Shown one piece after another: positions 1 through 64,000 of a stretch of DNA of 64,000 nucleotides (the stretch's first letter is position 1; every line of letters starts with the position of its first letter). The notes under the pieces were generated by a model. The model worked only from the letters and a program-made list of their open reading frames with translations. It was not told the DNA's origin and did no database searches. Location: positions 1 through 64,000 of the forward strand of contig JAHEFR010000016.1 in NCBI GenBank assembly GCA_024640085.1. Reading direction: 5' to 3'. This DNA is from Gammaproteobacteria bacterium (GTDB lineage: Bacteria > Pseudomonadota > Gammaproteobacteria > Steroidobacterales > XN24). The position numbers and the translations under genes were made by a program.

Positions 1-1
1 C

Positions 2-691
2 GCCCGTCTCTCTTTCGACACGGGTGCGACGGTACAGAGAGCGGAATCCCTGATTGGCCTGTACGAGGAACGTGGGATTTCCCGGGACCGGGTGTTGATC
101 AAGGTCGCCTCGACCTGGGAAGGTATCCGCGCTGCCGGGATGCTCGAGAAACGCGGCATCCACTGCAATCTGACCCTTCTGTTCTCGTTCGCCCAGGCCG
201 TGGCTTGCGCCGATGCCGGGGTCACCCTGATCTCGCCCTTCGTCGGCCGGATCCTCGACTGGTACAGGAAGCACGAGGGCGTGGATGCCTACCCGGCACC
301 CGAGGATCCCGGCGTCAGGTCGGTGACCAGGATTTACAACTACTACAAGAAACATGGATACCCCACGGTGGTCATGGGGGCGAGCTTCAGGAACAAGGAA
401 GAGATTCTTGAACTGGCCGGCTGCGACCTGCTGACGATCTCTCCGGACCTGATGGCGGAACTCGAGGCAAGCGAGGGAGACGTCCCCGTCAGATTATCGC
501 CCGATGAGGCTGCGCGGACCGGAGAGCCACGTATCGGGCTCCAGGAGTCCGGGTTCCGGTGGATGATGAACGAGGACCCGATGGCGACAGAGAAGCTGGC
601 CGAAGGGATCCGTAACTTTACCCGGGACACCGAGAAACTCGAGGCCCTGATCGCCGACCTGGCGCCGGCAGCGAGAGCCGCCGCCGGCTGA
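2..691 (+). CDS. tal: Transaldolase, 5'-truncated by the window edge
   Basis: Transaldolase of the non-oxidative pentose phosphate pathway, moving a dihydroxyacetone unit between sedoheptulose-7-P and glyceraldehyde-3-P in the cytoplasm. The frame is open from base 2, so the N-terminal part lies outside the window. Visible family blocks are RLSFDT near the left edge, [11 protein letters not shown] with the Schiff-base lysine encoded at 101-103, [24 protein letters not shown] and [10 protein letters not shown]. These match the classical TalB subfamily closely. It stops at TGA 689-691, 26 nt before the next gene on the same strand, so the two may be cotranscribed. An internal ATG-type start would remove catalytic sequence and is not credible. 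Identity is near certain. Confidence 0.95.
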
Positions 692-717
692 GTGACCACC
701 CCAGGGACCCGTCCGCC

Positions 718-2223
718 GTGATCCAGGACCTGGCTTCCGTCGCCGATCTGATCCGCCGCAACGACCTGTCAGGCGCTCGCCGGGCAGTGAACGGTCTGCT
801 TGCCGCCGGATCGGGCAATCCGGGACTGCTGGACCTCGACTGTGAATTGCATCTCCGGGAACGACAGCCCGAAGTGGCGCTAGAGGCCGTCCGACGCGCC
901 CTGTCGGCGGGTGGCGAGACCGGGGAACGCCTGGACCTCCTGGGGCGTTGTCTGAACAACCTGGGAAGGCTTCCCGAGGCAGAGCAAGCCCTGCGCCGGG
1001 CGGTGGAAATCTCTCCGCAGAGCGCCGATGCCCACGCCAGGCTCGGTCATGTCCTGCGTCGGACACGGAAGCTTGACCAGGCAGAAGAGGCGCTTGTGCG
1101 AGCCATCGAACTGGATCCCACCCACCAGAGCGCGCTGAAGACACTTGGCCTTCTGCGCCTGACCGGCGGTGAGCCTGCCGCGGCGGCAAGCCTGTTTCGC
1201 GAAGGGTGGAGAGCGGCGCCGAATGACGCCGGATGGCCGTCTCGTCTGGGGATCGCTCTTCACCGCTGCGGCGATCTGGAGGAGGCGGAGAAGGCCTACA
1301 GGAGCGCGCTGGCAGCAGACGACAGCGATGCGGACATCTGGATGAACCTCGGCATCATCTTGCATGAGACCAACCGGTTGAAGGAGGCTATCCAGGCGTA
1401 CCGGGAGGCCGCCGCCCGCGCGCCGCGCAACGCGGCGCCCCGTCATCGCCTTGCCGAGGGCCTGCTGGTGGCCGGGGAACCGGGGCCGGCGCTGGCCGTC
1501 ATCGATGGCGCACTGGTCCTCGACGGTGGTGATCCCACCGCCATCGCCGTCAAGATCGCTGCCTTGCAGGCCCTGGGGCGACGGCAAGAGGCGGGGGACC
1601 TGCTCGGGCTGGAGACGCTGATCGAGGGTATCGACCTGTCGCCCCCGCAGGGCTATGAGGATATTGCTGACTACGACAGAGCGCTGGCCCGGCACATCCT
1701 CGGGCACCCCAGCCTGGTGTTCGAGCCCGAAGGCCACGCCACTCGCCAGGGCCGGCACACCCGGGATCTCCTGGTGGGCGATAAAGGCCCGGTGGCCGGG
1801 CTGGAGGCCGCGATCCTCGGGGCGGTTGACGGCTATCTGAAACGTCTGAAGGCTCCCCCCGGCCACCCGTTCCCCGGCCGCGTGCCGCGGCCCCATCGCC
1901 TGACCATGTGGGCCGTGGTCATGGAGACCGAGGGCCACCAACTTCCGCACATACATCCGGCGGCCTGGCTCAGCGGCGTGTACTACGTAGAGCTTCCCGA
2001 AACTCTTGGCGCCGGCGGCGACGACGTGGCGGGCTGGATAGAATTCGGCCTGGCGCCAGACGAGTTACGCGCCGCCGATCAGACGGCCGTACGCCTGATC
2101 AGGCCGGAGGAGGGCAGGATGTACCTGTTCCCTTCGTTCCTGTATCACCGCACCATCCCGTTCGGAGGCAGCGCGCGCCGGATCAGCATCGCCTTCGATC
2201 TCCTGAGACGTCCGGGCGACTGA
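718..2223 (+). CDS. TPR-repeat protein with C-terminal 2-oxoglutarate/Fe(II) oxygenase domain
   Basis: A 501-residue two-part protein. Residues about 1-310 are alpha-helical TPR-like repeats, with recurring motifs such as DIWMNLGIILHETNRLKEAI. The last ~110 residues form a double-stranded beta-helix oxygenase of the 2OG-FeII_Oxy_5 type. An HIH metal motif lies at H411/H413, the distal histidine is H477 in LYHRTIPF, and an RRIS arginine downstream could bind 2-oxoglutarate. The predicted activity is hydroxylation of a protein or peptide substrate presented by the TPRs; the substrate is unknown. The start is GTG 718, with AGGGACC upstream as a weak ribosome site. It is followed after 4 nt by a comB-type phosphatase gene. 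No signal peptide is seen. Confidence 0.82.
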   Translation: MIQDLASVADLIRRNDLSGARRAVNGLLAAGSGNPGLLDLDCELHLRERQPEVALEAVRRALSAGGETGERLDLLGRCLNNLGRLPEAEQALRRAVEISPQSADAHARLGHVLRRTRKLDQAEEALVRAIELDPTHQSALKTLGLLRLTGGEPAAAASLFREGWRAAPNDAGWPSRLGIALHRCGDLEEAEKAYRSALAADDSDADIWMNLGIILHETNRLKEAIQAYREAAARAPRNAAPRHRLAEGLLVAGEPGPALAVIDGALVLDGGDPTAIAVKIAALQALGRRQEAGDLLGLETLIEGIDLSPPQGYEDIADYDRALARHILGHPSLVFEPEGHATRQGRHTRDLLVGDKGPVAGLEAAILGAVDGYLKRLKAPPGHPFPGRVPRPHRLTMWAVVMETEGHQLPHIHPAAWLSGVYYVELPETLGAGGDDVAGWIEFGLAPDELRAADQTAVRLIRPEEGRMYLFPSFLYHRTIPFGGSARRISIAFDLLRRPGD

Positions 2224-2227
2224 CGCC

Positions 2228-2929
2228 ATGGCGACTCCGATCCGCATGCTGTCCCTGCTCGGCGGCGCCAGGGATGCCACCGGAGCCGCGGTGATCATCG
2301 ACGTCTTCCGGGCTTTCTCCCTCGTGCCCTGGGCCCTCATGCGGGGGGCGCTCAGGGTGGTGCCGGTCAGGACCGCAGGCGAGGCGCTTGCATGGCGGGA
2401 AAGGAATCCGGAGGTCCTGCTGGCGGGAGAGCGGGATGGCAAGCCCCTGCCCGGATTCGACTTCGGCAACTCCCCGGCGGCGATCCGCGCCACGGACCTG
2501 TCGGGCCGAATTCTGATCCACCGGACGAGTGCCGGTACCCAGGGTCTCCTGGCCGCGCTGGAGGCCGGGGCGTCACCGGTTCTGGCCGGGAGCTTCCTGA
2601 CCGCCGGCGCGACGATACGCTACCTCAAAGGGCTGGCGCCTCGCGAGATCAGCCTCGTCGCAATGGGGTGGAATGGGTGCGACGAAGCCCTGGAGGACAC
2701 GCTTTGCGCTGACTACCTGCGGGCCGGCCTTGAGGGCGACAGCCGCGACTTCGGGGCGATCCGGGACCGGATCAGGAACGATCCGACCGGGCGCAGGTTC
2801 TTCGACCCGGCCTTACCCTGGTTCCCCGAGGAGGACTTCGACGCCTGCATGGACCTTGACGGTCTCGATGCCGCCATCGTTGCGGTCCCCGACGAGACCT
2901 ACGGCATCCGCCTGGAGGCGGTCTGGTGA
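2228..2929 (+). CDS. comB: 2-phosphosulfolactate phosphatase family protein (ComB-like)
   Basis: A 233-residue member of the ComB family, Mg-dependent phosphatases that in methanogens release sulfolactate from 2-phosphosulfolactate during coenzyme M synthesis. Family blocks seen are AAVIIDVFRAFS near the N-terminus, AGERDGKPLPGFDFGNSP and LIHRTSAGTQGL. In bacteria most homologues lack the rest of the coenzyme M pathway, and no comA or comC is present here, so the physiological substrate is not established. The ATG at 2228 follows the oxygenase stop by 4 nt, suggesting translational coupling. The gene ends 10 nt before the convergent sodium/phosphate transporter. The family is clear; the function is an inference. 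Confidence 0.85.
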   Translation: MATPIRMLSLLGGARDATGAAVIIDVFRAFSLVPWALMRGALRVVPVRTAGEALAWRERNPEVLLAGERDGKPLPGFDFGNSPAAIRATDLSGRILIHRTSAGTQGLLAALEAGASPVLAGSFLTAGATIRYLKGLAPREISLVAMGWNGCDEALEDTLCADYLRAGLEGDSRDFGAIRDRIRNDPTGRRFFDPALPWFPEEDFDACMDLDGLDAAIVAVPDETYGIRLEAVW

Positions 2930-2939
2930 CGGGCTGAAG

Positions 2940-4814
2940 TCAGGGCCGCCGTCGCATCTCCTCCACGGCACGATCGATCTCCTTCTGGCTGTCCCGCAGC
3001 ATGGCCGCGATGCGGCGGCGCTCCTCGGGGGACATCCTTCCGTCTTCGCCGTCATCCAACTCCACGGGCGTCTCGCGATACACGCGAGTCACGGAGAAGA
3101 TGATCTTGGCCGCGTCGACCAGGCGGTGGTGGATCTCGGACGAATAGCCCGTATCGTTCATCAGCGATGACGCCATGTCCGCCGAAACGAGGCCATCCCG
3201 GATCAGCCGGTCCAGGGTCCCGTTGGCCACCGCATCGTCTGCCGCGACCTCCCGATTCAGTGCTTCGAGTTGCTCCTCGATGACGTCGAGGTCTTCCAAT
3301 TCGCGGAGCTCGAACATGGAACGGATCAGCCGCCCCAGATGGATGCGCATGCGGTCGTACTGCTCACGCATGTGGATGTTCTCGGACTGGATATAGAGGG
3401 CCATGTTGTGGCGCAGAAGCCGCAGCGTCTTGATCGCCTCGACCATGGCCCGGCTGGCCTCGCGAAGGTCGTGGGCCTGCTGGCCCTGCTTGCCGGACAT
3501 CCGGGGCTGGGCCTTGCCCGAGAATTCGAGGATGGCGCTGTAGATGGCCTTGATCCGGGTGCGGTAGAGGTGCTTGATCCTAATGTGCTCGATTCTGCGC
3601 GATCGGGCGACCAGGTCCTCGATAGGCTCGTCGCCGAGAATGTCGTGACGATGCAGGCCAATGGCGTGGGCGATGATCTCGATGACGTTGTAGGCCAGGT
3701 GCTGGCACTCCCGCGTGAGTGCCACCAGCCCGGCATCCGGATAGTGGACCAGTGTTGCGACCAGGAAGCGGGGCTGCTCGACGCCCTCGACCACGATCTT
3801 CTCTGGCAGGACCCGCTCCAAGAAGACGACCAGCCGATCCACGAAGGGCAGCATGATGAGGACGCCGAGCACGTTGAAAACGGTGTGGAAAGCAGCCAGC
3901 TTCAGGGTGTAGTCGTCCTTCGCAATGCCAATCCAGGCGGCTATATCGTCCACGAGGCCGGCCAGCTGGGCGATGAAGACGACGGCGATCAGCCCGGTGG
4001 TCAGGTTGAAGACCAGGTGGGCGCCGGCGAGGCGCTTGCCGGCGGCCTTGGCCCCCATGGCGCCGAGGACTGCGGTGATGGTGGTGCCCACGTTGGTGCC
4101 GATCGCCAGCGCGAGGGCGTTGTAGTAAGTCACCTGTCCGGCGACTAGGGCGGCGATGGTCAGCATCAGCACGGCATGGCTTGACTGCATGACAACCGTC
4201 GCGACGATGCCGATGGCGACGAAGATCAGCGTCCCGGCCAGGCCCGCGACAGCGAAGCGGCTCAGATCCATCCCCTGGCTGACCGCCTCGAATCCCTCCT
4301 TGATGAACTGGATGCCGATAAACAGGAATGCGATGCCCAGAAGGACCCTGCCGACACCTTTGAGCACGTCGCCTTTCTGATACAGGAACAGGATGCCGAA
4401 AACGGCCATGGGCATGGCGTAGGTGGCGAGATCGATTTTCACGCCATAGGACGCCATGAGCCAGGCGCCGGTGGTGGTGCCGATGTTGGAACCGAAGATG
4501 ATCCCGATGCCCTGGCCGAGACCGATGAGGCCGGCGGAAAGGAAGGAGATGGTGATCAGGGAGACCAGGGAGCTGGACTGCATCAGGGCGGTCGCCACCA
4601 GGCCGAACCCCATGCTCCTCGCGCGGCTGCCCGTGGCGGTCTCGAGCACCCGTTCCAGGATGCCCCCGGTGAAGGCCTGAAATCCCTGCTCCAGGTGCAG
4701 CATGCCGAACATGAACAGGGCGACGCCTGCGGACAGCCTGAGGAAATCGTCGCTGTGCCAGAACCCCCAGGCGAGGACGACGGCGATCACCGGCAGATAG
4801 AGCTTTCTGAACAT
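2940..4814 (-). CDS. Na+/phosphate cotransporter family protein with PhoU-like C-terminus
   Basis: A 624-residue inner-membrane transporter of the NptA/YjbB (Na_Pi_cotrans) family, which moves inorganic phosphate with sodium. Two inverted repeats carry the family signature: MQSSSLVSLITISF followed by GSNIGTTTGAW, and MQSSHAVLMLTI followed by GTNVGTTITA. Roughly eight to ten membrane segments occupy residues 1-340. The remaining ~280 residues are hydrophilic and helical, resembling the PhoU-like tail seen in many members, which suggests regulation by phosphate status. The gene is divergent from polyphosphate kinase 2 with 127 nt between, so uptake and polyphosphate metabolism may share a control region. 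Import versus export cannot be decided from sequence. Confidence 0.88.
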   Translation of the reverse strand: MFRKLYLPVIAVVLAWGFWHSDDFLRLSAGVALFMFGMLHLEQGFQAFTGGILERVLETATGSRARSMGFGLVATALMQSSSLVSLITISFLSAGLIGLGQGIGIIFGSNIGTTTGAWLMASYGVKIDLATYAMPMAVFGILFLYQKGDVLKGVGRVLLGIAFLFIGIQFIKEGFEAVSQGMDLSRFAVAGLAGTLIFVAIGIVATVVMQSSHAVLMLTIAALVAGQVTYYNALALAIGTNVGTTITAVLGAMGAKAAGKRLAGAHLVFNLTTGLIAVVFIAQLAGLVDDIAAWIGIAKDDYTLKLAAFHTVFNVLGVLIMLPFVDRLVVFLERVLPEKIVVEGVEQPRFLVATLVHYPDAGLVALTRECQHLAYNVIEIIAHAIGLHRHDILGDEPIEDLVARSRRIEHIRIKHLYRTRIKAIYSAILEFSGKAQPRMSGKQGQQAHDLREASRAMVEAIKTLRLLRHNMALYIQSENIHMREQYDRMRIHLGRLIRSMFELRELEDLDVIEEQLEALNREVAADDAVANGTLDRLIRDGLVSADMASSLMNDTGYSSEIHHRLVDAAKIIFSVTRVYRETPVELDDGEDGRMSPEERRRIAAMLRDSQKEIDRAVEEMRRRP

Positions 4815-4941
4815 TGCCAGCCGATTCTAGCCGGTTCGGAAACGGCGGTCGTAAATGCCGTCGATACCGCTGCGGGTGTCGCGGCCGGCGGCCGCTGCGG
4901 CTATAGTGAAGCAGGGCCAGCGGCGACATCCGACAAGAAGC

Positions 4942-5823
4942 ATGACCGAAAGCGATTGGCAACCCGGCAAACCCGGCGACGGGGTCGTCGGCGAGTGTCC
5001 CAAGTTCGACGTGCCGTCCGAGCGCGGCGACTGGTATACCCCCGAAGGACGGCTGAAGAGAAAGATCTATTCCTCGCATCTCAGGGCGTTGCAGGAAGAA
5101 CTGGTCATGGCGCAGGAGTGGATCAAGCACGCCGGGTCCAAGGTCATCGTGATCTTCGAGGGCAGGGACGCATCGGGAAAGGGGGGCGTGATCAAGCGTA
5201 TGACGGAACACCTTAATCCCAGGGTGGTCCGTATCGCTGCCCTCCCCACGCCGACGGAACGGGAGAAGAGCCAGTGGTACTTCCAGAGATACGTCAACCA
5301 GCTGCCGTCGGGCGGTGAGATGGTGCTGTTCGACCGGAGCTGGTACAACCGGGCCGGCGTGGAGCGCGTGATGGGGTTCTGTTCCCGCGAGGAGTACCTG
5401 GAATTCGCCCGCTCGGTGCCGGAATTCGAGCGCATGCTGGTCCGTTCCGGCTTCATACTCATCAAGTACTGGTTCTCGGTCAGCGACGAGGAGCAGGAGC
5501 GCCGCTTCCAGGCCCGGCTCCATAACCCGATGAAGCGATGGAAATTGTCCCCCATGGACCTGGAGTCACGCCGGCTTTATCGGGAGTACTCCCGTGCCAA
5601 GGACGAGATGTTCAAATTTTCCGATATCAAGCAGGCCCCTTGGTACGTGGTGCCGGCGGACGACAAGCGCCGCGCCCGGCTGAACTGCATCCATCACATG
5701 CTGACCATGATCCCGTACGAGGACGTCATGCCGGATCCCATTACTCTTCCGCCCCGGGACGAGAGCAAGACCTACGTGCGCACACCGATCGAAGACCAGA
5801 GCTTCGTTCCCCAGATATACTGA
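4942..5823 (+). CDS. ppk2: Polyphosphate kinase 2
   Basis: A 293-residue PPK2-family kinase that transfers phosphate between polyphosphate and nucleoside diphosphates, normally favouring nucleotide synthesis from polyphosphate. Walker A is GRDASGKGG at residues 74-82 and Walker B is FDRSWYNR at 130-137, followed by AGVERVMGFC as in single-domain class I enzymes. The frame opens at 4855, but the alanine/arginine-rich stretch before ATG 4942 is unlike the family and would overlap the promoter region, so 4942 is preferred. A possible -10 element, TATAGT, lies at 4902-4907. The gene is divergent from the phosphate transporter and 30 nt upstream of the ferritin-like gene. Confidence 0.93.
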   Translation: MTESDWQPGKPGDGVVGECPKFDVPSERGDWYTPEGRLKRKIYSSHLRALQEELVMAQEWIKHAGSKVIVIFEGRDASGKGGVIKRMTEHLNPRVVRIAALPTPTEREKSQWYFQRYVNQLPSGGEMVLFDRSWYNRAGVERVMGFCSREEYLEFARSVPEFERMLVRSGFILIKYWFSVSDEEQERRFQARLHNPMKRWKLSPMDLESRRLYREYSRAKDEMFKFSDIKQAPWYVVPADDKRRARLNCIHHMLTMIPYEDVMPDPITLPPRDESKTYVRTPIEDQSFVPQIY

Positions 5824-5853
5824 TCAGGGTCGACCGAAGCAGGAGGCATTGTT

Positions 5854-6147
5854 GTGGCAAACGAGGGATACCACGAGCCCGTCGAGGAGCTCAGCGACGC
5901 GACGCGCGACATGCATCGCGCCATCGTTTCCCTGATGGAGGAGCTGGAGGCGGTGGACTGGTACAACCAGCGCGTTGACGCTTGCAAGGACGAGGAACTC
6001 CGGACGATCCTGGCCCACAACCGGGACGAGGAGAAGGAACACGCCGCCATGGTGCTGGAGTGGATCCGCAGGCGGGATCCCGCCTTCTCCGGCGAGCTCA
6101 AGGATTATCTGTTCACCGAGGGTGACATCGGTCACCATCACGACTGA
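5854..6147 (+). CDS. Encapsulated ferritin-like protein (EncFtn), no encapsulin partner
   Basis: A 97-residue EncFtn-family iron-oxidising protein. In the characterised Rhodospirillum rubrum homologue this two-helix protein assembles as an annular decamer and oxidises Fe(II) inside an encapsulin shell. The metal ligands are conserved: E30, E60 and H63 for the ferroxidase centre, with E29, E32, W36, H55 and E59 also conserved. Key blocks are MEELEAVDWY and LAHNRDEEKEHAAM. The start is GTG 5854 behind AGGAGG at 5841-5846. The protein stops shortly after LFTEGDI with a GHHHD end, so the C-terminal extension that normally carries the encapsulin-targeting peptide is absent. No encapsulin gene is in the window. 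The stop directly abuts the GTG of a CDF metal exporter. Confidence 0.92.
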   Translation: MANEGYHEPVEELSDATRDMHRAIVSLMEELEAVDWYNQRVDACKDEELRTILAHNRDEEKEHAAMVLEWIRRRDPAFSGELKDYLFTEGDIGHHHD

Positions 6148-7074
6148 GTGCGGGACGGGGCTCCAGGGGTGTCCGCGGACCGCCGGGTGCGGCTGCTCAA
6201 GCTGGCGACCTGGTGGTCGGTGGGGACCGCCGTCGCCCTGATTATCGCCAAGGGGGCCGCCTGGCAGCAAACGGGGTCGGTCAGCCTGCTGGCGTCCCTG
6301 ATCGATTCATTGATGGATGCGGTAGCCTCGGCGATCAACCTGGTGGCGGTCAGGTTGTCTCTGCAGCCGGCCGACGAGGAACATCGCTTCGGGCACGGCA
6401 AGGCAGAGTCCCTGGCCGGCCTGGCCCAGGCCGCTTTCATCTGCGGCTCCGCCCTGCTCCTGTTGTCCGAGGCCGCCGACAGGATCGCCCGCCCGCGACC
6501 GCTGGAGGACGTTACCCTGGGTGTCTGGGTGATGGGCCTGTCGATTTTGGCCACCGTCGTGCTGCTCGGAATCCAGCGATATACCATCCGACACACCGGA
6601 TCCGTGGCGATCAAGGCCGATTCCCTGCACTACTTCACGGATCTCCTGACCAACCTGAGCGTGATCGTCGCCCTGTTCCTGGCTGCTTCCGGGTGGCCGA
6701 TGGCGGATGCCATATTTGGCCTGGCCATCGGCGCCTACATCCTCTACGGCGCGATCGGCATCGCCCGGGAATCGGTGCAGCACCTCATGGACCGGGAGCT
6801 TCCGGAGGACGTTCAGCAGGAGATCGCTGCCATCGTCCTGGAGCACCCCGAGGTCCGGGCCGTACACGACCTGCGCACCCGACAGTCGGGACAGACCCGC
6901 TTTATCCAGCTGCATATCGAGATGGACGGGCGCATGACCCTGGCCCAGGCCCACACCATAGGCGATGCAGTGATGCACAGGCTGAGACAGGCGATGCCGG
7001 ACGCGGACATCATGATCCATCAGGACCCGGAGGACGATTCCAGCCCCGACGCCCCCGGGGAGCGCCTCACCTGA
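6148..7074 (+). CDS. fieF: Cation diffusion facilitator, FieF-like metal exporter
   Basis: A 308-residue CDF-family transporter, which exports Fe(II), Zn(II) or similar ions from the cytoplasm in exchange for protons. Six membrane segments lie in residues ~15-215. Metal-site motifs include SLIDSLMDA (aspartates of transmembrane helix 2), HRFGHGKAE, and DSLHYFTD in helix 5. The C-terminal cytoplasmic domain, from ~residue 220, ends with the usual histidine-bearing strands (TRFIQLHIEMDG). The earliest start is GTG 6148, directly after the EncFtn stop. GTG 6169 with CAGGGG before it is an equally good alternative that removes seven atypical residues. The coupling to a ferroxidase suggests iron, but the metal is not proven. 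Confidence 0.9.
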   Translation: MRDGAPGVSADRRVRLLKLATWWSVGTAVALIIAKGAAWQQTGSVSLLASLIDSLMDAVASAINLVAVRLSLQPADEEHRFGHGKAESLAGLAQAAFICGSALLLLSEAADRIARPRPLEDVTLGVWVMGLSILATVVLLGIQRYTIRHTGSVAIKADSLHYFTDLLTNLSVIVALFLAASGWPMADAIFGLAIGAYILYGAIGIARESVQHLMDRELPEDVQQEIAAIVLEHPEVRAVHDLRTRQSGQTRFIQLHIEMDGRMTLAQAHTIGDAVMHRLRQAMPDADIMIHQDPEDDSSPDAPGERLT

Positions 7075-7131
7075 TCGGCGCTGCGTTAGAATTGCCCGCC
7101 GAGGGCGAATCGCCCGCAGACTTCCGAACCT

Positions 7132-7848
7132 ATGACCCAGCAGACCGGACGGACCGCAACCGACAGGGCCGAGAATCCCTGGCTGAGCCTGGCCATCAAT
7201 ATCGTCATCCCGGCGGTAATCCTGATGAAGCTCAGCGCCGACGAACGACTGGGGCCGGTGGCGGCGCTGGTACTGGCGCTCGCGTTCCCCCTGATCTACG
7301 GCCTGCAGGATTTCGTCAGGCAAAGGCGTTTCAACTTCATCTCCGCGCTCGGTGTCGTCAGTATCCTGCTGACCGGTGGGATCGGTTTGCTGCAGCTCGA
7401 TCCGAAGTGGATCGCCATCAAGGAGGCCGGCGTCCCGGCCGTGATCGGGCTTGCGGTGGTCGTGTCGATGAAGACGCCCTACCCGATCGTCCGGTCGCTG
7501 CTATACAACGATCGCATCATCGACGTGGCGGCGGTAGACGACGCCCTCGAGCGGTACGGCAACCGCGTGGATTTCGAGCGGGTGCTGGGCGTGGCATCGT
7601 GGTTGCTGGCCAGCTCGTTCTTCCTCTCTTCGGTCCTGAATTTCGCTCTGGCCAGATGGATTGTGAAGAGTCCGGCTGGCAGCGCGGCATTTAACGAGGA
7701 ACTGGGCCGGATGACGGCGCTGAGCTACCCCGTGATCGTCGTGCCGTCAATGGCGGTGATGATGATCGCGCTCTGGTATCTGTTCCGCAGCATCAAGCGC
7801 CTGACTCACATGGATCTGGAAGAGATTTTTCATCCCCGTCACCGGTGA
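7132..7848 (+). CDS. VC0807-family integral membrane protein
   Basis: A 238-residue polytopic membrane protein resembling the VC0807 family, small relatives of the major facilitator group with no defined substrate. About six hydrophobic segments are visible, beginning with LAINIVIPAVILMKL and ending with VMMIALWYLF. A charged loop near residues 135-155 (NDRIIDVAAVDDALERYGNR) is typical. ATG 7132 is the only reasonable start. It sits 57 nt after the CDF exporter and 27 nt before a small membrane protein gene, all on the plus strand. Family assignment is from overall pattern; no function can be stated. Confidence 0.7.
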   Translation: MTQQTGRTATDRAENPWLSLAINIVIPAVILMKLSADERLGPVAALVLALAFPLIYGLQDFVRQRRFNFISALGVVSILLTGGIGLLQLDPKWIAIKEAGVPAVIGLAVVVSMKTPYPIVRSLLYNDRIIDVAAVDDALERYGNRVDFERVLGVASWLLASSFFLSSVLNFALARWIVKSPAGSAAFNEELGRMTALSYPVIVVPSMAVMMIALWYLFRSIKRLTHMDLEEIFHPRHR

Positions 7849-7875
7849 GGAATACCTCCCGGGGAGGACCTGCAA

Positions 7876-8253
7876 ATGAATGGATTTTTCGTAAGACTTC
7901 TGATCACCGTTTTCGCCATGTGGATCGCTTCTGCAATCCTGCCCGGTATGGCATTCGCGTCCGGATGGACACTGCTTTGGGCCGCCCTGCTTCTGGGCAT
8001 TGTCAATGCATTGGTGCGCCCGCTGGTGCTGATCCTCACGCTGCCCCTGACCCTGGTAACCCTTGGGCTGTTCCTGCTCGTAATCAATGCGGCGATGTTG
8101 GGTCTGGTCGCCGCCATGCTGGATGGATTTCAGCTCGCGGGATTCTGGTCTGCCCTGTTCGGGTCCATACTGATCAGCATCTTCAGCGCGTTGGCGTCCA
8201 ATTTCGTCGGTCCTTCGGGACGGTACGAGGTGATGGTCATCCGGCGCCAGTAG
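7876..8253 (+). CDS. Phage holin family / YvlD-like four-helix membrane protein
   Basis: A 125-residue protein consisting almost entirely of four hydrophobic helices, with the family pattern LLLGIVNALVRPLVLILTLPLTLVT in the middle (positions ~35-60). It belongs to the YvlD-like four-transmembrane family that databases label 'phage holin family'. The name reflects a superfamily model; nothing phage-like surrounds it. The ATG at 7876 follows GGGGAGGACC, a good ribosome site. It lies between the VC0807-like gene and a VOC protein gene and is probably cotranscribed with both. Its role is unknown, possibly envelope stress or membrane integrity as proposed for some relatives. Confidence 0.75.
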   Translation: MNGFFVRLLITVFAMWIASAILPGMAFASGWTLLWAALLLGIVNALVRPLVLILTLPLTLVTLGLFLLVINAAMLGLVAAMLDGFQLAGFWSALFGSILISIFSALASNFVGPSGRYEVMVIRRQ

Positions 8254-8259
8254 GGCCTC

Positions 8260-8640
8260 GTGGACCTCAACCAGGTGACGATCCTTGCTGCCGACGTACC
8301 GGCGTGCATGGCGTTCTATCGTGCACTGGGACTCAGGCTCATTGTGGACTCCGCGCCGAGATACGTGCGCTTCGAATGTCCGGACGGCGACGCCACGCTT
8401 TCCATACACCGGACGGACGCCGAAGTCCCGACAGGCGGCATCGTGCTCTATTTCGAATGCGCCGACCTGGACCAGCAGGTCACCCGGCTCATTGAGGAAG
8501 GGGTCAATTTCGAAAGTGAGCCGGAGGACAAGCGGTGGCTGTGGCGCGAGGCCCGCCTCAGGGACCCTGCCGGAAATCAGGTCTGTCTTTACCGGGCCGG
8601 GGAGAACCGGCGTCAGCCGCCGTGGCGGGTCAGGGGCTGA
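8260..8640 (+). CDS. VOC (glyoxalase/bleomycin-resistance) superfamily protein
   Basis: A 126-residue single-domain member of the vicinal oxygen chelate fold. The N-terminal DLNQVTILAADVPACMAFYRALGL motif (residues 2-25) and the closing LRDPAGNQVCLYRAGENR are typical of lyase or dioxygenase relatives that bind a divalent metal. The specific reaction cannot be predicted: the superfamily covers glyoxalase I, antibiotic-binding proteins and extradiol dioxygenases. The start is GTG 8260, 6 nt after the preceding stop. The gene ends 7 nt before a convergent EamA transporter. Confidence 0.8.
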   Translation: MDLNQVTILAADVPACMAFYRALGLRLIVDSAPRYVRFECPDGDATLSIHRTDAEVPTGGIVLYFECADLDQQVTRLIEEGVNFESEPEDKRWLWREARLRDPAGNQVCLYRAGENRRQPPWRVRG

Positions 8641-8647
8641 CCGTGGT

Positions 8648-9550
8648 TCACTCGGCGCGGCCGTAGACGGCCACCATGGCCACGCCGACGATGATTACCG
8701 CCATGCCGGCAAGCTGGATTCCGGTAAGGACTTCGTCGAGGACCCACCAGCCGAGGACCGTGGCGATCGCCGGATTGACGTAGGCGATGGTGGCCAGGCG
8801 CGCCGGCGTGGTCTGGTGGATGAGCCAGATATAGCTGCCATACGCAATGAGGGATCCGAAGACCGTCAGGTACAGAACCCCGCCGATCCCGACCAGCGTC
8901 CACCTGACGACGTCGAGCTCGCCGGACAGGACCCCCAGGAGGGTCAGAATGCCCCCTCCGATCAGCATCTGCAGCCCGGCCAGCATCAGTGGGCGAACCG
9001 CGACGCCGGCGTTGCGGCCGTAGATCATGCCCCCTGACCAGGCGACGGCAGAGGCCAGGATTGCGGCGACGCCCCACATCTGTGCTCTCGTGACGCCGGC
9101 GTCGGGCCAGATCATCAGGGCAACGCCCAGGAAACCGAGGAGCAGGCCGACCGTGGCGCCTGCACGAAGCCGGATGCCCCGGGGCCCCATGGTCCCGAAC
9201 CAGGCGGTCCAGAGGGCCGAGCTGGCGATGAGTAGCGCCGCCTGGTTGGAGGCCACCCACTGTTCGGCCCAGGTGACAAAGCCGTTGCCGATAACGATCA
9301 GCGCCAAGCCCATGACCAGGATGACATGCCAGTCCCGCAGCGCCCGGGGCAGCCGTTGTCCCCTGAGGCGGGCGGCGATGACGAGGATAGCGCCCGCCAG
9401 CACGAACCGGATCCCGGCGAGCAGCCCTGGCGGCACATCGTGGACGGCGATCCGGATCGCCAGATAGGTAGAGCCCCACACCAGGTAGACCGCCAGGAAA
9501 GCGGCCATCACTCCCAGGGTAGTTCTGCCGCCTGCGACGAGGCCGGCCAT
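8648..9550 (-). CDS. EamA/DMT-family transporter (YedA-like)
   Basis: A 300-residue inner-membrane exporter of the drug/metabolite transporter superfamily with two EamA repeats of five helices each. The first repeat starts with VYLVWGSTYLAIRIAV, a YedA-type signature. The frame stays open upstream into the OPT gene, but ATG at 9550-9548 gives the correct N-terminus just before the first helix and avoids a 97-nt coding overlap. It follows the OPT gene by 26 nt on the same strand. The substrate is unknown; relatives export amino acids or metabolites. Confidence 0.85.
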   Translation of the reverse strand: MAGLVAGGRTTLGVMAAFLAVYLVWGSTYLAIRIAVHDVPPGLLAGIRFVLAGAILVIAARLRGQRLPRALRDWHVILVMGLALIVIGNGFVTWAEQWVASNQAALLIASSALWTAWFGTMGPRGIRLRAGATVGLLLGFLGVALMIWPDAGVTRAQMWGVAAILASAVAWSGGMIYGRNAGVAVRPLMLAGLQMLIGGGILTLLGVLSGELDVVRWTLVGIGGVLYLTVFGSLIAYGSYIWLIHQTTPARLATIAYVNPAIATVLGWWVLDEVLTGIQLAGMAVIIVGVAMVAVYGRAE

Positions 9551-9576
9551 GTCGTCCTCTCCTTGCCCGTCGTCGG

Positions 9577-11514
9577 TCAGGCGGGTTTCCGGGACGCGCT
9601 CCGATACATCCACATCCCGATCGCCGCGACTATCACCAGACCCGGGGTGCCGCCGAAGGGTTCGTCGCTGACCGCGAGCACATCCGGCCGACCGCTGGCG
9701 ACGATCGGAACCGCCAGCAGGATACCGAGCAACGCCTCCCCGGTGATCAGTCCCGCAGCGGTCAGCATGCCGAGCCTCATCCCACGTTCCCGTTCCGCCT
9801 GGGGACGCACCGCCAGGGAGCGCTCGACGGCGTGGGCGATGAGGCCGCCCAGGAAGATCGGGATGGAAAGCTCCAGGGGGAGGTAGATGCCTACCGCCAC
9901 AGCGAGGACCGGTGCATGCCACTTGGCGCCGGTCCGCTTAAGGTACTCGTCAATGGCTATGATCCCCGCGCCGACGATGGCGCCGATACCGACCATGTCC
10001 CAGGGCAGGCCGGCGCCGAAGACGCCTTCGGCCACCGAAGCCATCAGCATCGCCTGGGGCGCCAGCAGGGAGTTTGGCCTCGCCTCAGTCGGCACGCCGA
10101 TCCCGTAGGCCTGCAGCAGAAGATTGAGGATCGGCGCCATGACGAGGACCGCAGATACCACTCCGACCCCCTGCATGACCTGTTGCTTCCATGGCGTGGC
10201 GCCGAGGATATGACCGGCTTTCAGGTCCTGGAGATTGTCTCCGGCAATGGCCGCCGCGCAGCAGACCACCGCGCCGATGAGTATGGCCGCCGAGGGACCG
10301 ATTTCCCCCTCCCGGCCGGACGGCCCCATCAGCCAGAGGAGCAGGACGGACGAGAACAGGATGGTGGCGATGGTGATGCCCGAGATCGGGTTGTTCGACG
10401 AACCCACCAGCCCGGCCATGTAGGCAGCGACCGAGGAAAACAGGAATCCCGCGATCACCATGACCACGGTCATGGTCACGCTGACGCCGAGCCCGATGCT
10501 CTCGTGGATATTGTTGTACAGGAAGAAAATCGGGATGACGAACAGGGCGATACCCAGCAGCACGAGTTGCATCGGCGTGTCCTGTTCGGTGTGATCTACC
10601 AGCTCGGATTTGTCCCGGGACATCTGATGCAGACCGCTGCGGACCCCTGACAGTAGCGACCGGCGCATGGACACCAGCGCCCAGATGCCGCCGGTCAGCA
10701 TGGCGCCGACCCCGAGATAGCGAATTTCCGAAGTCCAGATCTGGAACGCGACGTCCACCGGGCCCGCCCCTTCGGCGATCATCTGCACCAGCACCGGGTC
10801 GGTGTCCAGATATAGAGCGCTGTAGACGGGGATCGCGACGAACCACGAGATGGCGCCGCCTGCGCACACCAGCGTCGCGATATTGAGTCCCACGATGTAT
10901 CCGACGCTGACCAGCGCCGGCGATACATTGGTGCCGATGTAGGCGATCCCGTTACCGACGAAGGACGCGGCCTGCGCGGTCTCGCTCCAGAGCCGCAGGC
11001 CGGACGACCCCAGCTTTACCAGGGCGCCGGTGACAGCCGCCAGCGCCAGCTGACGGACGCCCGTCTTCGGGTCTTCCCCCACCTTCAGGACCTCGGCCGT
11101 GGCGGTGCCTTCCGGGTATGCCAGCCCCTCCTCCACGATCAGGGAGCGCCGCAGCGGGATCGTGAACAACACGCCCAGCAGGCCGCCGAGACCCGCGATG
11201 ATGGTTACCCACCAGTAGTCGAACACGCTCCAATAGCCGAGGATGATCAGCGCAGGAAGGGTGAAGATTACGCCGGCCGCGAGAGACTCACCGGCGGATG
11301 CGGCGGTCTGCACGATGTTGTTTTCCAGGATGTTGGATTCCCTGAAGAAGCGCAGCACGCCCATGGAGATGACCGCCGCCGGGATCGACGCGGATACCGT
11401 CATGCCGGCGAAGAGGCCAAGGTAGGCGTTGGCGCCGGCCAGCACCATGGAAAGGATGATGCCCAGAGCCACGGCCTTGGCGGTCAGTTGGGGTAGTTCG
11501 GCGGATCTGTTCAT
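9577..11514 (-). CDS. OPT family oligopeptide transporter
   Basis: A protein of about 645 residues with ~15 membrane segments of the OPT superfamily, proton-driven importers of oligopeptides or metal chelates. Recognisable blocks include GANAYLGLFAGMTVSASIPAAV near the N-terminus (residues ~20-40), GSSNNPISGITIAT in the middle, and AGDNLQDLKAGHILGATPWKQQ. Two starts are in frame. ATG 11514 has GGAG nine bases upstream and is preferred over the start at 11535, which lacks a ribosome site. It lies downstream of the M2 peptidase gene (115 nt) on the same strand, in line with a peptide-uptake locus. Confidence 0.88.
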   Translation of the reverse strand: MNRSAELPQLTAKAVALGIILSMVLAGANAYLGLFAGMTVSASIPAAVISMGVLRFFRESNILENNIVQTAASAGESLAAGVIFTLPALIILGYWSVFDYWWVTIIAGLGGLLGVLFTIPLRRSLIVEEGLAYPEGTATAEVLKVGEDPKTGVRQLALAAVTGALVKLGSSGLRLWSETAQAASFVGNGIAYIGTNVSPALVSVGYIVGLNIATLVCAGGAISWFVAIPVYSALYLDTDPVLVQMIAEGAGPVDVAFQIWTSEIRYLGVGAMLTGGIWALVSMRRSLLSGVRSGLHQMSRDKSELVDHTEQDTPMQLVLLGIALFVIPIFFLYNNIHESIGLGVSVTMTVVMVIAGFLFSSVAAYMAGLVGSSNNPISGITIATILFSSVLLLWLMGPSGREGEIGPSAAILIGAVVCCAAAIAGDNLQDLKAGHILGATPWKQQVMQGVGVVSAVLVMAPILNLLLQAYGIGVPTEARPNSLLAPQAMLMASVAEGVFGAGLPWDMVGIGAIVGAGIIAIDEYLKRTGAKWHAPVLAVAVGIYLPLELSIPIFLGGLIAHAVERSLAVRPQAERERGMRLGMLTAAGLITGEALLGILLAVPIVASGRPDVLAVSDEPFGGTPGLVIVAAIGMWMYRSASRKPA

Positions 11515-11629
11515 CGGGTCTCCGGAAACGGCCATCCGGGTGCGCGGGGGACCTTGTCCGGATTATGCCCATATCGGGCCGGACGCCGTGAGTCCGCCCA
11601 TAAATCCTGACCCGTCGAAGCGGGCCTCA

Positions 11630-13543
11630 TTACCAGCCGCACTGTCGTCCGGCGTTCTCGGATCTGAGCCACTGCTCCAGCGGGGCGAAATACTCCAGCA
11701 TGGCCGAGGCATCAAAATTGTTACTGCCGATGGCGGATTCGAGCGTCTCCTGCCAGGGCTGGCTGGCGCCGAACTGCATCATTGTCCACAACATCCGTCC
11801 CGCAGCCTCGCTTTCGTAATTCGAGCATCGATAGAGGGGCCCCTCCCAACCGGAAGCGGCGCACATGGCGCGATGGAGCTGGAATTGAAGAATCCTCGCC
11901 AGGAAATAGCGCATGTATGGCATGTTTGCGGGAATGTGGTACTTGGCGCCCGGATCGAAATCGGCCTCGGTCCGCGGCACAGGCGGGGACACGCCCTGCT
12001 CGCGAACACGCATCTCCCACCAGGCCTGGTTAACCTGATCCGGGGGAATGTCGCCGGAGAACACGCCCCAGCGCCACTGGTCCACGACCAGGCCGAAGGG
12101 CAGGAATGCCACCCGATCGAGGGCGAGCTTCATCAGGCTGTTGATGGTCGCCTCGGGGCTGTCGGCGGCCTGATCCATCAACCCGATCGAGCTGTAATAC
12201 CCCGGTGTGAGCGACAGGTTCACTGCATCCCCGATGGCTTCGTGGAATGCGCCGTTGGCGCCGCGCCGATAGATGTTCGGGAAGTGGTTATAGGCGAGGT
12301 AGTAGTAGATGTGGCCCAACTCGTGGTGGAGGTCGACGAAGTCTTCCTCGGTCGGGGTGATGCACTGGCTGATACGGACGTCGTTTTCCGCCGGATCCAC
12401 GTTCCAGGCGGTGGGTCGGCAGACCACCTCCCTGTCGTCAGGCCGGGAAAGCATGGAGCGTTCCCAGAAAGAGTCCGGCAGGGCCGGCAGGCCCATGGAC
12501 GTGAAGAACCGTTCGCCCGTCCTGGCGATCCGTATGGGCCCGTAGTCCCCGGCCTCCAGCGCCGAGGTGACATCCAGGTCCGCCACTCCCGGGAAGGGTT
12601 CCAGCAGGTCGAAGATCGAGTCCCATCGCTGAGCCCACATGTCCCCGAGGAGGTGGGCCGGGATGGGCCCGTCCCGCGGGACGAGTTCGTCCCCATAGCG
12701 ATCCGCCAGGCGGTCCCGGGCAAAGCAATGCAGTTGTTCGTACAGGGGGCGGACCTGGGCCCAGAGGTCCTGTACTTCAAGCGTAAGCACGTCGGGCGGC
12801 AGGTCGTAGGCTGCCCGCCACATTTCCCCAAGGTCCGAGAAACCGAAATCCCGGGCCCCCGCCCGGCTGAGTTCAGCAAAGCGTTGGTAGTCGTCCCGCA
12901 TCGGGCTCGTGACGCTGCGCCAGCCGAGCCAGGCTTCCAGAAGCGTATCCGGATCACGGCTCGACCCAAGCACCTGTGCAAGCTGCCCGAGGCTCTGGCA
13001 GGAGCCCTCACCGTCCGGACAGTAGCGGCCTGATCCGAAGGCTGACGCCAGCCGCCGCTGTACGGTGGTCATCTCCTCCCGGAGCACCGGATCTGCCGGC
13101 AGGGCCATGCGTTCCGGCATGTACTCCGCCCGGCTGATGAGCGAGAGGTCGCGCCGCAGCCCGGGCGCCAGATCTGGCCTTTGGTAACGACGCGCCTGTT
13201 CGGCCATCCTGAGGCGCAGTTCCCCGTCCCGGGCGTTGGCCCGGGCGGCCAGGAGATCCGTGTCCTCGGTGATATACGTGGCGTTCACCCACACCGCGGC
13301 CCCCTGCTCCCGGTCGGAGCGGTCGAACTCGGCGTTGGCCCGGTCGAGGAACTCTTCCACCGTTTCGCCGGTCTCCGTCGCGCCGTCCGGAGGCACCGGG
13401 TCCGCTGTCGCGACGGCCACGACAAACGAGCACAGGGCGATGAACAGCGCCACCGCCCGATCCGTACTGGCCCGCGACCGTCCGGACAAGGGATGGTCCC
13501 GGCGGGTAGTCTGCGCCTCCGACGCCCCGGATTTCCGCAGCAT
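11630..13543 (-). CDS. M2-family peptidyl-dipeptidase (angiotensin-converting-enzyme homologue)
   Basis: A 637-residue zinc metallopeptidase of family M2, which removes C-terminal dipeptides from oligopeptides. The zinc motif HHELGH places ligands H407 and H411, with catalytic E408. The third ligand is E435 in FHEAIGD, 24 residues after H411 as in mammalian ACE. A basic N-terminus and a hydrophobic stretch (LFIALCSFVVAVATA, residues ~34-48) form a signal peptide, so the enzyme acts in the periplasm. ATG 13543-13541 is chosen because it overlaps the POT-transporter stop as TAATG; the longer open frame would lie inside that gene. The dipeptides released are suitable substrates for the POT transporter upstream. 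Confidence 0.92.
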   Translation of the reverse strand: MLRKSGASEAQTTRRDHPLSGRSRASTDRAVALFIALCSFVVAVATADPVPPDGATETGETVEEFLDRANAEFDRSDREQGAAVWVNATYITEDTDLLAARANARDGELRLRMAEQARRYQRPDLAPGLRRDLSLISRAEYMPERMALPADPVLREEMTTVQRRLASAFGSGRYCPDGEGSCQSLGQLAQVLGSSRDPDTLLEAWLGWRSVTSPMRDDYQRFAELSRAGARDFGFSDLGEMWRAAYDLPPDVLTLEVQDLWAQVRPLYEQLHCFARDRLADRYGDELVPRDGPIPAHLLGDMWAQRWDSIFDLLEPFPGVADLDVTSALEAGDYGPIRIARTGERFFTSMGLPALPDSFWERSMLSRPDDREVVCRPTAWNVDPAENDVRISQCITPTEEDFVDLHHELGHIYYYLAYNHFPNIYRRGANGAFHEAIGDAVNLSLTPGYYSSIGLMDQAADSPEATINSLMKLALDRVAFLPFGLVVDQWRWGVFSGDIPPDQVNQAWWEMRVREQGVSPPVPRTEADFDPGAKYHIPANMPYMRYFLARILQFQLHRAMCAASGWEGPLYRCSNYESEAAGRMLWTMMQFGASQPWQETLESAIGSNNFDASAMLEYFAPLEQWLRSENAGRQCGW

Positions 13544-15057
13544 TACCGGATCCCTCCTGTCAGCCGATGGATAGGCCGCGCGAACGCCAGCAGCAGGACT
13601 CCGGTGCCTACCGTCGTCAGTACGATCTGAAGATAAAGACCGGGCATGTCGGCCACGGCGTCGGCGCGGAAGCGGCCCGCCAGGAGGCCGGCGATGAGGC
13701 CGCCCAGAGACGCTCCGAGGAACCAGATACCCATCATCTGGCTGACGAATCGTTTTGGCGCCAGCTTGGTGACTGAGCTGAGTCCCACTGGACTCAGGCA
13801 TAGCTCACCGAAGGTATGCATGAGATAGGTCATGATCAGCCAGGTCGGCAGCACCTTCTCCCCGGTCGCGACGATTTTGGCGGCGAAGAACATCACCAGG
13901 AAACCCATGCCCAGCAGGATCAGTCCGAGGGCGAATTTTGCGGGGATGGAAGGGTCCAGATTCCGCCGCGCCAGCGCCACCCACAGGGCGCCGAAAAATG
14001 GCGCAAAGATGATGATCATGATCGGGTTGACCGACTGCAGCCACGTGGCCGGCACTTCGAATCCGGCCACGAAGCGATCCGTGTACCGGTCCGCGAAGAG
14101 GTTCAGCGACGACCCGCCCTGCTCAAATCCGGACCAGAACAGAGCCGCGCCCAGAAACAGCACCAGGATCACGAATGTCCGCCGGCGTTCCTGGCGATCC
14201 AGCCCCGCGAAGACGAACAGATAGACAAAATAGGCCACCGCGATGCCGAGGATGATGCCCGTGCTCCACTGTGCCAAGGCCAGGGGATGGAAGTCGATCG
14301 CCCCGCTGAGGCCCAGGGCGACGACCAGCGCGATCACGGCCACGCCCGTCCACAGGGCACGCCAGTGGCGCCTGTTTGCGTCGGGAGAGATGGCCACGCC
14401 TTTCGTATGGGCCGCCGGCGCGCTACCCGCCTCGCCCAGGTGACGCTGGGTGAGGCGGTACTGCAGGAGGCCAAACACCATGCCGACCCCCGCGGCGGCG
14501 AAGCCGTAATGCCAATTGATCTGTTCACCCAGGTACCCGCACACCAACGGGCCGGCAAAGGCACCCACGTTGATGCCCATGTAGAAGATGCTGAAACCGG
14601 CATCCCGGCGCGCCCCGCCCTCCGGGTACAGGTCGCCGACGATGGCGCTGATATTGGGCTTCAGCAGTCCGGTGCCGAGGACCACGAGGACGAGTCCCAG
14701 GTAAAAGGTTTTCTCGTGGGGGATGGCGAGAACGAAATGCCCGGCGGCGATGATGGCGCCGCCGTACCAGACTGCCCTCTGAGCCCCCATCAGGCGGTCG
14801 GCGACCCACCCCCCCGGCAGTGCCGCCAGGTAGACCGCGGCGGTGTAGAGACCGTAGACGGCGGTGGCCGTCTGATCGTCGAACCCCAGCCCTCCCCTGA
14901 CCGCGTCGGTCATGAAGAGGACCAGCATGCCCCTCATCCCGTAATAGCTGAACCGTTCCCACATCTCGGTAAAGAAGAGGGTCGCCAGTCCCCGTGGGTG
15001 ACGAACGCTGCCGTGGACATCCGGTGTGGCGGCAGGCTCTACGACGGTCCGGGTCAT
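13543..15057 (-). CDS. POT-family proton-dependent di/tripeptide transporter
   Basis: A 504-residue inner-membrane peptide importer of the PTR2/POT family (DtpA/YdgR type). The signature FFTEMWERFSYYGMRGMLVL (residues ~27-46) contains the ExxERF proton-coupling motif. Further blocks are LGTGLLKPNISAIVGDLYPE and FGELCLSPVGLSSVTKLAP. Twelve to fourteen helices are visible. Its stop (TAA) overlaps the start of the M2 dipeptidase by one base, so the pair is translationally coupled and likely works together: periplasmic dipeptide release followed by uptake. A candidate promoter is at 15094-15122. Confidence 0.93.
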   Translation of the reverse strand: MTRTVVEPAATPDVHGSVRHPRGLATLFFTEMWERFSYYGMRGMLVLFMTDAVRGGLGFDDQTATAVYGLYTAAVYLAALPGGWVADRLMGAQRAVWYGGAIIAAGHFVLAIPHEKTFYLGLVLVVLGTGLLKPNISAIVGDLYPEGGARRDAGFSIFYMGINVGAFAGPLVCGYLGEQINWHYGFAAAGVGMVFGLLQYRLTQRHLGEAGSAPAAHTKGVAISPDANRRHWRALWTGVAVIALVVALGLSGAIDFHPLALAQWSTGIILGIAVAYFVYLFVFAGLDRQERRRTFVILVLFLGAALFWSGFEQGGSSLNLFADRYTDRFVAGFEVPATWLQSVNPIMIIIFAPFFGALWVALARRNLDPSIPAKFALGLILLGMGFLVMFFAAKIVATGEKVLPTWLIMTYLMHTFGELCLSPVGLSSVTKLAPKRFVSQMMGIWFLGASLGGLIAGLLAGRFRADAVADMPGLYLQIVLTTVGTGVLLLAFARPIHRLTGGIR

Positions 15058-15093
15058 GGGGGATCCTCGAGGTCCATTTGGGGCGAAGCCTAC

Positions 15094-15122
15094 CGTTTAC
15101 TGAGAAGGTACGCCGGAGTCAA
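15094..15122 (-). promoter_or_regulatory. Candidate sigma70 promoter for the POT/M2/OPT block
   Basis: On the minus strand a -35 TTGACT (15122-15117) and a -10 TAAACG (15099-15094) are separated by exactly 17 nt, and lie 37 nt or more upstream of the POT start. The tatC-POT gap (15058-15188) holds no other obvious element and no T-tract terminator after tatC. The -10 is weak, so this is tentative. Confidence 0.4.
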
Positions 15123-15188
15123 ATCCCGGCCACTGCTTCTGAACACAGGAATCGTGCGGCGATCCCGTCGCGACATACTGGCCGGAAT

Positions 15189-15962
15189 CTAGCCGTTCTG
15201 CTGGGATTCGACTTCCTTGTGGCCAGGAACCATGACTTTCGACATCACGATCCCCAGCTCATAAAGGATATAGATGGGCACCGCCAGCAGTGTCTGGGAA
15301 ATGATGTCAGGGGGCGTGAGCAGCATGCCGACGACGAACGCGCCGAGAAGCACGTAGGTTCGATGGGACCCGAGCTTGGCCGGCGTGGTGAATCCCGCCC
15401 AGACAACGAGGACCGTGGCGATAGGCACCTCGAAGGCCAGGCCGAAGGCGAAGAACAGCGTCAGGACGAAATCCAGGTAGGCGTTGATGTCCGTCATCAC
15501 CGAGACGCCCTGGGGCGCCACCGACGTAAAGAATGCGAACATCAGGGGAAACACGACGAAATAGGCGAAAGCCACGCCGCCGTAGAACAACAGGGCGCTG
15601 GTCATGACCAGGGGCAGCGCCAATCGTCGCTCGTGCTGGTAGAGCCCGGGGGCGACGAAAGCCCAGATCTGATACAGCAGCCAGGGCATGGCGACAAAGA
15701 TCGAGGCGACCATGGCGGTCTTGAACGGCGTCAGGAACGGCGAGGCCACCTGGGTGGCGATCATGCTTGTGTTCTCGGGCAGCCTCGCCATCAATGGCTG
15801 GGCGATCGCGGCGAACAACGCATCGGCAAAGGGGGCGAGACAGAGGAAGATCACCAGGATGACCGTCGCGACCCGCAGCAGCCGGGAGCGCAATTCCACC
15901 AGGTGAAAGATCAGGGATCCTTCAGCCTGCGGGTTCTCACTCTGCGGGTCTGGATTCGCCAT
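15189..15962 (-). CDS. tatC: Sec-independent protein translocase subunit TatC
   Basis: A 257-residue core subunit of the twin-arginine translocase, which together with TatB recognises twin-arginine signal peptides. Six membrane segments are visible; the N-terminal block LIFHLVELRSRLLR is the family signature. The open frame runs to 16022, but ATG 15962 gives the standard N-terminus (MANPDPQSE) and a modest 26-nt overlap with tatB. The gene order tatA-tatB-tatC is standard. A likely client in this window is the binding protein DctP, whose N-terminus carries KRRVFLTG. Confidence 0.95.
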   Translation of the reverse strand: MANPDPQSENPQAEGSLIFHLVELRSRLLRVATVILVIFLCLAPFADALFAAIAQPLMARLPENTSMIATQVASPFLTPFKTAMVASIFVAMPWLLYQIWAFVAPGLYQHERRLALPLVMTSALLFYGGVAFAYFVVFPLMFAFFTSVAPQGVSVMTDINAYLDFVLTLFFAFGLAFEVPIATVLVVWAGFTTPAKLGSHRTYVLLGAFVVGMLLTPPDIISQTLLAVPIYILYELGIVMSKVMVPGHKEVESQQNG

Positions 15963-16302
15963 GAAGTTCGTCGGGCTCCGGCCGGGATATGTCCTGGAGC
16001 GGTTCGCCGGGGGATGACACATCTCCCGCCTCTGGCCTCGTGGCCGATCCGGCCGCGCCGGGTTGACCGGCCTTCGCGGTGCTCGGTTTGGCAGATCCCT
16101 GTCGAGGCTTTGGCTTCGGGGTCACCGTGGCCGACTGGTTCATTTCGCGCTCGATCTGCATCTTGAGCCCACGGGCCAGGGACCGGGCGCGTCCAAGCAT
16201 CCGACCGACACCGTTCACGACCCCGGGAAGCTTGTCAGGTCCCAGCACCAGCAGCGCCAGAGTGGCGATCAGGGTCAGTTCCCAGAAACCGACGTCGAAC
16301 AC
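15937..16302 (-). CDS. tatB: Sec-independent protein translocase subunit TatB
   Basis: A 121-residue TatB. The N-terminus MFDVGFWELTLIATLALLVL supplies the single membrane helix and short periplasmic end, with the ELxLI and GPDKLP motifs (residues 8-12 and 22-27). An amphipathic helix follows, then a proline/lysine-rich flexible tail. It starts with GTG at 16302-16300, 16 nt after tatA, and its end overlaps the tatC start. Confidence 0.93.
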   Translation of the reverse strand: MFDVGFWELTLIATLALLVLGPDKLPGVVNGVGRMLGRARSLARGLKMQIEREMNQSATVTPKPKPRQGSAKPSTAKAGQPGAAGSATRPEAGDVSSPGEPLQDISRPEPDELHGESRPAE

Positions 16303-16318
16303 AATCGGGAACCGGGCG

Positions 16319-16567
16319 TCAGGCCCGCTTCGACGCGTCGCCCGACTCCGACTGCTCCTCGAACTTGGCGTCGGGTTTCACGGATTCCTCGGAGGGGATC
16401 TGCTTCTTGTCCCCTTCTTTCTCGCCGTCGTCCATCGCCTTCCGGAAACCCTTCACAGCGCCACCGAGATCGCCGCCAATGGATTTGAGCCTCTTGGTGC
16501 CGAATATCAGCACGACGATCAACAAGACGATGAGAAGCTGCCAAACGCTAATGCCACCCAGACCCAT
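16319..16567 (-). CDS. tatA: Sec-independent protein translocase subunit TatA
   Basis: An 82-residue pore-forming TatA. It has the short N-terminus [20 protein letters not shown], the [20 protein letters not shown] hinge and amphipathic helix, and an acidic/basic C-terminal tail. ATG 16567 is the only start that fits. It is the first gene of the tat operon; dtd lies upstream on the same strand with an 85-nt gap. Confidence 0.95.
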
Positions 16568-16652
16568 AAAACCTCTCCTGTTCGGCGCCGAAACGCCTGA
16601 CTGTCATCACTTTCGAAGAATCATACGACAATCCGCGGCTCGTCGAGTGAAT

Positions 16653-17129
16653 TCAGACTGTTCCCCGTCGCCTCGCGGGCCCGGGCTTCGGGCGGGCCTG
16701 GAGGAGGAACGTCACCGGACCGTCGTTCACCAGCGTCACTTTCATATGCGATCCGAATTCGCCAGCAGCGCAAGCCACGCCTGCCTCGCGCGCCGATTCC
16801 ACCAGCCGGCGGAACAGGGCCTCGCCCGCCTCGGGATCGGCTGCCGAACCGAAACTCGCCCGCGTTCCCTTGCGAGTATCCGCGGCCAGCGTGAATTGCG
16901 GTACCAGCAGGATGCTCCCACCCACGTCCGTCAGGCTCAGGTTCATTCGGCCCGTTTCATCGGGGAAGACGCGATACCCGATCATGCGCCGCAGCAATCG
17001 CTCGGCCTCCCGGCCGGTGTCGTCCCGCTCCACGCCGACGAAGGCCAGGAGGCCCCGGCCAATCTCGGCCACGACTCGGTCATCGACCCGAACGCCGGCA
17101 TGGGTTACCCGCTGGATCAGTCCGATCAC
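16653..17129 (-). CDS. dtd: D-aminoacyl-tRNA deacylase
   Basis: A 158-residue Dtd, which hydrolyses D-amino acids (and glycine) mischarged on tRNA. Signature blocks are PQFTLAADTRKGTRASF (residues ~78-94) and NDGPVTF, the cis-proline Gly-Pro motif of the active site. The open frame extends upstream, but GTG 17129-17127 sits directly behind CCGGAGGAAA and gives the usual start (IGLIQRVTHAGV), so the upstream part is rejected. The C-terminus is about 10 residues longer than usual and basic. It precedes tatABC on the same strand. Confidence 0.93.
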   Translation of the reverse strand: MIGLIQRVTHAGVRVDDRVVAEIGRGLLAFVGVERDDTGREAERLLRRMIGYRVFPDETGRMNLSLTDVGGSILLVPQFTLAADTRKGTRASFGSAADPEAGEALFRRLVESAREAGVACAAGEFGSHMKVTLVNDGPVTFLLQARPKPGPARRRGTV

Positions 17130-17452
17130 GTTTCCTCCGGCCGAAATTCCCAGGAAAGGCGGATCATACTCAGGACGGCCTCTTGCGTCAGATACACCAG
17201 CCATCCCACATCTGTAGATATATCAAGAATAAAATGAACAGCAGTTCCCACCATTAAATAGAAATCGTAATTAGTGGGAAATTAGATAGATGAAGAGGCC
17301 AATAGTGGCACTAAAGTGGAAAAGGGTTGCTACGGGTTATCAGAAGGGCTCCCCGGACGATTCCACCTTCCTAGACCGATGAAACGTTGATAGTGTTTGT
17401 CGGACAAACACGGCGCACCGGTGCCGGAGAACAGGACAGGAGGGGGCGAGGA
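17130..17452. other. AT-rich divergent intergenic region between dtd and dctP
   Basis: This 323-nt gap separates the divergent dtd and dctP genes. Bases ~17210-17330 are clearly more AT-rich than the neighbouring genes. An imperfect inverted repeat with perfect 7-base arms, TTCCCAC (17245-17251) and GTGGGAA (17274-17280), lies in this segment. Nearer to dctP is a 19-nt palindrome listed separately. No open frame looks coding. Confidence 0.6.
17393..17411. promoter_or_regulatory. GntR/FadR-type operator palindrome upstream of dctP
   Basis: GTGTTTGTCGGACAAACAC is a perfect inverted repeat (9-base arms, one central base). Its core TTGTCGGACAA fits the TTGT-N3-ACAA pattern bound by FadR-subfamily GntR repressors such as LldR-type regulators. 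It ends 41 nt before the dctP ATG, where a repressor could block transcription. The regulator gene is not in the window. The palindrome is seen directly; the family assignment is inference. Confidence 0.6.
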
Positions 17453-18547
17453 ATGAAACGCAGAGTATTCCTGACGGGTCTGGCCGCGGCCGGTGTGGCG
17501 GGATGCAGCAAGCCGGCGGAGGAGGGGACGCCGGCGCGGGAGCCGGAGCAGACGTTCCAGTGGAAGATGGTCACAACCTGGCCGCCCGGGTTCCCGGGTC
17601 TCGGTACCGGGGCGGCGGAACTGGCGGCGCTGATCGAAGAAGCTTCGGGAGGGCGCATCACCGTCCACGTCTATGGCGCAGGCGAGCTGGTCCCGGCCTT
17701 CGAAGTCTTCGACGCCGTGTCCCGCGGCACTGCCCAGATCGGACACGGAGCAGGGTATTACTGGAAGGGCAAGATCCCGGCGGCCCAGTTCTTCTCCGCC
17801 ACCCCGTTTGGAATGAATGCCATGGAGCGCAATGCCTGGATGTTCTACGGGGGCGGCGAAGAGCTGTGGCGCAAGGTGTATGCGCCATTCAACCTGATCC
17901 CTGCCGCTGCCGGCAATACCGGCGTCCAGATGGGAGGCTGGTTCAACAAGGAGATAAACAGCCTTTCCGACCTCGAGGGCCTGAAGATGAGGATCCCCGG
18001 ACTGGGTGGGGAAGTGCTGCAGCGCGCCGGCGGTACGCCGGTCAATCTGCCTGGCGGCGAGATCTTCACCGCATTGCAGACCGGCAGCATAGACGCCACG
18101 GAATGGGTCGGGCCTTACAATGATCTGGCCTTCGGCCTGTATCAGGCAGCCCGGTTCTACTATTACCCCGGCTGGCACGAGCCTGGCACATGCCTCGAAG
18201 CGATACTCAACAAGGAAGCCTTCGAGGCGCTGCCGCCGGATCTGCAAAGCATCGTCCTGCTTGCCTGCCGCGCCGTGAACGAGAACATGCTTGCGGAGTA
18301 CACCGCCAGGAACCACCAGGCTCTGGAGTCGCTGGTCAACGAGCACGGCGTGCAGTTGCGCAAATTCCCCGACGAGGTGCTGGCGAGGCTCAAGACACTG
18401 TCCAGGGAGGTGCTTGAGGACGTGGCCGCTTCCGATCCCCTGGCAGCCGAGGTCTACGAGTCCCAGTTGAAATTCCAGGACCAGGTGGAACGCTGGCACG
18501 ACATTTCGGAGTACGCCTATTACCGGGCCCGGGAGTTGAAGGAGTAG
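17453..18547 (+). CDS. dctP: TRAP transporter substrate-binding protein (DctP family, TakP-like)
   Basis: A 364-residue periplasmic binding protein of a TRAP transporter. It is very close in pattern to TakP-type 2-oxo acid/monocarboxylate receptors: MVTTWPPGFPGLGTGA, GHGAGYYWKGKIPAAQFF, NKEINSLSDLEGLKMRIPG and ATEWVGPYNDLAFGLYQAA. The N-terminus KRRVFLTGLAAAGVAGC has both a twin-arginine-like pattern and a lipobox, so it may be a lipoprotein or Tat substrate. ATG 17453 follows an AGGAGGGGG-like ribosome site; the longer frame starting at 17387 would lie on the operator. The membrane subunits dctQ and dctM are 2 kb away on the other strand. Confidence 0.92.
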   Translation: MKRRVFLTGLAAAGVAGCSKPAEEGTPAREPEQTFQWKMVTTWPPGFPGLGTGAAELAALIEEASGGRITVHVYGAGELVPAFEVFDAVSRGTAQIGHGAGYYWKGKIPAAQFFSATPFGMNAMERNAWMFYGGGEELWRKVYAPFNLIPAAAGNTGVQMGGWFNKEINSLSDLEGLKMRIPGLGGEVLQRAGGTPVNLPGGEIFTALQTGSIDATEWVGPYNDLAFGLYQAARFYYYPGWHEPGTCLEAILNKEAFEALPPDLQSIVLLACRAVNENMLAEYTARNHQALESLVNEHGVQLRKFPDEVLARLKTLSREVLEDVAASDPLAAEVYESQLKFQDQVERWHDISEYAYYRARELKE

Positions 18548-18576
18548 GACAGAGGCCGCGGGGACGGATAACGTAT

Positions 18577-18609
18577 CTGTCATCGACTGGTAACCGACCC
18601 GTCATCGTC
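18577..18609 (+). promoter_or_regulatory. Putative PhoB box upstream of plcP-agt
   Basis: Two 11-base direct repeats, CTGTCATCGAC (18577-18587) and CCGTCATCGTC (18599-18609), start exactly 22 bases apart, that is two PhoB half-site periods. A degenerate unit, TGGTAAC, fills the middle position (18588). CTGTCAT is the canonical PhoB half-site. The array ends 41 nt before the plcP ATG. It is a reasonable PhoB site upstream of genes that in other bacteria respond to phosphate starvation, but no binding data exist here. Confidence 0.6.
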
Positions 18610-18650
18610 AGCCGGCAAGGTGGCCGCGGATCCGGCTACCGGAGTACGGC

Positions 18651-19463
18651 ATGGACGAGATTCGTCCGTTGCACCCGATGCGAGTCCGCAGCATCTTCGT
18701 TTCGGACGTCCACCTCGGCTTCAAGGGCTGCCAGGCGACGCTCCTCCTCGATTTCCTCCGCAGCAGCCGTTGCGACAACCTGTTCCTCATCGGCGACATC
18801 ATCGACGTTTGGAACATGCGCAACGGCGTCTATTGGCCGCAAAGCCATAACGACGTCATCCGCACCATCCTGGGCAAGGCCAAGCACGGTACCCGGGTGT
18901 ACTACATCCCGGGGAATCACGACGATGTCTTCAGGGACTACGACGGCATCAGGTTCGGAAACCTGTCCATCCATCTGGACTACATCCATACGACTGCCGA
19001 CGGAAGACGGCTGCTGCTCCTGCACGGGGACGAATTCGACGGAGTCGTACAGTGCAGCCCGTGGCTGGCCCATGTCGGTGGCCGGGCTTACGCGGTCCTG
19101 CTCTGGCTGAACCGTTACGTCAATCGGGTACGACGACGGTTCGGTTACAGGTACTGGTCCCTGGCTGCGTTCCTGAAGCACAAAGTCAAGAATGCGGTGA
19201 GCTACATCTCCAATTTCGAGGAGGTCGTGTCGCGGGCCGCCAGGAAGCGGCGGGTGGACGGACTGGTCTGCGGGCACATCCATCGCCCGGAGATCCGTCG
19301 GATGAACGGCGTGCTCTACTGCAACGATGGCGACTGGGTCGAGAGCTGCTCTGCCCTGGTGGAACACCCGGATGGGCGTCTGGAACTGATCGACTGGTCA
19401 GTCATGACAAAACAGTGGCCGAAGACGGCGGCAGCGGAACGCACCCTGGATACGGCGGCTTGA
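18651..19463 (+). CDS. plcP: PlcP-type phospholipase C (calcineurin-like metallophosphoesterase)
   Basis: A 270-residue metallophosphoesterase of the UDP-2,3-diacylglucosamine-diphosphatase-like group. Metal-site blocks are FVSDVHLGF, LIGDIIDVWN, YIPGNHDD, LLHGDEFD and VCGHIH. The combination CQATLLLDFLR, YWPQSHNDV, HTTADGRRLLLLHGDEFD, KHKVKNAV and GDWVESCSA matches PlcP of Sinorhizobium and marine bacteria rather than enterobacterial LpxH. PlcP cleaves phospholipids to diacylglycerol during phosphate starvation. The stop overlaps the TTG start of an Agt-like glycosyltransferase, its known partner, and a PhoB-box-like repeat lies upstream. Lipid A function remains a less likely alternative. 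Confidence 0.85.
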   Translation: MDEIRPLHPMRVRSIFVSDVHLGFKGCQATLLLDFLRSSRCDNLFLIGDIIDVWNMRNGVYWPQSHNDVIRTILGKAKHGTRVYYIPGNHDDVFRDYDGIRFGNLSIHLDYIHTTADGRRLLLLHGDEFDGVVQCSPWLAHVGGRAYAVLLWLNRYVNRVRRRFGYRYWSLAAFLKHKVKNAVSYISNFEEVVSRAARKRRVDGLVCGHIHRPEIRRMNGVLYCNDGDWVESCSALVEHPDGRLELIDWSVMTKQWPKTAAAERTLDTAA

Positions 19464-20482
19464 AGATCGCCATCGCGACGGACGCCTGGCTGCCGCAGAC
19501 AAACGGTGTCGTCAGGACGCTGACCGAGACCCAGCGGTGTCTGCGCCAGGAAGCCCATGAGCTCTTGCTCGTCACGCCGCAGACGTTCCGCACCGTACCC
19601 TGTCCGTCGTACCCGGAAATCCGGCTGGCCCTGTTCCCCCGGCGCGGGGTATCCCGGCTGCTGGATGAATTCAGGCCGGATGCCCTCCACATCGCGACAG
19701 AAGGATCCCTCGGGCTTGCGGCCCGGCGCTGGGCGCTCCGTAGGGGACAGCCGTTCACAACGGCCTACCATACCCAGTTCCCGCGCTACGTCCGTGCGCG
19801 GGCGCCGATACCGGTGACAGTCTCCTTCGCGCTGCTTCGCTGGTTCCACGGGCCGGCGGCGAGAACCATGGTACCCACTGAAAGCATCCGCAAGGAGCTC
19901 GCCGAACAAGGCTTCGGGCCCCTGGTGGTCTGGGGCAGGGGTGTGGACACCGACCTGTTCCGCCCGGACCGGGCGTCGGGTCTGCCGGGCCGGCGTCCGA
20001 TCATGATGTACATGGGGCGAGTTGCGGTGGAGAAGAACGTCGAGGCGTTTCTGAGTCTCGATCTGCCGGGAACGAAATACGTGGTGGGCGACGGCCCGGC
20101 ACGAGCCGCTTTGGCGAGACGGTACCCGGACGTCGTGTTTACCGGCGCTCACTACGGCGAGGCCCTTGCCGGGCGCCTGGCGTCCGCGGACGTCTTTGTG
20201 TTCCCGAGCAGGACGGATACGTTCGGGCTCGTCCTCCTAGAGGCCATGGCCTGCGGCGTCCCGGTCGCCGCCTACCCGGTGAGCGGGCCCATCGACGTCG
20301 TCGAGAACGGCCGAACCGGGATCCTGGACGAGGATCTGGCGGTTGCAGTCGCGTCCGCGCTGAAGCTGGACCGGGGGGACTGCAGGGAATTCGCCCTGGG
20401 CAGGTCCTGGGAGGCCGCGACCCAGGTGTTCTCGAGTCATGTGGAATGCCACGGAGGCGGGGTGCCGGAGCAGCGACCGTAG
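19460..20482 (+). CDS. agt: Agt-like GT4 glycosyltransferase (diacylglycerol glycosylation)
   Basis: A 340-residue GT-B glycosyltransferase of family 4. Visible blocks are KIAIATDAWLPQTNGVVRTL at the N-terminus, HIATEGSLGLAARR, YMGRVAVEKNVEAFLSLDLP, VVGDGPAR, and the donor-site motif FPSRTDTFGLVLLEAMACG (residues ~250-270). These match Agt, which adds a sugar (glucose or glucuronate) to the diacylglycerol made by PlcP, giving phosphorus-free glycolipids. The true start is TTG 19460, sharing four bases (TTGA) with the plcP stop; the open frame continuing upstream is plcP in another frame. The sugar donor specificity cannot be read from the sequence. Confidence 0.85.
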   Translation: MKIAIATDAWLPQTNGVVRTLTETQRCLRQEAHELLLVTPQTFRTVPCPSYPEIRLALFPRRGVSRLLDEFRPDALHIATEGSLGLAARRWALRRGQPFTTAYHTQFPRYVRARAPIPVTVSFALLRWFHGPAARTMVPTESIRKELAEQGFGPLVVWGRGVDTDLFRPDRASGLPGRRPIMMYMGRVAVEKNVEAFLSLDLPGTKYVVGDGPARAALARRYPDVVFTGAHYGEALAGRLASADVFVFPSRTDTFGLVLLEAMACGVPVAAYPVSGPIDVVENGRTGILDEDLAVAVASALKLDRGDCREFALGRSWEAATQVFSSHVECHGGGVPEQRP

Positions 20483-20490
20483 CGGTCAAC

Positions 20491-21864
20491 TCAATAGAGA
20501 TATTCCGGTAGCCAGGTGGCGAGGCCAGGCCAGGCGGCAAGCAGCGCCAGGGCCAGCAGCTGGATGGCGACGAAGGGGATGACGCCTCGATAAATATCTC
20601 GCGTGTCGATCTCTGCCGGGGCGACGCCCCTCAGATAGAACAGTGAGAACCCGAACGGCGGCGTCAGGAACGATGTCTGCAGGTTGATGGCGATCATCAC
20701 CCCCAGCCAGACCGGGTCCAGCCCCATGGCAAGCAGGATCGGGCCGACGATGGGCACGACCACGAAAGTAATCTCGATGAAGTCCAGCACGAATCCGAGC
20801 AGGAACATCACGACCATCACGACCACCACCGCCCCGAACACGCCGCCGGGAAGCGACGAGAGCAGGTGGCGCACCAGATCGTCGCCGCCGAAACCCCGGA
20901 ACACGAGGGAGAATACGGAGGCGCCGAGCAGGATCAGGAACACCATGCTGCTGACCCGGGCGGTCCTGTGCACCACTGCGGTCATGCACGCGCGATCCAG
21001 CTGCCGCTGGCTGGCGGCCAGCAGCATGGCTCCGATCGAACCCACGGCGGCGGCCTCTGTGGGCGTTGCCACGCCGGCGACGATGGAGCCGAGTACCGCG
21101 AGAATCAGGAACAGCGGTGGCAGGAGAGCCCGGAGGACCCGTGATCCCAGGCCTCCGGCCGGCCGATTTGCATCGGCGACATGAGGCGGCAGCCAGGCCG
21201 GGCGGATCAAGGCCAGGAAGACCAGCCAGACCAGGTATAGCCCGACGAGCAGGAGGCCCGGCAGGAGGGCACCGGCGAACAATTCGCCGACCGAAACGGT
21301 CTCCGGCGAATAGATTCCCTGGTTGAGCTGGGCCTGCTGGTAGGCCGAGGACAGGACGTCGCCCAGCAGCACCAGGATGATGGAGGGCGGGATGATCTGG
21401 CCCAGTGTGCCGGCGGCGCAGATGGTCCCCGTGGACACCGCCGGGTCGTAGCCGCGCTTCAGCATGGTGGGCAGCGACAACAGACCCATGGTGACGACAG
21501 TCGCGCCGACGATACCGGTGCTGGCGGCGAGCAGCATACCGACCAGCATCACGGCGATTGCGAGGCCGCCGCGGACGCGGCCGAACACTTCGGACAGCGT
21601 GTCGAGGAGGTTCTCCGCCAGCCGCGAGCGCTCGAGCATGACGCCCATGAAGACGAACAGCGGGACCGCCACCAGGGTCTGGTTGGACATGACGCCGAAG
21701 ACCCGGCTGGGGATGGCCTCCAGGTAACCGATGTCGAAAACGCCCATCGGCAGGCCGATGAGGGCAAAGGCGAGCGCCGTACCGGACAACGTGAATGCCA
21801 CCGGGTAGCCGGCGAGCAACACCAGCACCACCGTACCGAACATCACCAGCGCGACCCAGCCCAT
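20491..21864 (-). CDS. dctM: TRAP transporter large permease DctM
   Basis: A 457-residue membrane subunit with about 12 to 13 helices, carrying the sodium-driven transport path of TRAP systems. Characteristic blocks are GYPVAFTLSGTALAFALIG near the N-terminus, LVAVPLFVFMGVMLERS, and GTLGQIIPPSIILVLLGD. The frame is open further upstream, but ATG 21864-21862 overlaps the dctQ stop as TGATG and gives the standard N-terminus, so it is chosen. It is convergent with agt with only 8 nt between them. Its cognate binding protein is presumed to be dctP at 17453. Confidence 0.93.
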   Translation of the reverse strand: MGWVALVMFGTVVLVLLAGYPVAFTLSGTALAFALIGLPMGVFDIGYLEAIPSRVFGVMSNQTLVAVPLFVFMGVMLERSRLAENLLDTLSEVFGRVRGGLAIAVMLVGMLLAASTGIVGATVVTMGLLSLPTMLKRGYDPAVSTGTICAAGTLGQIIPPSIILVLLGDVLSSAYQQAQLNQGIYSPETVSVGELFAGALLPGLLLVGLYLVWLVFLALIRPAWLPPHVADANRPAGGLGSRVLRALLPPLFLILAVLGSIVAGVATPTEAAAVGSIGAMLLAASQRQLDRACMTAVVHRTARVSSMVFLILLGASVFSLVFRGFGGDDLVRHLLSSLPGGVFGAVVVVMVVMFLLGFVLDFIEITFVVVPIVGPILLAMGLDPVWLGVMIAINLQTSFLTPPFGFSLFYLRGVAPAEIDTRDIYRGVIPFVAIQLLALALLAAWPGLATWLPEYLY

Positions 21865-22388
21865 CAGGGCGGGTCTCCGGTGCGATCCGCCAGGCGCGCC
21901 CAGCGCAGAACGACGATGGCAACGGCCTCGATCCCGATCAGCATCGGCGTCACGACGATGAGGGTCTTCAGGAGAAACAGCCCGTGGAGTCCGCCCGTCT
22001 CCTGGGACGACTCCATCACGTGCCATGAGGCAAGCATGTAGTCCCAGGCCGTCCAGACCATCCAGCCACAGGTCGGCAGCAACAGGAACAACGTGCCCAG
22101 GGTATCGACGATGACCTGTCGCCGTGGACTCATGCCGCTGTAGAGCACATCCACCCGCACGTGCTCGTCCAGCGACAGGGTGTAGGCGGCAGCCAGAAGG
22201 AAGACCGACGCATGCATCCAGGTCACCGATTCCTGAAGCCAGATCCATCCGACGTCAAACAGGTATCGCAGGATGACGACTACGCCGGTGACCACGACCA
22301 TGGCGAGGCACAGCCAGGACACTGTACGGCCGACAAGGCAAACGAAGCGGTCCACGGACTGCGCAACTCTCTCGGCCGTGACACTCAT
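21864..22388 (-). CDS. dctQ: TRAP transporter small permease DctQ
   Basis: A 174-residue four-helix membrane protein of the DctQ family, joining the binding protein to the large permease. Blocks WLCLAMVVVTGVVVILRYLF and ESVTWMHASVFLLAAAYTL (residues ~20-65) are typical, as is the HVRVDVLYSGMSPR loop. ATG 22388 is the likely start, and the stop overlaps the dctM start by one base. It is the first gene of the dctQM pair; a LOG-family gene lies 17 nt upstream. Confidence 0.9.
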   Translation of the reverse strand: MSVTAERVAQSVDRFVCLVGRTVSWLCLAMVVVTGVVVILRYLFDVGWIWLQESVTWMHASVFLLAAAYTLSLDEHVRVDVLYSGMSPRRQVIVDTLGTLFLLLPTCGWMVWTAWDYMLASWHVMESSQETGGLHGLFLLKTLIVVTPMLIGIEAVAIVVLRWARLADRTGDPP

Positions 22389-22405
22389 CGGCGCTCCCGG
22401 TCCAG

Positions 22406-23119
22406 CTAAAGGTCCATCAGTACCGCAGCTTCCTCCGCGGACGGAGTGATGGCTCTGCCGGAATAATGGTCGAATAAGGCATCCACGACCTGCTGCGGCT
22501 CGTCAACCACCTGGAACAGCTTCATGTCGTCCGCGGCGATAGTGCCCTCGGCCACCAGCGTATTTCCGAACCAGTCCAGCAGGCCGCGCCAGAAAGCAGA
22601 GTTCACCAGGATGATGGGAATCCTCCGGGTTTTCCCCGTCTGTACCAGGGTCAGTATCTCGACGAACTCGTCGAGGGTGCCGAAGCCTCCGGGGAGCACC
22701 ACGTAGGCGGAGGCATATTTTACGAACATCACCTTGCGCGCGAAGAAGTGACGGAAGCGCAGGGACACGTCCTGATACGCGTTGGGGACCTGCTCCCTGG
22801 GCAGCGCGATGTTGAGCCCGACGCTCGGCGACGTGCCCTCGAAAGCGCCCCGGCTGCCAGCCTCCATAATGCCGGGGCCCCCGCCCGTGATTACCGTAAA
22901 GCCCGAATCTGACAGCATTCGCGCGATGACCCGGGCCAGCTCAAAGTTCACGCCATCCTTCTGCGCGCGGGCCGAACCGAATATGCTGACGCAAGGCTGC
23001 AGACTCGACAGTCTCTCGAATCCCTGGACGAACTCCGCCATGATCTGGAATATCCGCCAGGATTCCTCGGTGATCTGCTCCTGCGCCACATCTGATCTGA
23101 ACTCGCCACGGCCTTTCAT
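22406..23119 (-). CDS. LOG-family (TIGR00730) Rossmann-fold protein
   Basis: A 237-residue member of the 'Lonely Guy' cytokinin-riboside 5'-monophosphate phosphoribohydrolase-like family. Many bacterial members hydrolyse nucleoside 5'-monophosphates (compare PpnN). The two diagnostic motifs are GGGPGIMEAGSRGAFEG and LPGGFGTLDEFVE, which form the nucleotide pocket. About 40 N-terminal residues precede the Rossmann core, as is usual for this longer subgroup. It lies between trkH/TPR and dctQ on the minus strand. The physiological substrate is unknown. Confidence 0.87.
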   Translation of the reverse strand: MKGRGEFRSDVAQEQITEESWRIFQIMAEFVQGFERLSSLQPCVSIFGSARAQKDGVNFELARVIARMLSDSGFTVITGGGPGIMEAGSRGAFEGTSPSVGLNIALPREQVPNAYQDVSLRFRHFFARKVMFVKYASAYVVLPGGFGTLDEFVEILTLVQTGKTRRIPIILVNSAFWRGLLDWFGNTLVAEGTIAADDMKLFQVVDEPQQVVDALFDHYSGRAITPSAEEAAVLMDL

Positions 23120-23138
23120 GCCCGCCTCTCCCCGGTTT

Positions 23139-23462
23139 TCACTCCGCCAGCTTCTTCTGCAGCCGACGCGAGAATACGTCCATCTCCTTTCCGGCTTGCA
23201 CGTCGCCGCGGGCCGTGGCCGCTTCCCGGCCCGATTCCCACGCCGTCAGGGCGCCGGCGACGTCACCGGACTGCTCCAGCGCCCGCCCGAGCTGTCGCCA
23301 CGCAGCCGCGTATCCGGGATCGTACTCCACGGCCTTGCGGAGGTGAGCCGCGGCGATCCCGTGGTTGCCGGCCTTGAGGTGCTCGTTGCCCAGCGTGTAC
23401 CGCAGCACGGCGCTATCCCGGCCCGCCGACAGCATCGATTCCAGATTCTCCCGAAGCCCCAC
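23139..23462 (-). CDS. Small TPR-repeat protein
   Basis: A 107-residue soluble protein with two to three tetratricopeptide repeats (YTLGNEHLKAGNHGIAAAHLRKAVEYDP and AAWRQLGRALEQSGDVAGAL as core helices, split over residues 20-75). It resembles small TPR proteins found beside trkH in other gammaproteobacteria. The start is placed at GTG 23462-23460, 11 nt after the trkH stop and behind AGGGAAAC; the open frame further upstream belongs to trkH DNA. A scaffold role is likely but the partner is unknown. Confidence 0.72.
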   Translation of the reverse strand: MGLRENLESMLSAGRDSAVLRYTLGNEHLKAGNHGIAAAHLRKAVEYDPGYAAAWRQLGRALEQSGDVAGALTAWESGREAATARGDVQAGKEMDVFSRRLQKKLAE

Positions 23463-23473
23463 AATCCGTTTCC

Positions 23474-25063
23474 CTATCGTTTCCAGAACTCGCCCGTCGC
23501 AAGGACGAGGAGCGTGAAAATCTCCAGCCGCCCCATCACCATCGCCAGTACGCAGATCCATTTGGCGAAGGGACTGATCGACGAGTAGTTGGCGGCGACG
23601 TCGCCGAGACCGGGACCCAGGTTGTTCAGGGAGGCCGCCACCGCCGAGAAGGCGGTCACCTGATCGAGCCCGGTGAACATCAGCGCCGTCAGCATTACGG
23701 CGAAGACGACCACGTAGGCGGAAAAGAACCCCCACACGGCTTCGATGACCCTCGGTGGCACCGGTCGGCCGCTGAGCTTGACCGGGATCTCCGCATTGGG
23801 ATGGAGCAGCCGGATCAATTCACGGTAGCCCTGCTTGAAGATCAGCACCCAGCGGATGACCTTCATGCCACCGCCGGTGGAACCGGCGCAGCCGCCGATG
23901 AAGCTCGAGAAGATCAGCATGACCGGCAGGGCCCCGTGCCAGATCGAGAAGTCCGCTGTGGTATAGCCAGTCGTCGTGCCGATGGACACGACCTGGAATA
24001 GGCCCTTGCGCACCGTCTCGCTCCAGTCCGCGTAGATGCCGTCGAAATGGAGATAGACGATGGTGAAGAGAGACAGTCCCGCCAGGATGCGGACGTAGGC
24101 GTGAAATTCGGAGTCGTGCCCGTAGGGACGAAGGGTCTCGCCGGGAGAGAAAGGCCGTCGGCGCTTGCGCAACCGCACCCGGAGACCGCGGATCTCCAGC
24201 GGCAGGCTGATCCGGATCCGCTCCCAGGCGAGAAAGTGCAGAGAGAAGTTGATGCCAGAGATGAGCATGAACACGATAGCCACGTACCGTATGGCGTGAC
24301 CGTCGAAGTAGCCGATGCTGGCGTCGTGGGTCGAGAACCCGCCGATAGCCACGGTACTGAAGCTGTGGCACACGGCATCGAAGAAATGCATGCCGGCGCC
24401 CCAGTAACACAACGCGCATGCGACGGTGATGATCAGGTAGATCAGCCACAGCGCCTTGGCTGTCTTGGCGATCCTGGGTCGCAGCTTGGAGTCCTTTACC
24501 GGTCCAGGGGTCTCCGCCCGGTAGAGCTGCATGCCGCCGATACCCAGCATCGGCAGGATGGCGACGGCGAGGACGATGATGCCCATGCCCCCCAGCCACT
24601 GCAGCAGTTGCCGGTAGAACAGGATCGACCTGGGCAGGTCGTCGAGGCCGACCAGTACTGTCGCCCCGGTCGTCGTCAGTCCGGAAACGCTCTCGAACAC
24701 GGCGTCGGTCAGCGGCATGTGCGGACTGTTCGAGACCATCAGGGGAACGGCCCCCGCCACGCCGAGGCCCAGCCAGAATGCCGAGACCACCAGGAAGCCG
24801 TCCCGGATCTTGAGGTCCCTTCCGCGCTGGGCATCGCTCCCCCGCGCCGGATACCAGAGCAAGGCCCCCGCCAGGAAGATGATGGCGAACCCGAAGAGAA
24901 AAGCCCGGGCGCCGCCATCCCCGTGGACCAGGAAGGGGATGCTGAGGAGATCCGCCGCGGTCTGGAAGGCCGAGACGTAGGAGATGACCAGAGGCGGCAG
25001 CATGAAGAAGCTGAATGCCATCAGCAGCGAGCCAAGAATCCTCTGGACAGGATGGAAACCCAT
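23474..25063 (-). CDS. trkH: Trk potassium uptake system membrane subunit
   Basis: A 529-residue potassium channel-like transporter of the TrkH family with four M1-P-M2 repeats. Filter-region motifs are SVSGLTTTGATVL, FSTVAIGGFSTHDAS, SIGTTTGYTTADFS and SLNNLGPGLGDV, containing the expected glycines. FIGGCAGSTGGGMKVIRW is a further TrkH hallmark. ATG 25063 overlaps the trkA stop as TGATG, so the two are coupled; a TTG one codon earlier is less likely. The system imports K+ under control of TrkA. Confidence 0.95.
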   Translation of the reverse strand: MGFHPVQRILGSLLMAFSFFMLPPLVISYVSAFQTAADLLSIPFLVHGDGGARAFLFGFAIIFLAGALLWYPARGSDAQRGRDLKIRDGFLVVSAFWLGLGVAGAVPLMVSNSPHMPLTDAVFESVSGLTTTGATVLVGLDDLPRSILFYRQLLQWLGGMGIIVLAVAILPMLGIGGMQLYRAETPGPVKDSKLRPRIAKTAKALWLIYLIITVACALCYWGAGMHFFDAVCHSFSTVAIGGFSTHDASIGYFDGHAIRYVAIVFMLISGINFSLHFLAWERIRISLPLEIRGLRVRLRKRRRPFSPGETLRPYGHDSEFHAYVRILAGLSLFTIVYLHFDGIYADWSETVRKGLFQVVSIGTTTGYTTADFSIWHGALPVMLIFSSFIGGCAGSTGGGMKVIRWVLIFKQGYRELIRLLHPNAEIPVKLSGRPVPPRVIEAVWGFFSAYVVVFAVMLTALMFTGLDQVTAFSAVAASLNNLGPGLGDVAANYSSISPFAKWICVLAMVMGRLEIFTLLVLATGEFWKR

Positions 25064-26460
25064 CAAATCAGGGTTGGCGAGGGCTGGAACAGCTTCTCCA
25101 CCGCCCGGATGTGCCGTTCCTCGGTCTCGGTCAGGAACAGGATGACGTGATCCTCCGAGCGGATCTCCTCGTCATGATGAGCCATGATGACCTCCCCGTC
25201 CCTGACCAGGGCGGCGATGGTGGCCCCGGGCGGCAGCGGGATGTCCTCGATCGAGCGTCCGACCACATCCGAGGTCTCCGGTGTGCCGTGCGCGATGGTC
25301 TCCAGGGCTTCCGCCGAGCCCTGTCGCAGGGAGTGGACCTGGACCACATCCCCGCGCCGCACCTTGGTCAGCAGCGCGCCCAGCGTGATCTGCTGGGGGG
25401 ATACCGCGATATCGATGTTCTGTCGCTCTATGATGTCCGTATAGGAAGGCCGGTTCACCAGGGCGATCACTTTCTTGGCGCCCATGCGTTTTGCCAGCAG
25501 CGACGACAGGATGTTGGCTTCTTCGGCGTTGGTGACGGCACAGAATACGTCCGTGGACTCGATATTCTCCTCCGACAGCAATTCCTCGTCGGTGGCGTCT
25601 CCGGGCAACACGATGGTCTTGGTCAGCCGTTCGGCGATGTATCGCGCGCGGTCCCGGTCACGCTCCAGCAGCTTCACCTGGTTGGTGTTCTCGAGGCGCC
25701 GGGCGAGTTGGTATCCGATATTGCCGCCGCCGGCGATGATCACCTTTCTGATCGGGTGCTCGAGCTTGCGGAGCTCGCTCATCATCACCCGGATGTCCTT
25801 GCGGGCAGCGATGAAGAACACGATGTCGTTCTCCCGGATGACCGTGTCTCCCTCGGGCAGGATGCTCTCGCGAGTGCCATCCGCCCGCCGCCGGTAGACC
25901 GCCGCCACCCGCGCATCGGTATGAGGGATGTGACGCCGGAGCTGTCTCAGCTCCTGCCCCACCAGCAATCCGCCGCGATGAGCGACTACGCCCGCCAGGC
26001 GCACCCTGCCGTCGGCGAAGTTCAGGACCTGCAGCGCGCCGGGATAGTGGATGAGCTGCTCGATGTACTCCGTGACCAGCTGCTCCGGGCTGATGATCTC
26101 GTCTACCGGCATCGCGTCCGGCGCAAACAGGCTAGTGGTGGAGGTGTATTCCATGGCCCGTATGCGCGCGATCTTGGTGGGCGTCCGGAACAGGGTGTGG
26201 GCGACCTGACAGGCCAGCATGTTCACTTCATCGCTGTCGGTGAGAGCGATGATGATATCGGCGTCGGCGCCGCCGGCCTGCGTGAGTACCTGGGGATGGG
26301 CGGCGTGACCGTGCACCGTCCGCAGATCCAGACGGTCCTGGAGTTCGCGCAGGCGATCCGCGTCCAGGTCCACCACCGTGACCTCGTTGGTCTCGGATCG
26401 CGTCAGGTCGTAGGCGGCGGACGATCCCACCTGCCCAGCACCGAGTATGAGTATGTTCAT
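25063..26460 (-). CDS. trkA: Trk system potassium transporter regulatory subunit TrkA
   Basis: A 465-residue cytoplasmic gating protein. Two RCK_N Rossmann domains are visible, the first opening with MNILILGAGQVGSSAAYDL and the second with KVIIAGGGNIGYQLARRLE near residue 240. Each is followed by a TrkA_C ligand domain. NAD(H)/ATP binding to these domains regulates TrkH. It is the first gene of trkA-trkH-TPR on the minus strand, 55 nt downstream of the end of uvrD. Confidence 0.95.
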   Translation of the reverse strand: MNILILGAGQVGSSAAYDLTRSETNEVTVVDLDADRLRELQDRLDLRTVHGHAAHPQVLTQAGGADADIIIALTDSDEVNMLACQVAHTLFRTPTKIARIRAMEYTSTTSLFAPDAMPVDEIISPEQLVTEYIEQLIHYPGALQVLNFADGRVRLAGVVAHRGGLLVGQELRQLRRHIPHTDARVAAVYRRRADGTRESILPEGDTVIRENDIVFFIAARKDIRVMMSELRKLEHPIRKVIIAGGGNIGYQLARRLENTNQVKLLERDRDRARYIAERLTKTIVLPGDATDEELLSEENIESTDVFCAVTNAEEANILSSLLAKRMGAKKVIALVNRPSYTDIIERQNIDIAVSPQQITLGALLTKVRRGDVVQVHSLRQGSAEALETIAHGTPETSDVVGRSIEDIPLPPGATIAALVRDGEVIMAHHDEEIRSEDHVILFLTETEERHIRAVEKLFQPSPTLI

Positions 26461-26515
26461 GCCTTGTTCTTGCGGCGCGGGCCTGGCCCCGTGGCTGTCA
26501 GGGCAAGCCCAGATG

Positions 26516-28675
26516 TTACATCAGTTCGAGGCGCGCGTAGGCCACCACCAGCCACTTCGTGCCGGCCCCCTCGAAATTGACCTGTACCCGTGCGTGCTGC
26601 CCATGGCCCTCGCAGCCCAGCACCACGCCCTCTCCGAACTTTCCATGGCGGACTCTCTGACCGAGCCTCATCCCGCCCGGAGCTGGCGCTTCCCGCCCGG
26701 GTGTCCGGAAACTGGGCCGCGCGACCTGTATCTGGGGGCGGATTTCCTCCACGAATTCCCCGGGGATCTCGGCGATGAAGCGGGAGGGCAGAGCGAAGCT
26801 GTCGCTGCCGTGCAGCCGGCGCTGTTCGGCGTAAGTAAGGTAAAGCTGGCGCATGGCACGGGTCATGCCCACGTAACAGAGCCGGCGTTCCTCTTCGAGG
26901 CCGGCCGGCTCACGTATCGATCGCTGATGGGGGAACAGGCCGTCCTCCATGCCGCAGAGGAAGACCATGGGGAATTCCAAACCCTTGGCGGAGTGCAGGG
27001 TCATCAGCTGGACGCAGTCCTCCCAGGCGTCACCCTGGCCCTCGCCCGCCTCCAGAGCCGCGTGACTGAGGAACTCATCGAGGATGTCCATGTCTGAGTC
27101 GGGCGCCGGATCGAATCCACGGGCGGCGCTCACCAGTTCGTACAGGTTCTCAACCCGGGCCTCGCCGCGCTCGCCCTTCTCCTTGCCATGGTGCTCGATC
27201 AGGCCGGACGTGCCGATCACGTGATCGACGCGCTCGTGGAGCGCCAGGTCCGCGGAGTCCCGGTCCATGGCCTCGATTAGGCCGAGGAATCCGGTGACTG
27301 CCGCCGCCGCCCTGGCCGGCAAGCTGTCCGAGGCGACCGCGCCCGCCGCACGCCACAAGGACGTGGCATTGGCGCGGGCATAATCCCTGACGATCTCCAC
27401 GGTGCGGGCGCCGATGCCCCGGGTCGGCAGATTGACCACCCGTTCGAACGAGGTGTCGTCGTCCCGATTGGCGATGAGACGCAGGTACGCCAGGGCATCC
27501 TTGATTTCGGCGCGCTCGAAGAACCGCAGACCCCCGTAGACGCGGTAGGGGAGATTGGCGTTCAGGAGCGCTTCCTCGAATACCCGCGACTGGGCGTTTG
27601 AGCGATAGAGCACGGCGATGTCGCTGCGGGCGGACCCGCTGTCGGTCAGGGACCGGATCCTGCCGATGACGAAGTCCGCCTCGTCACGCTCGTTGTATGC
27701 CGCGTAGATCCGGATCGGATCGCCCTCGGCGTCGTCCGTCCAGAGGCGCTTGCCCATCCGCGACGTGTTGTTGGCGATCAGGGCATTGGCCGCTTCGAGG
27801 ATAGTGGCGGTGGACCGGTAGTTCTGTTCCAGCCGCACGATCCGGGTACCGGGGAAGTCCTTCGGATAACGCTGGATATTCTCGATCCGGGCGCCGCGCC
27901 AGGCGTAGATGGACTGGTCGTCGTCACCCACGAAAAAGGTGTGGCCAGTTTCCCCGGCCAGCACGCGGAGCCAGGCGTACTGGATCGTATTGGTGTCCTG
28001 GAATTCGTCCACCATGATGTGGCGGAAACGATGGCGGTAGTGCTCCAGCAGGTCGTCGTTATGGAGCCACAGCTCATGGGCGCGCAGCAGCAATTCGGCG
28101 AAGTCCACCAGACCGGCCCGCTCGCAGGCCTCCTCGTAGGCTGTATATATCCGCACCAGCTGTTGCTTCTGTTCGTCTCGCCCGGGGTCGATGTGCGCCG
28201 GCCGGAGGCCCTCATCCTTGCGGGCGTTGATGTACCACTGGGTCTCCCGTGGTACCCAGCGCGTGTCGTCCAGGTCCATGCCCCGGATCACGCGCCGGAT
28301 CACCCGCTGCTGGTCCTCGGCGTCGAGGATCGTGAAGCCCTGGGGCAATCCGGCCTCCCGCCAGTGCAACCGGAGCAGCCGGTGGGCAAGGCCGTGAAAG
28401 GTCCCGATCCAGAGATGGTTGACGGGCATCTCCAGCAGCCCCTCGATACGGCTCCGCATCTGTGCAGCCGCCTTGTTGGTGAAGGTCACTGCCAGCACAC
28501 TTCTCGGGGACAGGCCCTCCACCTTGACGAGCCACGCTACCCGGTGGGCCAGCACCCGGGTCTTGCCGCTCCCGGCACCGGCGAGCACCAGCAACGGTCC
28601 CGCCTCGGCGGTCACCGCTTCGCGCTGGGGATCGTTCAGGGGATCGAGGATGGCGGTGACGTCCATCCAAGGCAT
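26516..28675 (-). CDS. uvrD: DNA helicase II UvrD
   Basis: A 719-residue superfamily 1A 3'-5' helicase of nucleotide excision and mismatch repair. Motifs in order: LNDPQREAV (Q motif), AGAGSGKTRV (Walker A), VDEFQDTN (motif II), GDDDQSIYAWRGA (motif III), LEQNYRS (motif IV), and LMTLHSAKGLEF and YVGMTRAM (motifs V and VI). The C-terminal tail GQRVRHGKFGEGVV matches UvrD. ATG 28675 has AGGTAA just upstream; ATG 28666 gives the E. coli-like N-terminus and is an alternative. A LexA box was looked for upstream and not found. Confidence 0.95.
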   Translation of the reverse strand: MPWMDVTAILDPLNDPQREAVTAEAGPLLVLAGAGSGKTRVLAHRVAWLVKVEGLSPRSVLAVTFTNKAAAQMRSRIEGLLEMPVNHLWIGTFHGLAHRLLRLHWREAGLPQGFTILDAEDQQRVIRRVIRGMDLDDTRWVPRETQWYINARKDEGLRPAHIDPGRDEQKQQLVRIYTAYEEACERAGLVDFAELLLRAHELWLHNDDLLEHYRHRFRHIMVDEFQDTNTIQYAWLRVLAGETGHTFFVGDDDQSIYAWRGARIENIQRYPKDFPGTRIVRLEQNYRSTATILEAANALIANNTSRMGKRLWTDDAEGDPIRIYAAYNERDEADFVIGRIRSLTDSGSARSDIAVLYRSNAQSRVFEEALLNANLPYRVYGGLRFFERAEIKDALAYLRLIANRDDDTSFERVVNLPTRGIGARTVEIVRDYARANATSLWRAAGAVASDSLPARAAAAVTGFLGLIEAMDRDSADLALHERVDHVIGTSGLIEHHGKEKGERGEARVENLYELVSAARGFDPAPDSDMDILDEFLSHAALEAGEGQGDAWEDCVQLMTLHSAKGLEFPMVFLCGMEDGLFPHQRSIREPAGLEEERRLCYVGMTRAMRQLYLTYAEQRRLHGSDSFALPSRFIAEIPGEFVEEIRPQIQVARPSFRTPGREAPAPGGMRLGQRVRHGKFGEGVVLGCEGHGQHARVQVNFEGAGTKWLVVAYARLELM

Positions 28676-28792
28676 TTTACCTGTTCCTGGTGCCTACGTC
28701 GGGCCAGCCAGTGGCCAGCGGCAAGGCCGCAGAGGCGTCCAGCCGTCATGAACCGGAGCCGGATAGAGTGGCAACGCCGACGGACCTGGTTA

Positions 28793-29221
28793 TCAGCGCT
28801 GGCGGGGATCGGCAGACGCCTGGGGAGGATTTGGCGAGTTGGGAACTCGCGGGCGTTGTTCTATCACGGTCTCGCACCTGTAGTCCCAGCTTTCGACCAC
28901 AAAGTGGAAATTGACAACCAGGCGCGTGGAACACACTCGCGACCTGGCTGGCGTACTGTCGTCCTCGACCCAGCCCTGTTGGCGCCTCTCTGGCCAGCTG
29001 TCCGCCCGGCGCCCGTTGTCGTAGTTGTACACGCGCCGCCAGATGTACGCCTTGCGACCATCTTCCAGTTCAGCGATCTCCGACGGCTTATCAAAGGTTT
29101 CCAGGGCGGTCTCCACGTCCTGTCCCACCATGGAGTCGAGTGTGGCTTCCCGCGATGGGCCGGCACAGCCAGCGGCCAGCAGGATGATCAGAAGGGTGGA
29201 GGGGATTCGCGATGTGTACAT
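28793..29221 (-). CDS. Hypothetical lipoprotein
   Basis: A 142-residue protein with a lipoprotein signal peptide (MYTSRIPSTLLIILLAAGC, lipobox LAAGC at residue 19). After it come a short domain with the pattern MVGQDVETALETFDKPSEIAEL, an aromatic strand YIWRRVYNYDNG and a CETVIE strand. The layout is like small beta-rich outer-membrane lipoproteins of the SmpA/BamE type (a DVxxxLGxP-like motif then strands), but the match is not strong enough to name. It lies between ctaB and uvrD on the minus strand. Confidence 0.65.
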   Translation of the reverse strand: MYTSRIPSTLLIILLAAGCAGPSREATLDSMVGQDVETALETFDKPSEIAELEDGRKAYIWRRVYNYDNGRRADSWPERRQQGWVEDDSTPARSRVCSTRLVVNFHFVVESWDYRCETVIEQRPRVPNSPNPPQASADPRQR

Positions 29222-29301
29222 GTTGAAAGCAAACCGCTCGAGGCACCATGCCGTTCCGCCTTCAGACCGTCCGTTACGCCAGCCGACGAGCCCATTCTCC
29301 C

Positions 29302-30216
29302 TCAGCCCGCCAGCAACGGCACATAATGGTCAAGCAGCAGAGCGCTGAACACGCCCATCAGGTAGGTGATCGAATAGGCAAACGTCTTCATGGGCAGTTC
29401 AGGTCGGTCGGAGAGTCTCATCGCCAGGGCGTAGTAAAGGAAGATTCCGCCGAATATCAGCGCTCCGGCCAGGTAAAGCAGTCCGCTCATGCCAGTGAGA
29501 TAAGGCAGCAGCGACACGAGGACGAGCAGGACCGTGTAGAACAGGATCTGCAGCCGGGTGAATTCCACGCCGTGGGTCACTGGCATCATCGGGATGTCCA
29601 CCTTGGCGTAATCGTCGCGTCTGGCGATGGCGAGAGCCCAGAAATGGGGCGGGGTCCAGGTGAAGATGATCAGGAAAAGGAGCAGGGCGTGGGCATGGAC
29701 GTCTCCTGTGATCGCCGTCCAGCCCAGCACCGGGGGCGCGGCGCCCGCGGCCCCGCCGATGACAATGTTCTGTGGCGTGGCGTGCTTCAGCCAGACCGTG
29801 TACACGACGGCGTAGCCAATCAGGGACAGGAAGGTCAGAACGGCGGTGAGGGCGTTGACGTATCGCGCCAGGATGACCATGGAGATCAGCCCGAGGGCAA
29901 ACGCGAAGATCATGGCCTCCACCTCGGTGAGATGGCCGGTGGGCAACGGCCGGCGCCGGGTCCGCTTCATGATGGCGTCGATGCGGGCGTCCAGTACGTG
30001 GTTGATGGCCGCGGCCGAGGCTGCCGCCATGCCGATGCCCAGGGCGCCGAGCAGGAGCGGGCGCAGGGGCGGGAGGCCCGGGACCGAAAGGAACATGCCT
30101 ACCACGGCGGTGAAAACGATCAGGCCGACGACCTTCAGCTTGCACAGCTGCAGGTAATCGGAGATCCGGCTGAGACGAGCGCCATCCACGGTTCCAGAGG
30201 GTAGCTCAGTTCTCAA
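29302..30216 (-). CDS. ctaB: Protoheme IX farnesyltransferase (heme O synthase)
   Basis: A protein of about 300 residues of the UbiA-type prenyltransferase family that converts heme B to heme O for cytochrome oxidase. The diphosphate-binding motif [20 protein letters not shown] (residues ~75-95) and AWTPPHF-like [13 protein letters not shown] are characteristic. Nine membrane segments are visible. The start is uncertain: TTG 30216 overlaps the ctaA end and has AGGGTGG upstream, while GTG 30189 is also in frame. It follows ctaA and supplies the substrate used by ctaA. Confidence 0.93.
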
Positions 30217-31168
30217 CGCGCACCACCCTGTTCAGGTTGACCACTGCCAATAGCAGCAGCGCGGCGAATGCGTTGTGGGCCACGGCCAGGGGAATGGGCA
30301 GGTGGGTCGCCACCATGATGATGCCGACCATGAACTGCAGGATGACGCCGCCCATGACCAGCCCGCCGGCGGTACCGAGGGCGGTGTTCTTGCTGGCGCG
30401 GATCCCGAGCCAGAGGAGTACGGCCAACGTCACCACCGCGCCCAGCCTGTGGGTGACGTGGATGGCCACCCGGGCGGTGTTGCTGAGGACACCACCTTCA
30501 TAGTTGACGCCCAGCCCGTGCCAGGGATCAAAAGCGGTGACGAAATCCATGGGAGGCCAGAAGCGGTTCTGGCAGGTGGGGAAATCGGGGCAGGACAGGC
30601 CCGCGTAGTTGGTGCTGACCCAGGCGCCAAGGAAGATCTGCAGCGCCAGGACCACCAGACCGATCAGGGCGAAGCGCTTCACCCCGGGATCTACCGGCGT
30701 GGCGGGAGCGGCAGGTTCCCGGACCAGCCAGAAGAGGAGGGCGAGGGTGGTCATCCCGCCCAGGAGATGGGCGGTCACCACCAGCGGTTTGAGCAGCAGG
30801 GTCACTGTCCACATGCCGAGCAGCGCCTGGAAGATCACCAGTCCGAGCAAGAAAAGGGGCAGCGCCACGGGCTGGCGCGGGCGTTCCCGCCTCGACAAGG
30901 CGATGACGGCCAGCCCGAGCACCAGGAGCCCGAGAGTGCCGGCGGCGTAACGGTGGATCATCTCCCGCCAGGCCTTCCCGGACTCCAGGGGTCGGTTCGG
31001 AAACGCGTCGGCCGCGCCCGGATGCCCGGGAACGACGATCTGGCCGTAGCACCCCGGCCAGTCCGGGCAACCGAGCCCCGCGTCCGTCAGGCGGACCCAG
31101 GCTCCCAGGACCACGACGATCAGGCACAGCACGACCGCGATCCTGGCGAGCACTCTAAACATGTCCAT
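30206..31168 (-). CDS. ctaA: Heme A synthase (COX15/CtaA family)
   Basis: A 320-residue membrane enzyme that oxidises heme O to heme A. The paired halves each carry a conserved cysteine loop: [12 protein letters not shown] (residues ~33-44) and [12 protein letters not shown]. Heme-ligating histidines are seen in [29 protein letters not shown] and VAHNAFAA. Eight membrane helices are present. ATG 31168 is preceded by GGAG; ATG 31162 is an alternative. It overlaps the start of ctaB by 11 nt and is 13 nt after a thioredoxin-fold-like gene. Confidence 0.95.
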
Positions 31169-31181
31169 CTCCGTGTCTCCG

Positions 31182-31781
31182 TCAGCCGATGCGCGACAGG
31201 CGCAGCAGCTTCCTGATGTCTTCCAGCATGCCCCTGGGGTCCGCGTCGAGGGGGAAGCGCATCATCAGATTCCCGAGGGGATCCACCAGCAGGATCTCCG
31301 ACCCGTCGCGGGGCAGGTCGGCGGGAAGAGCAGCCAGCAGGGGCGCCAGGTCCGGCCGTGATCCCGACGCAATCATGAGATCGGCCTGGGATTCGGGCAA
31401 GTCCGGCAATGCCCCAGGGCCCTCCGCGACATAGACCCGCTGTACCCGGACCATCCGCCGGCCGAGGGCGAGCCGGATGCGGGCGGAAAGGTCGAGGGCG
31501 CGTAGACAGCGCTCACCACAGCTCCCTCCGTCAAGGTAAAGCATGGTCCAGCGGCCGTGGAGATCCCAGTCGGAACCATCGGGCCCGCTGTCCGCGATCC
31601 TCGCCCCCGGCAGGGGCACCGGCGGCTGAATCAGAACGCCGTGGTTCGTTGAGCCCCGTGGCTTCCATCCCTGGTGGCCGAAGTAGAGCATCCAGGCCGC
31701 CGCCAGCGGCCCGATGAACAACAGGGCCAGCAGCAGGAACTGGGTTCTCCCTCGGCCGACACGGGCCTTATCGTCCGTCAT
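31182..31781 (-). CDS. Membrane-anchored SCO/thioredoxin-like protein of the cox cluster
   Basis: A 199-residue protein with one N-terminal membrane helix (FLLLALLFIGPLAAAWMLYF) and a periplasmic domain. Its strand WTMLYLDGGSCGERCLRAL places two cysteines as CxxxC, the spacing used by SCO copper chaperones for CuA. The usual SCO histidine is not obvious. A closing segment, DGSEILLVDPLGNLMMRFPL, resembles the C-terminal strands of SCO/thioredoxin folds. ATG 31781 follows GAGGA and is preferred to a TTG two codons upstream. Position between surf1 and ctaA is common in gammaproteobacterial oxidase clusters. A copper or thiol role in oxidase assembly is inferred. Confidence 0.72.
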   Translation of the reverse strand: MTDDKARVGRGRTQFLLLALLFIGPLAAAWMLYFGHQGWKPRGSTNHGVLIQPPVPLPGARIADSGPDGSDWDLHGRWTMLYLDGGSCGERCLRALDLSARIRLALGRRMVRVQRVYVAEGPGALPDLPESQADLMIASGSRPDLAPLLAALPADLPRDGSEILLVDPLGNLMMRFPLDADPRGMLEDIRKLLRLSRIG

Positions 31782-32511
31782 CCCCAATCCTCTTCAAATT
31801 GAGCGCCAGGTAGATGATCAGTACCGTCACGCTCATCGCGAACCACTGAAGTGCGTAGCCCATGTGCGTCTCAGGTCCGAATTCAACCGGGCTCCAGTCA
31901 CGCACGTAGCCGCCGTCCTCGGTCTCGTCCAACAGCACCATCCGCGTGGCAAGCGGTTCCCCGAGGGCCTGGGCCAGTTCCTCCATGACGGGGAACTGCA
32001 CAGCCCGCGGCCATTCCGGGAGAGGAGGCGCCTCGCCGGACAGTTCCAGGCCCGGGCGTGGGAGGCGCGTGATCCTGCCACGGATCCGGCGGCGTTCCCC
32101 GGACACCCCGATGTCCGGCATCAGGCTGGTGCCGAAGGCCTTGGGTATCCAGCCGCGGTTGACCAGCACGTGGACCCCTCCTCCCTCGACGGCGAATGGC
32201 GTCAGCACCTGGTAACCGGCCGCGCCACCGTAGGTCATGTTGTCCAGCAGAAACTGGTGTTCGCTTTCATAGCTGCCTTCGATCTCGACCCGCTGATAGC
32301 GCGGCAGGTCCGCCACGGCATCGCCGACTGAGGCACCGCCGATAACAATAGTCTCGGTCCCGGCTTCGAAGCCGCTGACCAGCTGTCTCTTCTGTTCGGC
32401 GCGATCGAGCTGCCAGATGCCGAGCGAGGCCAGCAGCGGGCACAAAAGCACCACCGCCAGCGTCGGTATGCGTCCCGGACGGAAGCGCCAATTGCCGACG
32501 GAGAGCGCCAA
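31768..32511 (-). CDS. SURF1-family cytochrome oxidase biogenesis protein
   Basis: A 247-residue SURF1 homologue with one transmembrane helix at each end (LAVVLLCPLLASLGIWQL near the start, HMGYALQWFAMSVTVLIIY near the end) enclosing a periplasmic domain. Family blocks GIWQLDRAEQKRQL, VLVNRGWIP and GYALQWFAM are clear. SURF1 promotes heme a insertion into CoxA. The start is TTG 32511, with GGGGAGG ten bases before it; no ATG fits. The divergent DUF2909 gene begins only 38 nt away, so two promoters share a very short space. The end overlaps the next gene by 14 nt. Confidence 0.92.
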   Translation of the reverse strand: MALSVGNWRFRPGRIPTLAVVLLCPLLASLGIWQLDRAEQKRQLVSGFEAGTETIVIGGASVGDAVADLPRYQRVEIEGSYESEHQFLLDNMTYGGAAGYQVLTPFAVEGGGVHVLVNRGWIPKAFGTSLMPDIGVSGERRRIRGRITRLPRPGLELSGEAPPLPEWPRAVQFPVMEELAQALGEPLATRMVLLDETEDGGYVRDWSPVEFGPETHMGYALQWFAMSVTVLIIYLALNLKRIGDDGR

Positions 32512-32549
32512 GTTATACTGGCCTCCCCTGTTTCGTCGCTCGATAACTC

Positions 32550-32762
32550 ATGGAACTCATCAGGATATTGGTTATCGTACTGTTGCTCGCCATCGTGGGC
32601 AGCCTGGCTTCGGCCCTGGTCTACCTGTTCAAGGACGAGCCCGACTCACGGAGAACGGTGCGCGCCCTGACTGTAAGGATCAGTCTGTCCGTATCGCTGT
32701 TCATCCTGTTGCTGATTGCCTACGCTCTGGGCCTGATCCAGCCCGGTGGGCAGTCCGGCTAG
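32550..32762 (+). CDS. DUF2909 twin-transmembrane protein
   Basis: A 70-residue protein with two membrane helices (ILVIVLLLAIVGSLASALVY and LSVSLFILLLIAYALGLI) joined by the charged hinge FKDEPDSRRTVRALTVR. This matches the DUF2909 family, a companion of the aa3/caa3 oxidase cluster in gammaproteobacteria. It is the only plus-strand gene in the cluster and faces coxC. A -10-like TATACT lies at 32514-32519. It might stabilise or help assemble the oxidase; its function is not proven. Confidence 0.85.
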   Translation: MELIRILVIVLLLAIVGSLASALVYLFKDEPDSRRTVRALTVRISLSVSLFILLLIAYALGLIQPGGQSG

Positions 32763-32776
32763 AGAGAGAAAGGAAA

Positions 32777-32803
32777 GGGGCGCTGCCCACCGGACAGCGC
32801 CCC
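32777..32803. terminator. Hairpin terminator between convergent DUF2909 and coxC
   Basis: GGGGCGCTG (32777-32785) and CAGCGCCCC (32795-32803) form a perfect nine-base stem with a nine-base loop. Read on the minus strand the stem is followed by TTTCCTTTCTCTC, giving a rough T-tract for the cox operon. On the plus strand it is followed by GCCCAAAT, so termination there would be weaker. Confidence 0.75.
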
Positions 32804-32819
32804 GCCCAAATCCATCTGC

Positions 32820-33683
32820 TCAGAGCCAGTAGACGAAGATATACAGGCCGAGCCAGACCACGTCGACGAAGTGCCAGTACCAGGCGACTCCCTCGAAACC
32901 GAAATGGTGATTCGGGGTGAAATGCCCTTTGAGGCACCTCACCCAGATCACCACCAGCATGGTCGCGCCCAGTGTCACGTGCAGGCCGTGGAATCCGGTA
33001 AGCATGAAGAAAGTCGAGCCGTAGATACCCGTGCTGAGCTTCAGGTTCATCGCCTCGTAGGCATGGTGATACTCGTAGGCCTGCAGAGTCACGAACAGGA
33101 AACCCAGCATGAAGGTGGCGAAAAGTCCCCAGTTGAGGACGGACCGGTTGTTGTCCTTCAGCGCATGGTGCGCGATGGTGATGGTCACGCCGCTGCTCAG
33201 CAGGATCGCCGTGTTGAGCGCGGGCAGGCCGAGGGCGGCCATGGGCTCGTATTCCCCGCCGATGGCCCCGGGGCCGTTGGTGGGCCAGGTGTTTTCGTAG
33301 CCGGGGTACAGCAGCAGGTTGGTGAAGAAGTTGTTGCTCTCGCCACCCAGCCAGGGCACGGCCATCTGCCGGGCGTAGAACAGTGCGCCGAAGAAGGCGG
33401 CGAAGAACATGACTTCCGAGATGATGAACCAGGTCATCCCCATCCTGAACGACCGGTCCACCTGCTGGTTGTAGGTTCCGCCCTCGCTCTCTCCGATCAC
33501 GGTGCTGAACCAGCCCACGAGCATGACCACGACCACGGCGACACCGGTCCAGGCCAGCACCGGACCGAAGCCGAGGCCGTTCAGCGTCGTTGAGAGGCCG
33601 AGCATGAGCAGGAACAGCCCGACGGCGCCGACGATCGGCCAGTTGCTCCCGTGCGGTACGTAATAAGCTTGAGACTGAGCCAT
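32820..33683 (-). CDS. coxC: Cytochrome c oxidase subunit III
   Basis: A 287-residue membrane subunit with seven helices. The family blocks SEVMFFAAFFGALFYARQ, GSTFFMLTGFHGLHVTLGA and GVAWYWHFVDVVWLGLYIFV are unmistakable. It begins YYVPHGSNWPIVGA, the usual N-terminus of gammaproteobacterial CoxC. Subunit III stabilises the catalytic core and the proton entry path. ATG 33683 is 44 nt after ctaG. It is the last structural gene of coxB-coxA-ctaG-coxC and ends beside the terminator at 32777-32803. Confidence 0.97.
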   Translation of the reverse strand: MAQSQAYYVPHGSNWPIVGAVGLFLLMLGLSTTLNGLGFGPVLAWTGVAVVVVMLVGWFSTVIGESEGGTYNQQVDRSFRMGMTWFIISEVMFFAAFFGALFYARQMAVPWLGGESNNFFTNLLLYPGYENTWPTNGPGAIGGEYEPMAALGLPALNTAILLSSGVTITIAHHALKDNNRSVLNWGLFATFMLGFLFVTLQAYEYHHAYEAMNLKLSTGIYGSTFFMLTGFHGLHVTLGATMLVVIWVRCLKGHFTPNHHFGFEGVAWYWHFVDVVWLGLYIFVYWL

Positions 33684-33727
33684 CTGTTATCCCCGAGTTC
33701 TCTTTATCGTATTTTGCCGATCTGCAA

Positions 33728-34273
33728 TTACCGGGTCGCTACCCGATTCTGAGCGAAAAAAGTGTACGACAGCGTCACCGTATCCAGATAGTCCGGCAGC
33801 TCCGGGTCGATGAAGAACACCACCGGCATATCCCGGCCTTCCCCGGCATCGAATCGCTGCTCGGTGAAGCAGAAACATTCCGTTTTCTGGAGGTAGGGGG
33901 TAGCGAGGCCAGGCGCGATGCTCGGCACCGCCTGACCGACCAGGCCCTTGTCCGTGGTATTGCGCGCATAGAACGTGGTCTTGTACATCTTGCCAGGGTG
34001 CACGGTCATCCGGCTGACGGAGGGCCGGAATTCCCAGGGGGCCCCCTCGTTGACGCTGGCGACGAATTCCACCTCGATCTCCCGGTCCATGTCTATCGCG
34101 GTGGGCAATGCAGTGGCCGCTGACCCCACACCGGTCCGGTCGCCAATGCCTGTCACTTCGCAGAAAACGTCATACAACGGCACGAGCGCATAGCCAAAGG
34201 CGAACATGCCGACCGTCAGGAGCACCAGTTTCGCCACCAGGGTACGGTCCCCCTTGTCGTCAGACCCGCTCAC
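33728..34273 (-). CDS. ctaG: Cytochrome c oxidase assembly protein CtaG/Cox11
   Basis: A 181-residue copper chaperone for the CuB site of CoxA. It has one N-terminal membrane helix (LVAKLVLLTVGMFAFGYALV) and a periplasmic immunoglobulin-like domain. The copper motif is ECFCFTEQ, and YDVFCEVTGIGDRTG is the other Cox11 hallmark. It starts with GTG 34273-34271, sharing four bases (GTGA) with the stop of a 43-residue gene. Its first residues, MSGSDD, repeat the N-terminus of that small protein. Confidence 0.95.
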   Translation of the reverse strand: MSGSDDKGDRTLVAKLVLLTVGMFAFGYALVPLYDVFCEVTGIGDRTGVGSAATALPTAIDMDREIEVEFVASVNEGAPWEFRPSVSRMTVHPGKMYKTTFYARNTTDKGLVGQAVPSIAPGLATPYLQKTECFCFTEQRFDAGEGRDMPVVFFIDPELPDYLDTVTLSYTFFAQNRVATR

Positions 34274-34401
34274 ATCGCGCCCCGGCTGCGCTGGTACTGG
34301 ACGAAGATGAACGCGCCGTAGACAGCGACAGCTACCAGCCCCAGCAGGATAGCGTTTCGTACTACCCTCGAGCGTCTGGTTGAATCGTCGCTACCGCTCA
34401 T
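34270..34401 (-). CDS. Small single-helix cytochrome oxidase assembly-type protein (43 aa)
   Basis: A 43-residue reading frame fills the gap between coxA and ctaG: ATG 34401, TGA at 34272-34270. It encodes a charged start (MSGSDDSTRRSRVVRN), one membrane helix (AILLGLVAVAVYGAFIFV) and a basic tail ending QYQRSRGAM. Tiny one-helix proteins occupy this exact place in many proteobacterial cox operons and are annotated as 'cytochrome oxidase small assembly protein'. It begins 4 nt after the coxA stop and overlaps the ctaG start by 4 nt, so translation is probably coupled. Its N-terminal MSGSDD equals that of CtaG. Confidence 0.8.
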   Translation of the reverse strand: MSGSDDSTRRSRVVRNAILLGLVAVAVYGAFIFVQYQRSRGAM

Positions 34402-34405
34402 CCCG

Positions 34406-35980
34406 CTACCTGATGACAGGCGGTGTATCGAAGGTGTGGTGCGGGGCTGGCGACGGTACGGTCCACTCCAGGCCCTCGGCGCCCTCCCAGACCTGGTCTG
34501 TCGCCTTCTGACCGCCGCGCGCGCAACTCCAGATGACGTAGACGAACAACAGCTGGGAGAAGCCGAAGACGAAGGCGCCGACCGAGGAAATCATGTTGAA
34601 GTCCGCGAACTGGGTCGAGTAATCGGGGATCCGGCGCGGCATGCCGGCCAGGCCGACGAAATGCTGTGGGAAGAAAGTCACGTTGACGGAAATCGCCGAC
34701 AGCCAGAAGTGCAGCTTGCCGAGCTTCTCGTTGTACATGTGGCCGGTCCACTTTGGCAGCCAGTAGTACACCGCCGCCATGATGCCGAAGGCCGCCCCCG
34801 GCACCAGCACGTAGTGGAAGTGGGCCACGACGAAATAGGTGTCGTGGTACTGCAGGTCGGCCGGTGCGATCGCCAGCATCAGGCCGGAGAAACCGCCAAT
34901 AGTGAACAGGAATACGAAGGCCAGGGCGAAGAGCATCGGTGTCTCGAAGGTCATCGAGCCCTTCCACATGGTGGCCACCCAGTTGAATACCTTCACGCCA
35001 GTGGGTACGGCGATCAGCATGGTGGAGAACATGAAGAACAGCTGGCCGGCCAGGGGCATGCCCACGGTGAACATGTGGTGCGCCCAGACGATAAACGAGA
35101 GGAACGCGATGCTGGCTGTCGCGTAGACCATGGAGTCGTAGCCGAACAGGGGCTTGCGCGCGAAGGTCGGGATGACCTGCGACACCACGCCGAAGGCCGG
35201 CAGGATCATGATGTAGACCTCCGGGTGGCCAAAGAACCAGAAGATGTGCTGGAACATCACCGGGTCGCCGCCGCCAGCGGCCTGGAAGAAGCTGGTGCCG
35301 AAGTACTTGTCCGTCAGCAGCATGGTCACGGCGCCGGCCAGCACCGGCATCACCAGAATGAGCAGGTAGGCCGTGATCAGCCAGGTCCAGACGAACAGGG
35401 GCATCTTCAAAAGGCCCATACCCGGCGCCCGCATGTTCATGATGGTGACGATGATGTTGATCGCGCCCAGCACCGAGGAGATACCCATCAGGTGCACGGC
35501 GAAGATCAGGAAGGGGAAGGCGTCACCCGTCTGCAGCACCAGTGGCGGGTACATGGTCCAGCCGGCGGCGGGAGCCCCGCTGGGAAAGAGCAGGGTCATG
35601 CCGAGCAGAGAGAATGCCATCGGCAGGATCCAGAAACTCCAGTTGTTGAGTCTCGGCAGCGCCATGTCGGGTGCTCCGATCATCAGCGGCACCATCCAGT
35701 TGGCCAGGCCGACGAAGGCCGGCATGATCGCGCCGAAGACCATGATCAGCGCGTGCATGGTGGTCATCTGGTTGAAGAAGCCGGGATCAACCAGCTGGAG
35801 GCCGGGCTGGAAAAGCTCGGCGCGGATCACCAGGGCCATGCTGCCGCCGACCAGGAACATGGTCAGGCTGAAGACCAGGTAAAGGGTGCCGATGTCCTTG
35901 TGATTGGTCGTCGTCAGCCACCGCATGATGCCGGTGGGATGGTGGTCGTGATGTTCGTGAGTCGCTGCAGCAGTGCTCAT
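34406..35980 (-). CDS. coxA: Cytochrome c oxidase subunit I
   Basis: A 524-residue heme-copper oxidase subunit I with twelve core helices. The CuB/heme a3 site is present: GHPEVYIMILPAFG (His-Tyr pair and the A1-type glutamate), WAHHMFTVG, and AHFHYVL for the heme ligands. NWMVPLMIGAPDMALPRLNN carries the D-channel residues. ATG 35980 follows GAGGAAAAAAAG and gives a histidine-rich start (THEHHDHH); the open frame upstream would overlap coxB. It is therefore an A1-type, proton-pumping oxidase. Confidence 0.97.
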   Translation of the reverse strand: MSTAAATHEHHDHHPTGIMRWLTTTNHKDIGTLYLVFSLTMFLVGGSMALVIRAELFQPGLQLVDPGFFNQMTTMHALIMVFGAIMPAFVGLANWMVPLMIGAPDMALPRLNNWSFWILPMAFSLLGMTLLFPSGAPAAGWTMYPPLVLQTGDAFPFLIFAVHLMGISSVLGAINIIVTIMNMRAPGMGLLKMPLFVWTWLITAYLLILVMPVLAGAVTMLLTDKYFGTSFFQAAGGGDPVMFQHIFWFFGHPEVYIMILPAFGVVSQVIPTFARKPLFGYDSMVYATASIAFLSFIVWAHHMFTVGMPLAGQLFFMFSTMLIAVPTGVKVFNWVATMWKGSMTFETPMLFALAFVFLFTIGGFSGLMLAIAPADLQYHDTYFVVAHFHYVLVPGAAFGIMAAVYYWLPKWTGHMYNEKLGKLHFWLSAISVNVTFFPQHFVGLAGMPRRIPDYSTQFADFNMISSVGAFVFGFSQLLFVYVIWSCARGGQKATDQVWEGAEGLEWTVPSPAPHHTFDTPPVIR

Positions 35981-36002
35981 CTTTTTTTCCTCAGCCGGAT
36001 TT

Positions 36003-37205
36003 TCAGCGGGCGGCGGCAATCTGGTCGGGTGTCACCAGGTCGCCCGTGTCGTTGCCGAACGCGTTTCTCTGATAGGTCACGATGGCGGCCAGATCTTCGT
36101 CCGAGAGCTGTGGGCCGAAGGCGGCCATCGCCGTGCCCGGACGGCCGTTGACCGCCACGTCGACATGGGCGGCCACGTCACCGGTGGCGACCGGACTGCC
36201 GGCGATCGCCGGGAAGGTCGGCGGCATGCCGGCGCCGTTGATCTGGTGGCAGGCGCCGCAGTTGGCGTTGTACAGCTTCTCGCCGGTGGCCATGGCGTAA
36301 TCCATGTTCCACTCAACCGTGACTTCCTCGACGGCTGTCGTCGCCGTCGCCGGCACCATGGCAACCGTCTCCTCCGTCATCGCCGCGTCCTGGAAGGTGA
36401 GACCGGCCGTCTGGTCGCCGAGCCAGGCCTGGTATTCGTCCTCCGGCAACACATGGACGACGACCGGCATGAAGCCGTGGTCACGCCCGCAAAGTTCCGC
36501 GCACTGTCCCCGATAGATGCCGGGAGTTTCCGGTTTGAACCAGAACTCGTTGACGAACCCGGGGATGGCGTCCTTCTTGCCGCCGAAATCGGGCACCCAC
36601 CAGGCGTGGATGACATCCGAAGCGGTCAGCAGGAGACGGACCTTGGCGCCTACCGGCACTACCAGGGGGTGGTCCACCTCCAGCAGGTAGTTCGGGATGG
36701 TTGCAGGGTCGATGCCGGAATCGAGCTGACGGGCCCGGTTATGCTCCGGGGCAAGGCTGCTGAAGAAACCGAAGCCCTCGTCAATATAGTCGTAGCGCCA
36801 CTTCCACTGGTAGGCGGTCACCTTGATGGACATGTCGCTGCCGCGTGTGTCCTCCATTCGGATCAGCGTATCGGCCGCCGGCACCGCCATGCCCACCAGG
36901 ATAAGAATGGGGATAATGGTCCAGACGATCTCAGCCTTGGTGCTGTGGCTGAACTTGGCTGGCTCGGCACCCAGGGATTTCCTGTGCCGGAGCAGGGAAT
37001 AGATCATGGCGCCAAACACGACGACCGCGATGATGCAGCAGACAATGAAGATCAGCATGTGGAGCCCGTAGACCTCCTGGCTGATCGCTGTCACACCCTT
37101 GGGCATGTTGACCGCCCAGTCGGCCTTCGCCAGCGGCGCGAAAACCAGTGCCGGGAGGGCCGCGGCCAGTGCCGCGACGAGCTTTCTAATCCTGTTGTTG
37201 GACAT
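36003..37205 (-). CDS. coxB: Cytochrome c oxidase subunit II with fused cytochrome c domain
   Basis: A 400-residue subunit II. The order is signal peptide (ALAAALPALVFAPLAKA), two membrane helices, a cupredoxin domain with the CuA motif GQCAELCGRDHGFM, then a C-terminal cytochrome c domain with the heme site NCGACHQ and a likely methionine ligand (RPGTAMAAFG). This fusion defines a caa3-type oxidase that can accept electrons from soluble cytochromes. ATG 37205 with GGAG upstream gives the signal peptide directly. The open frame to 37271 is DUF2244 DNA. It overlaps the DUF2244 gene by 20 nt. Confidence 0.95.
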   Translation of the reverse strand: MSNNRIRKLVAALAAALPALVFAPLAKADWAVNMPKGVTAISQEVYGLHMLIFIVCCIIAVVVFGAMIYSLLRHRKSLGAEPAKFSHSTKAEIVWTIIPILILVGMAVPAADTLIRMEDTRGSDMSIKVTAYQWKWRYDYIDEGFGFFSSLAPEHNRARQLDSGIDPATIPNYLLEVDHPLVVPVGAKVRLLLTASDVIHAWWVPDFGGKKDAIPGFVNEFWFKPETPGIYRGQCAELCGRDHGFMPVVVHVLPEDEYQAWLGDQTAGLTFQDAAMTEETVAMVPATATTAVEEVTVEWNMDYAMATGEKLYNANCGACHQINGAGMPPTFPAIAGSPVATGDVAAHVDVAVNGRPGTAMAAFGPQLSDEDLAAIVTYQRNAFGNDTGDLVTPDQIAAAR

Positions 37206-37752
37206 CAATCCCAACTCCGTTAACTGCCTGTTTTTCTCCTGCCTGCCCCGCAGGCCCGATGTCCGGGACATGCCCGGTCTTGCCGATCAGATCGGCTAGC
37301 CTGCGATACAAGTCGCGCCTCGCCGATTCTGTCAGCGCGCGCCCTACCTCCACGCCCTGCCCGTGAGACAGGATCACGAGATCACTCGGATGACCTGGCC
37401 TCCGTGCGACGCGCAGCTCTACGCGGGCCCAGAGCCGAGCAAACTCCCTCGATTCCGTGTCCCGGTGACGACGCCTCTCCACCACCACGCGGTCATCCGT
37501 CACCATGATCGACTCGCCCTCCTGACCCTGGCGCATGCTCAGGCCAAGGGCCAGACCCAGGAGGAACAATTCCAGCCCGGCGAAAGGCAGCACCGGCCAC
37601 ATCCCGAAGGACGCGAAGATGATCGCCACGCTCAAGGACGCGCCGGCCACACCGCCGAAAAACAGAATGGCGCCCCTCGGAGTCAGGGAGCAGTTCGCGC
37701 TCACCCGGATGTGAGCCAGCAGCGTGTGGTCCGGCGATGACGCTTCAGTCAC
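37186..37752 (-). CDS. DUF2244 membrane protein of the oxidase cluster
   Basis: A 188-residue protein of the DUF2244 family, an uncharacterised companion of cytochrome oxidase genes. Two adjacent membrane helices (ILFFGGVAGASLSVAIIFAS and MWPVLPFAGLELFLLGLALG) are followed by a cytoplasmic beta-rich part containing VVVERRRHRDTESREFARLW. GTG 37752 has GAGGGGG six bases upstream and is preferred to GTG 37779, which has no ribosome site. It is the first gene of the cox operon and overlaps the start of coxB by 20 nt. Its function is unknown. Confidence 0.85.
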   Translation of the reverse strand: MTEASSPDHTLLAHIRVSANCSLTPRGAILFFGGVAGASLSVAIIFASFGMWPVLPFAGLELFLLGLALGLSMRQGQEGESIMVTDDRVVVERRRHRDTESREFARLWARVELRVARRPGHPSDLVILSHGQGVEVGRALTESARRDLYRRLADLIGKTGHVPDIGPAGQAGEKQAVNGVGIDVQQQD

Positions 37753-37791
37753 GGGGCCCCCTCGCCAGCCTGCCGCCACGCCGAGGGCGCT

Positions 37792-37820
37792 ATGCTAATG
37801 GAAGGCCGTCGGCAGGGCAA
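37792..37820 (-). promoter_or_regulatory. Candidate promoter of the cox operon
   Basis: On the minus strand -35 TTGCCC (37820-37815) and -10 TAGCAT (37797-37792) are spaced by 17 nt, placing the transcript start about 30 nt ahead of the DUF2244 GTG. A ten-base perfect palindrome, TTTACGTAAA (37851-37860), sits upstream, next to the bioD stop, and could bind a regulator. Confidence 0.45.
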
Positions 37821-37860
37821 CATTAGAAAAATCTGCCACTTCCGGAAATGTTTACGTAAA

Positions 37861-38568
37861 TCAGCCTGTTGCGAGAGCAGCCCCGACGAGGTGCTCGTCG
37901 ATAGCCCGCGAAGCAAGTTCCACCTTGTGATCCATGGGCACGTCACCGAGCCAGGGGACGGAGCCGAGGCAGGGGCATTCGAGCCTGCCGGCGAGCGTGG
38001 CGAGATTGTCCCCTGGCGCCGCCATGCCGGGGTCGATGCGGTTGGCGATCCAGCCGGCCAGTCGGCCCCCGCTGGCCCGGATCGCGTCGGTGGTCAACAG
38101 CGCGTGGTTGAGACAGCCGAGTTTCATTCCCACCACCAGCACGATGGGATCGCCGATCGCGACGGCCAAGTCCGCCATGTCGTAATTGCCGGATAGCGGT
38201 ACCCGCCAGCCGCCGGCGCCTTCGGTCACGATTACGCGGGCTCTGAGCCCCAGCCGCCGACGCTGGTCCACAAGCGACACGGCGTCGAGGTCGACACCCG
38301 CACGTCGCGCTGCTATGTGGGGCGCCATTGCCGCCTCTAGCGTGACCGGGTTCACTTCGTCGTAGTCCAGGGACACTGAGGAGAATTCCCTCAGCCAGCG
38401 GGCGTCATCGTTGCGTAGCCCACCGGGAGTCCGTTGTGCCCCGGCCGCTACCGGCTTGTAACCGGCGGTCGACAGACCCTGGCGAGCGATGACCGTCAAC
38501 AGGGCGCAGGCGATCAGCGTTTTGCCTGAGTCGGTGTCGGTACCGGTGACGAACAGGCCCGATGCCAC
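37861..38568 (-). CDS. bioD: Dethiobiotin synthase
   Basis: A 235-residue ATP-dependent enzyme that closes the ureido ring of dethiobiotin from 7,8-diaminopelargonate and CO2. The P-loop GTDTDSGKT is at residues ~8-16, with YKPVAAG next, and VTEGAGGWRVPL and ANRIDP complete the active site. It starts with GTG 38568-38566, directly after the bioC stop. It is the last gene of bioB-F-H-C-D. Confidence 0.95.
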   Translation of the reverse strand: MASGLFVTGTDTDSGKTLIACALLTVIARQGLSTAGYKPVAAGAQRTPGGLRNDDARWLREFSSVSLDYDEVNPVTLEAAMAPHIAARRAGVDLDAVSLVDQRRRLGLRARVIVTEGAGGWRVPLSGNYDMADLAVAIGDPIVLVVGMKLGCLNHALLTTDAIRASGGRLAGWIANRIDPGMAAPGDNLATLAGRLECPCLGSVPWLGDVPMDHKVELASRAIDEHLVGAALATG

Positions 38569-39462
38569 TCAGCCCTGCCCCGGCCCGCGCCGACCGATAT
38601 TGCCCACCGGGACCCGCGTTTCCCGCGATCCCGCTACCCCGGAGCGCGAGGTCCCGCCCCATGCAAACCCGAAGACGACCTCCCATGTGGCCGGCAGCCG
38701 ATCCTCGCGACGGTGTTTCTCGTAGGCCGAGGCGACCGTGCGGAGCCTGCCTGGGCCGGTGAGAGACCGGTTGCGGCCACCAGCGGCATTGCTTGCACCG
38801 ATCGCCCGCAGGTCGCGCATCAGATCCGTCACGCTGTCGTAGGTGAGGCAGAAATAGTCTACGTCGAGCACCGGTTCGGCCAGGCCCGCGCGCACCAGTG
38901 CGTCACCGATGTCGTGCATATCCAGAAACCTGCTCACGTGGACGTGGCCGTCCGCTTCGCGCCACGCGTCCCTCAGTTCCCGCAACGTGTCGGGACCGAA
39001 AGTCGTGAAGCTCAACAAGCCACCTGTCCTGAGGACACGACGAAATTCCGCCAAAACGGCGTCGAGGTCGCTACACCACTGAAGCATCAGATTGGAGAAG
39101 ATCAGGTCCACCGAGCCATCGCGCAGCGGCAGTCCGGAGGCGTCCGCGCAGACCGGAGACGCCGATCGGAACCAGCGCCGGCGCTTGCGCGCCTGCCGCA
39201 GCATGCCCTCGGACAGGTCCAGCGCGATGACGCTGCTCCCCCGGTAGCGGCGAAGCAGCGGCCTGATTGCCTGCCCGGTGCCGCAGCCGGCGTCCAGGAT
39301 CAGCGCCGGATCAATCGAAACCAGGTCCAGGCGCTGCAGGAGTCGCGTGCCCACCTCGACCTGCAGCACCGCCGAGGCGTCGTAGTGACCGCTGGCCCGA
39401 TTGAAGGCACGCCGGATCGCCTGCTGATCGAGGACATAGGCCGATGCCGGATCCGGTTTCAT
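38569..39462 (-). CDS. bioC: Malonyl-ACP O-methyltransferase
   Basis: A 297-residue SAM-dependent methyltransferase that caps malonyl-ACP to begin pimelate synthesis. Motif I LILDAGCGTGQAIRPL is near residue 55, and SNLMLQWCSDLDAVLAEFRR and FTTFGPDTLRELR are BioC hallmarks. The C-terminus carries about 30 residues beyond the usual YEVVFGFAW end, rich in glycine and arginine. ATG 39462 overlaps the bioH stop by 4 nt. Confidence 0.94.
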   Translation of the reverse strand: MKPDPASAYVLDQQAIRRAFNRASGHYDASAVLQVEVGTRLLQRLDLVSIDPALILDAGCGTGQAIRPLLRRYRGSSVIALDLSEGMLRQARKRRRWFRSASPVCADASGLPLRDGSVDLIFSNLMLQWCSDLDAVLAEFRRVLRTGGLLSFTTFGPDTLRELRDAWREADGHVHVSRFLDMHDIGDALVRAGLAEPVLDVDYFCLTYDSVTDLMRDLRAIGASNAAGGRNRSLTGPGRLRTVASAYEKHRREDRLPATWEVVFGFAWGGTSRSGVAGSRETRVPVGNIGRRGPGQG

Positions 39463-40241
39463 CGGCCGGCCTCGTTCAGAAAATCAATCAATGCCCCGAG
39501 GAACTCGATGCGGTGAGACAGAAACGGAGCGTGGGACGCGCCCTTGATGGACAGGAACCTGGAGCCTTCCACCGACCGGGCGAGACGTCTGCCAGCCTCT
39601 GGCGGAGTGACGCGGTCCCGGTCGCCGGCGATCACCAGGGTCGGCTGGATGATGCGCCCAAGGTCTGGTCGCAGGTCCGTCCCGGCGAGCAGATTCAGCC
39701 CCTGCTGCAATGCCATGGGGTCGGGATCCCCGTGAGCGAATAGTCGGTGCTTGAGGTCCCGAAGCAGTTCGGGCGCCCGCTCGTCACCCCGGACCTGGAG
39801 CGTCAGAAAATCGCGGACGGTGCGCCGAAAGTCCGCCGACAGCCCAGTTCCAAAAGACTCCAGGACGCTTGACGCGACCCCGCAGGGCCAGTCCGGCCCA
39901 CTGACGAAGCGTGGTGTCGAGGCCACCAGCACCAGATGCCGCACCCGCAGCGGAAGCTGTTGGGCCATCCTCATGGCGATCAGCCCGCCCAGTGACCAGC
40001 CCACCAGCATCATCTCCCGCGGGCAATGGCTGGCGACGCACTCGGTGAGAGAATCCAGGTCCCCAGGGCCGGGCAGCGCGGGACTACGTCCGTGTCCCGG
40101 GAGGTCCGGCCGGACGACGCGCCAGCGACCGGCAAGCGAGCGTACACAGTCGTCCCAGATGCCGCCGTGCATGCCCCAGCCATGGAGCATGACCAGGGGG
40201 AAACCGTTGCCGGTGCTCTCGACATGGAGGGTATCCGTCAC
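39459..40241 (-). CDS. bioH: Pimeloyl-ACP methyl ester carboxylesterase
   Basis: A 260-residue alpha/beta hydrolase that removes the methyl cap from pimeloyl-ACP methyl ester. The oxyanion-loop block LVMLHGWGMHGGIWDD is near the N-terminus, the nucleophile serine is in LVGWSLGGLIA (residues ~78-88), and the catalytic histidine is in GASHAPFLSH. The aspartate is in IAGDRDRVTPP. The start is GTG 40241, sharing GTGA with the bioF stop. Confidence 0.95.
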   Translation of the reverse strand: MTDTLHVESTGNGFPLVMLHGWGMHGGIWDDCVRSLAGRWRVVRPDLPGHGRSPALPGPGDLDSLTECVASHCPREMMLVGWSLGGLIAMRMAQQLPLRVRHLVLVASTPRFVSGPDWPCGVASSVLESFGTGLSADFRRTVRDFLTLQVRGDERAPELLRDLKHRLFAHGDPDPMALQQGLNLLAGTDLRPDLGRIIQPTLVIAGDRDRVTPPEAGRRLARSVEGSRFLSIKGASHAPFLSHRIEFLGALIDFLNEAGR

Positions 40242-41419
40242 CGGACCATTACCGGCACGAGCGTTCGTGACAGGGCGTCGAGCAGGGCGTCGATATGGTC
40301 TTCGCTGTGGGCCGCGGACAGTGTTATCCGCAGCCGCGAGGAATCCGCCGGCACGGTGGGCGGGCGTATGGCGACCACCCAGAAGCCTTCCCGCAACAGC
40401 GCCTGGCTCACCGCCAGTGCCGCGGCGGCGCCTCCAACCAGCACCGGCTGGATCGGGGTTCCCGATCCCGAAAGCGGAACCCCCAGGCGGCGGGCGCCGG
40501 CCCGGAACCTTGTGACCAGGCTAGCGACCCGCTCCCGGCGCCAGGGCTCGGCGCCGGCGATCGCCAGGGCCGCGCTCGTGGCCTCGGCCACGGCCGGGGG
40601 CGGCGCCGTGGTGTAGATGTAGGTACGGGCCTTGTGGATGAGCGTTTCCACGAGTGCGTGACTGCCGGCGACGAAGGCCCCGAAAGTGCCGAAGGCCTTG
40701 CCCAGTGTACCCACGAGCGCGGGTACCGCCTCCGGCCCGAGACCCGTCGCCTCAACGCTACCGCCGCCGGTCGGTCCCAGCACTCCCAGGCCATGGGCGT
40801 CGTCTACCACCAGCCAGGCATCATTGGCGGTCGCCGCTTCGGCCAGTTCGCGCAGCGGCGCCACATCTCCGTCCATGCTGAACACGCCGTCGGTGATCAA
40901 CAATTTCCTGTGACCACGCCCCTCCGCCAGCCGTGAAGCAGCGGAGCAAGCGTCGCCGTGGCTGTATCGTCGTGTCCTCGCGCCCGCGAGACGGGCCGCG
41001 TCGATCAGTGACGCGTGGTTGAGGCGGTCCTCGACGATGAGGTCGTTACGTCCTGCAAGGGCCGTGACCACGCCCAGGTTGGCCATATAGCCTGTGGAAA
41101 AGAGCAGGGCCCGTTCGCGGCCCGTGAACCGGGCCAGATCCTGTTCGAGGCGATGGTGAGCCTCGGTATGGCCCGTGACGAGATGGGCGGATGTGGCGCC
41201 GGCGCCCCAGAGCGTCGCCGCCCTGGCCATGGCTTCGGCCAGCCGGGGATCCCGGCCCAGACCGAGATAGTCGTTGCTGCAGAAATCGATGAGCCGTTGG
41301 CCGTCGACCACTACCTCGGGGGTAGGGCCCCTGTCCGAGACGACTTTCCGGCGGCGGTACAGGTCGCGATTCTGCAGCGCCGACAGCTCGGCCAGGAGGC
41401 GCTCTTCACGTTCCCGCAT
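40238..41419 (-). CDS. bioF: 8-amino-7-oxononanoate synthase
   Basis: A 393-residue PLP enzyme condensing pimeloyl-ACP and alanine. Blocks are [57 protein letters not shown] and [16 protein letters not shown], the last holding the PLP lysine. ATG 41419 is preceded by the overlapping bioB end (14 nt). The length is normal for BioF. Confidence 0.96.
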
Positions 41420-42440
41420 GGGCTGTGGCGCCGGGTTCCGCGGCGGACGCGTCCTCCGGTCCCTGGCGGGGAGGCTCCGGCGAGATGCCCAGCCGCTCGA
41501 AAAGACGGACGTCGTGATCTTGTTCCGGATTGTCAGTGGTAAGGAGCCGATCGCCGTAGAAGATCGAGTTGGCGCCGGCGAAGAAGGCCAACGCCTGGGT
41601 TTCGTCGCTCATCTCGTTGCGTCCGGCCGAGAGCCGGACGTGGGACCTGGGCATCAGAATCCGGGCCACCGCGATGGTCCGGACCAGGTCCAGGGCATCC
41701 ACCGAGGCGAGCCCGTGAAGCGGCGTGCCCGGCACCTGGACCAGTTGGTTGACCGGGACGCTCTCCGGATGGGCGGGTAACGTGGCCAGGGTGTGGAGCA
41801 GCTGAATCCGGTCCAGGTCCGATTCGCCCATGCCGATGATGCCGCCGCAACAAACCTTCAGCCCGGCCTCGCGTACGTGGCGGAGGGTGTCCAGCCGGTC
41901 CCGGTAGGTCCGGGTTGTGATGATCTCGGAGTAAAACTGCTCCGAGGTGTCCAGGTTGTGATTGTAGTAATCGAGACCGGCGTCCCTCAATTGCCGCGCC
42001 TGGTCTGCGGTGAGCATCCCCAGGGTGGCGCAGGTCTCCATCCCCAAGGCGCGGACGCCCCGGACCATGTCCTTGATGACTTCCAGTTGCCTGGGCTTGG
42101 GACTGCGGTAGGCAGCGCCCATGCAGAAGCGCGTAGCGCCATTCTCCTTCGCCCTCCGGGCCTGCCTGAGTACGTCGTCGATCGCCAGCAGGTCCTCGTT
42201 CTCCAGCCCGGTGTCGTAGCGGATGCTCTGGGGGCAATAGGCGCAGTCTTCCGGGCAGGCTCCCGTCTTGATGCTGCACAGCGTGCTGACCTGGACTTCG
42301 TTGGGGTCGAAATACCGGCGGTGAGTGGCGTGGGCCCTGAACAGAAGGTCGTTGAATGGCAGCTCGAAAAGCTGTCTGACTTCTTCCTCGGTCCAGTCCG
42401 TCCGTAATCCCGGATCGCTTTCGTGGGCCCTGGTGTCCAT
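41406..42440 (-). CDS. bioB: Biotin synthase
   Basis: A 344-residue radical SAM enzyme that inserts sulfur into dethiobiotin. The 4Fe-4S motif is [13 protein letters not shown] (CxxxCxxC) near residue 50. [11 protein letters not shown] and the cysteine-bearing [10 protein letters not shown] further support BioB, and [10 protein letters not shown] contains the arginine ligand of the 2Fe-2S cluster. It is the first gene of the operon and has a strong promoter upstream (42519-42547). The last ~25 residues are an acidic/proline-rich tail. Confidence 0.97.
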
Positions 42441-42518
42441 ATCTTTTCCCGATAGCCGGTTTTCCGGGGTGGCGAAAATCGTGTCCGCAGCCGAAATTCA
42501 CACAGACGAGGTGGGCCG

Positions 42519-42547
42519 AGTATTCGGTCCGCCTCTACACGTGTCAA
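42519..42547 (-). promoter_or_regulatory. Strong sigma70-type promoter of the bio operon
   Basis: The minus strand carries a perfect -35 TTGACA (42547-42542) and -10 AATACT (42524-42519) with a 17-nt spacer. The transcript would start about 70 nt before bioB. No BirA-type operator (TTGTAAAC dyad) could be recognised here, so biotin control, if any, uses another site. The divergent comF begins at 42566. Confidence 0.65.
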
Positions 42548-42565
42548 CCACATGACGGCTCTTCG

Positions 42566-43267
42566 ATGAACATCTGCTCAATAGTTGACCATTTTCTCGG
42601 TCGCCCCCTTTGCCAGCTATGCGGAGGAAGAGGTTTGGGTCCGGAGATATGTTTCGGCTGCTTCCGGGACCTGCCCCGGGCCGCCCGCTCCTGCCCGATC
42701 TGCGCGCGACCCGTGTCCACGGAAGGCGCGTGCGGCTGCTGCCTGCTCCGGCGCCCGGTCTATGACAAGGCACGGGTCCCCTTCGTCTATGCGTTTCCTG
42801 TGGATCGCATGATCCAGCGCCTGAAATACAACGGCATCCTGAGCCACGCCCGACTCCTCGGCGAGCTTGTCGGCCATGCTCTCGGACGCACCGATGGGCG
42901 ACCCGAAGCGATTGCACCGGTGCCGCCCCATCCCCGGCGACTCCGACAGCGCGGTTTCGATCAGGTTATCGAGATCGCCCGGTTCGTCGCCGCGCTCACA
43001 AGGGTTCCGCTCGTATCGGGTCTTTGTGTCAGGCTGCTGGACACGCCTCCACTCTGGCCACTCGGGGCGCAGGAGCGCCGCAGGATCCTGACCGGCGCGT
43101 TCGAATGCCGGGTGCGGCCACCCGAACGGGTGGCCGTCTTCGATGACATCCTGACTACCGGTTCCACCGCCGATGCGATGGCATCCGCGCTCCGCTCTGC
43201 GGGGGCGCGGGAGGTGGAAGTGTGGGCGGTGGCGCGCTCACCGTCGCTGGCGGCGCTCAACTCGTGA
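42566..43267 (+). CDS. comF: ComF family protein (phosphoribosyltransferase fold)
   Basis: A 233-residue ComF homologue, needed for DNA uptake during transformation in naturally competent relatives. The N-terminus has zinc-finger-like cysteine pairs (CQLCGG, CFGCF, CPICARP, CGCCL). The C-terminal phosphoribosyltransferase domain ends with the PRPP loop VAVFDDILTTGSTADAM. The motif PVPPHPRRLRQRGFDQ is a ComF hallmark. It is divergent from the bio operon, a layout found in many gammaproteobacteria. Competence itself is not shown by this gene alone. Confidence 0.93.
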   Translation: MNICSIVDHFLGRPLCQLCGGRGLGPEICFGCFRDLPRAARSCPICARPVSTEGACGCCLLRRPVYDKARVPFVYAFPVDRMIQRLKYNGILSHARLLGELVGHALGRTDGRPEAIAPVPPHPRRLRQRGFDQVIEIARFVAALTRVPLVSGLCVRLLDTPPLWPLGAQERRRILTGAFECRVRPPERVAVFDDILTTGSTADAMASALRSAGAREVEVWAVARSPSLAALNS

Positions 43268-44153
43268 TCAGGGAATAGTCGAGCATCACTCCAAGGAATA
43301 TCGCCAGACCGAAGGCGTTATTGTTAAGGAACGCGGCGAAGCATCGCTGCGGGTCGCGGCCACGGATCAGGACCTGTTGCCAGACGGCCAGGGCGCCGGC
43401 CGCCAGGAGGCCGCCGGCATACCAGGCCCCGAGTTGCTCCAGGCCGCCGACCGCCCAGAGCAGCGAGAGCGCCCCCCCATGGCAGATCGCGATAGCTGCC
43501 CGGTCCCAGCGACCAAACAAGATCGCCGTGGACTTGACGCCCACCCTCAGGTCGTCCTGGCGGTCTACCATGGCGTACATGGTGTCGTAGGCCACCGCCC
43601 ACAGCAGCACGGCCAGGAACAGCAGCCATCCCGACAGCGGCACCGCGCCGGTCTGTGCCGCGAAGGACATCGGTACGGCCCAGCCGAATGCTGCACCCAG
43701 GTAAAGCTGGGGCAGGGAGGTGACCCGTTTTAGAAACGGGTAGCTGGCCGCCATGAAGCCGCCGATTACGGACAGCAGTACGGTGAGAGTGTTGAGCTGA
43801 AGCACCAGCAGGAAGGCGACCAGGCCGAGCAGCGCTGCGACGGCCAGCGCCTCCAGCGGGTGGATCTCGCCCCTGGGCAGCGGCCGGTCCCGGGTCCGGG
43901 TCACATGAGGATCGATATTCCGGTCCGCGTAGTCATTCATCGCGCATCCGGCGGAACGCATCAGGAAAACTCCGACGACAAAGACGAGGAAGATCCGGGA
44001 ATCGGGATGGCCAGCCGCCGAAATCCACAGGGCCCAAAGGGTCGGCCACAGGAGCAGAAGCGTTCCGATGGGCCGATCGATGCGGATCAGGCGACCGTAG
44101 GAGGACAGCCGGGCGGTCACGCGCGCGAGGGCGCCATGGCCGCGGGGCGGCAT
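43257..44153 (-). CDS. ubiA: 4-hydroxybenzoate polyprenyltransferase
   Basis: A 298-residue membrane prenyltransferase attaching the isoprenoid tail to 4-hydroxybenzoate in ubiquinone synthesis. The two aspartate motifs are NDYADRNID and YDTMYAMVDRQDD. RIDRPIGTLLLLWPTLWAL near the N-terminus is the family start. ATG 44153-44151 overlaps the ubiC stop as TGATG; the longer frame would lie inside ubiC. The end overlaps the convergent comF by 11 nt. Confidence 0.95.
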   Translation of the reverse strand: MPPRGHGALARVTARLSSYGRLIRIDRPIGTLLLLWPTLWALWISAAGHPDSRIFLVFVVGVFLMRSAGCAMNDYADRNIDPHVTRTRDRPLPRGEIHPLEALAVAALLGLVAFLLVLQLNTLTVLLSVIGGFMAASYPFLKRVTSLPQLYLGAAFGWAVPMSFAAQTGAVPLSGWLLFLAVLLWAVAYDTMYAMVDRQDDLRVGVKSTAILFGRWDRAAIAICHGGALSLLWAVGGLEQLGAWYAGGLLAAGALAVWQQVLIRGRDPQRCFAAFLNNNAFGLAIFLGVMLDYSLITS

Positions 44154-44722
44154 CAGCGGTCCCCGAAACTGGCCAGACCGGGCAGGAAGACTTCGTAGAC
44201 GAGGATGGGACACTCGCCGATGACAAACCGCGACCGCCGACACCAGAGGTTGCCGGGCAGGATTCCGGTGTCTTTCAGCGCGGCTTCCAGCAAGGGATGA
44301 CCGGGCGGGAGCATGGCGAATTCGAACGGGGTCCGCTGTACGTCAGCGCGATCCGCGAGCGCCTCGCCGAGAGGCCTGGGGCCCAGTCCGCCGAGCCAGG
44401 GATGGCGGGCCAGCGTCTCGGGAGGCATCCGGGTGGATGCGAACACCAGAGGGATTCCCCTGGCGGACAACCGCACCTGGCGAACCCGTACCCGACCTGC
44501 CGCCGAGCCAAGGGTCCGAATATCCTCCCGGGAGGACGGCTCCCATCCTTCGCCCATGACTTCCAGGCTGAAATCCCTGCCACCCAGCCGGCGTAGCCGG
44601 CGGGTGAGCGAGCCGCCGGATTCCAGCCATCTACGGAGGCAGGTCTCGACAGGCAGGTCGTCGATCGAACCGGTCCGCTGCCAGACAGCGTCCGAATCGC
44701 GGGTGGCTCGGCTAGGCTCCAT
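44153..44722 (-). CDS. ubiC: Chorismate lyase
   Basis: A 189-residue enzyme making 4-hydroxybenzoate and pyruvate from chorismate, the first dedicated step of ubiquinone synthesis. UbiC features seen are GSLTRRLRRLGG, the RQVRL strand, ARHPWLGGLGPRPLGEAL, and the closing CRRSRFVIGECPILVYEVFLP. It is the first gene of ubiC-ubiA, with a promoter candidate upstream. Confidence 0.9.
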   Translation of the reverse strand: MEPSRATRDSDAVWQRTGSIDDLPVETCLRRWLESGGSLTRRLRRLGGRDFSLEVMGEGWEPSSREDIRTLGSAAGRVRVRQVRLSARGIPLVFASTRMPPETLARHPWLGGLGPRPLGEALADRADVQRTPFEFAMLPPGHPLLEAALKDTGILPGNLWCRRSRFVIGECPILVYEVFLPGLASFGDR

Positions 44723-44769
44723 CGTCAGCCCTGGTCTCGTATGGCTGGGCGCCGGGGCGCGGGTCGGAC

Positions 44770-44799
44770 ATTATAAGTGACCGGCATGATTCCGGATAA
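44770..44799 (-). promoter_or_regulatory. Candidate promoter of ubiC-ubiA
   Basis: A perfect -10 TATAAT (44775-44770) on the minus strand is preceded by -35 TTATCC (44799-44794) at an 18-nt spacing. The transcript would start about 40 nt upstream of the ubiC ATG. The sequence is in the short gap between recG and ubiC. Confidence 0.55.
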
Positions 44800-44808
44800 C
44801 GGCGCCCG

Positions 44809-46905
44809 TCACACCTGCCCGTAGCGGGCTGCGTCTCCGACCCAGCGTTCCAGGATCCTGGTGATTGCTGGTGATCGTCCCGACAGCAGTCGGTCGGCCA
44901 CCTCCCTGACCTGTGGCAGCAGATCCCGATCCCGCATGATGTCCGCCACGCGCAACTGCATGACACCCGTCTGCCTCGTGCCGAGCACCTCGCCGGGGCC
45001 TCTCAGGCGCAGGTCCTCCTCCGCGATCCGGAAGCCGTCGCTGGTCTGTCGCAAGACCCTCAGGCGTCGCTCCGCTGTTTCCCCGAGAGGCGGCTGGTAC
45101 ATCAGTACACAGCTAGAGTCCGTGCTGCCCCGGCCGACCCGACCGCGCAGCTGATGGAGTTGCGCCAGACCCATCCGCTCCGAGTTCTCGATGATCATAA
45201 GGCTGGCGTTGGGCACGTCCACGCCGACTTCGATGACCGTGGTGGCCACCAGCAGCTGCACCCGCCCGGCCTTGAAGTCGTCCATGACGGACTGCTTGTC
45301 GCCGGCCTTCATCCGCCCGTGGACCAGGCCGACCACCAGCTCTGGGAGGGCGTCGGACAGGGCCGCCGCTGTCTCCTCGGCCGCCTGATATTGGAGCACC
45401 TCGGATTCCTCGATGAGCGGGCAGACCCAGTAGGCCTGCCTGCCGGACCGGCAGGCCAGCCTGACGCGATCCAGCACTTCCGGTCGCCGGGACGAGGGGA
45501 CGGCCACGGTGGCAACCTGTCCCCGGCCTGGCGGCAGTTCGTCGATGCTGGAGGTGTCAAGATCGGCATAGCTGACCATGGCCAGCGTTCTTGGGATGGG
45601 TGTCGCGGTCATGACGAGCTGGTGTGGTCGAAGACCGTCAGCCTCGCCCTTTTCGGTGAGGGCGAGACGCTGGTGGACCCCGAACCGGTGTTGCTCGTCG
45701 ATTACGACCAGGCCGAGGCGAGCGAACTCCACTCCGCTCTGGAACAGGGCGTGGGTGCCCACCACCACATGGGCCTCGCCGCTGCCGATCTGCTCCAGGG
45801 CCCGCCTTCTGGCTGCTGCACCTAACCTGCCAGCCAGCCAGGCCACCCTTACCCCGAGTGGTCCCAGCCAGGTCTCGAAATTCCTGCAGTGTTGTTCGGC
45901 AAGCAGTTCGGTGGGCGCCATGACAGCCGCCTGATAGCCTGCGGCGACGGTGACCACGGCCGCGCCGGCTGCGACGACCGTCTTCCCGGAGCCCACATCG
46001 CCTTGCACCAGGCGGAGCATGGGTCGATCGGTGGCCATGTCGGCGAGCAGTTCGCCGAGCACGCGCTCCTGAGCTCCGGTGAGTCGGAATGGCAAGCCCC
46101 GCTTGAAACGCCGGAGTTGGGCCCCGTCCGACTCCAGGCGTGGCGAGGCCCGATCACGGACTTTGCGTCGTAGCATTCTCAGGCTGAGGTGCTGGGCGAG
46201 AAGCTCCTCGAATGCAAGGCGCCGCTGCGCCGGGTGCCGGCCTTCGTCAAGGAGGGCGAGAGACGCTCCGGTGGGGGGCCGATGCAGATATACGAGGGCC
46301 TCCACCAGTGGTGGGAAACCGAGGCCGCCGGTGATATTTTGCGGCAACAGGTCCGGGGGAGGATTCGCGGCCAGGCGCTCCAGGGCCAGACTCACGAGCC
46401 GCCGGATCCGTGCCTGCCCAAGCCCTTCCGTCGCGGGATAAACAGGGGTGTAGCTGTCCTCCAACGGCTCGTCCGCGTCCTCTGCCAGGCGGCGGTACTC
46501 CGGGTGCACCATTTCGAGCCCGGTGGGCCCCAGTCGAACCTCGCCAAAGCACCGGATCCGAGTGCCGCGCTTGAGTCCGTCGGCCTGGGCCCGGGAGAAG
46601 TGGAAGAATCTGAGCAGCAGGGCCCCGGAGCCATCGGACATTCTGCACAACATCATCCGCCGCCGGCGGTAGACGACGTCGGTGAGGTCCACGTAGCCTT
46701 CCACCGTGACTCTCATCCCCGGCCGCAGCACGCCGATTTCCGTCAGCCGGGTACGGTCCTCGTAACGCATGGGGAGCAGAAACAGGAGGTCCTGAACCTG
46801 GCTGACGCCGAGCCGGGCCAATTTCCCGGCCAGACTCGAGCCCACTCCGGGCAGAGCCGTTACAGGTTCCGGCGCGACCGCCGAGGTAGCAGGGCCTGAT
46901 GACAC
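44809..46905 (-). CDS. recG: ATP-dependent DNA helicase RecG
   Basis: A 698-residue superfamily 2 helicase that reverses stalled forks and branch-migrates junctions. The N-terminal wedge (OB) domain spans ~60-150. Motifs are GDVGSGKTVVAAGAA (I), VVIDEQHRFGV (II, DEQH), MTATPIPRTLAM (III) and QLRGRVGRG (VI), and the TRG-type end is present. It starts with GTG 46905-46903. It lies downstream of ridA and spoT on the same strand, with a 282-nt gap that may contain its own promoter. Confidence 0.96.
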   Translation of the reverse strand: MSSGPATSAVAPEPVTALPGVGSSLAGKLARLGVSQVQDLLFLLPMRYEDRTRLTEIGVLRPGMRVTVEGYVDLTDVVYRRRRMMLCRMSDGSGALLLRFFHFSRAQADGLKRGTRIRCFGEVRLGPTGLEMVHPEYRRLAEDADEPLEDSYTPVYPATEGLGQARIRRLVSLALERLAANPPPDLLPQNITGGLGFPPLVEALVYLHRPPTGASLALLDEGRHPAQRRLAFEELLAQHLSLRMLRRKVRDRASPRLESDGAQLRRFKRGLPFRLTGAQERVLGELLADMATDRPMLRLVQGDVGSGKTVVAAGAAVVTVAAGYQAAVMAPTELLAEQHCRNFETWLGPLGVRVAWLAGRLGAAARRRALEQIGSGEAHVVVGTHALFQSGVEFARLGLVVIDEQHRFGVHQRLALTEKGEADGLRPHQLVMTATPIPRTLAMVSYADLDTSSIDELPPGRGQVATVAVPSSRRPEVLDRVRLACRSGRQAYWVCPLIEESEVLQYQAAEETAAALSDALPELVVGLVHGRMKAGDKQSVMDDFKAGRVQLLVATTVIEVGVDVPNASLMIIENSERMGLAQLHQLRGRVGRGSTDSSCVLMYQPPLGETAERRLRVLRQTSDGFRIAEEDLRLRGPGEVLGTRQTGVMQLRVADIMRDRDLLPQVREVADRLLSGRSPAITRILERWVGDAARYGQV

Positions 46906-47068
46906 TTACCCGATTGCCGATGCGAGGGCCACTATCCGCCAAGCCAGGTGCGGCGAGCGTGGTGTAGCACCGCTACATGAGCGGGCCGCAGCGCCGCGTG
47001 ACGAAAAAATGGCCCCGCGCCGAAGGGTTGCGCCCGAATACGGTCATGGCGGCGTTGCTCGTCGTTCA

Positions 47069-47083
47069 TTTAGTGTTACTAAA
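47069..47083. promoter_or_regulatory. Palindrome upstream of recG
   Basis: TTTAGTGTTACTAAA has perfect six-base arms around three bases. It lies 164 nt before the recG start, in the ridA-recG gap (46906-47187). It looks like a dimeric repressor operator, but no regulator family can be assigned. The rest of the gap shows a smaller dyad, TGTAGC-ACC-GCTACA, near 46965 and nothing coding. Confidence 0.35.
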
Positions 47084-47187
47084 CTTCTCTCCTCGCGCCT
47101 GGCCACAGCCGTTTATGGGCAGCAACGCGACGACCGGGTAAGTGTTAACAGGCCCTGTCCGGATCGGTCAAGGACCTCCGCCGCGTG

Positions 47188-47568
47188 TCAGAGACGGAGG
47201 ATGGCGTCTATCTCGACGCTTGCGCCTTTAGGCAGGGCCGCCACCTGGACCGCCGCTCGCGCTGGGTACGGGGGCGAGAACCGCGACGCCATGACTTCGT
47301 TGACCACCCCGAAATCGGCCAGGTCCGTCAGATAGACAGTGAGTTTGACCGCATGGTCGAGGCTGCCACCGGCGGCAGCCGCCACCGCGGCCAGGTTGTC
47401 GAACACCTGCTGGACCTGTCTGCTGGTGTCACCCTCCACCAACTCCATCGTTCCCGGCAGCAGGGGTATCTGGCCGGAGAGATAGACAGTGCCGTCGGCG
47501 TCGATGGCCTGGGAGTAGGTGCCGATGGCGGCCGGAGCCTTATCCGTGGCGATCGGTATTCGTGACAT
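47188..47568 (-). CDS. ridA: RidA-family enamine/imine deaminase
   Basis: A 126-residue RidA (YjgF/TdcF) protein, which hydrolyses reactive enamines such as 2-aminoacrylate made by PLP enzymes. The family ring residues are in [41 protein letters not shown] and [14 protein letters not shown], and the substrate arginine is in [22 protein letters not shown] 47568 is 36 nt downstream of the spoT stop. This spoT-ridA-recG order is common in gammaproteobacteria. Confidence 0.95.
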
Positions 47569-47604
47569 GGGCGAGTCCCCCGTGATCGGTTTCGAGAGCG
47601 GTTT

Positions 47605-49755
47605 TCAGGCGCCCGTGCGCGCCGTGCTGAGCACTTCCGGCATGCTCTTGATGCTACGCAGGACCCGCGCGAGATGATTGCTGTCCTTAACCTGCAACAG
47701 GAACGTGATCGAGGACGTGTCCCCGTCTCTCTCTACTACCGAGACGTGTTCGATGTTGGTCTCAGTCGCGGAGATGTTCGCGGCTACCGCGGCGAGCACG
47801 CCGAGGCGATTGTGGACCCCGACCCTGATTTCCACCATGAACGTTCGATCGAGGCTGCCCTCCCACTCCACCGGTATCCACTTATCCGGCTGTTTCCGGA
47901 ACTCGGAAAGATTGCCGCACTCGTCACGGTGTATGACTACACCGCGGCCGGCGCTGAGGTACCCGAATATGGTGTCGCCGGGGACCGGATAGCAGCAGCG
48001 CCCGTAGCTCACCACCATACCCTCCGTCCCCGCGATTGCTAGCGGTAATGATTGACCGGCGGGCACGTCCTGCTTGCCACTGGGCACGAGGTGGCGGGCC
48101 ACCAGGGTCGCCATCCTCTCTCCCAGCCCGATCTGCTCGTACAGCTGATCCCTACTAGATAGCCCGAGCTGACCCAGGGCGGCTGTCATGGTCTCGTTGG
48201 GCACCTTCCGGACGGTCAGGGAATACTCCCGCAGGACATTGTCCAGCAGGCGTTTGCCCAGTTCCTGGGCCTCGCCGCGGCGCAGGTTCTTCAGATAATT
48301 GCGGATGGCGGTCCGGGCCTTCGCCGTGACGACGAAGTTGACCCAGGCAGGATTCGGTTTCGCGCCCTTGGAGGTGATGACCTGAACTGTTTGACCATTC
48401 TTCAGGGGAGTCCTGAGCGGCACAGGCCGACGATCCACCCGCGCGGCCACGCACCGGTTGCCGACGCCGGTATGGACCGCGTATGCGAAGTCGACGCAGG
48501 TCGCTCCCCGGGGCAATCTCAGTATGTCCCCCTTGGGCGTGAAGACATAGACCTTGTCCGGATAGAGGTCGATTTTCACGCTTTCAAGGAATTCCTCGGA
48601 TGTCCCGCTCTCCTGCATCTCCATCAGGTTCTGGAGCCATTCCCTGGCCCTGGCCTGGGGCGCCGATCCCCTGCGGTCGCCGAGCTTGTACATCCAGTGG
48701 GCAGCGATGCCGGATTCAGCGATCCGGTCCATGTCCTCGGTCCGGATCTGGACCTCGACGGGAACGCCGCTCGGCCCGAACAGAGTCGTGTGCAGCGACT
48801 GGTAGCCGTTAACCCGTGGTATCGCGATGTAGTCCTTGAAGCGGCCCGGCATGGGCTTGTGGACCCTGTGCACCAGGCCCAGCGCCCGATAGCAGTTGTC
48901 CACAGAGTCGACGACGATCCGAAGGCCGTAGACGTCCGCGATCTCGGCCAGCGCCCGCTTCTTGTCGCGCATCTTCCGGTAGATGCTGTACATGTGCTTT
49001 TCCCGGCCCCGGACTGTCCCGGGGATTTCGGCCCTCTTCAGGGCCTCGTCGAAGCGTTTCTTGATCCGGTCCAGCACCTGGCGCTGGGCGCGTCCGCGCC
49101 TGAGGGACCGCTCGAGCACTCGGTAGCGATAGGGATAGAGGGCCCGGAAACCGAGGTCCTCCAGTTCCAGCTTGATCCTGTTTATGCCGAGCCGCAGTGC
49201 GATCGGGGCGTAGATCTCCAGGGTCTCTCTGGCTATGCGCCTGCGCTTGTCCGACGGCATCACCCAGAGGGTGCGCATGTTATGGGTCCGATCCGCGAGT
49301 TTCACCAGGATGACGCGTATGTCGCCGACCATGGCCAGCAGCATCTTGCGGAAGCTCTCTGCCTGGGCCTCGGCGCGGCTGCGGAACTCGATCTGATCCA
49401 GTTTGCTGACGCCGTCCACGAGCTCAGCCACTTCCTCGCCAAATCGCTCGGCGATCTGGTCCTTGTCGATTCCCGTATCCTCGATGACGTCGTGGAGAAG
49501 GGCGGCCATCAGCGTGTGATGGTCGAGACGGAATTCCGCGAGGATGTCCGCGACGGAGACCGGGTGGGAGATGTACGGCTCTCCTGTCTTTCTCTTCTGG
49601 CCCTGATGTGCCTCGGCGGCGAAGTGGTAGGCGTCGAGGACCAGTGCGACCTGTTCGGGAGAGAGATAGCCCTGGATTTTCTTGACGAGGCCGTCCAGAC
49701 CTACGGCGCGCTTCCGGGTCGGCAGTCGAGCCAGTATGGAAGCGGCGTAATCCAT
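47605..49755 (-). CDS. spoT: Bifunctional (p)ppGpp synthetase/hydrolase
   Basis: A 716-residue Rel/SpoT enzyme of the stringent response. The HD hydrolase site is intact (ALLHDVIEDTGI, residues ~84-95). The synthetase domain has the bifunctional RFKD motif in MPGRFKDYIAIPRVNGYQSL, rather than the EFDD of RelA, so both activities are expected. A TGS domain (YVFTPKGDILRLPRGATCVD) and a C-terminal ACT domain follow. ATG 49755 is 21 nt after rpoZ. It sits in the conserved gmk-rpoZ-spoT order. Confidence 0.96.
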   Translation of the reverse strand: MDYAASILARLPTRKRAVGLDGLVKKIQGYLSPEQVALVLDAYHFAAEAHQGQKRKTGEPYISHPVSVADILAEFRLDHHTLMAALLHDVIEDTGIDKDQIAERFGEEVAELVDGVSKLDQIEFRSRAEAQAESFRKMLLAMVGDIRVILVKLADRTHNMRTLWVMPSDKRRRIARETLEIYAPIALRLGINRIKLELEDLGFRALYPYRYRVLERSLRRGRAQRQVLDRIKKRFDEALKRAEIPGTVRGREKHMYSIYRKMRDKKRALAEIADVYGLRIVVDSVDNCYRALGLVHRVHKPMPGRFKDYIAIPRVNGYQSLHTTLFGPSGVPVEVQIRTEDMDRIAESGIAAHWMYKLGDRRGSAPQARAREWLQNLMEMQESGTSEEFLESVKIDLYPDKVYVFTPKGDILRLPRGATCVDFAYAVHTGVGNRCVAARVDRRPVPLRTPLKNGQTVQVITSKGAKPNPAWVNFVVTAKARTAIRNYLKNLRRGEAQELGKRLLDNVLREYSLTVRKVPNETMTAALGQLGLSSRDQLYEQIGLGERMATLVARHLVPSGKQDVPAGQSLPLAIAGTEGMVVSYGRCCYPVPGDTIFGYLSAGRGVVIHRDECGNLSEFRKQPDKWIPVEWEGSLDRTFMVEIRVGVHNRLGVLAAVAANISATETNIEHVSVVERDGDTSSITFLLQVKDSNHLARVLRSIKSMPEVLSTARTGA

Positions 49756-49776
49756 GGTCGGGCCAGCCGTAGCGGA

Positions 49777-50061
49777 TCAGTCTCCCAGAGAGGGTATGGG
49801 TCTGGGAGAGAGGTTTTCCGGTCCGGGTTCCTGGTCTTCGAAGCCGGGCTCCTCCAGGCGGTCCGGTTCCTTGAGTATGCTGACGTCGACAGTGCCTTCC
49901 GCGATCTCGCGGAGTGCCACGACGGTGGGCTTGTCATTTTCCCAGTCGAGGTCGGTCGGCGCGCCGTTCGACAACTGGCGCGCTCGCTTCGAGGCGATGA
50001 GCACCAGCTCGAACAGGTTGTCGACATTCTGCATACAGTCTTCTACGGTGATTCGAGCCAT
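49777..50061 (-). CDS. rpoZ: RNA polymerase omega subunit
   Basis: A 94-residue omega subunit that helps fold the beta' subunit and, with SpoT products, forms part of a ppGpp site. The N-terminal block [20 protein letters not shown] and [10 protein letters not shown] are typical, and [17 protein letters not shown] follows. It precedes spoT by 21 nt and follows gmk by 73 nt on the minus strand, matching the E. coli arrangement. Confidence 0.96.
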
Positions 50062-50134
50062 CGTCGATAATCTCTTTGATCTGGTCGCCTGTTAATGAGG
50101 CAGAGCCTTCGAATTCTACAGGAGAGCCCCCTGA

Positions 50135-50782
50135 TCACGCCATCACTGCCTCGATGAGCCGGCGGCACGCCGGGTTGTCCGTCCGGTTCCGGTCTCCCTT
50201 GCCGAGCAGGACGCTGCGCAGCTCATCCAGTGCATCGTCGAATCTATCGTTGACTACCGCGTAATCGAACTCATTCCAGTGGCCCAGGTCGTCCCGGGCT
50301 TCTCCCAGGCGCTTCTCGATCGTTGACTCCGCATCCGTGCTCCTGCCCCGGAGCCGCTTTTCGAGTTCGGCGATGGAAGGGGGGAGGATGAATACCGAAA
50401 TACAGTCGGGTTGGGCCGCCCGCACCTGTCTCGCGCCCTGCCAGTCGATCTCGAGGAGCACGTGAAAGCCTGCTTCTGTCAGTCTCGCCACCTGTTCCCG
50501 GGACGTCCCGTATCTGTTCCCGAATACGGTGGCGTTCTCGAGGAAGTCTCCCCGGGAGACCATTTCCTCGAACGTATCCGGGGAGACGAAGAAGTAGTCC
50601 CGGCCGTCCACCTCGCCCCTTCGCGGTGGTCGCGTTGTGTACGAAGTGGAGAAGCGCACCCCGGGCTCCCTAGCGAGGAGGGCGCGCACGAGCGTGGTCT
50701 TCCCGGCCCCGGAGGGAGCAGAGACGACCACCAGCCTCCCCTTGCGCTTCGCCGTGTCCCCCGATCTTTCCGGGCTGTTCAT
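50135..50782 (-). CDS. gmk: Guanylate kinase
   Basis: A 215-residue kinase phosphorylating GMP to GDP. The P-loop is SAPSGAGKTTL (residues ~20-30), with STSYTTRPPRRGEVDGRDYFF for GMP binding and LLEIDWQGARQVR for Walker B. ATG 50782 shares four bases with the yicC stop. It is the gene upstream of rpoZ. Confidence 0.96.
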   Translation of the reverse strand: MNSPERSGDTAKRKGRLVVVSAPSGAGKTTLVRALLAREPGVRFSTSYTTRPPRRGEVDGRDYFFVSPDTFEEMVSRGDFLENATVFGNRYGTSREQVARLTEAGFHVLLEIDWQGARQVRAAQPDCISVFILPPSIAELEKRLRGRSTDAESTIEKRLGEARDDLGHWNEFDYAVVNDRFDDALDELRSVLLGKGDRNRTDNPACRRLIEAVMA

Positions 50783-51645
50783 TCGACGTTCTGGACCTGT
50801 TCCCGCATCTGCTCGATCAGTACCTTCAGCTCCACCGCGATGCGGGTGCTGTCAGTATCCATGGACTTCGACGCCAGTGTGTTGGCTTCCCGGTTGAATT
50901 CCTGCAACAGGAAATCGAGGCGACGGCCCATGGCGCCGCCGCTGTCCAGGACCCGCCTCATCTCCTCCACATGAGAACCCAGCCTGTCCAGTTCCTCATC
51001 CACATCCATCTTCTGGGCAAGCAGCACCAGTTCCTGCTCTAGGCGCTCCGGATCGGGCTGCAGGCCGAGCTGGGAGATGCGCTCCAGTGTCCGTTGGCGT
51101 AATCCTTCCCTGATCTCGGGAAGACGCGCGCGGGCGTCCGCGACCAGGTCGACCACGGATTGGCAACGCTCCCGCAACAGCTCCGCGAGGCGTGCCCCCT
51201 CTCGTTGACGCGATTCGACGAGCTCCTCTATCGCCTCGCCCAGCAGTTGTGCCGCGGCCTCCTGGATCGGGCCAGGTTCCCGCTCGATCTCCTCGATTAC
51301 CCGCGGCCATCGCAGGACGTCGAGAGGATCAACGGGCGAGGTATCGGAGATCTGTTCCTTGACCCGCTCGATCGCGCCGGTCAGCTGGTTCAACAGTTCA
51401 CGGTTGACGCTGATCGGAGGGAGTGCCTCATCGCTCAGGCGTATCCGCAGGCCGCCATCCACCTTACCGCGTTTCAGTCGGTCGGCAACGATCTTCCTGA
51501 GGTCGGCCTCCATCGGGCGGACCTCCTCGGGCAGGCGCAGGGAGACTTCCAGATACCGATGGTTTACGGTGCGCAGCTCCCAGCACAGGGTGCCCCAATC
51601 GGTCCGCATCTCGCGCCGGGCGAAACCGGTCATGCTTCGGATCAT
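50779..51645 (-). CDS. yicC: YicC family endoribonuclease
   Basis: A 288-residue YicC/YloC protein, a family shown to act as an endoribonuclease on RNA. The start MIRSMTGFARRE is the family signature. LRTVNHRYLEVSLRLPEEVR and the end block EMRRVLDSGGAMGRRLDFLLQEFNREANTL (shared between residues ~230 and 262) are diagnostic. ATG 51645 gives the standard length; GTG 51654, three codons upstream, has GAGG very close to it and is an alternative. It is the first gene of yicC-gmk-rpoZ-spoT and is divergent from a PP2C gene. Confidence 0.93.
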   Translation of the reverse strand: MIRSMTGFARREMRTDWGTLCWELRTVNHRYLEVSLRLPEEVRPMEADLRKIVADRLKRGKVDGGLRIRLSDEALPPISVNRELLNQLTGAIERVKEQISDTSPVDPLDVLRWPRVIEEIEREPGPIQEAAAQLLGEAIEELVESRQREGARLAELLRERCQSVVDLVADARARLPEIREGLRQRTLERISQLGLQPDPERLEQELVLLAQKMDVDEELDRLGSHVEEMRRVLDSGGAMGRRLDFLLQEFNREANTLASKSMDTDSTRIAVELKVLIEQMREQVQNVE

Positions 51646-51695
51646 CGCTTCCACGTACCTCGGTGACAGGGAAAGAGAACTGGGTCCATGCGCGA

Positions 51696-51716
51696 AATAT
51701 ACCGGCGGCTTATACT
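51696..51716. promoter_or_regulatory. Divergent -10 elements between yicC and the PP2C gene
   Basis: A minus-strand TATATT (51701-51696) points to yicC and a plus-strand TATACT (51711-51716) points to the PP2C gene. They lie back to back within 21 bases. Neither has a convincing -35, so activator control or weak promoters are possible. Confidence 0.35.
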
Positions 51717-51769
51717 CTGGCCTCCCGTGGCACGGCGCCCGGGTAGTCTAGCAAACCACGGGTGAACGA

Positions 51770-52516
51770 TTGCGTTACGAGACTGCGGAAATAAGCCTCA
51801 TCGGCAACCGTGAACAGAACCAGGACCGAGTGGCGATCCTGTGTCGCGAAGACAGTGTATTCCTCATCGTCGTGGACGGCATGGGTGGCCATTCGGAAGG
51901 GGAAAAGGCCGCGGAGATCGCGCGCCGGTCCTTCATCAGTAGCTTCGACGAGACCGAGGGGGACATCCGCGATCCGGAGACTTTCGTCGCCGACGCAGTC
52001 AAGAAGGCCCATGCAGCGGTCACCGTAATCGGCGAGGGCCTGTCGGTGGAGCACAAGCCGAGGGCCACCTGCGCCATCTGCCTGGTCCTGGGTGGCGACG
52101 CGTGGTGGGCCCATGTAGGCGACGCCAGGGTGTATCTGGTGCGGGACGGCCGGGTCGTCCAGCGGACCCGGGACCACAGCCACGTGGAGGTCCTGCTGAG
52201 AGAAGGATTGATCTGCGAGGAGGAGATCCCGGGCCACCCGATGAGACACTATGTCGAATGCTGCCTGGGCGGAGAATCTGCGCTGCCGGAACCGAATGCC
52301 GGCATGGCCAGCAACAGTATGGGCCCGGGCGACACCCTGCTGGTGTGCTCCGACGGCCTCTGGTCAGGGGTTTCCGACGAGGAGATCGGGCGGAGCTGCA
52401 CGACGCACGGTCAGATAGCGGAATGGCTCGGCGCGATATCCGAGAGCGCCCTGGCCGCGAACGCTCCGTACAGCGACAACACGACGGCTGCCGCGCTCCG
52501 CTTCCGGGAAGACTGA
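51770..52516 (+). CDS. PP2C-family serine/threonine protein phosphatase
   Basis: A 248-residue metal-dependent phosphatase of the PPM/Stp type. Metal-binding motifs are NREQNQDRV, VVDGMGGHSEGEKAA, ICLVLGGDAWWAHVGDARVYL, LLVCSDGLW and YSDNTTAAAL. The start is TTG 51770; no ATG fits. There is no kinase gene next to it, although PP2C genes of this type are often paired with a Ser/Thr kinase. It is followed after 54 nt by rph. The target is unknown. Confidence 0.9.
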   Translation: MRYETAEISLIGNREQNQDRVAILCREDSVFLIVVDGMGGHSEGEKAAEIARRSFISSFDETEGDIRDPETFVADAVKKAHAAVTVIGEGLSVEHKPRATCAICLVLGGDAWWAHVGDARVYLVRDGRVVQRTRDHSHVEVLLREGLICEEEIPGHPMRHYVECCLGGESALPEPNAGMASNSMGPGDTLLVCSDGLWSGVSDEEIGRSCTTHGQIAEWLGAISESALAANAPYSDNTTAAALRFRED

Positions 52517-52570
52517 TCGGCCGAGAACCACGTCCCGGGGGCGGCGAGTTGTATTGCCAGGAGAAGCCAT

Positions 52571-53296
52571 ATGCGACCGAGCGGTCGTAGGCCGGACGAA
52601 CTCAGACCGGTCAGGATGACACGGAATTTCACCCGACATGCGGAGGGGTCGGTCCTCGCTGAATTCGGGTCCACGATGGTCCTGTGTACGGCCAGCACGG
52701 ATGATCGTGTTCCTCCGTTCCTCAGGGGGTCGGGTAGCGGCTGGGTGACGGGTGAATACGGCATGTTGCCGAGATCCACGCACACCCGCAGCGGCCGTGA
52801 GGCCGTGCGTGGCCGCCAGGCCGGAAGGACGCAGGAGATTCAGCGCCTGATCGGTCGTTCTCTCCGGGCCGTGACAGATCTCTCCGCCCTCGGGGAGATG
52901 ACCATCACCCTGGATTGTGACGTGCTCCAGGCCGACGGCGGCACGCGGACCGCTGCGATCACAGGCGCCTACGTCGCCCTGGTGGATGCCGTGAGACACC
53001 TGCAGTCTGTCGGCAAGCTGTCCCGAGATCCTGTCCACGGCCAGATCGCTGCCGTTTCTGTCGGCATCTACAAGGGCCAGCCCGTGCTCGATCTGGATTA
53101 TGCCGAGGACTCCGAGGCCGAGACAGACATGAATGTGGTGATGAACGACGCGGGCGCTTTCGTCGAGCTGCAGGGCACCGCCGAAGGTCACGCCTTCCGG
53201 CGCGACGAGCTGGAGAGGATGCTGGACCTGGCAGGCGCGGGCGTCGCCGAGCTCATCGAGTTCCAGCGCCGCGTGCTTGCAGGCGCGACCCACTGA
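52571..53296 (+). CDS. rph: Ribonuclease PH
   Basis: A 241-residue phosphorolytic 3'-5' exoribonuclease that trims tRNA precursors. Blocks [78 protein letters not shown] and LDLDYAEDS are all characteristic. ATG 52571 has GGAG upstream. Unlike in E. coli K-12, the C-terminus is intact. rdgB begins 8 nt later. Confidence 0.96.
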
Positions 53297-53303
53297 CTGC
53301 GCC

Positions 53304-53903
53304 ATGAGGCAATTCGTCCTGGCTTCCGGAAACGTCGGCAAGTTGGCGGAGATCAACAGCATGCTGGCGGGGGAGGATTTCCAGGTCATGCCCCAATCGG
53401 CGTTCGGGGTTGCAGGCGTCGACGAGACCGGGTTGACGTTTGTGGAAAACGCCATTCTGAAAGCCCGGGAGGCCAGCCGCGCATCCGGTCTGCCGGCCAT
53501 CGCCGACGACTCGGGTCTGGAAGTGGATGCATTGGGCGGAGCGCCCGGAGTCCGATCGGCTCGTTTCGCCGGCGATGGGGCTGACGACGCGGCAAATAAC
53601 CGCAAGCTGCTGGAGATCCTCGCCGGTGTCGCCGCCGAGGCGCGCGGCGCCCGGTTCCGGTGTGTCATGGTCTGTCTGCGCCACCCGGAGCATCCTGCCC
53701 CGGTGATCTGCGAGGGCGTCTGGGAAGGCAGCATCGCGTGCCGGCCCTCGGGCAGCGGCGGGTTTGGCTATGATTCGGTCTTCCTGCCCTCCGGCGGTAA
53801 AATCACTGCGGCCAGTCTCCCCGACGGCGAGAAAAATCGGCTCAGTCACAGGGGCATCGCTCTGCGCAAGCTGGTTTCCGCCCTGACCCGCATCGGTGGA
53901 TAA
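53304..53903 (+). CDS. rdgB: XTP/dITP diphosphatase (RdgB/HAM1)
   Basis: A 199-residue pyrophosphatase removing non-canonical purine nucleotides. The nucleotide-binding start is LASGNVGKLAEINSML, followed by ADDSGLEVDALGGAPGVRSARFAG and GSGGFGYDSVFLP. ATG 53304 is the standard start; a nine-codon upstream extension inside rph is rejected. It overlaps the hemW GTG by 8 nt. Confidence 0.96.
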   Translation: MRQFVLASGNVGKLAEINSMLAGEDFQVMPQSAFGVAGVDETGLTFVENAILKAREASRASGLPAIADDSGLEVDALGGAPGVRSARFAGDGADDAANNRKLLEILAGVAAEARGARFRCVMVCLRHPEHPAPVICEGVWEGSIACRPSGSGGFGYDSVFLPSGGKITAASLPDGEKNRLSHRGIALRKLVSALTRIGG

Positions 53904-55104
53904 CGACACGCTCTCTGCCGTGCGCACGGAGGCTGGAGAGAAGGCCCCGAGGCTGGCCTCTCCCCCGGTCGGACTCTACGTTCATCTGCCGTGGTGCGTC
54001 AGCAAGTGCCCCTACTGCGATTTCAATTCACATGCTCTCCGGGATTCACTGCAGGAAGAGCGTTACCGCCGCGCGCTCCTCTCCGACCTGAAGGACGAAA
54101 TGACCGGTCAGGGCTTTCGTCCCGTCGGGTCCGTGTTCTTTGGCGGCGGTACGCCCAGCCTGTTCAGCGCTGAGACGATCCACGCGATACTGGATCTCAT
54201 GGATCGTTGTGGGTTGCTGGCCGGCGACGCCGAGGTGACGCTGGAGGCGAACCCGGGCACCGTGGAGAGAGGCTCATTCCGGGATTTCGCAACCGCCGGC
54301 GTTAACCGCGTATCGCTGGGAGTGCAGAGTTTTTCCGACGCGGCCCTGCATCGTCTGGGGCGTATCCACAGTTCCGGGGACGCCTGGCGGGCTGTAGAGG
54401 AGGTAAGGGCGGCAGGCATCAAACGACTCAATCTGGACCTGATGTACGGGCTACCGGAGCAGACGGCAGAAGAGGCGCTTGCGGATATCGGGCAGGCGCT
54501 GGCCACCGACCCCGAGCACCTGTCCCATTACCAGCTCACCCTTGAGCCCAATACCCTTTTCCATGCCCACCCCCCGGACATGCCGACCGATGACGTCGTG
54601 TGGGAGTCTTTCGAGCTTTGCCATGCAAGGCTAGAGGATGCCGGATTGCGACGTTACGAGGTCTCGGCCTATGCCAAGCCGGGCGAGGAGTGCCGCCACA
54701 ACCTGAATTACTGGCAGTACGGAGACTACGTGGGGATCGGCGCGGGTGCCCACGGCAAGCGCAGTTTCCCCGAGGACGGGACGATCGAGCGATCTTGCAA
54801 AGTGAAGCACCCGGAACGATACATGGCTTCGCGCCCGCCGGTAGAGCGCGTGACGAAAGTCGGCACCGGGGACCGGGCATTCGAGTTCATGCTCAACGCC
54901 CTCCGGCTCACTGGGGGATTCGAGGACCGGATGTTCGAGGCCCGGACCGGTCTGCCCGTCGATACCATCCACTCTCCATTGATCGAGGCCCGATCCAGGG
55001 GCCTCATCTACCGGCCCGAGCCATTCGTCTGGCGTCCGACAGAACTTGGAATGCGGTTCCTGAACAATCTGCAGTCCATGTTCCTGCCCCCGGGAACGAT
55101 TTAG
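53896..55104 (+). CDS. hemW: HemW, radical SAM heme chaperone-like protein
   Basis: A 402-residue radical SAM protein related to HemN; HemW binds and inserts heme rather than oxidising coproporphyrinogen. The cluster motif CVSKCPYCDFNSH has phenylalanine in place of the fourth HemN cysteine, which is the HemW pattern. FGGGTPSLFS, EANPGTVERG, GVNRVSLGVQSFSD and NLDLMYGLPEQT follow. GTG 53896 overlaps rdgB. It is the last gene of the PP2C-rph-rdgB-hemW run; rdgB-hemW adjacency is conserved. Confidence 0.95.
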   Translation: MDNDTLSAVRTEAGEKAPRLASPPVGLYVHLPWCVSKCPYCDFNSHALRDSLQEERYRRALLSDLKDEMTGQGFRPVGSVFFGGGTPSLFSAETIHAILDLMDRCGLLAGDAEVTLEANPGTVERGSFRDFATAGVNRVSLGVQSFSDAALHRLGRIHSSGDAWRAVEEVRAAGIKRLNLDLMYGLPEQTAEEALADIGQALATDPEHLSHYQLTLEPNTLFHAHPPDMPTDDVVWESFELCHARLEDAGLRRYEVSAYAKPGEECRHNLNYWQYGDYVGIGAGAHGKRSFPEDGTIERSCKVKHPERYMASRPPVERVTKVGTGDRAFEFMLNALRLTGGFEDRMFEARTGLPVDTIHSPLIEARSRGLIYRPEPFVWRPTELGMRFLNNLQSMFLPPGTI

Positions 55105-55136
55105 CTGCCCGGGTCTACGCCGGGACGAAGCGACCG

Positions 55137-55320
55137 ATATCAATGGGTTGTCAAATACCCGGCACCCGGGTGGTGCGCTCCAGGCCGGCCTAGGGAAAGG
55201 CCGGAAGCCGGTTCTTGGGCGCCGTGTACACAGATCGGTCTGGCAGTCCGGGCAGGCGGCGGCACGCGAGTCGGAATGCGGCTCCCGCGGCTCACCCAAT
55301 CATGGCTAACCCATTGATAT
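55137..55320. repeat. 13-base inverted repeat bracketing a structured non-coding segment
   Basis: ATATCAATGGGTT (55137-55149) recurs as its exact reverse complement, AACCCATTGATAT (55308-55320). The copies enclose 158 bases downstream of hemW. The enclosed segment has a strong hairpin (55185-55204) and no coding potential. No known RNA family was recognised in it. Confidence 0.55.
55185..55204 (+). other. GC-rich stem-loop downstream of hemW
   Basis: CCGGCCT (55185-55191) and AGGCCGG (55198-55204) form a perfect seven-base stem with loop AGGGAA. No T-tract follows, so it is not a standard terminator. It could be part of a small RNA or protein-binding structure. Confidence 0.45.
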
Positions 55321-55336
55321 ATTGAAATATTGATAC
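55313..55336 (+). repeat. Three tandem AT-rich 8-mers
   Basis: ATTGATAT, ATTGAAAT and ATTGATAC run head to tail without spacers (55313-55336). They lie 71 nt before a cluster of DnaA boxes. The arrangement recalls the AT-rich repeats of a duplex-unwinding element, but the array is short. Confidence 0.5.
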
Positions 55337-55406
55337 CACTGATCGGAATTTCGCCAATCCGTTCATGACGCTATTTTCGACGCGGTTCACAATCTCCGGA
55401 TCGAGT

Positions 55407-55441
55407 TTATCCACAGGCTTATCCACAAATTTTGTGGATAA
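55407..55441. promoter_or_regulatory. Cluster of three consensus DnaA boxes
   Basis: Perfect TTATCCACA boxes lie at 55407-55415 and 55419-55427 on the plus strand, and a third at 55433-55441 on the minus strand. Boxes two and three form a 29-nt palindrome: GGCTTATCCACAAA and TTTGTGGATAAGCC around one central T (55416-55444). Flanking DNA is AT-rich on both sides. The gap between hemW and rpmE (55105-55636) holds no gene. Whether this is an origin, a DnaA-titration site or a regulatory site is open. Confidence 0.75.
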
Positions 55442-55636
55442 GCCGGAAATTATATTGTCAACGGTGAATTAGCGTCGCAAACATCAAGTAATCCCTTAAG
55501 GCCCGTGCCGCATCCCTCCGGCTGGGGCGCCAACTCTTATCCTGGAAAACGTCGGATGGCTTGTCTGCGTGTCGAGCAAACAGTAAAATGCGCGGCTCTT
55601 TTTCTTCGGCCCGCTGGCGAACGCCAGGAGTCACGC

Positions 55637-55846
55637 ATGAAGCCCGACATCCATCCCGAATATCACGAAGTGAATGTGGTCTGCAGCTGCGGCAACACTT
55701 TCATGACCCGCTCCACGCTCAGCGAGGAACTGCACATCGAAGTCTGTTCGAAGTGCCATCCCTTCTATACCGGCAAGCAGAAGATCATCGACGCGGGCGG
55801 TCGAGTGGACAAGTTCCGCCGGAAATACGGTCTCGGAGCCAGTTGA
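55637..55846 (+). CDS. rpmE: 50S ribosomal protein L31 (zinc-binding type)
   Basis: A 69-residue L31. The zinc ligands are the cysteines in VVCSCGN and [11 protein letters not shown], making this the zinc-dependent form rather than the Zur-controlled YkgM type. It begins [17 protein letters not shown] 55637 follows CAGGAG. The frame is open upstream to 55505 without family similarity, so that part is rejected. A strong terminator lies 23 nt after the stop, so it is transcribed alone. Confidence 0.96.
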
Positions 55847-55868
55847 GCGAATCCGAGCGGCGGAGACC

Positions 55869-55893
55869 AGGCGCCTTCGGGCGCCTTTTTCTT
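55869..55893 (+). terminator. Rho-independent terminator of rpmE
   Basis: AGGCGCC (55869-55875), loop TTCG and GGCGCCT (55880-55886) form a very stable stem, followed by TTTTTCTT. It is a textbook intrinsic terminator on the plus strand. Confidence 0.93.
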
Positions 55894-55939
55894 ATCCTTG
55901 ACGCCGCCGCGGCGCCTGTCATTCGACCAGACAGTACCT

Positions 55940-55945
55940 TATAAT
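55940..55945 (+). promoter_or_regulatory. -10 element of the gltA promoter
   Basis: A perfect TATAAT lies 165 nt before the gltA start, just after the rpmE terminator. The best -35 at normal spacing is TGTCAT (55917-55922), which is poor, so an activator may be needed. It predicts a 5' leader of roughly 160 nt. Confidence 0.5.
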
Positions 55946-56110
55946 TTCCGGGCCCGCGTGGTCGGCGGCAATCCGCTCCGACCGATGTTCGAGCCAGGCC
56001 CAGTCAGTTCATCCCGCTCTCGGTCCGGGTCCGGTCGCGAATGGTCGAGTACTCCCGGAATCGAACCTCGCCGGCAAGGATGAAGCGGTGTCAACAAGGT
56101 GGAAAATCCA

Positions 56111-57409
56111 ATGAGCCAAAAACCATTCCAACTCGTCGACGGCAATAGCGGCGACGCCTCTGATCTCAGTGTGAAAGAGGGCACGATCGGCCCTGCCGTC
56201 ATGGACGTCACCCGGCTCTACAAGGAGCACGGCGTGTTCACGTTCGACCCGGGCTTCGTCTCGACCGCGAGCTGTGAGAGCCAGATCACCTTCATCGACG
56301 GAGAGAAGGGCATCCTTCTCTATCGCGGGTATCCGGTCGAGCAACTGGCCAAAAACAGCAATTACCTGGAGGTTTGCTATCTGCTCCTGGCCGGAGAGCT
56401 GCCGAACGCTCAGCAGCGCGAGACCTTTGCGCACTCCATCCTCCATCACACAATGATCAACGAGACGCTGCTGCGTTTTTTCAACGGATTCCATTACAAC
56501 GCGCATCCGATGGCGATGGTCTCGGGTGTCGTCGGTTCAATGTCGGCCTTCTATCACGATTCGATGGACATCAAGAATCCGGAGCACAGGGAAATCTTCG
56601 CCCATCGCATCATCGCCAAGATGCCGACCATCTCGGCGGCCGCGTACAAGCATTCGACCGGCCAGCCGTTTGTCTACCCCCGCAATGACCTCGACTACTG
56701 CTCGAACCTCATGCACATGTTCTTCGCTGTGCCATGCGAGGCATACGAGGTCGATCCGATCGCGGCGGAGGCTCTTGATCTCCTGTTTATTCTCCATGCC
56801 GATCACGAACAGAACTGCAGCACCTCCACCGTCCGGCTTGCTGGCAGCTCCGGCACCAATCCCTACGCAGCCATCGCGGCGGGCGTATCGGCCCTGTGGG
56901 GACCCGCCCACGGCGGTGCCAACGAGGCAGTGCTGAAAATGCTGGAACAGATTGGCACGCCCGACGCGATCCCGAAGTACATCGCCAAGGCCAAGGACAA
57001 GGACGATCCCTTCCGCCTCATGGGATTCGGCCACCGGGTGTACAAGAACTTCGACCCGCGCGCCAAGATCATCCGAGAGATGTGCCACAAGGTTCTGGAC
57101 AAGCTCGGGCGCACCGACACGCCGCTTTTCGAACTTGCATTGCGTCTCGAAGAGATCGCCCTGCAGGACGATTATTTTGTCGGCAAGAAACTGTACCCCA
57201 ACGTGGATTTCTACTCAGGCATCATCTACAAGGCTCTCGGTATACCGAAATCCATGTTCACGGTGATGTTCGCCATCGCGCGCAGCGTTGGGTGGGTGGC
57301 GCACTGGCAGGAGATGATCGCCGACCCGGATCGCAAGATCGGGAGGCCCCGACAGCTCTACACCGGACCGGATCGCAGGGACTACCTGGACATCGACAAG
57401 AGGGCCTGA
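56111..57409 (+). CDS. gltA: Citrate synthase
   Basis: A 432-residue type II (hexameric, gram-negative) citrate synthase condensing acetyl-CoA and oxaloacetate at the entry of the TCA cycle. Active-site blocks are [15 protein letters not shown] (catalytic histidine), [15 protein letters not shown] and [14 protein letters not shown], and [13 protein letters not shown] closes the family pattern. ATG 56111 is chosen because AAGGTGG eight bases upstream is its ribosome site; the GTG inside that site (56099) is an artefact start. It stands alone, with its own promoter and leader. Confidence 0.97.
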
Positions 57410-57415
57410 GGACTT

Positions 57416-58024
57416 TCAGTCCCCGACAAGGCGGGCCAGCTCGGTCAGGCTGGCCCGACGCATGGGTCTGCGCTCCACCGGACACGTCGGCGCCTGCCTG
57501 ATCCTGGCGCAGGGGAACACGGCAACCTCCACCGCGATATCTCCAGCCACGAAACGGTATGCGGGCATGGAGTCCGTTGCGTCAGCCGAATATCGCACCC
57601 TTCGCTCGGCGACCTGGTACGGGATGCTCCGCTCCATCAGCCTCAGAGCGATGGCCTCGGGTGCGTCGGAGAATACGTGCAGATTGACGTCGCTGTGATC
57701 TGTGACCGCGCCCGTGAGCACCGAACCGACCAATCTCGGCTCAAAATCCTCGAAGATACGCATCACGCGTCCCGCCGTCCGCCGCAGCAGCGTCAGCCGG
57801 TTTTCGTACTGTAACCCGCCGAAAAGGCGCTGCTGTTCCTTGAGCGCCGCTTCAATCTCATCGTTGGCCGGGAGACCGGCGCGATCGCTGACGCCAAGCC
57901 GCTCTGCCGCCTTCCTCTTGGCAATCAGATAATCCTTCACTCCCTGCTCCCGCATGATCCGGGCGGCCTCGTTGGCGACTTCGAGACGCAGCTGGCCATT
58001 CCTGGGACTACGGCGTCGTGGCAT
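57416..58024 (-). CDS. Conserved nucleotidyltransferase-like protein
   Basis: A 202-residue soluble protein found in many gammaproteobacteria. It opens with MPRRRSPRNGQLRLEVANEA, has a helical region (KRKAAERLGVSD), and then a segment LVGSVLTGAVTDHSDVNLHVF with the look of a minimal nucleotidyltransferase (a G-S followed by a D-x-D-like stretch, here DVN). It ends CPVERRPMRRASLTELARLV. The catalytic carboxylates are not all clear, so activity is uncertain. ATG 58024 follows GAGGAAGAG. It is downstream of mrcA and convergent with gltA. Confidence 0.7.
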   Translation of the reverse strand: MPRRRSPRNGQLRLEVANEAARIMREQGVKDYLIAKRKAAERLGVSDRAGLPANDEIEAALKEQQRLFGGLQYENRLTLLRRTAGRVMRIFEDFEPRLVGSVLTGAVTDHSDVNLHVFSDAPEAIALRLMERSIPYQVAERRVRYSADATDSMPAYRFVAGDIAVEVAVFPCARIRQAPTCPVERRPMRRASLTELARLVGD

Positions 58025-58050
58025 GGCTCTTCCTCGTGCCGTCAACCTGC

Positions 58051-60519
58051 TCAGAAGAGGGGTTCGCCGGATTCCACCGGCTCGAACGGAGAACGTGCGT
58101 CCTCCTCGCCCGCCTCCGGGACGTGATCGACGCGGAACGTCTCGAAGATCGCCGAGCCGTCATCGGCTCTCGCCAGCAGACCCGTCTCCGGTGAGATACG
58201 GACGGTCACCAGGCCTGTGGGCTTCGGCGGGATATGTTCACTTGCGCCCTTCAGGGCCTCGCCCATGAAATCGATCCATATGGGGAGAGCGGTCCGGCTG
58301 CCTTCCTCACGAGCGCCGAGGGACTGTTCCTGGTCGAACCCGACCCAGACGGTGGCCACGAGGTCGGCGTTGAAACCGCTGAACCATGCGTCACGCCGAT
58401 CGTTGGTCGTGCCGGTCTTGCCTGACAGGTCCGAACGCCCGAGACTCATCGCGCGCCGCCCTGTGCCCCTGCGGATGACGTCCCGCATCATGTCGGCGAT
58501 CAGGAACGCGTTCTGTCGCGTGATCACAGGGTCCGCATATTCGATTTCGACCAGGTATTGCTCCTCATCGCCCTCCTCGTCCGGCCCGGGCACGTTGGTC
58601 TGTGCAGGCTCTTCGAGGGCCTCGTCCTCGCAGATGGCGCACGCTATCAACGGGTCTGCCTCCTCGATCAGCTCGCCCTGGCTGTTGCGAACACTCTGGA
58701 TGAAGTAGGTGGGTACCCGGTAACCGCCGTTCGCGAATACCGTGTACGCGTCGGCGATATCGAGGGGTGCGAGGCTGATGCTGCCGAGCGCCAGGGAGAG
58801 GTCTCGCGGCATGGCGGCGGCAGGGATGCCGAACCGCCGGATGTGTTCGATTGCGGGGCGGACGCCCATCTGCCTGAGGACCCGCACGGAGACCAGATTA
58901 CGCGAGCGGACCAGCGCTTCCCTAAGGCGCGTGGGGCCATAAAAACGCTGGCTGTAATTCTCCGGTCGCCAGGTCCCCTCCAGAGTATCGTCCTCGAAGA
59001 CCACCGGGGCGTCGTTGACGATCGAGGCAGCCGTGAACCCGTTCTCCAGCGCCGCCGAGTAGATGAAGGGTTTGAAGGAGGAACCCGGCTGCCGGCGGGC
59101 CTGGGTGACCCGGTTGTACTTGCTGACCAGAAAGTCGAAACCGCCAGAGAGAGCGACCACTGCTCCATCAGAGGGGTCGAGGGCGACAATTGCGCTCTGT
59201 ACGTTCGGTGTCTGGCCCAGTGTCCAGCCTCCATCCGCCGTGCGGATCACTTCGATGACGTCGCCGGGCGCCAGAACATCCGTCACGGTTTCCGGGGCCG
59301 GCCCCCGGAGATCAACCTTCACATACGGACGCGCCCAGGCGATCGCGGCGAGTTCCATGGGAATCGACTGGCCGTCCTGCAAGGCCACGGTGGCTCCGTT
59401 CTCGTCTATCGAGGTGACGAGACCGACTGTCATTCCCGGCGCTGCCCGGAAGCCTGCCAACACCGCTTCCGGGTCGACCGCTTCATCGGGCCACTGCACC
59501 CGGGCCAGAGGGCCCCGGTAGCCATGCCGGCGATCGTAATCGATCAGTCCCTGCCGCAGGGCCGCCACGGCGGCTCTCTGCAGTCGACTGTCGACTGTTG
59601 TCGTAACGACGTATCCGGCGGTGTACGCATCGGTCCCGTACTTGTCCAGCATGTACTGTCTCGCCATTTCGCCGACGTAGGGCGCCTCCACCTCGACTGT
59701 CGGTCCGTGGAGGAAGGACTTCATGGGGGTGGCCGACGCGCGCTCGACGGCCGCCGGATCCACGTAACCGGTCTCCAGCATGCGTCTCAGGACGTAGGCC
59801 CGTCGGGCGGTCGCGCGCTCCGGGCTGGTGACCGGATTGTCACGGGACGGGGCCTTGGGCAGGCCGGCAATGGTCGCGATCTCGGCCAGGGACAGGCGGT
59901 CGACGGTCTTGCCGAAATAGACTTCCGCGGCAGCCCCCACCCCATAGGCCCGTTGCCCGAGGAAGATCTTGTTCAGGTAAAGCGTAAAAATCTCGTTCTT
60001 GCTGAGTTCACGCTCGATCCGGAGGGCCAGAAAAATCTCCCGGACCTTGCGTGAGATGGTCTTCTCCCGGGTGAGGAAGAAGTTTCTCGCGACTTGCATA
60101 GTGATCGTACCGCCCCCCTGAGTACGTTCGCCGGTGACCGCCAAAGCGAATGCGGCGCGTACCAAGCCCTGGTAGTCGACCCCGGGGTGATCGTAGAAGC
60201 GATCGTCCTCCGCCGCGAGAAAGGCGTGGATGACCTGGTCGGGGAATTCCGAAAAGCCAAGCGGGATCCTGCGTTGCTCCCCGTACTCCGCCATGAGGCG
60301 GCCGTCCCGGGTGTAGATTCTGAGCGGGACCTGGAGCTGGATGTCCTTCAAAGACTCGACACCGGGCAATTCCGGCGCGACGTAGTAATACGCCCCGACG
60401 GAGGCCACACCGACGATGGATACGAGCGCGGCGATGAGTATTGCAGCGATATAAAGGGCGCGGAGCAGGAGTGTCATCGAAAAACGTGAGGTTCGTCTTG
60501 CCTTGCCCACAGCGGGCAT
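58051..60519 (-). CDS. mrcA: Penicillin-binding protein 1A
   Basis: A class A PBP of ~822 residues, with glycosyltransferase and transpeptidase activities for peptidoglycan. A cytoplasmic start and one membrane anchor (YIAAILIAALVSIVGVASVG) are followed by the GT51 domain (AAEDDRFYDHPGVD, GGGTITMQVARN, TLYLNKIFLGQRAYG). The transpeptidase motifs are PGSSFKPFIY (SxxK) and GKTGTTNDRRDAWF. ATG 60519 follows GGTGG and is favoured; ATG 60477 is possible and the longer frame to 60678 would cross the riboswitch. It is divergent from pilMNOPQ, the usual gammaproteobacterial arrangement. Confidence 0.95.
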   Translation of the reverse strand: MPAVGKARRTSRFSMTLLLRALYIAAILIAALVSIVGVASVGAYYYVAPELPGVESLKDIQLQVPLRIYTRDGRLMAEYGEQRRIPLGFSEFPDQVIHAFLAAEDDRFYDHPGVDYQGLVRAAFALAVTGERTQGGGTITMQVARNFFLTREKTISRKVREIFLALRIERELSKNEIFTLYLNKIFLGQRAYGVGAAAEVYFGKTVDRLSLAEIATIAGLPKAPSRDNPVTSPERATARRAYVLRRMLETGYVDPAAVERASATPMKSFLHGPTVEVEAPYVGEMARQYMLDKYGTDAYTAGYVVTTTVDSRLQRAAVAALRQGLIDYDRRHGYRGPLARVQWPDEAVDPEAVLAGFRAAPGMTVGLVTSIDENGATVALQDGQSIPMELAAIAWARPYVKVDLRGPAPETVTDVLAPGDVIEVIRTADGGWTLGQTPNVQSAIVALDPSDGAVVALSGGFDFLVSKYNRVTQARRQPGSSFKPFIYSAALENGFTAASIVNDAPVVFEDDTLEGTWRPENYSQRFYGPTRLREALVRSRNLVSVRVLRQMGVRPAIEHIRRFGIPAAAMPRDLSLALGSISLAPLDIADAYTVFANGGYRVPTYFIQSVRNSQGELIEEADPLIACAICEDEALEEPAQTNVPGPDEEGDEEQYLVEIEYADPVITRQNAFLIADMMRDVIRRGTGRRAMSLGRSDLSGKTGTTNDRRDAWFSGFNADLVATVWVGFDQEQSLGAREEGSRTALPIWIDFMGEALKGASEHIPPKPTGLVTVRISPETGLLARADDGSAIFETFRVDHVPEAGEEDARSPFEPVESGEPLF

Positions 60520-60526
60520 GCATATT
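60498..60526 (+). promoter_or_regulatory. Candidate promoter of the riboswitch leader
   Basis: -35 TTGCCT (60498-60503) and -10 CATATT (60521-60526) are 17 nt apart. Transcription would start near 60533, just at the first bases of the aptamer. The element overlaps the beginning of mrcA on the other strand. Confidence 0.45.
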
Positions 60527-60531
60527 ACCAC

Positions 60532-60620
60532 CGAACGAAAAGGGCAAACCTGTCGAAAGACGGGGACGCAAAGCCACCGATCTAAGGGAGGACTCCTACG
60601 ATGGCGGGGCTGCCGGATCC
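60532..60620 (+). ncRNA. Cyclic di-GMP-I (GEMM-I) riboswitch
   Basis: The core matches the GEMM-I aptamer (Rfam RF01051). AGGGCAAACC (60541-60550) is followed by a GNRA hairpin CCTGTC-GAAA-GACGGG (60549-60564), then GGGACGCAAAGCC (60563-60575). The second arm contains a tetraloop-receptor-like TCTAAG...TACGATGG (60581-60604) and closes with GGGGCTGCCGG. GGC at 60543-60545 pairs with GCC at 60573-60575 at the base of P2. It is on the plus strand, ~290 nt upstream of pilM, so c-di-GMP probably controls the pilMNOPQ transcript. Confidence 0.9.
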
Positions 60621-60734
60621 AATATATTGGCTCCATCTGGAGTTGCGGCAGGGTACAACAACCATCGATCCGAGCCATGCAAACGCGACCGCTCGGGGGC
60701 GGTCCGAGATGTCACTGACGGCTGCTCCGGACCG
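60610..60734 (+). other. Leader with competing hairpins, possible expression platform
   Basis: CTGCCG at 60610-60615, inside the 3' strand of the aptamer, is complementary to CGGCAG at 60646-60651, so a mutually exclusive fold is possible. Between them are two small hairpins (CCAATATATTGG and CTCCATCTGGAG). Further on, GACCGC/GCGGTC (60687-60704) competes with CGGTCCG/CGGACCG (60700-60734). The remainder to 60907 is AT-rich (60811-60890) and has no credible gene. No T-tract terminator was found. Confidence 0.4.
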
Positions 60735-60907
60735 ACCACATCTCTCTTCGATAGCGACAAGGCATGCCCCCTCTTTGTTCCGGTGTTATCCGGACCGTGA
60801 ATGAGGTCACGTTTTATTTAACCAATAATTGCTATATAGATAATTGCATTAGTTAAGACATTATTCTATCTTTCGATGCCAAGCTGCGGACCTTAAAGGA
60901 AATTCAA

Positions 60908-61969
60908 GTGCTTCTCGCCAGGAAGAATCGGCCGCTGTTGGGACTTGACATAACGACGTCCTCCGTCAAGCTGATCGAGTTGAGCCGCAGCGGAGACCAG
61001 TATCGTGTCGAGTCCTATGCTGCGGAGGCCACGCCTCAGAACTCGGTCAATGAAAAGGCCGTCGTCGATCCGTCCTCCGTGGGCGAGGCCATTCGACGTG
61101 CGGTCAAGCGTTCAGGTGCCCGCAGCCGGGAGTGCGCTATCGCCATAAGCGGCGATGCGGCCATTACCAAGATCATCCAGATGCCTTCCACCCTCAACGA
61201 CAGTGAACTGGAAGGACAGGTGGAGTTGCAGGCTGATCAGTACATTCCCTTCCCGATGGACGAGGTCAGTTACGATTTCGAAGTCCTGGGACCCACCGAC
61301 CATGACCCTGACATGCAGGACGTCCTTCTCGTCGCGACGCGTACGGAGAACGTGGAACAGCGCCAGGCTGCCGTCGAGGCGGCTGGCATCAAGCCCCGGA
61401 TCGTCGACGTCGAGGCGTTTGCGCTGGAGGCCGCCTGCCGGCTTCTAAAGCACCAGATGCCTGATCAGGGGCAGGGACACAATGTGGCGGTGGTCGACTT
61501 CGGCGCAAGCAGTACCACCTTCAGCGTGCTGAGGGATCTCAAGGTCGTCTACACGCGCGATTTCGCGTTCGGCGGCCAGCAGCTCACTGAAGAAATCATG
61601 CGCACCTACGGGCTCTCGCTCGAAGATGCCGGCCGCGCAAAGAAGGAAGGCGGTCTGCCGAGCAATTATGAACCGGAAGTGCTCGATCCGTTTATCGACG
61701 ACATGACCCAACAGGTCAGCCGATCGCTGCAGTTCTTCCTCGCGTCCGGTAGCGGTCGCGAGCAACCGGACCAGATCCTCGTGTGCGGCGGATGCGCAAA
61801 TATCCCCGGTGTCGCAGACGTCATCGGCAGCCGGGTAGGCATACCCACCGAGGTCGGGAATCCTCTGGGCGACATGAAGTTGTCGTCCAGGGCGCGGTCG
61901 TCCGGTGTGATGAAAGACGCCACCGCTCTGCTGACCGCTTGTGGCCTTGCCCTGAGGAGCTTCGACTGA
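60908..61969 (+). CDS. pilM: Type IV pilus assembly protein PilM
   Basis: A 353-residue actin-like ATPase-fold protein on the cytoplasmic face of the pilus alignment complex, binding the N-terminus of PilN. Blocks are LGLDITTSSVKLIELSRSG at the start, VELQADQYIPFPMDEVSYDF, NVAVVDFGASSTTFSVL and QILVCGGCANIPG, the nucleotide-site motifs. The start is GTG 60908 behind AAAGGAAA. It is the first gene of pilMNOPQ, 1 nt before pilN. A riboswitch precedes it. Confidence 0.95.
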   Translation: MLLARKNRPLLGLDITTSSVKLIELSRSGDQYRVESYAAEATPQNSVNEKAVVDPSSVGEAIRRAVKRSGARSRECAIAISGDAAITKIIQMPSTLNDSELEGQVELQADQYIPFPMDEVSYDFEVLGPTDHDPDMQDVLLVATRTENVEQRQAAVEAAGIKPRIVDVEAFALEAACRLLKHQMPDQGQGHNVAVVDFGASSTTFSVLRDLKVVYTRDFAFGGQQLTEEIMRTYGLSLEDAGRAKKEGGLPSNYEPEVLDPFIDDMTQQVSRSLQFFLASGSGREQPDQILVCGGCANIPGVADVIGSRVGIPTEVGNPLGDMKLSSRARSSGVMKDATALLTACGLALRSFD

Positions 61970-61970
61970 C

Positions 61971-62540
61971 ATGCCTCGCATCAACCTTCTACCCTGGCGC
62001 GAGGAACTTCGGAAGCAGCGTCAGAAGAATTTCGCCGCCGCGGTCGTCGGCGCCCTGGTGGCCGCTGGCCTGATGACGCTCCTCGCCGGCTTCATCCTCC
62101 AGGGGCGGATCGATTACCAGAACGCGCGCAACGAGCGGCTTACCCAGGAAATCGCCCGGCTGGACAAGTTGATCGAGGAGATCGCCAGTCTGGAGCGGCA
62201 GAAAGAACGATTGCTGGCCCGGATGGAGGTCATCGAAGAGCTCCAGCGGCGGCGTCCGGACAGTGTCCGGCTGTTCGACCAGCTGGTGGCGATTCTGCCG
62301 GACGGCGTGTATTACCTGGAGGCCAGGCAAACCGCCAACCGTATCGAGATCAATGGTATGGCGGAGTCCAGCACACGAGTGTCCGCGTTGATGCGGAATG
62401 TCGAGGATTCCGAGTGGCTCCAGAATCCCGGCCTGGAAGTCGTCGAGTCGGACGAGGACAAGCAGGGAGTGAGGCGCAGCCGCTTCCAGGTCACCGCCCA
62501 GCAGGTCACGCTGGACGAAACGGAGGGGACCGCGCCATGA
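61971..62540 (+). CDS. pilN: Type IV pilus assembly protein PilN
   Basis: A 189-residue inner-membrane protein. The N-terminal MPRINLLPWREELRKQRQKN is the PilM-binding motif (INLLPWR). One membrane helix (AAVVGALVAAGLMTLLAGFI) is followed by a coiled-coil and a ferredoxin-like periplasmic domain. ATG 61971 is one base after pilM stops. It dimerises with PilO. Confidence 0.95.
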   Translation: MPRINLLPWREELRKQRQKNFAAAVVGALVAAGLMTLLAGFILQGRIDYQNARNERLTQEIARLDKLIEEIASLERQKERLLARMEVIEELQRRRPDSVRLFDQLVAILPDGVYYLEARQTANRIEINGMAESSTRVSALMRNVEDSEWLQNPGLEVVESDEDKQGVRRSRFQVTAQQVTLDETEGTAP

Positions 62541-63145
62541 GGAAATTTTTCGAGGATCTGCGCTCCCTGGACATGAACGATGTCGGCCGCTGGCCGCTGC
62601 TTTTCCGGGCGCTCACCATCGGACTCATATTTGTCATCATTACTGTGGGCGCAACCTATTACGCCGTCATCAAGCAGAAATTGCCCATCCTGGAAGCGGC
62701 CGAGGCCCATGAGCAGGAATTGCGCGGATCCTTCGAGCTAAAACAGCGAAAGGCCGCCAATTTCGACGCCTACAAGGCCCAGCTGGAAGAGATCGAGCAG
62801 TCATTCGGCGCCATGCTGCGGCAGTTGCCCGGTAAAACCGAGGTGCCCAGTCTGCTGGTCGATATCTCTCAGACCGGGCTGGCGTCAGGGCTCCAGGAAG
62901 AGCTCTTCCGTCCCCAGGGAGAAGTGGTCCGCGAGTTCTATGCCGAACTTCCGATCCAGATCCGCGTGACCGGCACCTATCAGGAACTGGCGCGTTTCGT
63001 GAATGACGTCGCGGCGTTGCCCCGGATCGTGACGATCCACGATGTCTCGCTCAAAGGGCGGGACGATCTGGCCCCTGGCGACCTGGTAATGGACCTGACT
63101 GCGAAGACCTACCGGTACCTTGAAGACGACGAGGGACAGTCATGA
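62537..63145 (+). CDS. pilO: Type IV pilus assembly protein PilO
   Basis: A 202-residue inner-membrane protein with one helix (ALTIGLIFVIITVGATYYAV), a coiled coil and a periplasmic domain (LPGKTEVPSLLVDISQTGL, PIQIRVTGTYQELARFVNDV). It pairs with PilN and links to PilP. ATG 62537 overlaps the pilN stop (ATGA); an open frame from 62414 is inside pilN and rejected. Confidence 0.95.
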   Translation: MRKFFEDLRSLDMNDVGRWPLLFRALTIGLIFVIITVGATYYAVIKQKLPILEAAEAHEQELRGSFELKQRKAANFDAYKAQLEEIEQSFGAMLRQLPGKTEVPSLLVDISQTGLASGLQEELFRPQGEVVREFYAELPIQIRVTGTYQELARFVNDVAALPRIVTIHDVSLKGRDDLAPGDLVMDLTAKTYRYLEDDEGQS

Positions 63146-63669
63146 ACGGCGCCCGCAAAGGATTCGTGATCATCCTCGCGCTGACGGTGGCCGGTCTCAC
63201 CGGTTGCGGCAGGAGTATGTCTGATCTGGAGGCCTATATCGCGGAAGTGAACGCCCGTCCCGGGGGCCGTATCGAACCCCTGCCGGTGATCCGCCCGTAT
63301 GAGTCGTTCACCTACAGCGCTTACGACAAGCGCTCGCCATTCGTACCCGACAAGCCACTGGCACAGCCGAACAAGGACCGGTCGGGTGGTTTGCGGCCGG
63401 ATGCAAGACGCGCCCGGGAATTCCTGGAGCAATTCCCGCTGGATACGCTGGAGATGGTGGGCACCCTGACCCTCGGCGAGGACTACTTCGGGTTGCTGCA
63501 AACAACCGACGAACTGGTGCACAGGGTGAAAGTCGGAAATTACGTCGGCCAGAACGATGGTCGAATCGTGGCCATAGACGAGAAGGAAATTCGGGTGGTC
63601 GAAATCGTCCCGGACGGCATCGGCGGGTACATAGAACGATCCGCCACCATCGGTCTGGGAGAAAACTGA
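63142..63669 (+). CDS. pilP: Type IV pilus lipoprotein PilP
   Basis: A 175-residue inner-membrane lipoprotein (signal FVIILALTVAGLTGC, lipobox LTGC at residue 22). A flexible linker with YDKRSPFVPDKP connects to a C-terminal beta-domain (LEMVGTLTLGEDYFGLLQT) that binds PilQ. ATG 63142 overlaps the pilO stop; the stop overlaps the pilQ ATG. Confidence 0.95.
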   Translation: MNGARKGFVIILALTVAGLTGCGRSMSDLEAYIAEVNARPGGRIEPLPVIRPYESFTYSAYDKRSPFVPDKPLAQPNKDRSGGLRPDARRAREFLEQFPLDTLEMVGTLTLGEDYFGLLQTTDELVHRVKVGNYVGQNDGRIVAIDEKEIRVVEIVPDGIGGYIERSATIGLGEN

Positions 63670-64000
63670 TGACTCTGGGAGTACAGGGCATGACGCGCAA
63701 CCACAGGGCGGCCGGCAGCGGTCGCCGGATCTTCGGGCTCACAGGGCGTCTCCGCGCGCTACTGGCCACGTTGCCGCTGATGTTATTCGCCACCGTTGCC
63801 TGGTCGCAGGATACCGGGCTCAGGCTGGAGGCGGTCGACGTCAGCCCTCAGGCCGGCGAGCGGGTAGTCATCTATCTGACGTTGAGCGGCCCGGCACCGG
63901 AGCCGCTGAGCTTCGCCATCGATAACCCGGCGCGGATTTCCATCGACTTACCGGATACAGGACTGGCGACGGGCGCCCGCAGAACGGTAGTGAAGCAAGG
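63669..64000 (+). CDS. pilQ: Type IV pilus secretin PilQ, 3'-truncated by the window edge
   Basis: The first 110 codons of the outer-membrane secretin through which the pilus passes. A long basic N-terminus leads to a signal peptide (LLATLPLMLFATVAWSQ). Then an AMIN domain begins (RLEAVDVSPQAGERVVIYLT, FAIDNPARISIDLPDTG), which binds peptidoglycan. ATG 63669 overlaps the pilP stop; an internal ATG at 63690 is a possible shorter start. The secretin domains lie beyond the window. Confidence 0.93.
   Translation, partial: MTLGVQGMTRNHRAAGSGRRIFGLTGRLRALLATLPLMLFATVAWSQDTGLRLEAVDVSPQAGERVVIYLTLSGPAPEPLSFAIDNPARISIDLPDTGLATGARRTVVKQ

Follow-up and report, generated by a model that had tools for sequence, protein, structure and literature searches.

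The surface life of bacteria with type IV pili involves cAMP and c-di-GMP together, mostly via proteins. Pilus genes can also be under a riboswitch, as in the case of Clostridioides difficile pilA1; this riboswitch belongs to class II of the c-di-GMP riboswitches, has a different fold from the element described here and occurs in a Gram-positive bacterium. The GEMM-Ib element of Geobacter metallireducens pilM is a studied cGAMP riboswitch, a compact ON-switch acting on transcription, whose competing hairpin serves as the terminator (PMC9262584). GEMM switches are located upstream of Geobacter pilMNOPQ (PMC8683041). The original prediction, made from the letters of this DNA, had held that no standard riboswitch was known at the pilM locus; the Geobacter switches contradict this. 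In Vibrio cholerae, the Vc1 c-di-GMP-I riboswitch and cAMP-CRP act on one gene, gbpA, and tfoY combines Vc2 with a second c-di-GMP input via a transcription factor (PMC11218506). The pilMNOPQ promoter of Pseudomonas aeruginosa is Vfr-dependent; a c-di-GMP riboswitch is absent from that account (PMC12533971).

The locus studied here is part of the window, the whole stretch of 64 kb of gammaproteobacterial DNA that was analysed. A c-di-GMP-I aptamer precedes pilMNOPQ, and the region between mrcA and pilM is best read as a two-input control region, with a promoter P1 gated by the aptamer and a CRP/Vfr-type promoter P2 downstream (probability about 0.68). The locus shares with G. metallireducens a GEMM-I fold in the pilM operon leader and a hairpin competing with the 3' strand of the aptamer. 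The differences are the specificity base, a G of the c-di-GMP type in place of cGAMP sensing; the hairpin, a terminator in Geobacter, which in the window is followed by no U-tract and does not qualify as an intrinsic terminator; the CRP-type promoter that follows; and the gammaproteobacterial host. GEMM switches thus precede pilM in two groups that are far apart and differ in ligand: it is cGAMP in Geobacter and is predicted to be c-di-GMP here. The likeness to gbpA, an adhesin gene and not a pilus machine, lies in the combination of a c-di-GMP-I riboswitch with cAMP-CRP. In tfoY, too, a riboswitch is joined by a further layer of control, but tfoY is a regulator gene with no CRP-type class II site shown. 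P. aeruginosa pilMNOPQ shares the control by a cAMP receptor. In a search of the open-licence literature, no description of a c-di-GMP-I riboswitch at a gammaproteobacterial pilM came up. With GEMM at pilM and c-di-GMP-I with cAMP-CRP both already known, the locus is a conserved instance with a two-promoter context, not a new kind.

The genes and the aptamer are arranged as follows.

58051 to 60478, minus strand: mrcA (PBP1A), divergent neighbour of pilM, probable start codon near 60478
60533 to 60617, plus strand: c-di-GMP-I (GEMM-I) aptamer
60895 to 60900, plus strand: pilM ribosome-binding site AAAGGA, read from the sequence, conserved
60908 to 61969, plus strand: pilM, GTG start at 60908, TIGR01175 370 bits, PF11104
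61971 to 62540, plus strand: pilN, PF05137
62534 to 63145, plus strand: pilO, PF04350
63142 to 63669, plus strand: pilP, PF04351
63669 to 64000, plus strand: 5' part of pilQ, a secretin of 732 aa that runs past the window end

The gene calls agree with the predicted divergent pair of mrcA and pilMNOPQ around the aptamer. In the list of open reading frames, the mrcA frame reaches 60678 through in-frame codons upstream of its likely start at about 60478. The distance of 290 nt from the aptamer end to pilM matches as well. Positions 60532-60907 had been described as one leader; this is correct, and the leader has two distinct parts, the riboswitch (60533 to about 60672) and a promoter region (60796-60872).

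RF01051 was the sole family at gathering threshold when the 64 kb window was searched with cmscan against all of Rfam. The GEMM-I call and the covariance-model check proposed for it were borne out by a full-length hit (model positions 1-87 complete, E 1.1e-15) of 86.4 bits, well over the gathering cut-off of 35 bits. A second model, R1, was built from an alignment of 32 aptamers, taken from this genome and from related ones, and gave 93.8 bits for the window copy. In this alignment, 15 of the 21 aptamer pairs covary with changes on both sides. Stems P2 and P3 are conserved and covarying, and a GAAA tetraloop is present in stem P2. The aptamer is a genuine GEMM-I riboswitch fold. The base at Vc2 position G20 (model position G11) steers the selectivity between c-di-GMP and cGAMP (PMC9262584). 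In the window it is G60543, and the G is invariant in all 32 aligned aptamers. G at this position is a selectivity factor and no hard filter; the predicted ligand is c-di-GMP, with cGAMP less favoured, and cGAMP specificity was set aside on the same base.

The R1 model was run over 80 pilM loci of public genomes and the window. Counts refer to the 77 pilM loci that have 430 nt or more of upstream sequence and to aptamer calls of at least 50 bits. The aptamer is present in 43 of the 77, always on the pilM strand, and usually ends 210-390 nt before pilM (155 nt in two loci; some start codons are approximate). On a PilM tree, its presence requires nine changes versus 26 after shuffling, and 42 of the 43 positive loci belong to a single large group (51 rows) that has weak support. 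The simple reading of this pattern is an early presence followed by repeated losses. Among six relatives within the window's family, three have the aptamer and three, all of one genus, do not. Repeated losses, together with decayed copies of the aptamer in L045, L068 and L092 at the corresponding position upstream of pilM, would also be expected of a decaying relic that is functionless now in this genome. This is highly improbable: the window copy is among the top scores, the stems of the family covary and promoter P1 is retained in place. L149 possibly carries another decayed aptamer before pilM, judged by eye only.

A candidate promoter lies directly upstream of the aptamer.

60498 to 60526, plus strand: promoter P1, TTGCCT (60498-60503), 17-nt spacer, CATATT (60521-60526), spacing conserved

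Its end is separated from the aptamer by 6 nt, and the expected transcript start at about 60532-60533 is the first aptamer base; the aptamer thus begins at a probable transcription start. The sigma-70-like consensus is TTGC..-N17-CATAkT, with the 17-nt spacer in most aptamer loci. P1-like elements occur in 37/43 aptamer loci versus 8/34 others (P=3e-8), and three of these eight, scored as lacking an aptamer, have decayed ones. Since it tracks the aptamer, we read promoter P1 as the riboswitch's own promoter. The same co-occurrence speaks against a reversed mrcA promoter, a candidate suggested by the palindromic core ATGCAT. A simple sigma-70 scan of the region reported zero promoters. Both promoters, P1 and P2, match the consensus weakly, which counts against the two-input reading.

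Two stretches separate the aptamer from the promoter region.

60610 to 60672, plus strand: putative switch hairpin, from position-specific pairing across loci and folds
60673 to 60795, plus strand: unconserved stretch with neither an intrinsic terminator nor a conserved reading frame

From model position 84 onwards, the 3' strand of aptamer stem P1 can pair with a stretch about 20-60 nt downstream. In the window, the arms are CTGCCG (60610-60615) with CGGCAG (60646-60651), or CGGATC (60614-60619) with GATCCG (60667-60672). A full 6-bp partner is present at the exact offset in 21 of the 43 loci, versus usually 0-6 (maximum 10) at other offsets and a mean of 8.0 (maximum 16, n=500) in a cross-locus control. 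The arms vary by lineage (CAGACC/GGTCTG, CGGCAC/GTGCCG, CGGTTC/GAACCG, CGAAGC/GCTTCG), so the pairing is kept and not the sequence. By taking the 3' strand of stem P1, the hairpin excludes this stem. This position-conserved competition is likely the switch.

In the window, the search for an intrinsic terminator from the aptamer to the operator found none, and the stretch 60673-60795 is unconserved even among the three closest loci; both count against the two-input reading. Candidates for an intrinsic terminator behind the switch hairpin were scattered and restricted to relatives. A small leader ORF was likewise dismissed: frames were seen by eye in some relatives, the stretch is unconserved and the frame is not kept in the closest loci. 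In the full-length fold, a segment at about 60769-60782 pairs with the 5' end of the aptamer and lowers its stability; no conservation of this pairing was seen in L039 or L040. The minimum free energy of the whole leader was not clearly better than that of shuffled sequences (z -1.37).

Promoter P1 and the aptamer could instead give rise to a short transcript with a regulatory or interfering role, which Rho would end before pilM and which would act on promoter P2 by polymerase passage or as a small RNA. The missing intrinsic terminator, the rapid divergence of the stretch preceding the operator and a mild excess of C over G past the hairpin (averaging +0.037, with controls at -0.014 and -0.019) agree with such a transcript. 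However, the C excess is weak, several loci lack it, and there is no conserved product. The signs of a Rho/rut site amount to this weak C excess, and a Rho/rut role is retained within this unlikely alternative to the two-input reading.

The promoter region near pilM comprises three elements.

60796 to 60811, plus strand: CRP/Vfr-type operator cGTGA-N6-TCACg, centre 60803.5, cGTGAATGAGGTCACg
60830 to 60838, plus strand: extended -10 TGcTATATA of promoter P2, expected start about 60845 from the -10, which places the operator at -41.5
60844 to 60872, plus strand: possible third promoter P3, TTGCAT-N17-TATCTT, in the window, L039, L040, L078 and L089, weak consensus

CRP class II promoters have an operator centred at about -41.5, together with a -10 element. 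Operator and extended -10 are arranged as in a CRP-activated class II promoter. GTGA-N6-TCAC occurs at -100 to -118 of pilM in 58 of the 77 loci, with an aptamer (32/43) as well as without (26/34). Spacers of 3-9 were searched at this place in the 77 loci and no alternative was found; it is always 6. Within 430 nt of pilM, the motif is present in 65/77 loci versus a shuffled mean of 0.18. The distance from the operator centre to TGnTA is identical in 54 of 59 loci, whether the aptamer is present or absent. The genome encodes a CRP/Vfr orthologue (NF008732, 315 bits over a cut-off of 266), for which Vfr is the closest solved protein in the PDB, and five class III cyclase domains.

The palindrome at 60796-60811, which has a U-rich tail, might also be taken as the intrinsic terminator of the riboswitch and not as an operator, and a simple scan did score a terminator-like site there (CGTGAATGAGGTCACG TTTTATTT). 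Its stem has only 5 bp, the spacer is exactly 6 in all 58 loci with the palindrome at that place, the -10 follows at a fixed distance, and palindrome and tail also occur in loci without an aptamer. A terminator as its main role was rejected on these grounds and is quite improbable, although the palindrome may have a double role as operator and terminator.

Given the conserved CRP-type class II promoter downstream of the aptamer, one or more pilM transcripts probably begin beyond the aptamer. Such a start had been named in the original prediction as evidence against its reading, and the conserved geometry makes it probable. The same promoter explains the leader that had been called unusually long; the 290 nt stand. 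A sole pilM promoter upstream of the aptamer, with the whole operon controlled by c-di-GMP via one 5' leader, would agree with aptamer, promoter P1 and pilM sharing one strand without an intervening gene. It is improbable in view of the operator and extended -10, which keep their fixed spacing also where aptamer and promoter P1 are absent. The claim that the whole pilus machine is under direct c-di-GMP control is accordingly doubtful, while the aptamer before pilMNOPQ holds. In the sister genomes G002, G005 and G006, the aptamer is missing and the operator is shifted by 44 nt. The arrangement is thus not essential, which counts against the two-input reading. At L144, L145 and L147, pilM loci from one genus of the same family and lacking the aptamer, GTGA-N6-TCAC is located 44 nt farther from pilM, about four helical turns, and no class II -10 accompanies it.

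In the two-input reading, promoter P1 (60498-60526) would start a transcript whose first nucleotides are the c-di-GMP-I aptamer. Binding of c-di-GMP would stabilise aptamer stem P1 and block the hairpin downstream, which uses the same 3' strand. The choice between stem and hairpin would decide whether the P1 transcript continues into pilM. Promoter P2, with its operator at -41.5, would produce pilM mRNA that lacks the aptamer. Since promoter P2 lies between aptamer and genes, c-di-GMP probably gates promoter P1 only and cAMP-CRP/Vfr drives promoter P2. Geobacter pilM and V. cholerae gbpA, taken as analogies, tip the balance slightly towards an ON-switch. Gating by termination via Rho or structured sites, in the ON direction, is suggested with low confidence. 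Doubtful, too, is an extension to a broad range of Gammaproteobacteria of two second messengers at two promoters, with c-di-GMP acting on promoter P1 through Rho or interference and no intrinsic terminator, and cAMP-CRP/Vfr on promoter P2. If true, the number of pilus machines would report both c-di-GMP and cAMP. The two signals appear to converge within a single 400-bp control region of the pilus-channel operon, lineage-wide.

Eight good c-di-GMP-I aptamers and a weak one occur in the genome, along with ten GGDEF domains, and the organism is thus an ordinary user of c-di-GMP riboswitches. Tandem c-di-GMP-I aptamers precede a Calx-beta domain protein on contig C5 of the host genome (L128, 1052-1135 and 1280-1365); they also exceed the threshold of the GGC subtype RF03167 (75.8 and 73.1 bits). 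More c-di-GMP-I aptamers in L129 (3949-4036 and 13875-13961, minus strand) and L130 (1178-1261) are located close before genes of large surface-type proteins; the genes that follow encode a DUF11 protein, a TPR operon and a protein with an HZS_alpha-like domain. In L131, a c-di-GMP-I aptamer at 869-954 precedes a plus-strand frame that is unclassified, resembles an M23 peptidase by eye and lies immediately upstream of secA. L133 has a weak, rearranged GEMM-like element at 523-597 (RF01051 44.4 bits; RF03167 48.9 bits, under its threshold), followed by a strong hairpin and a T-run.
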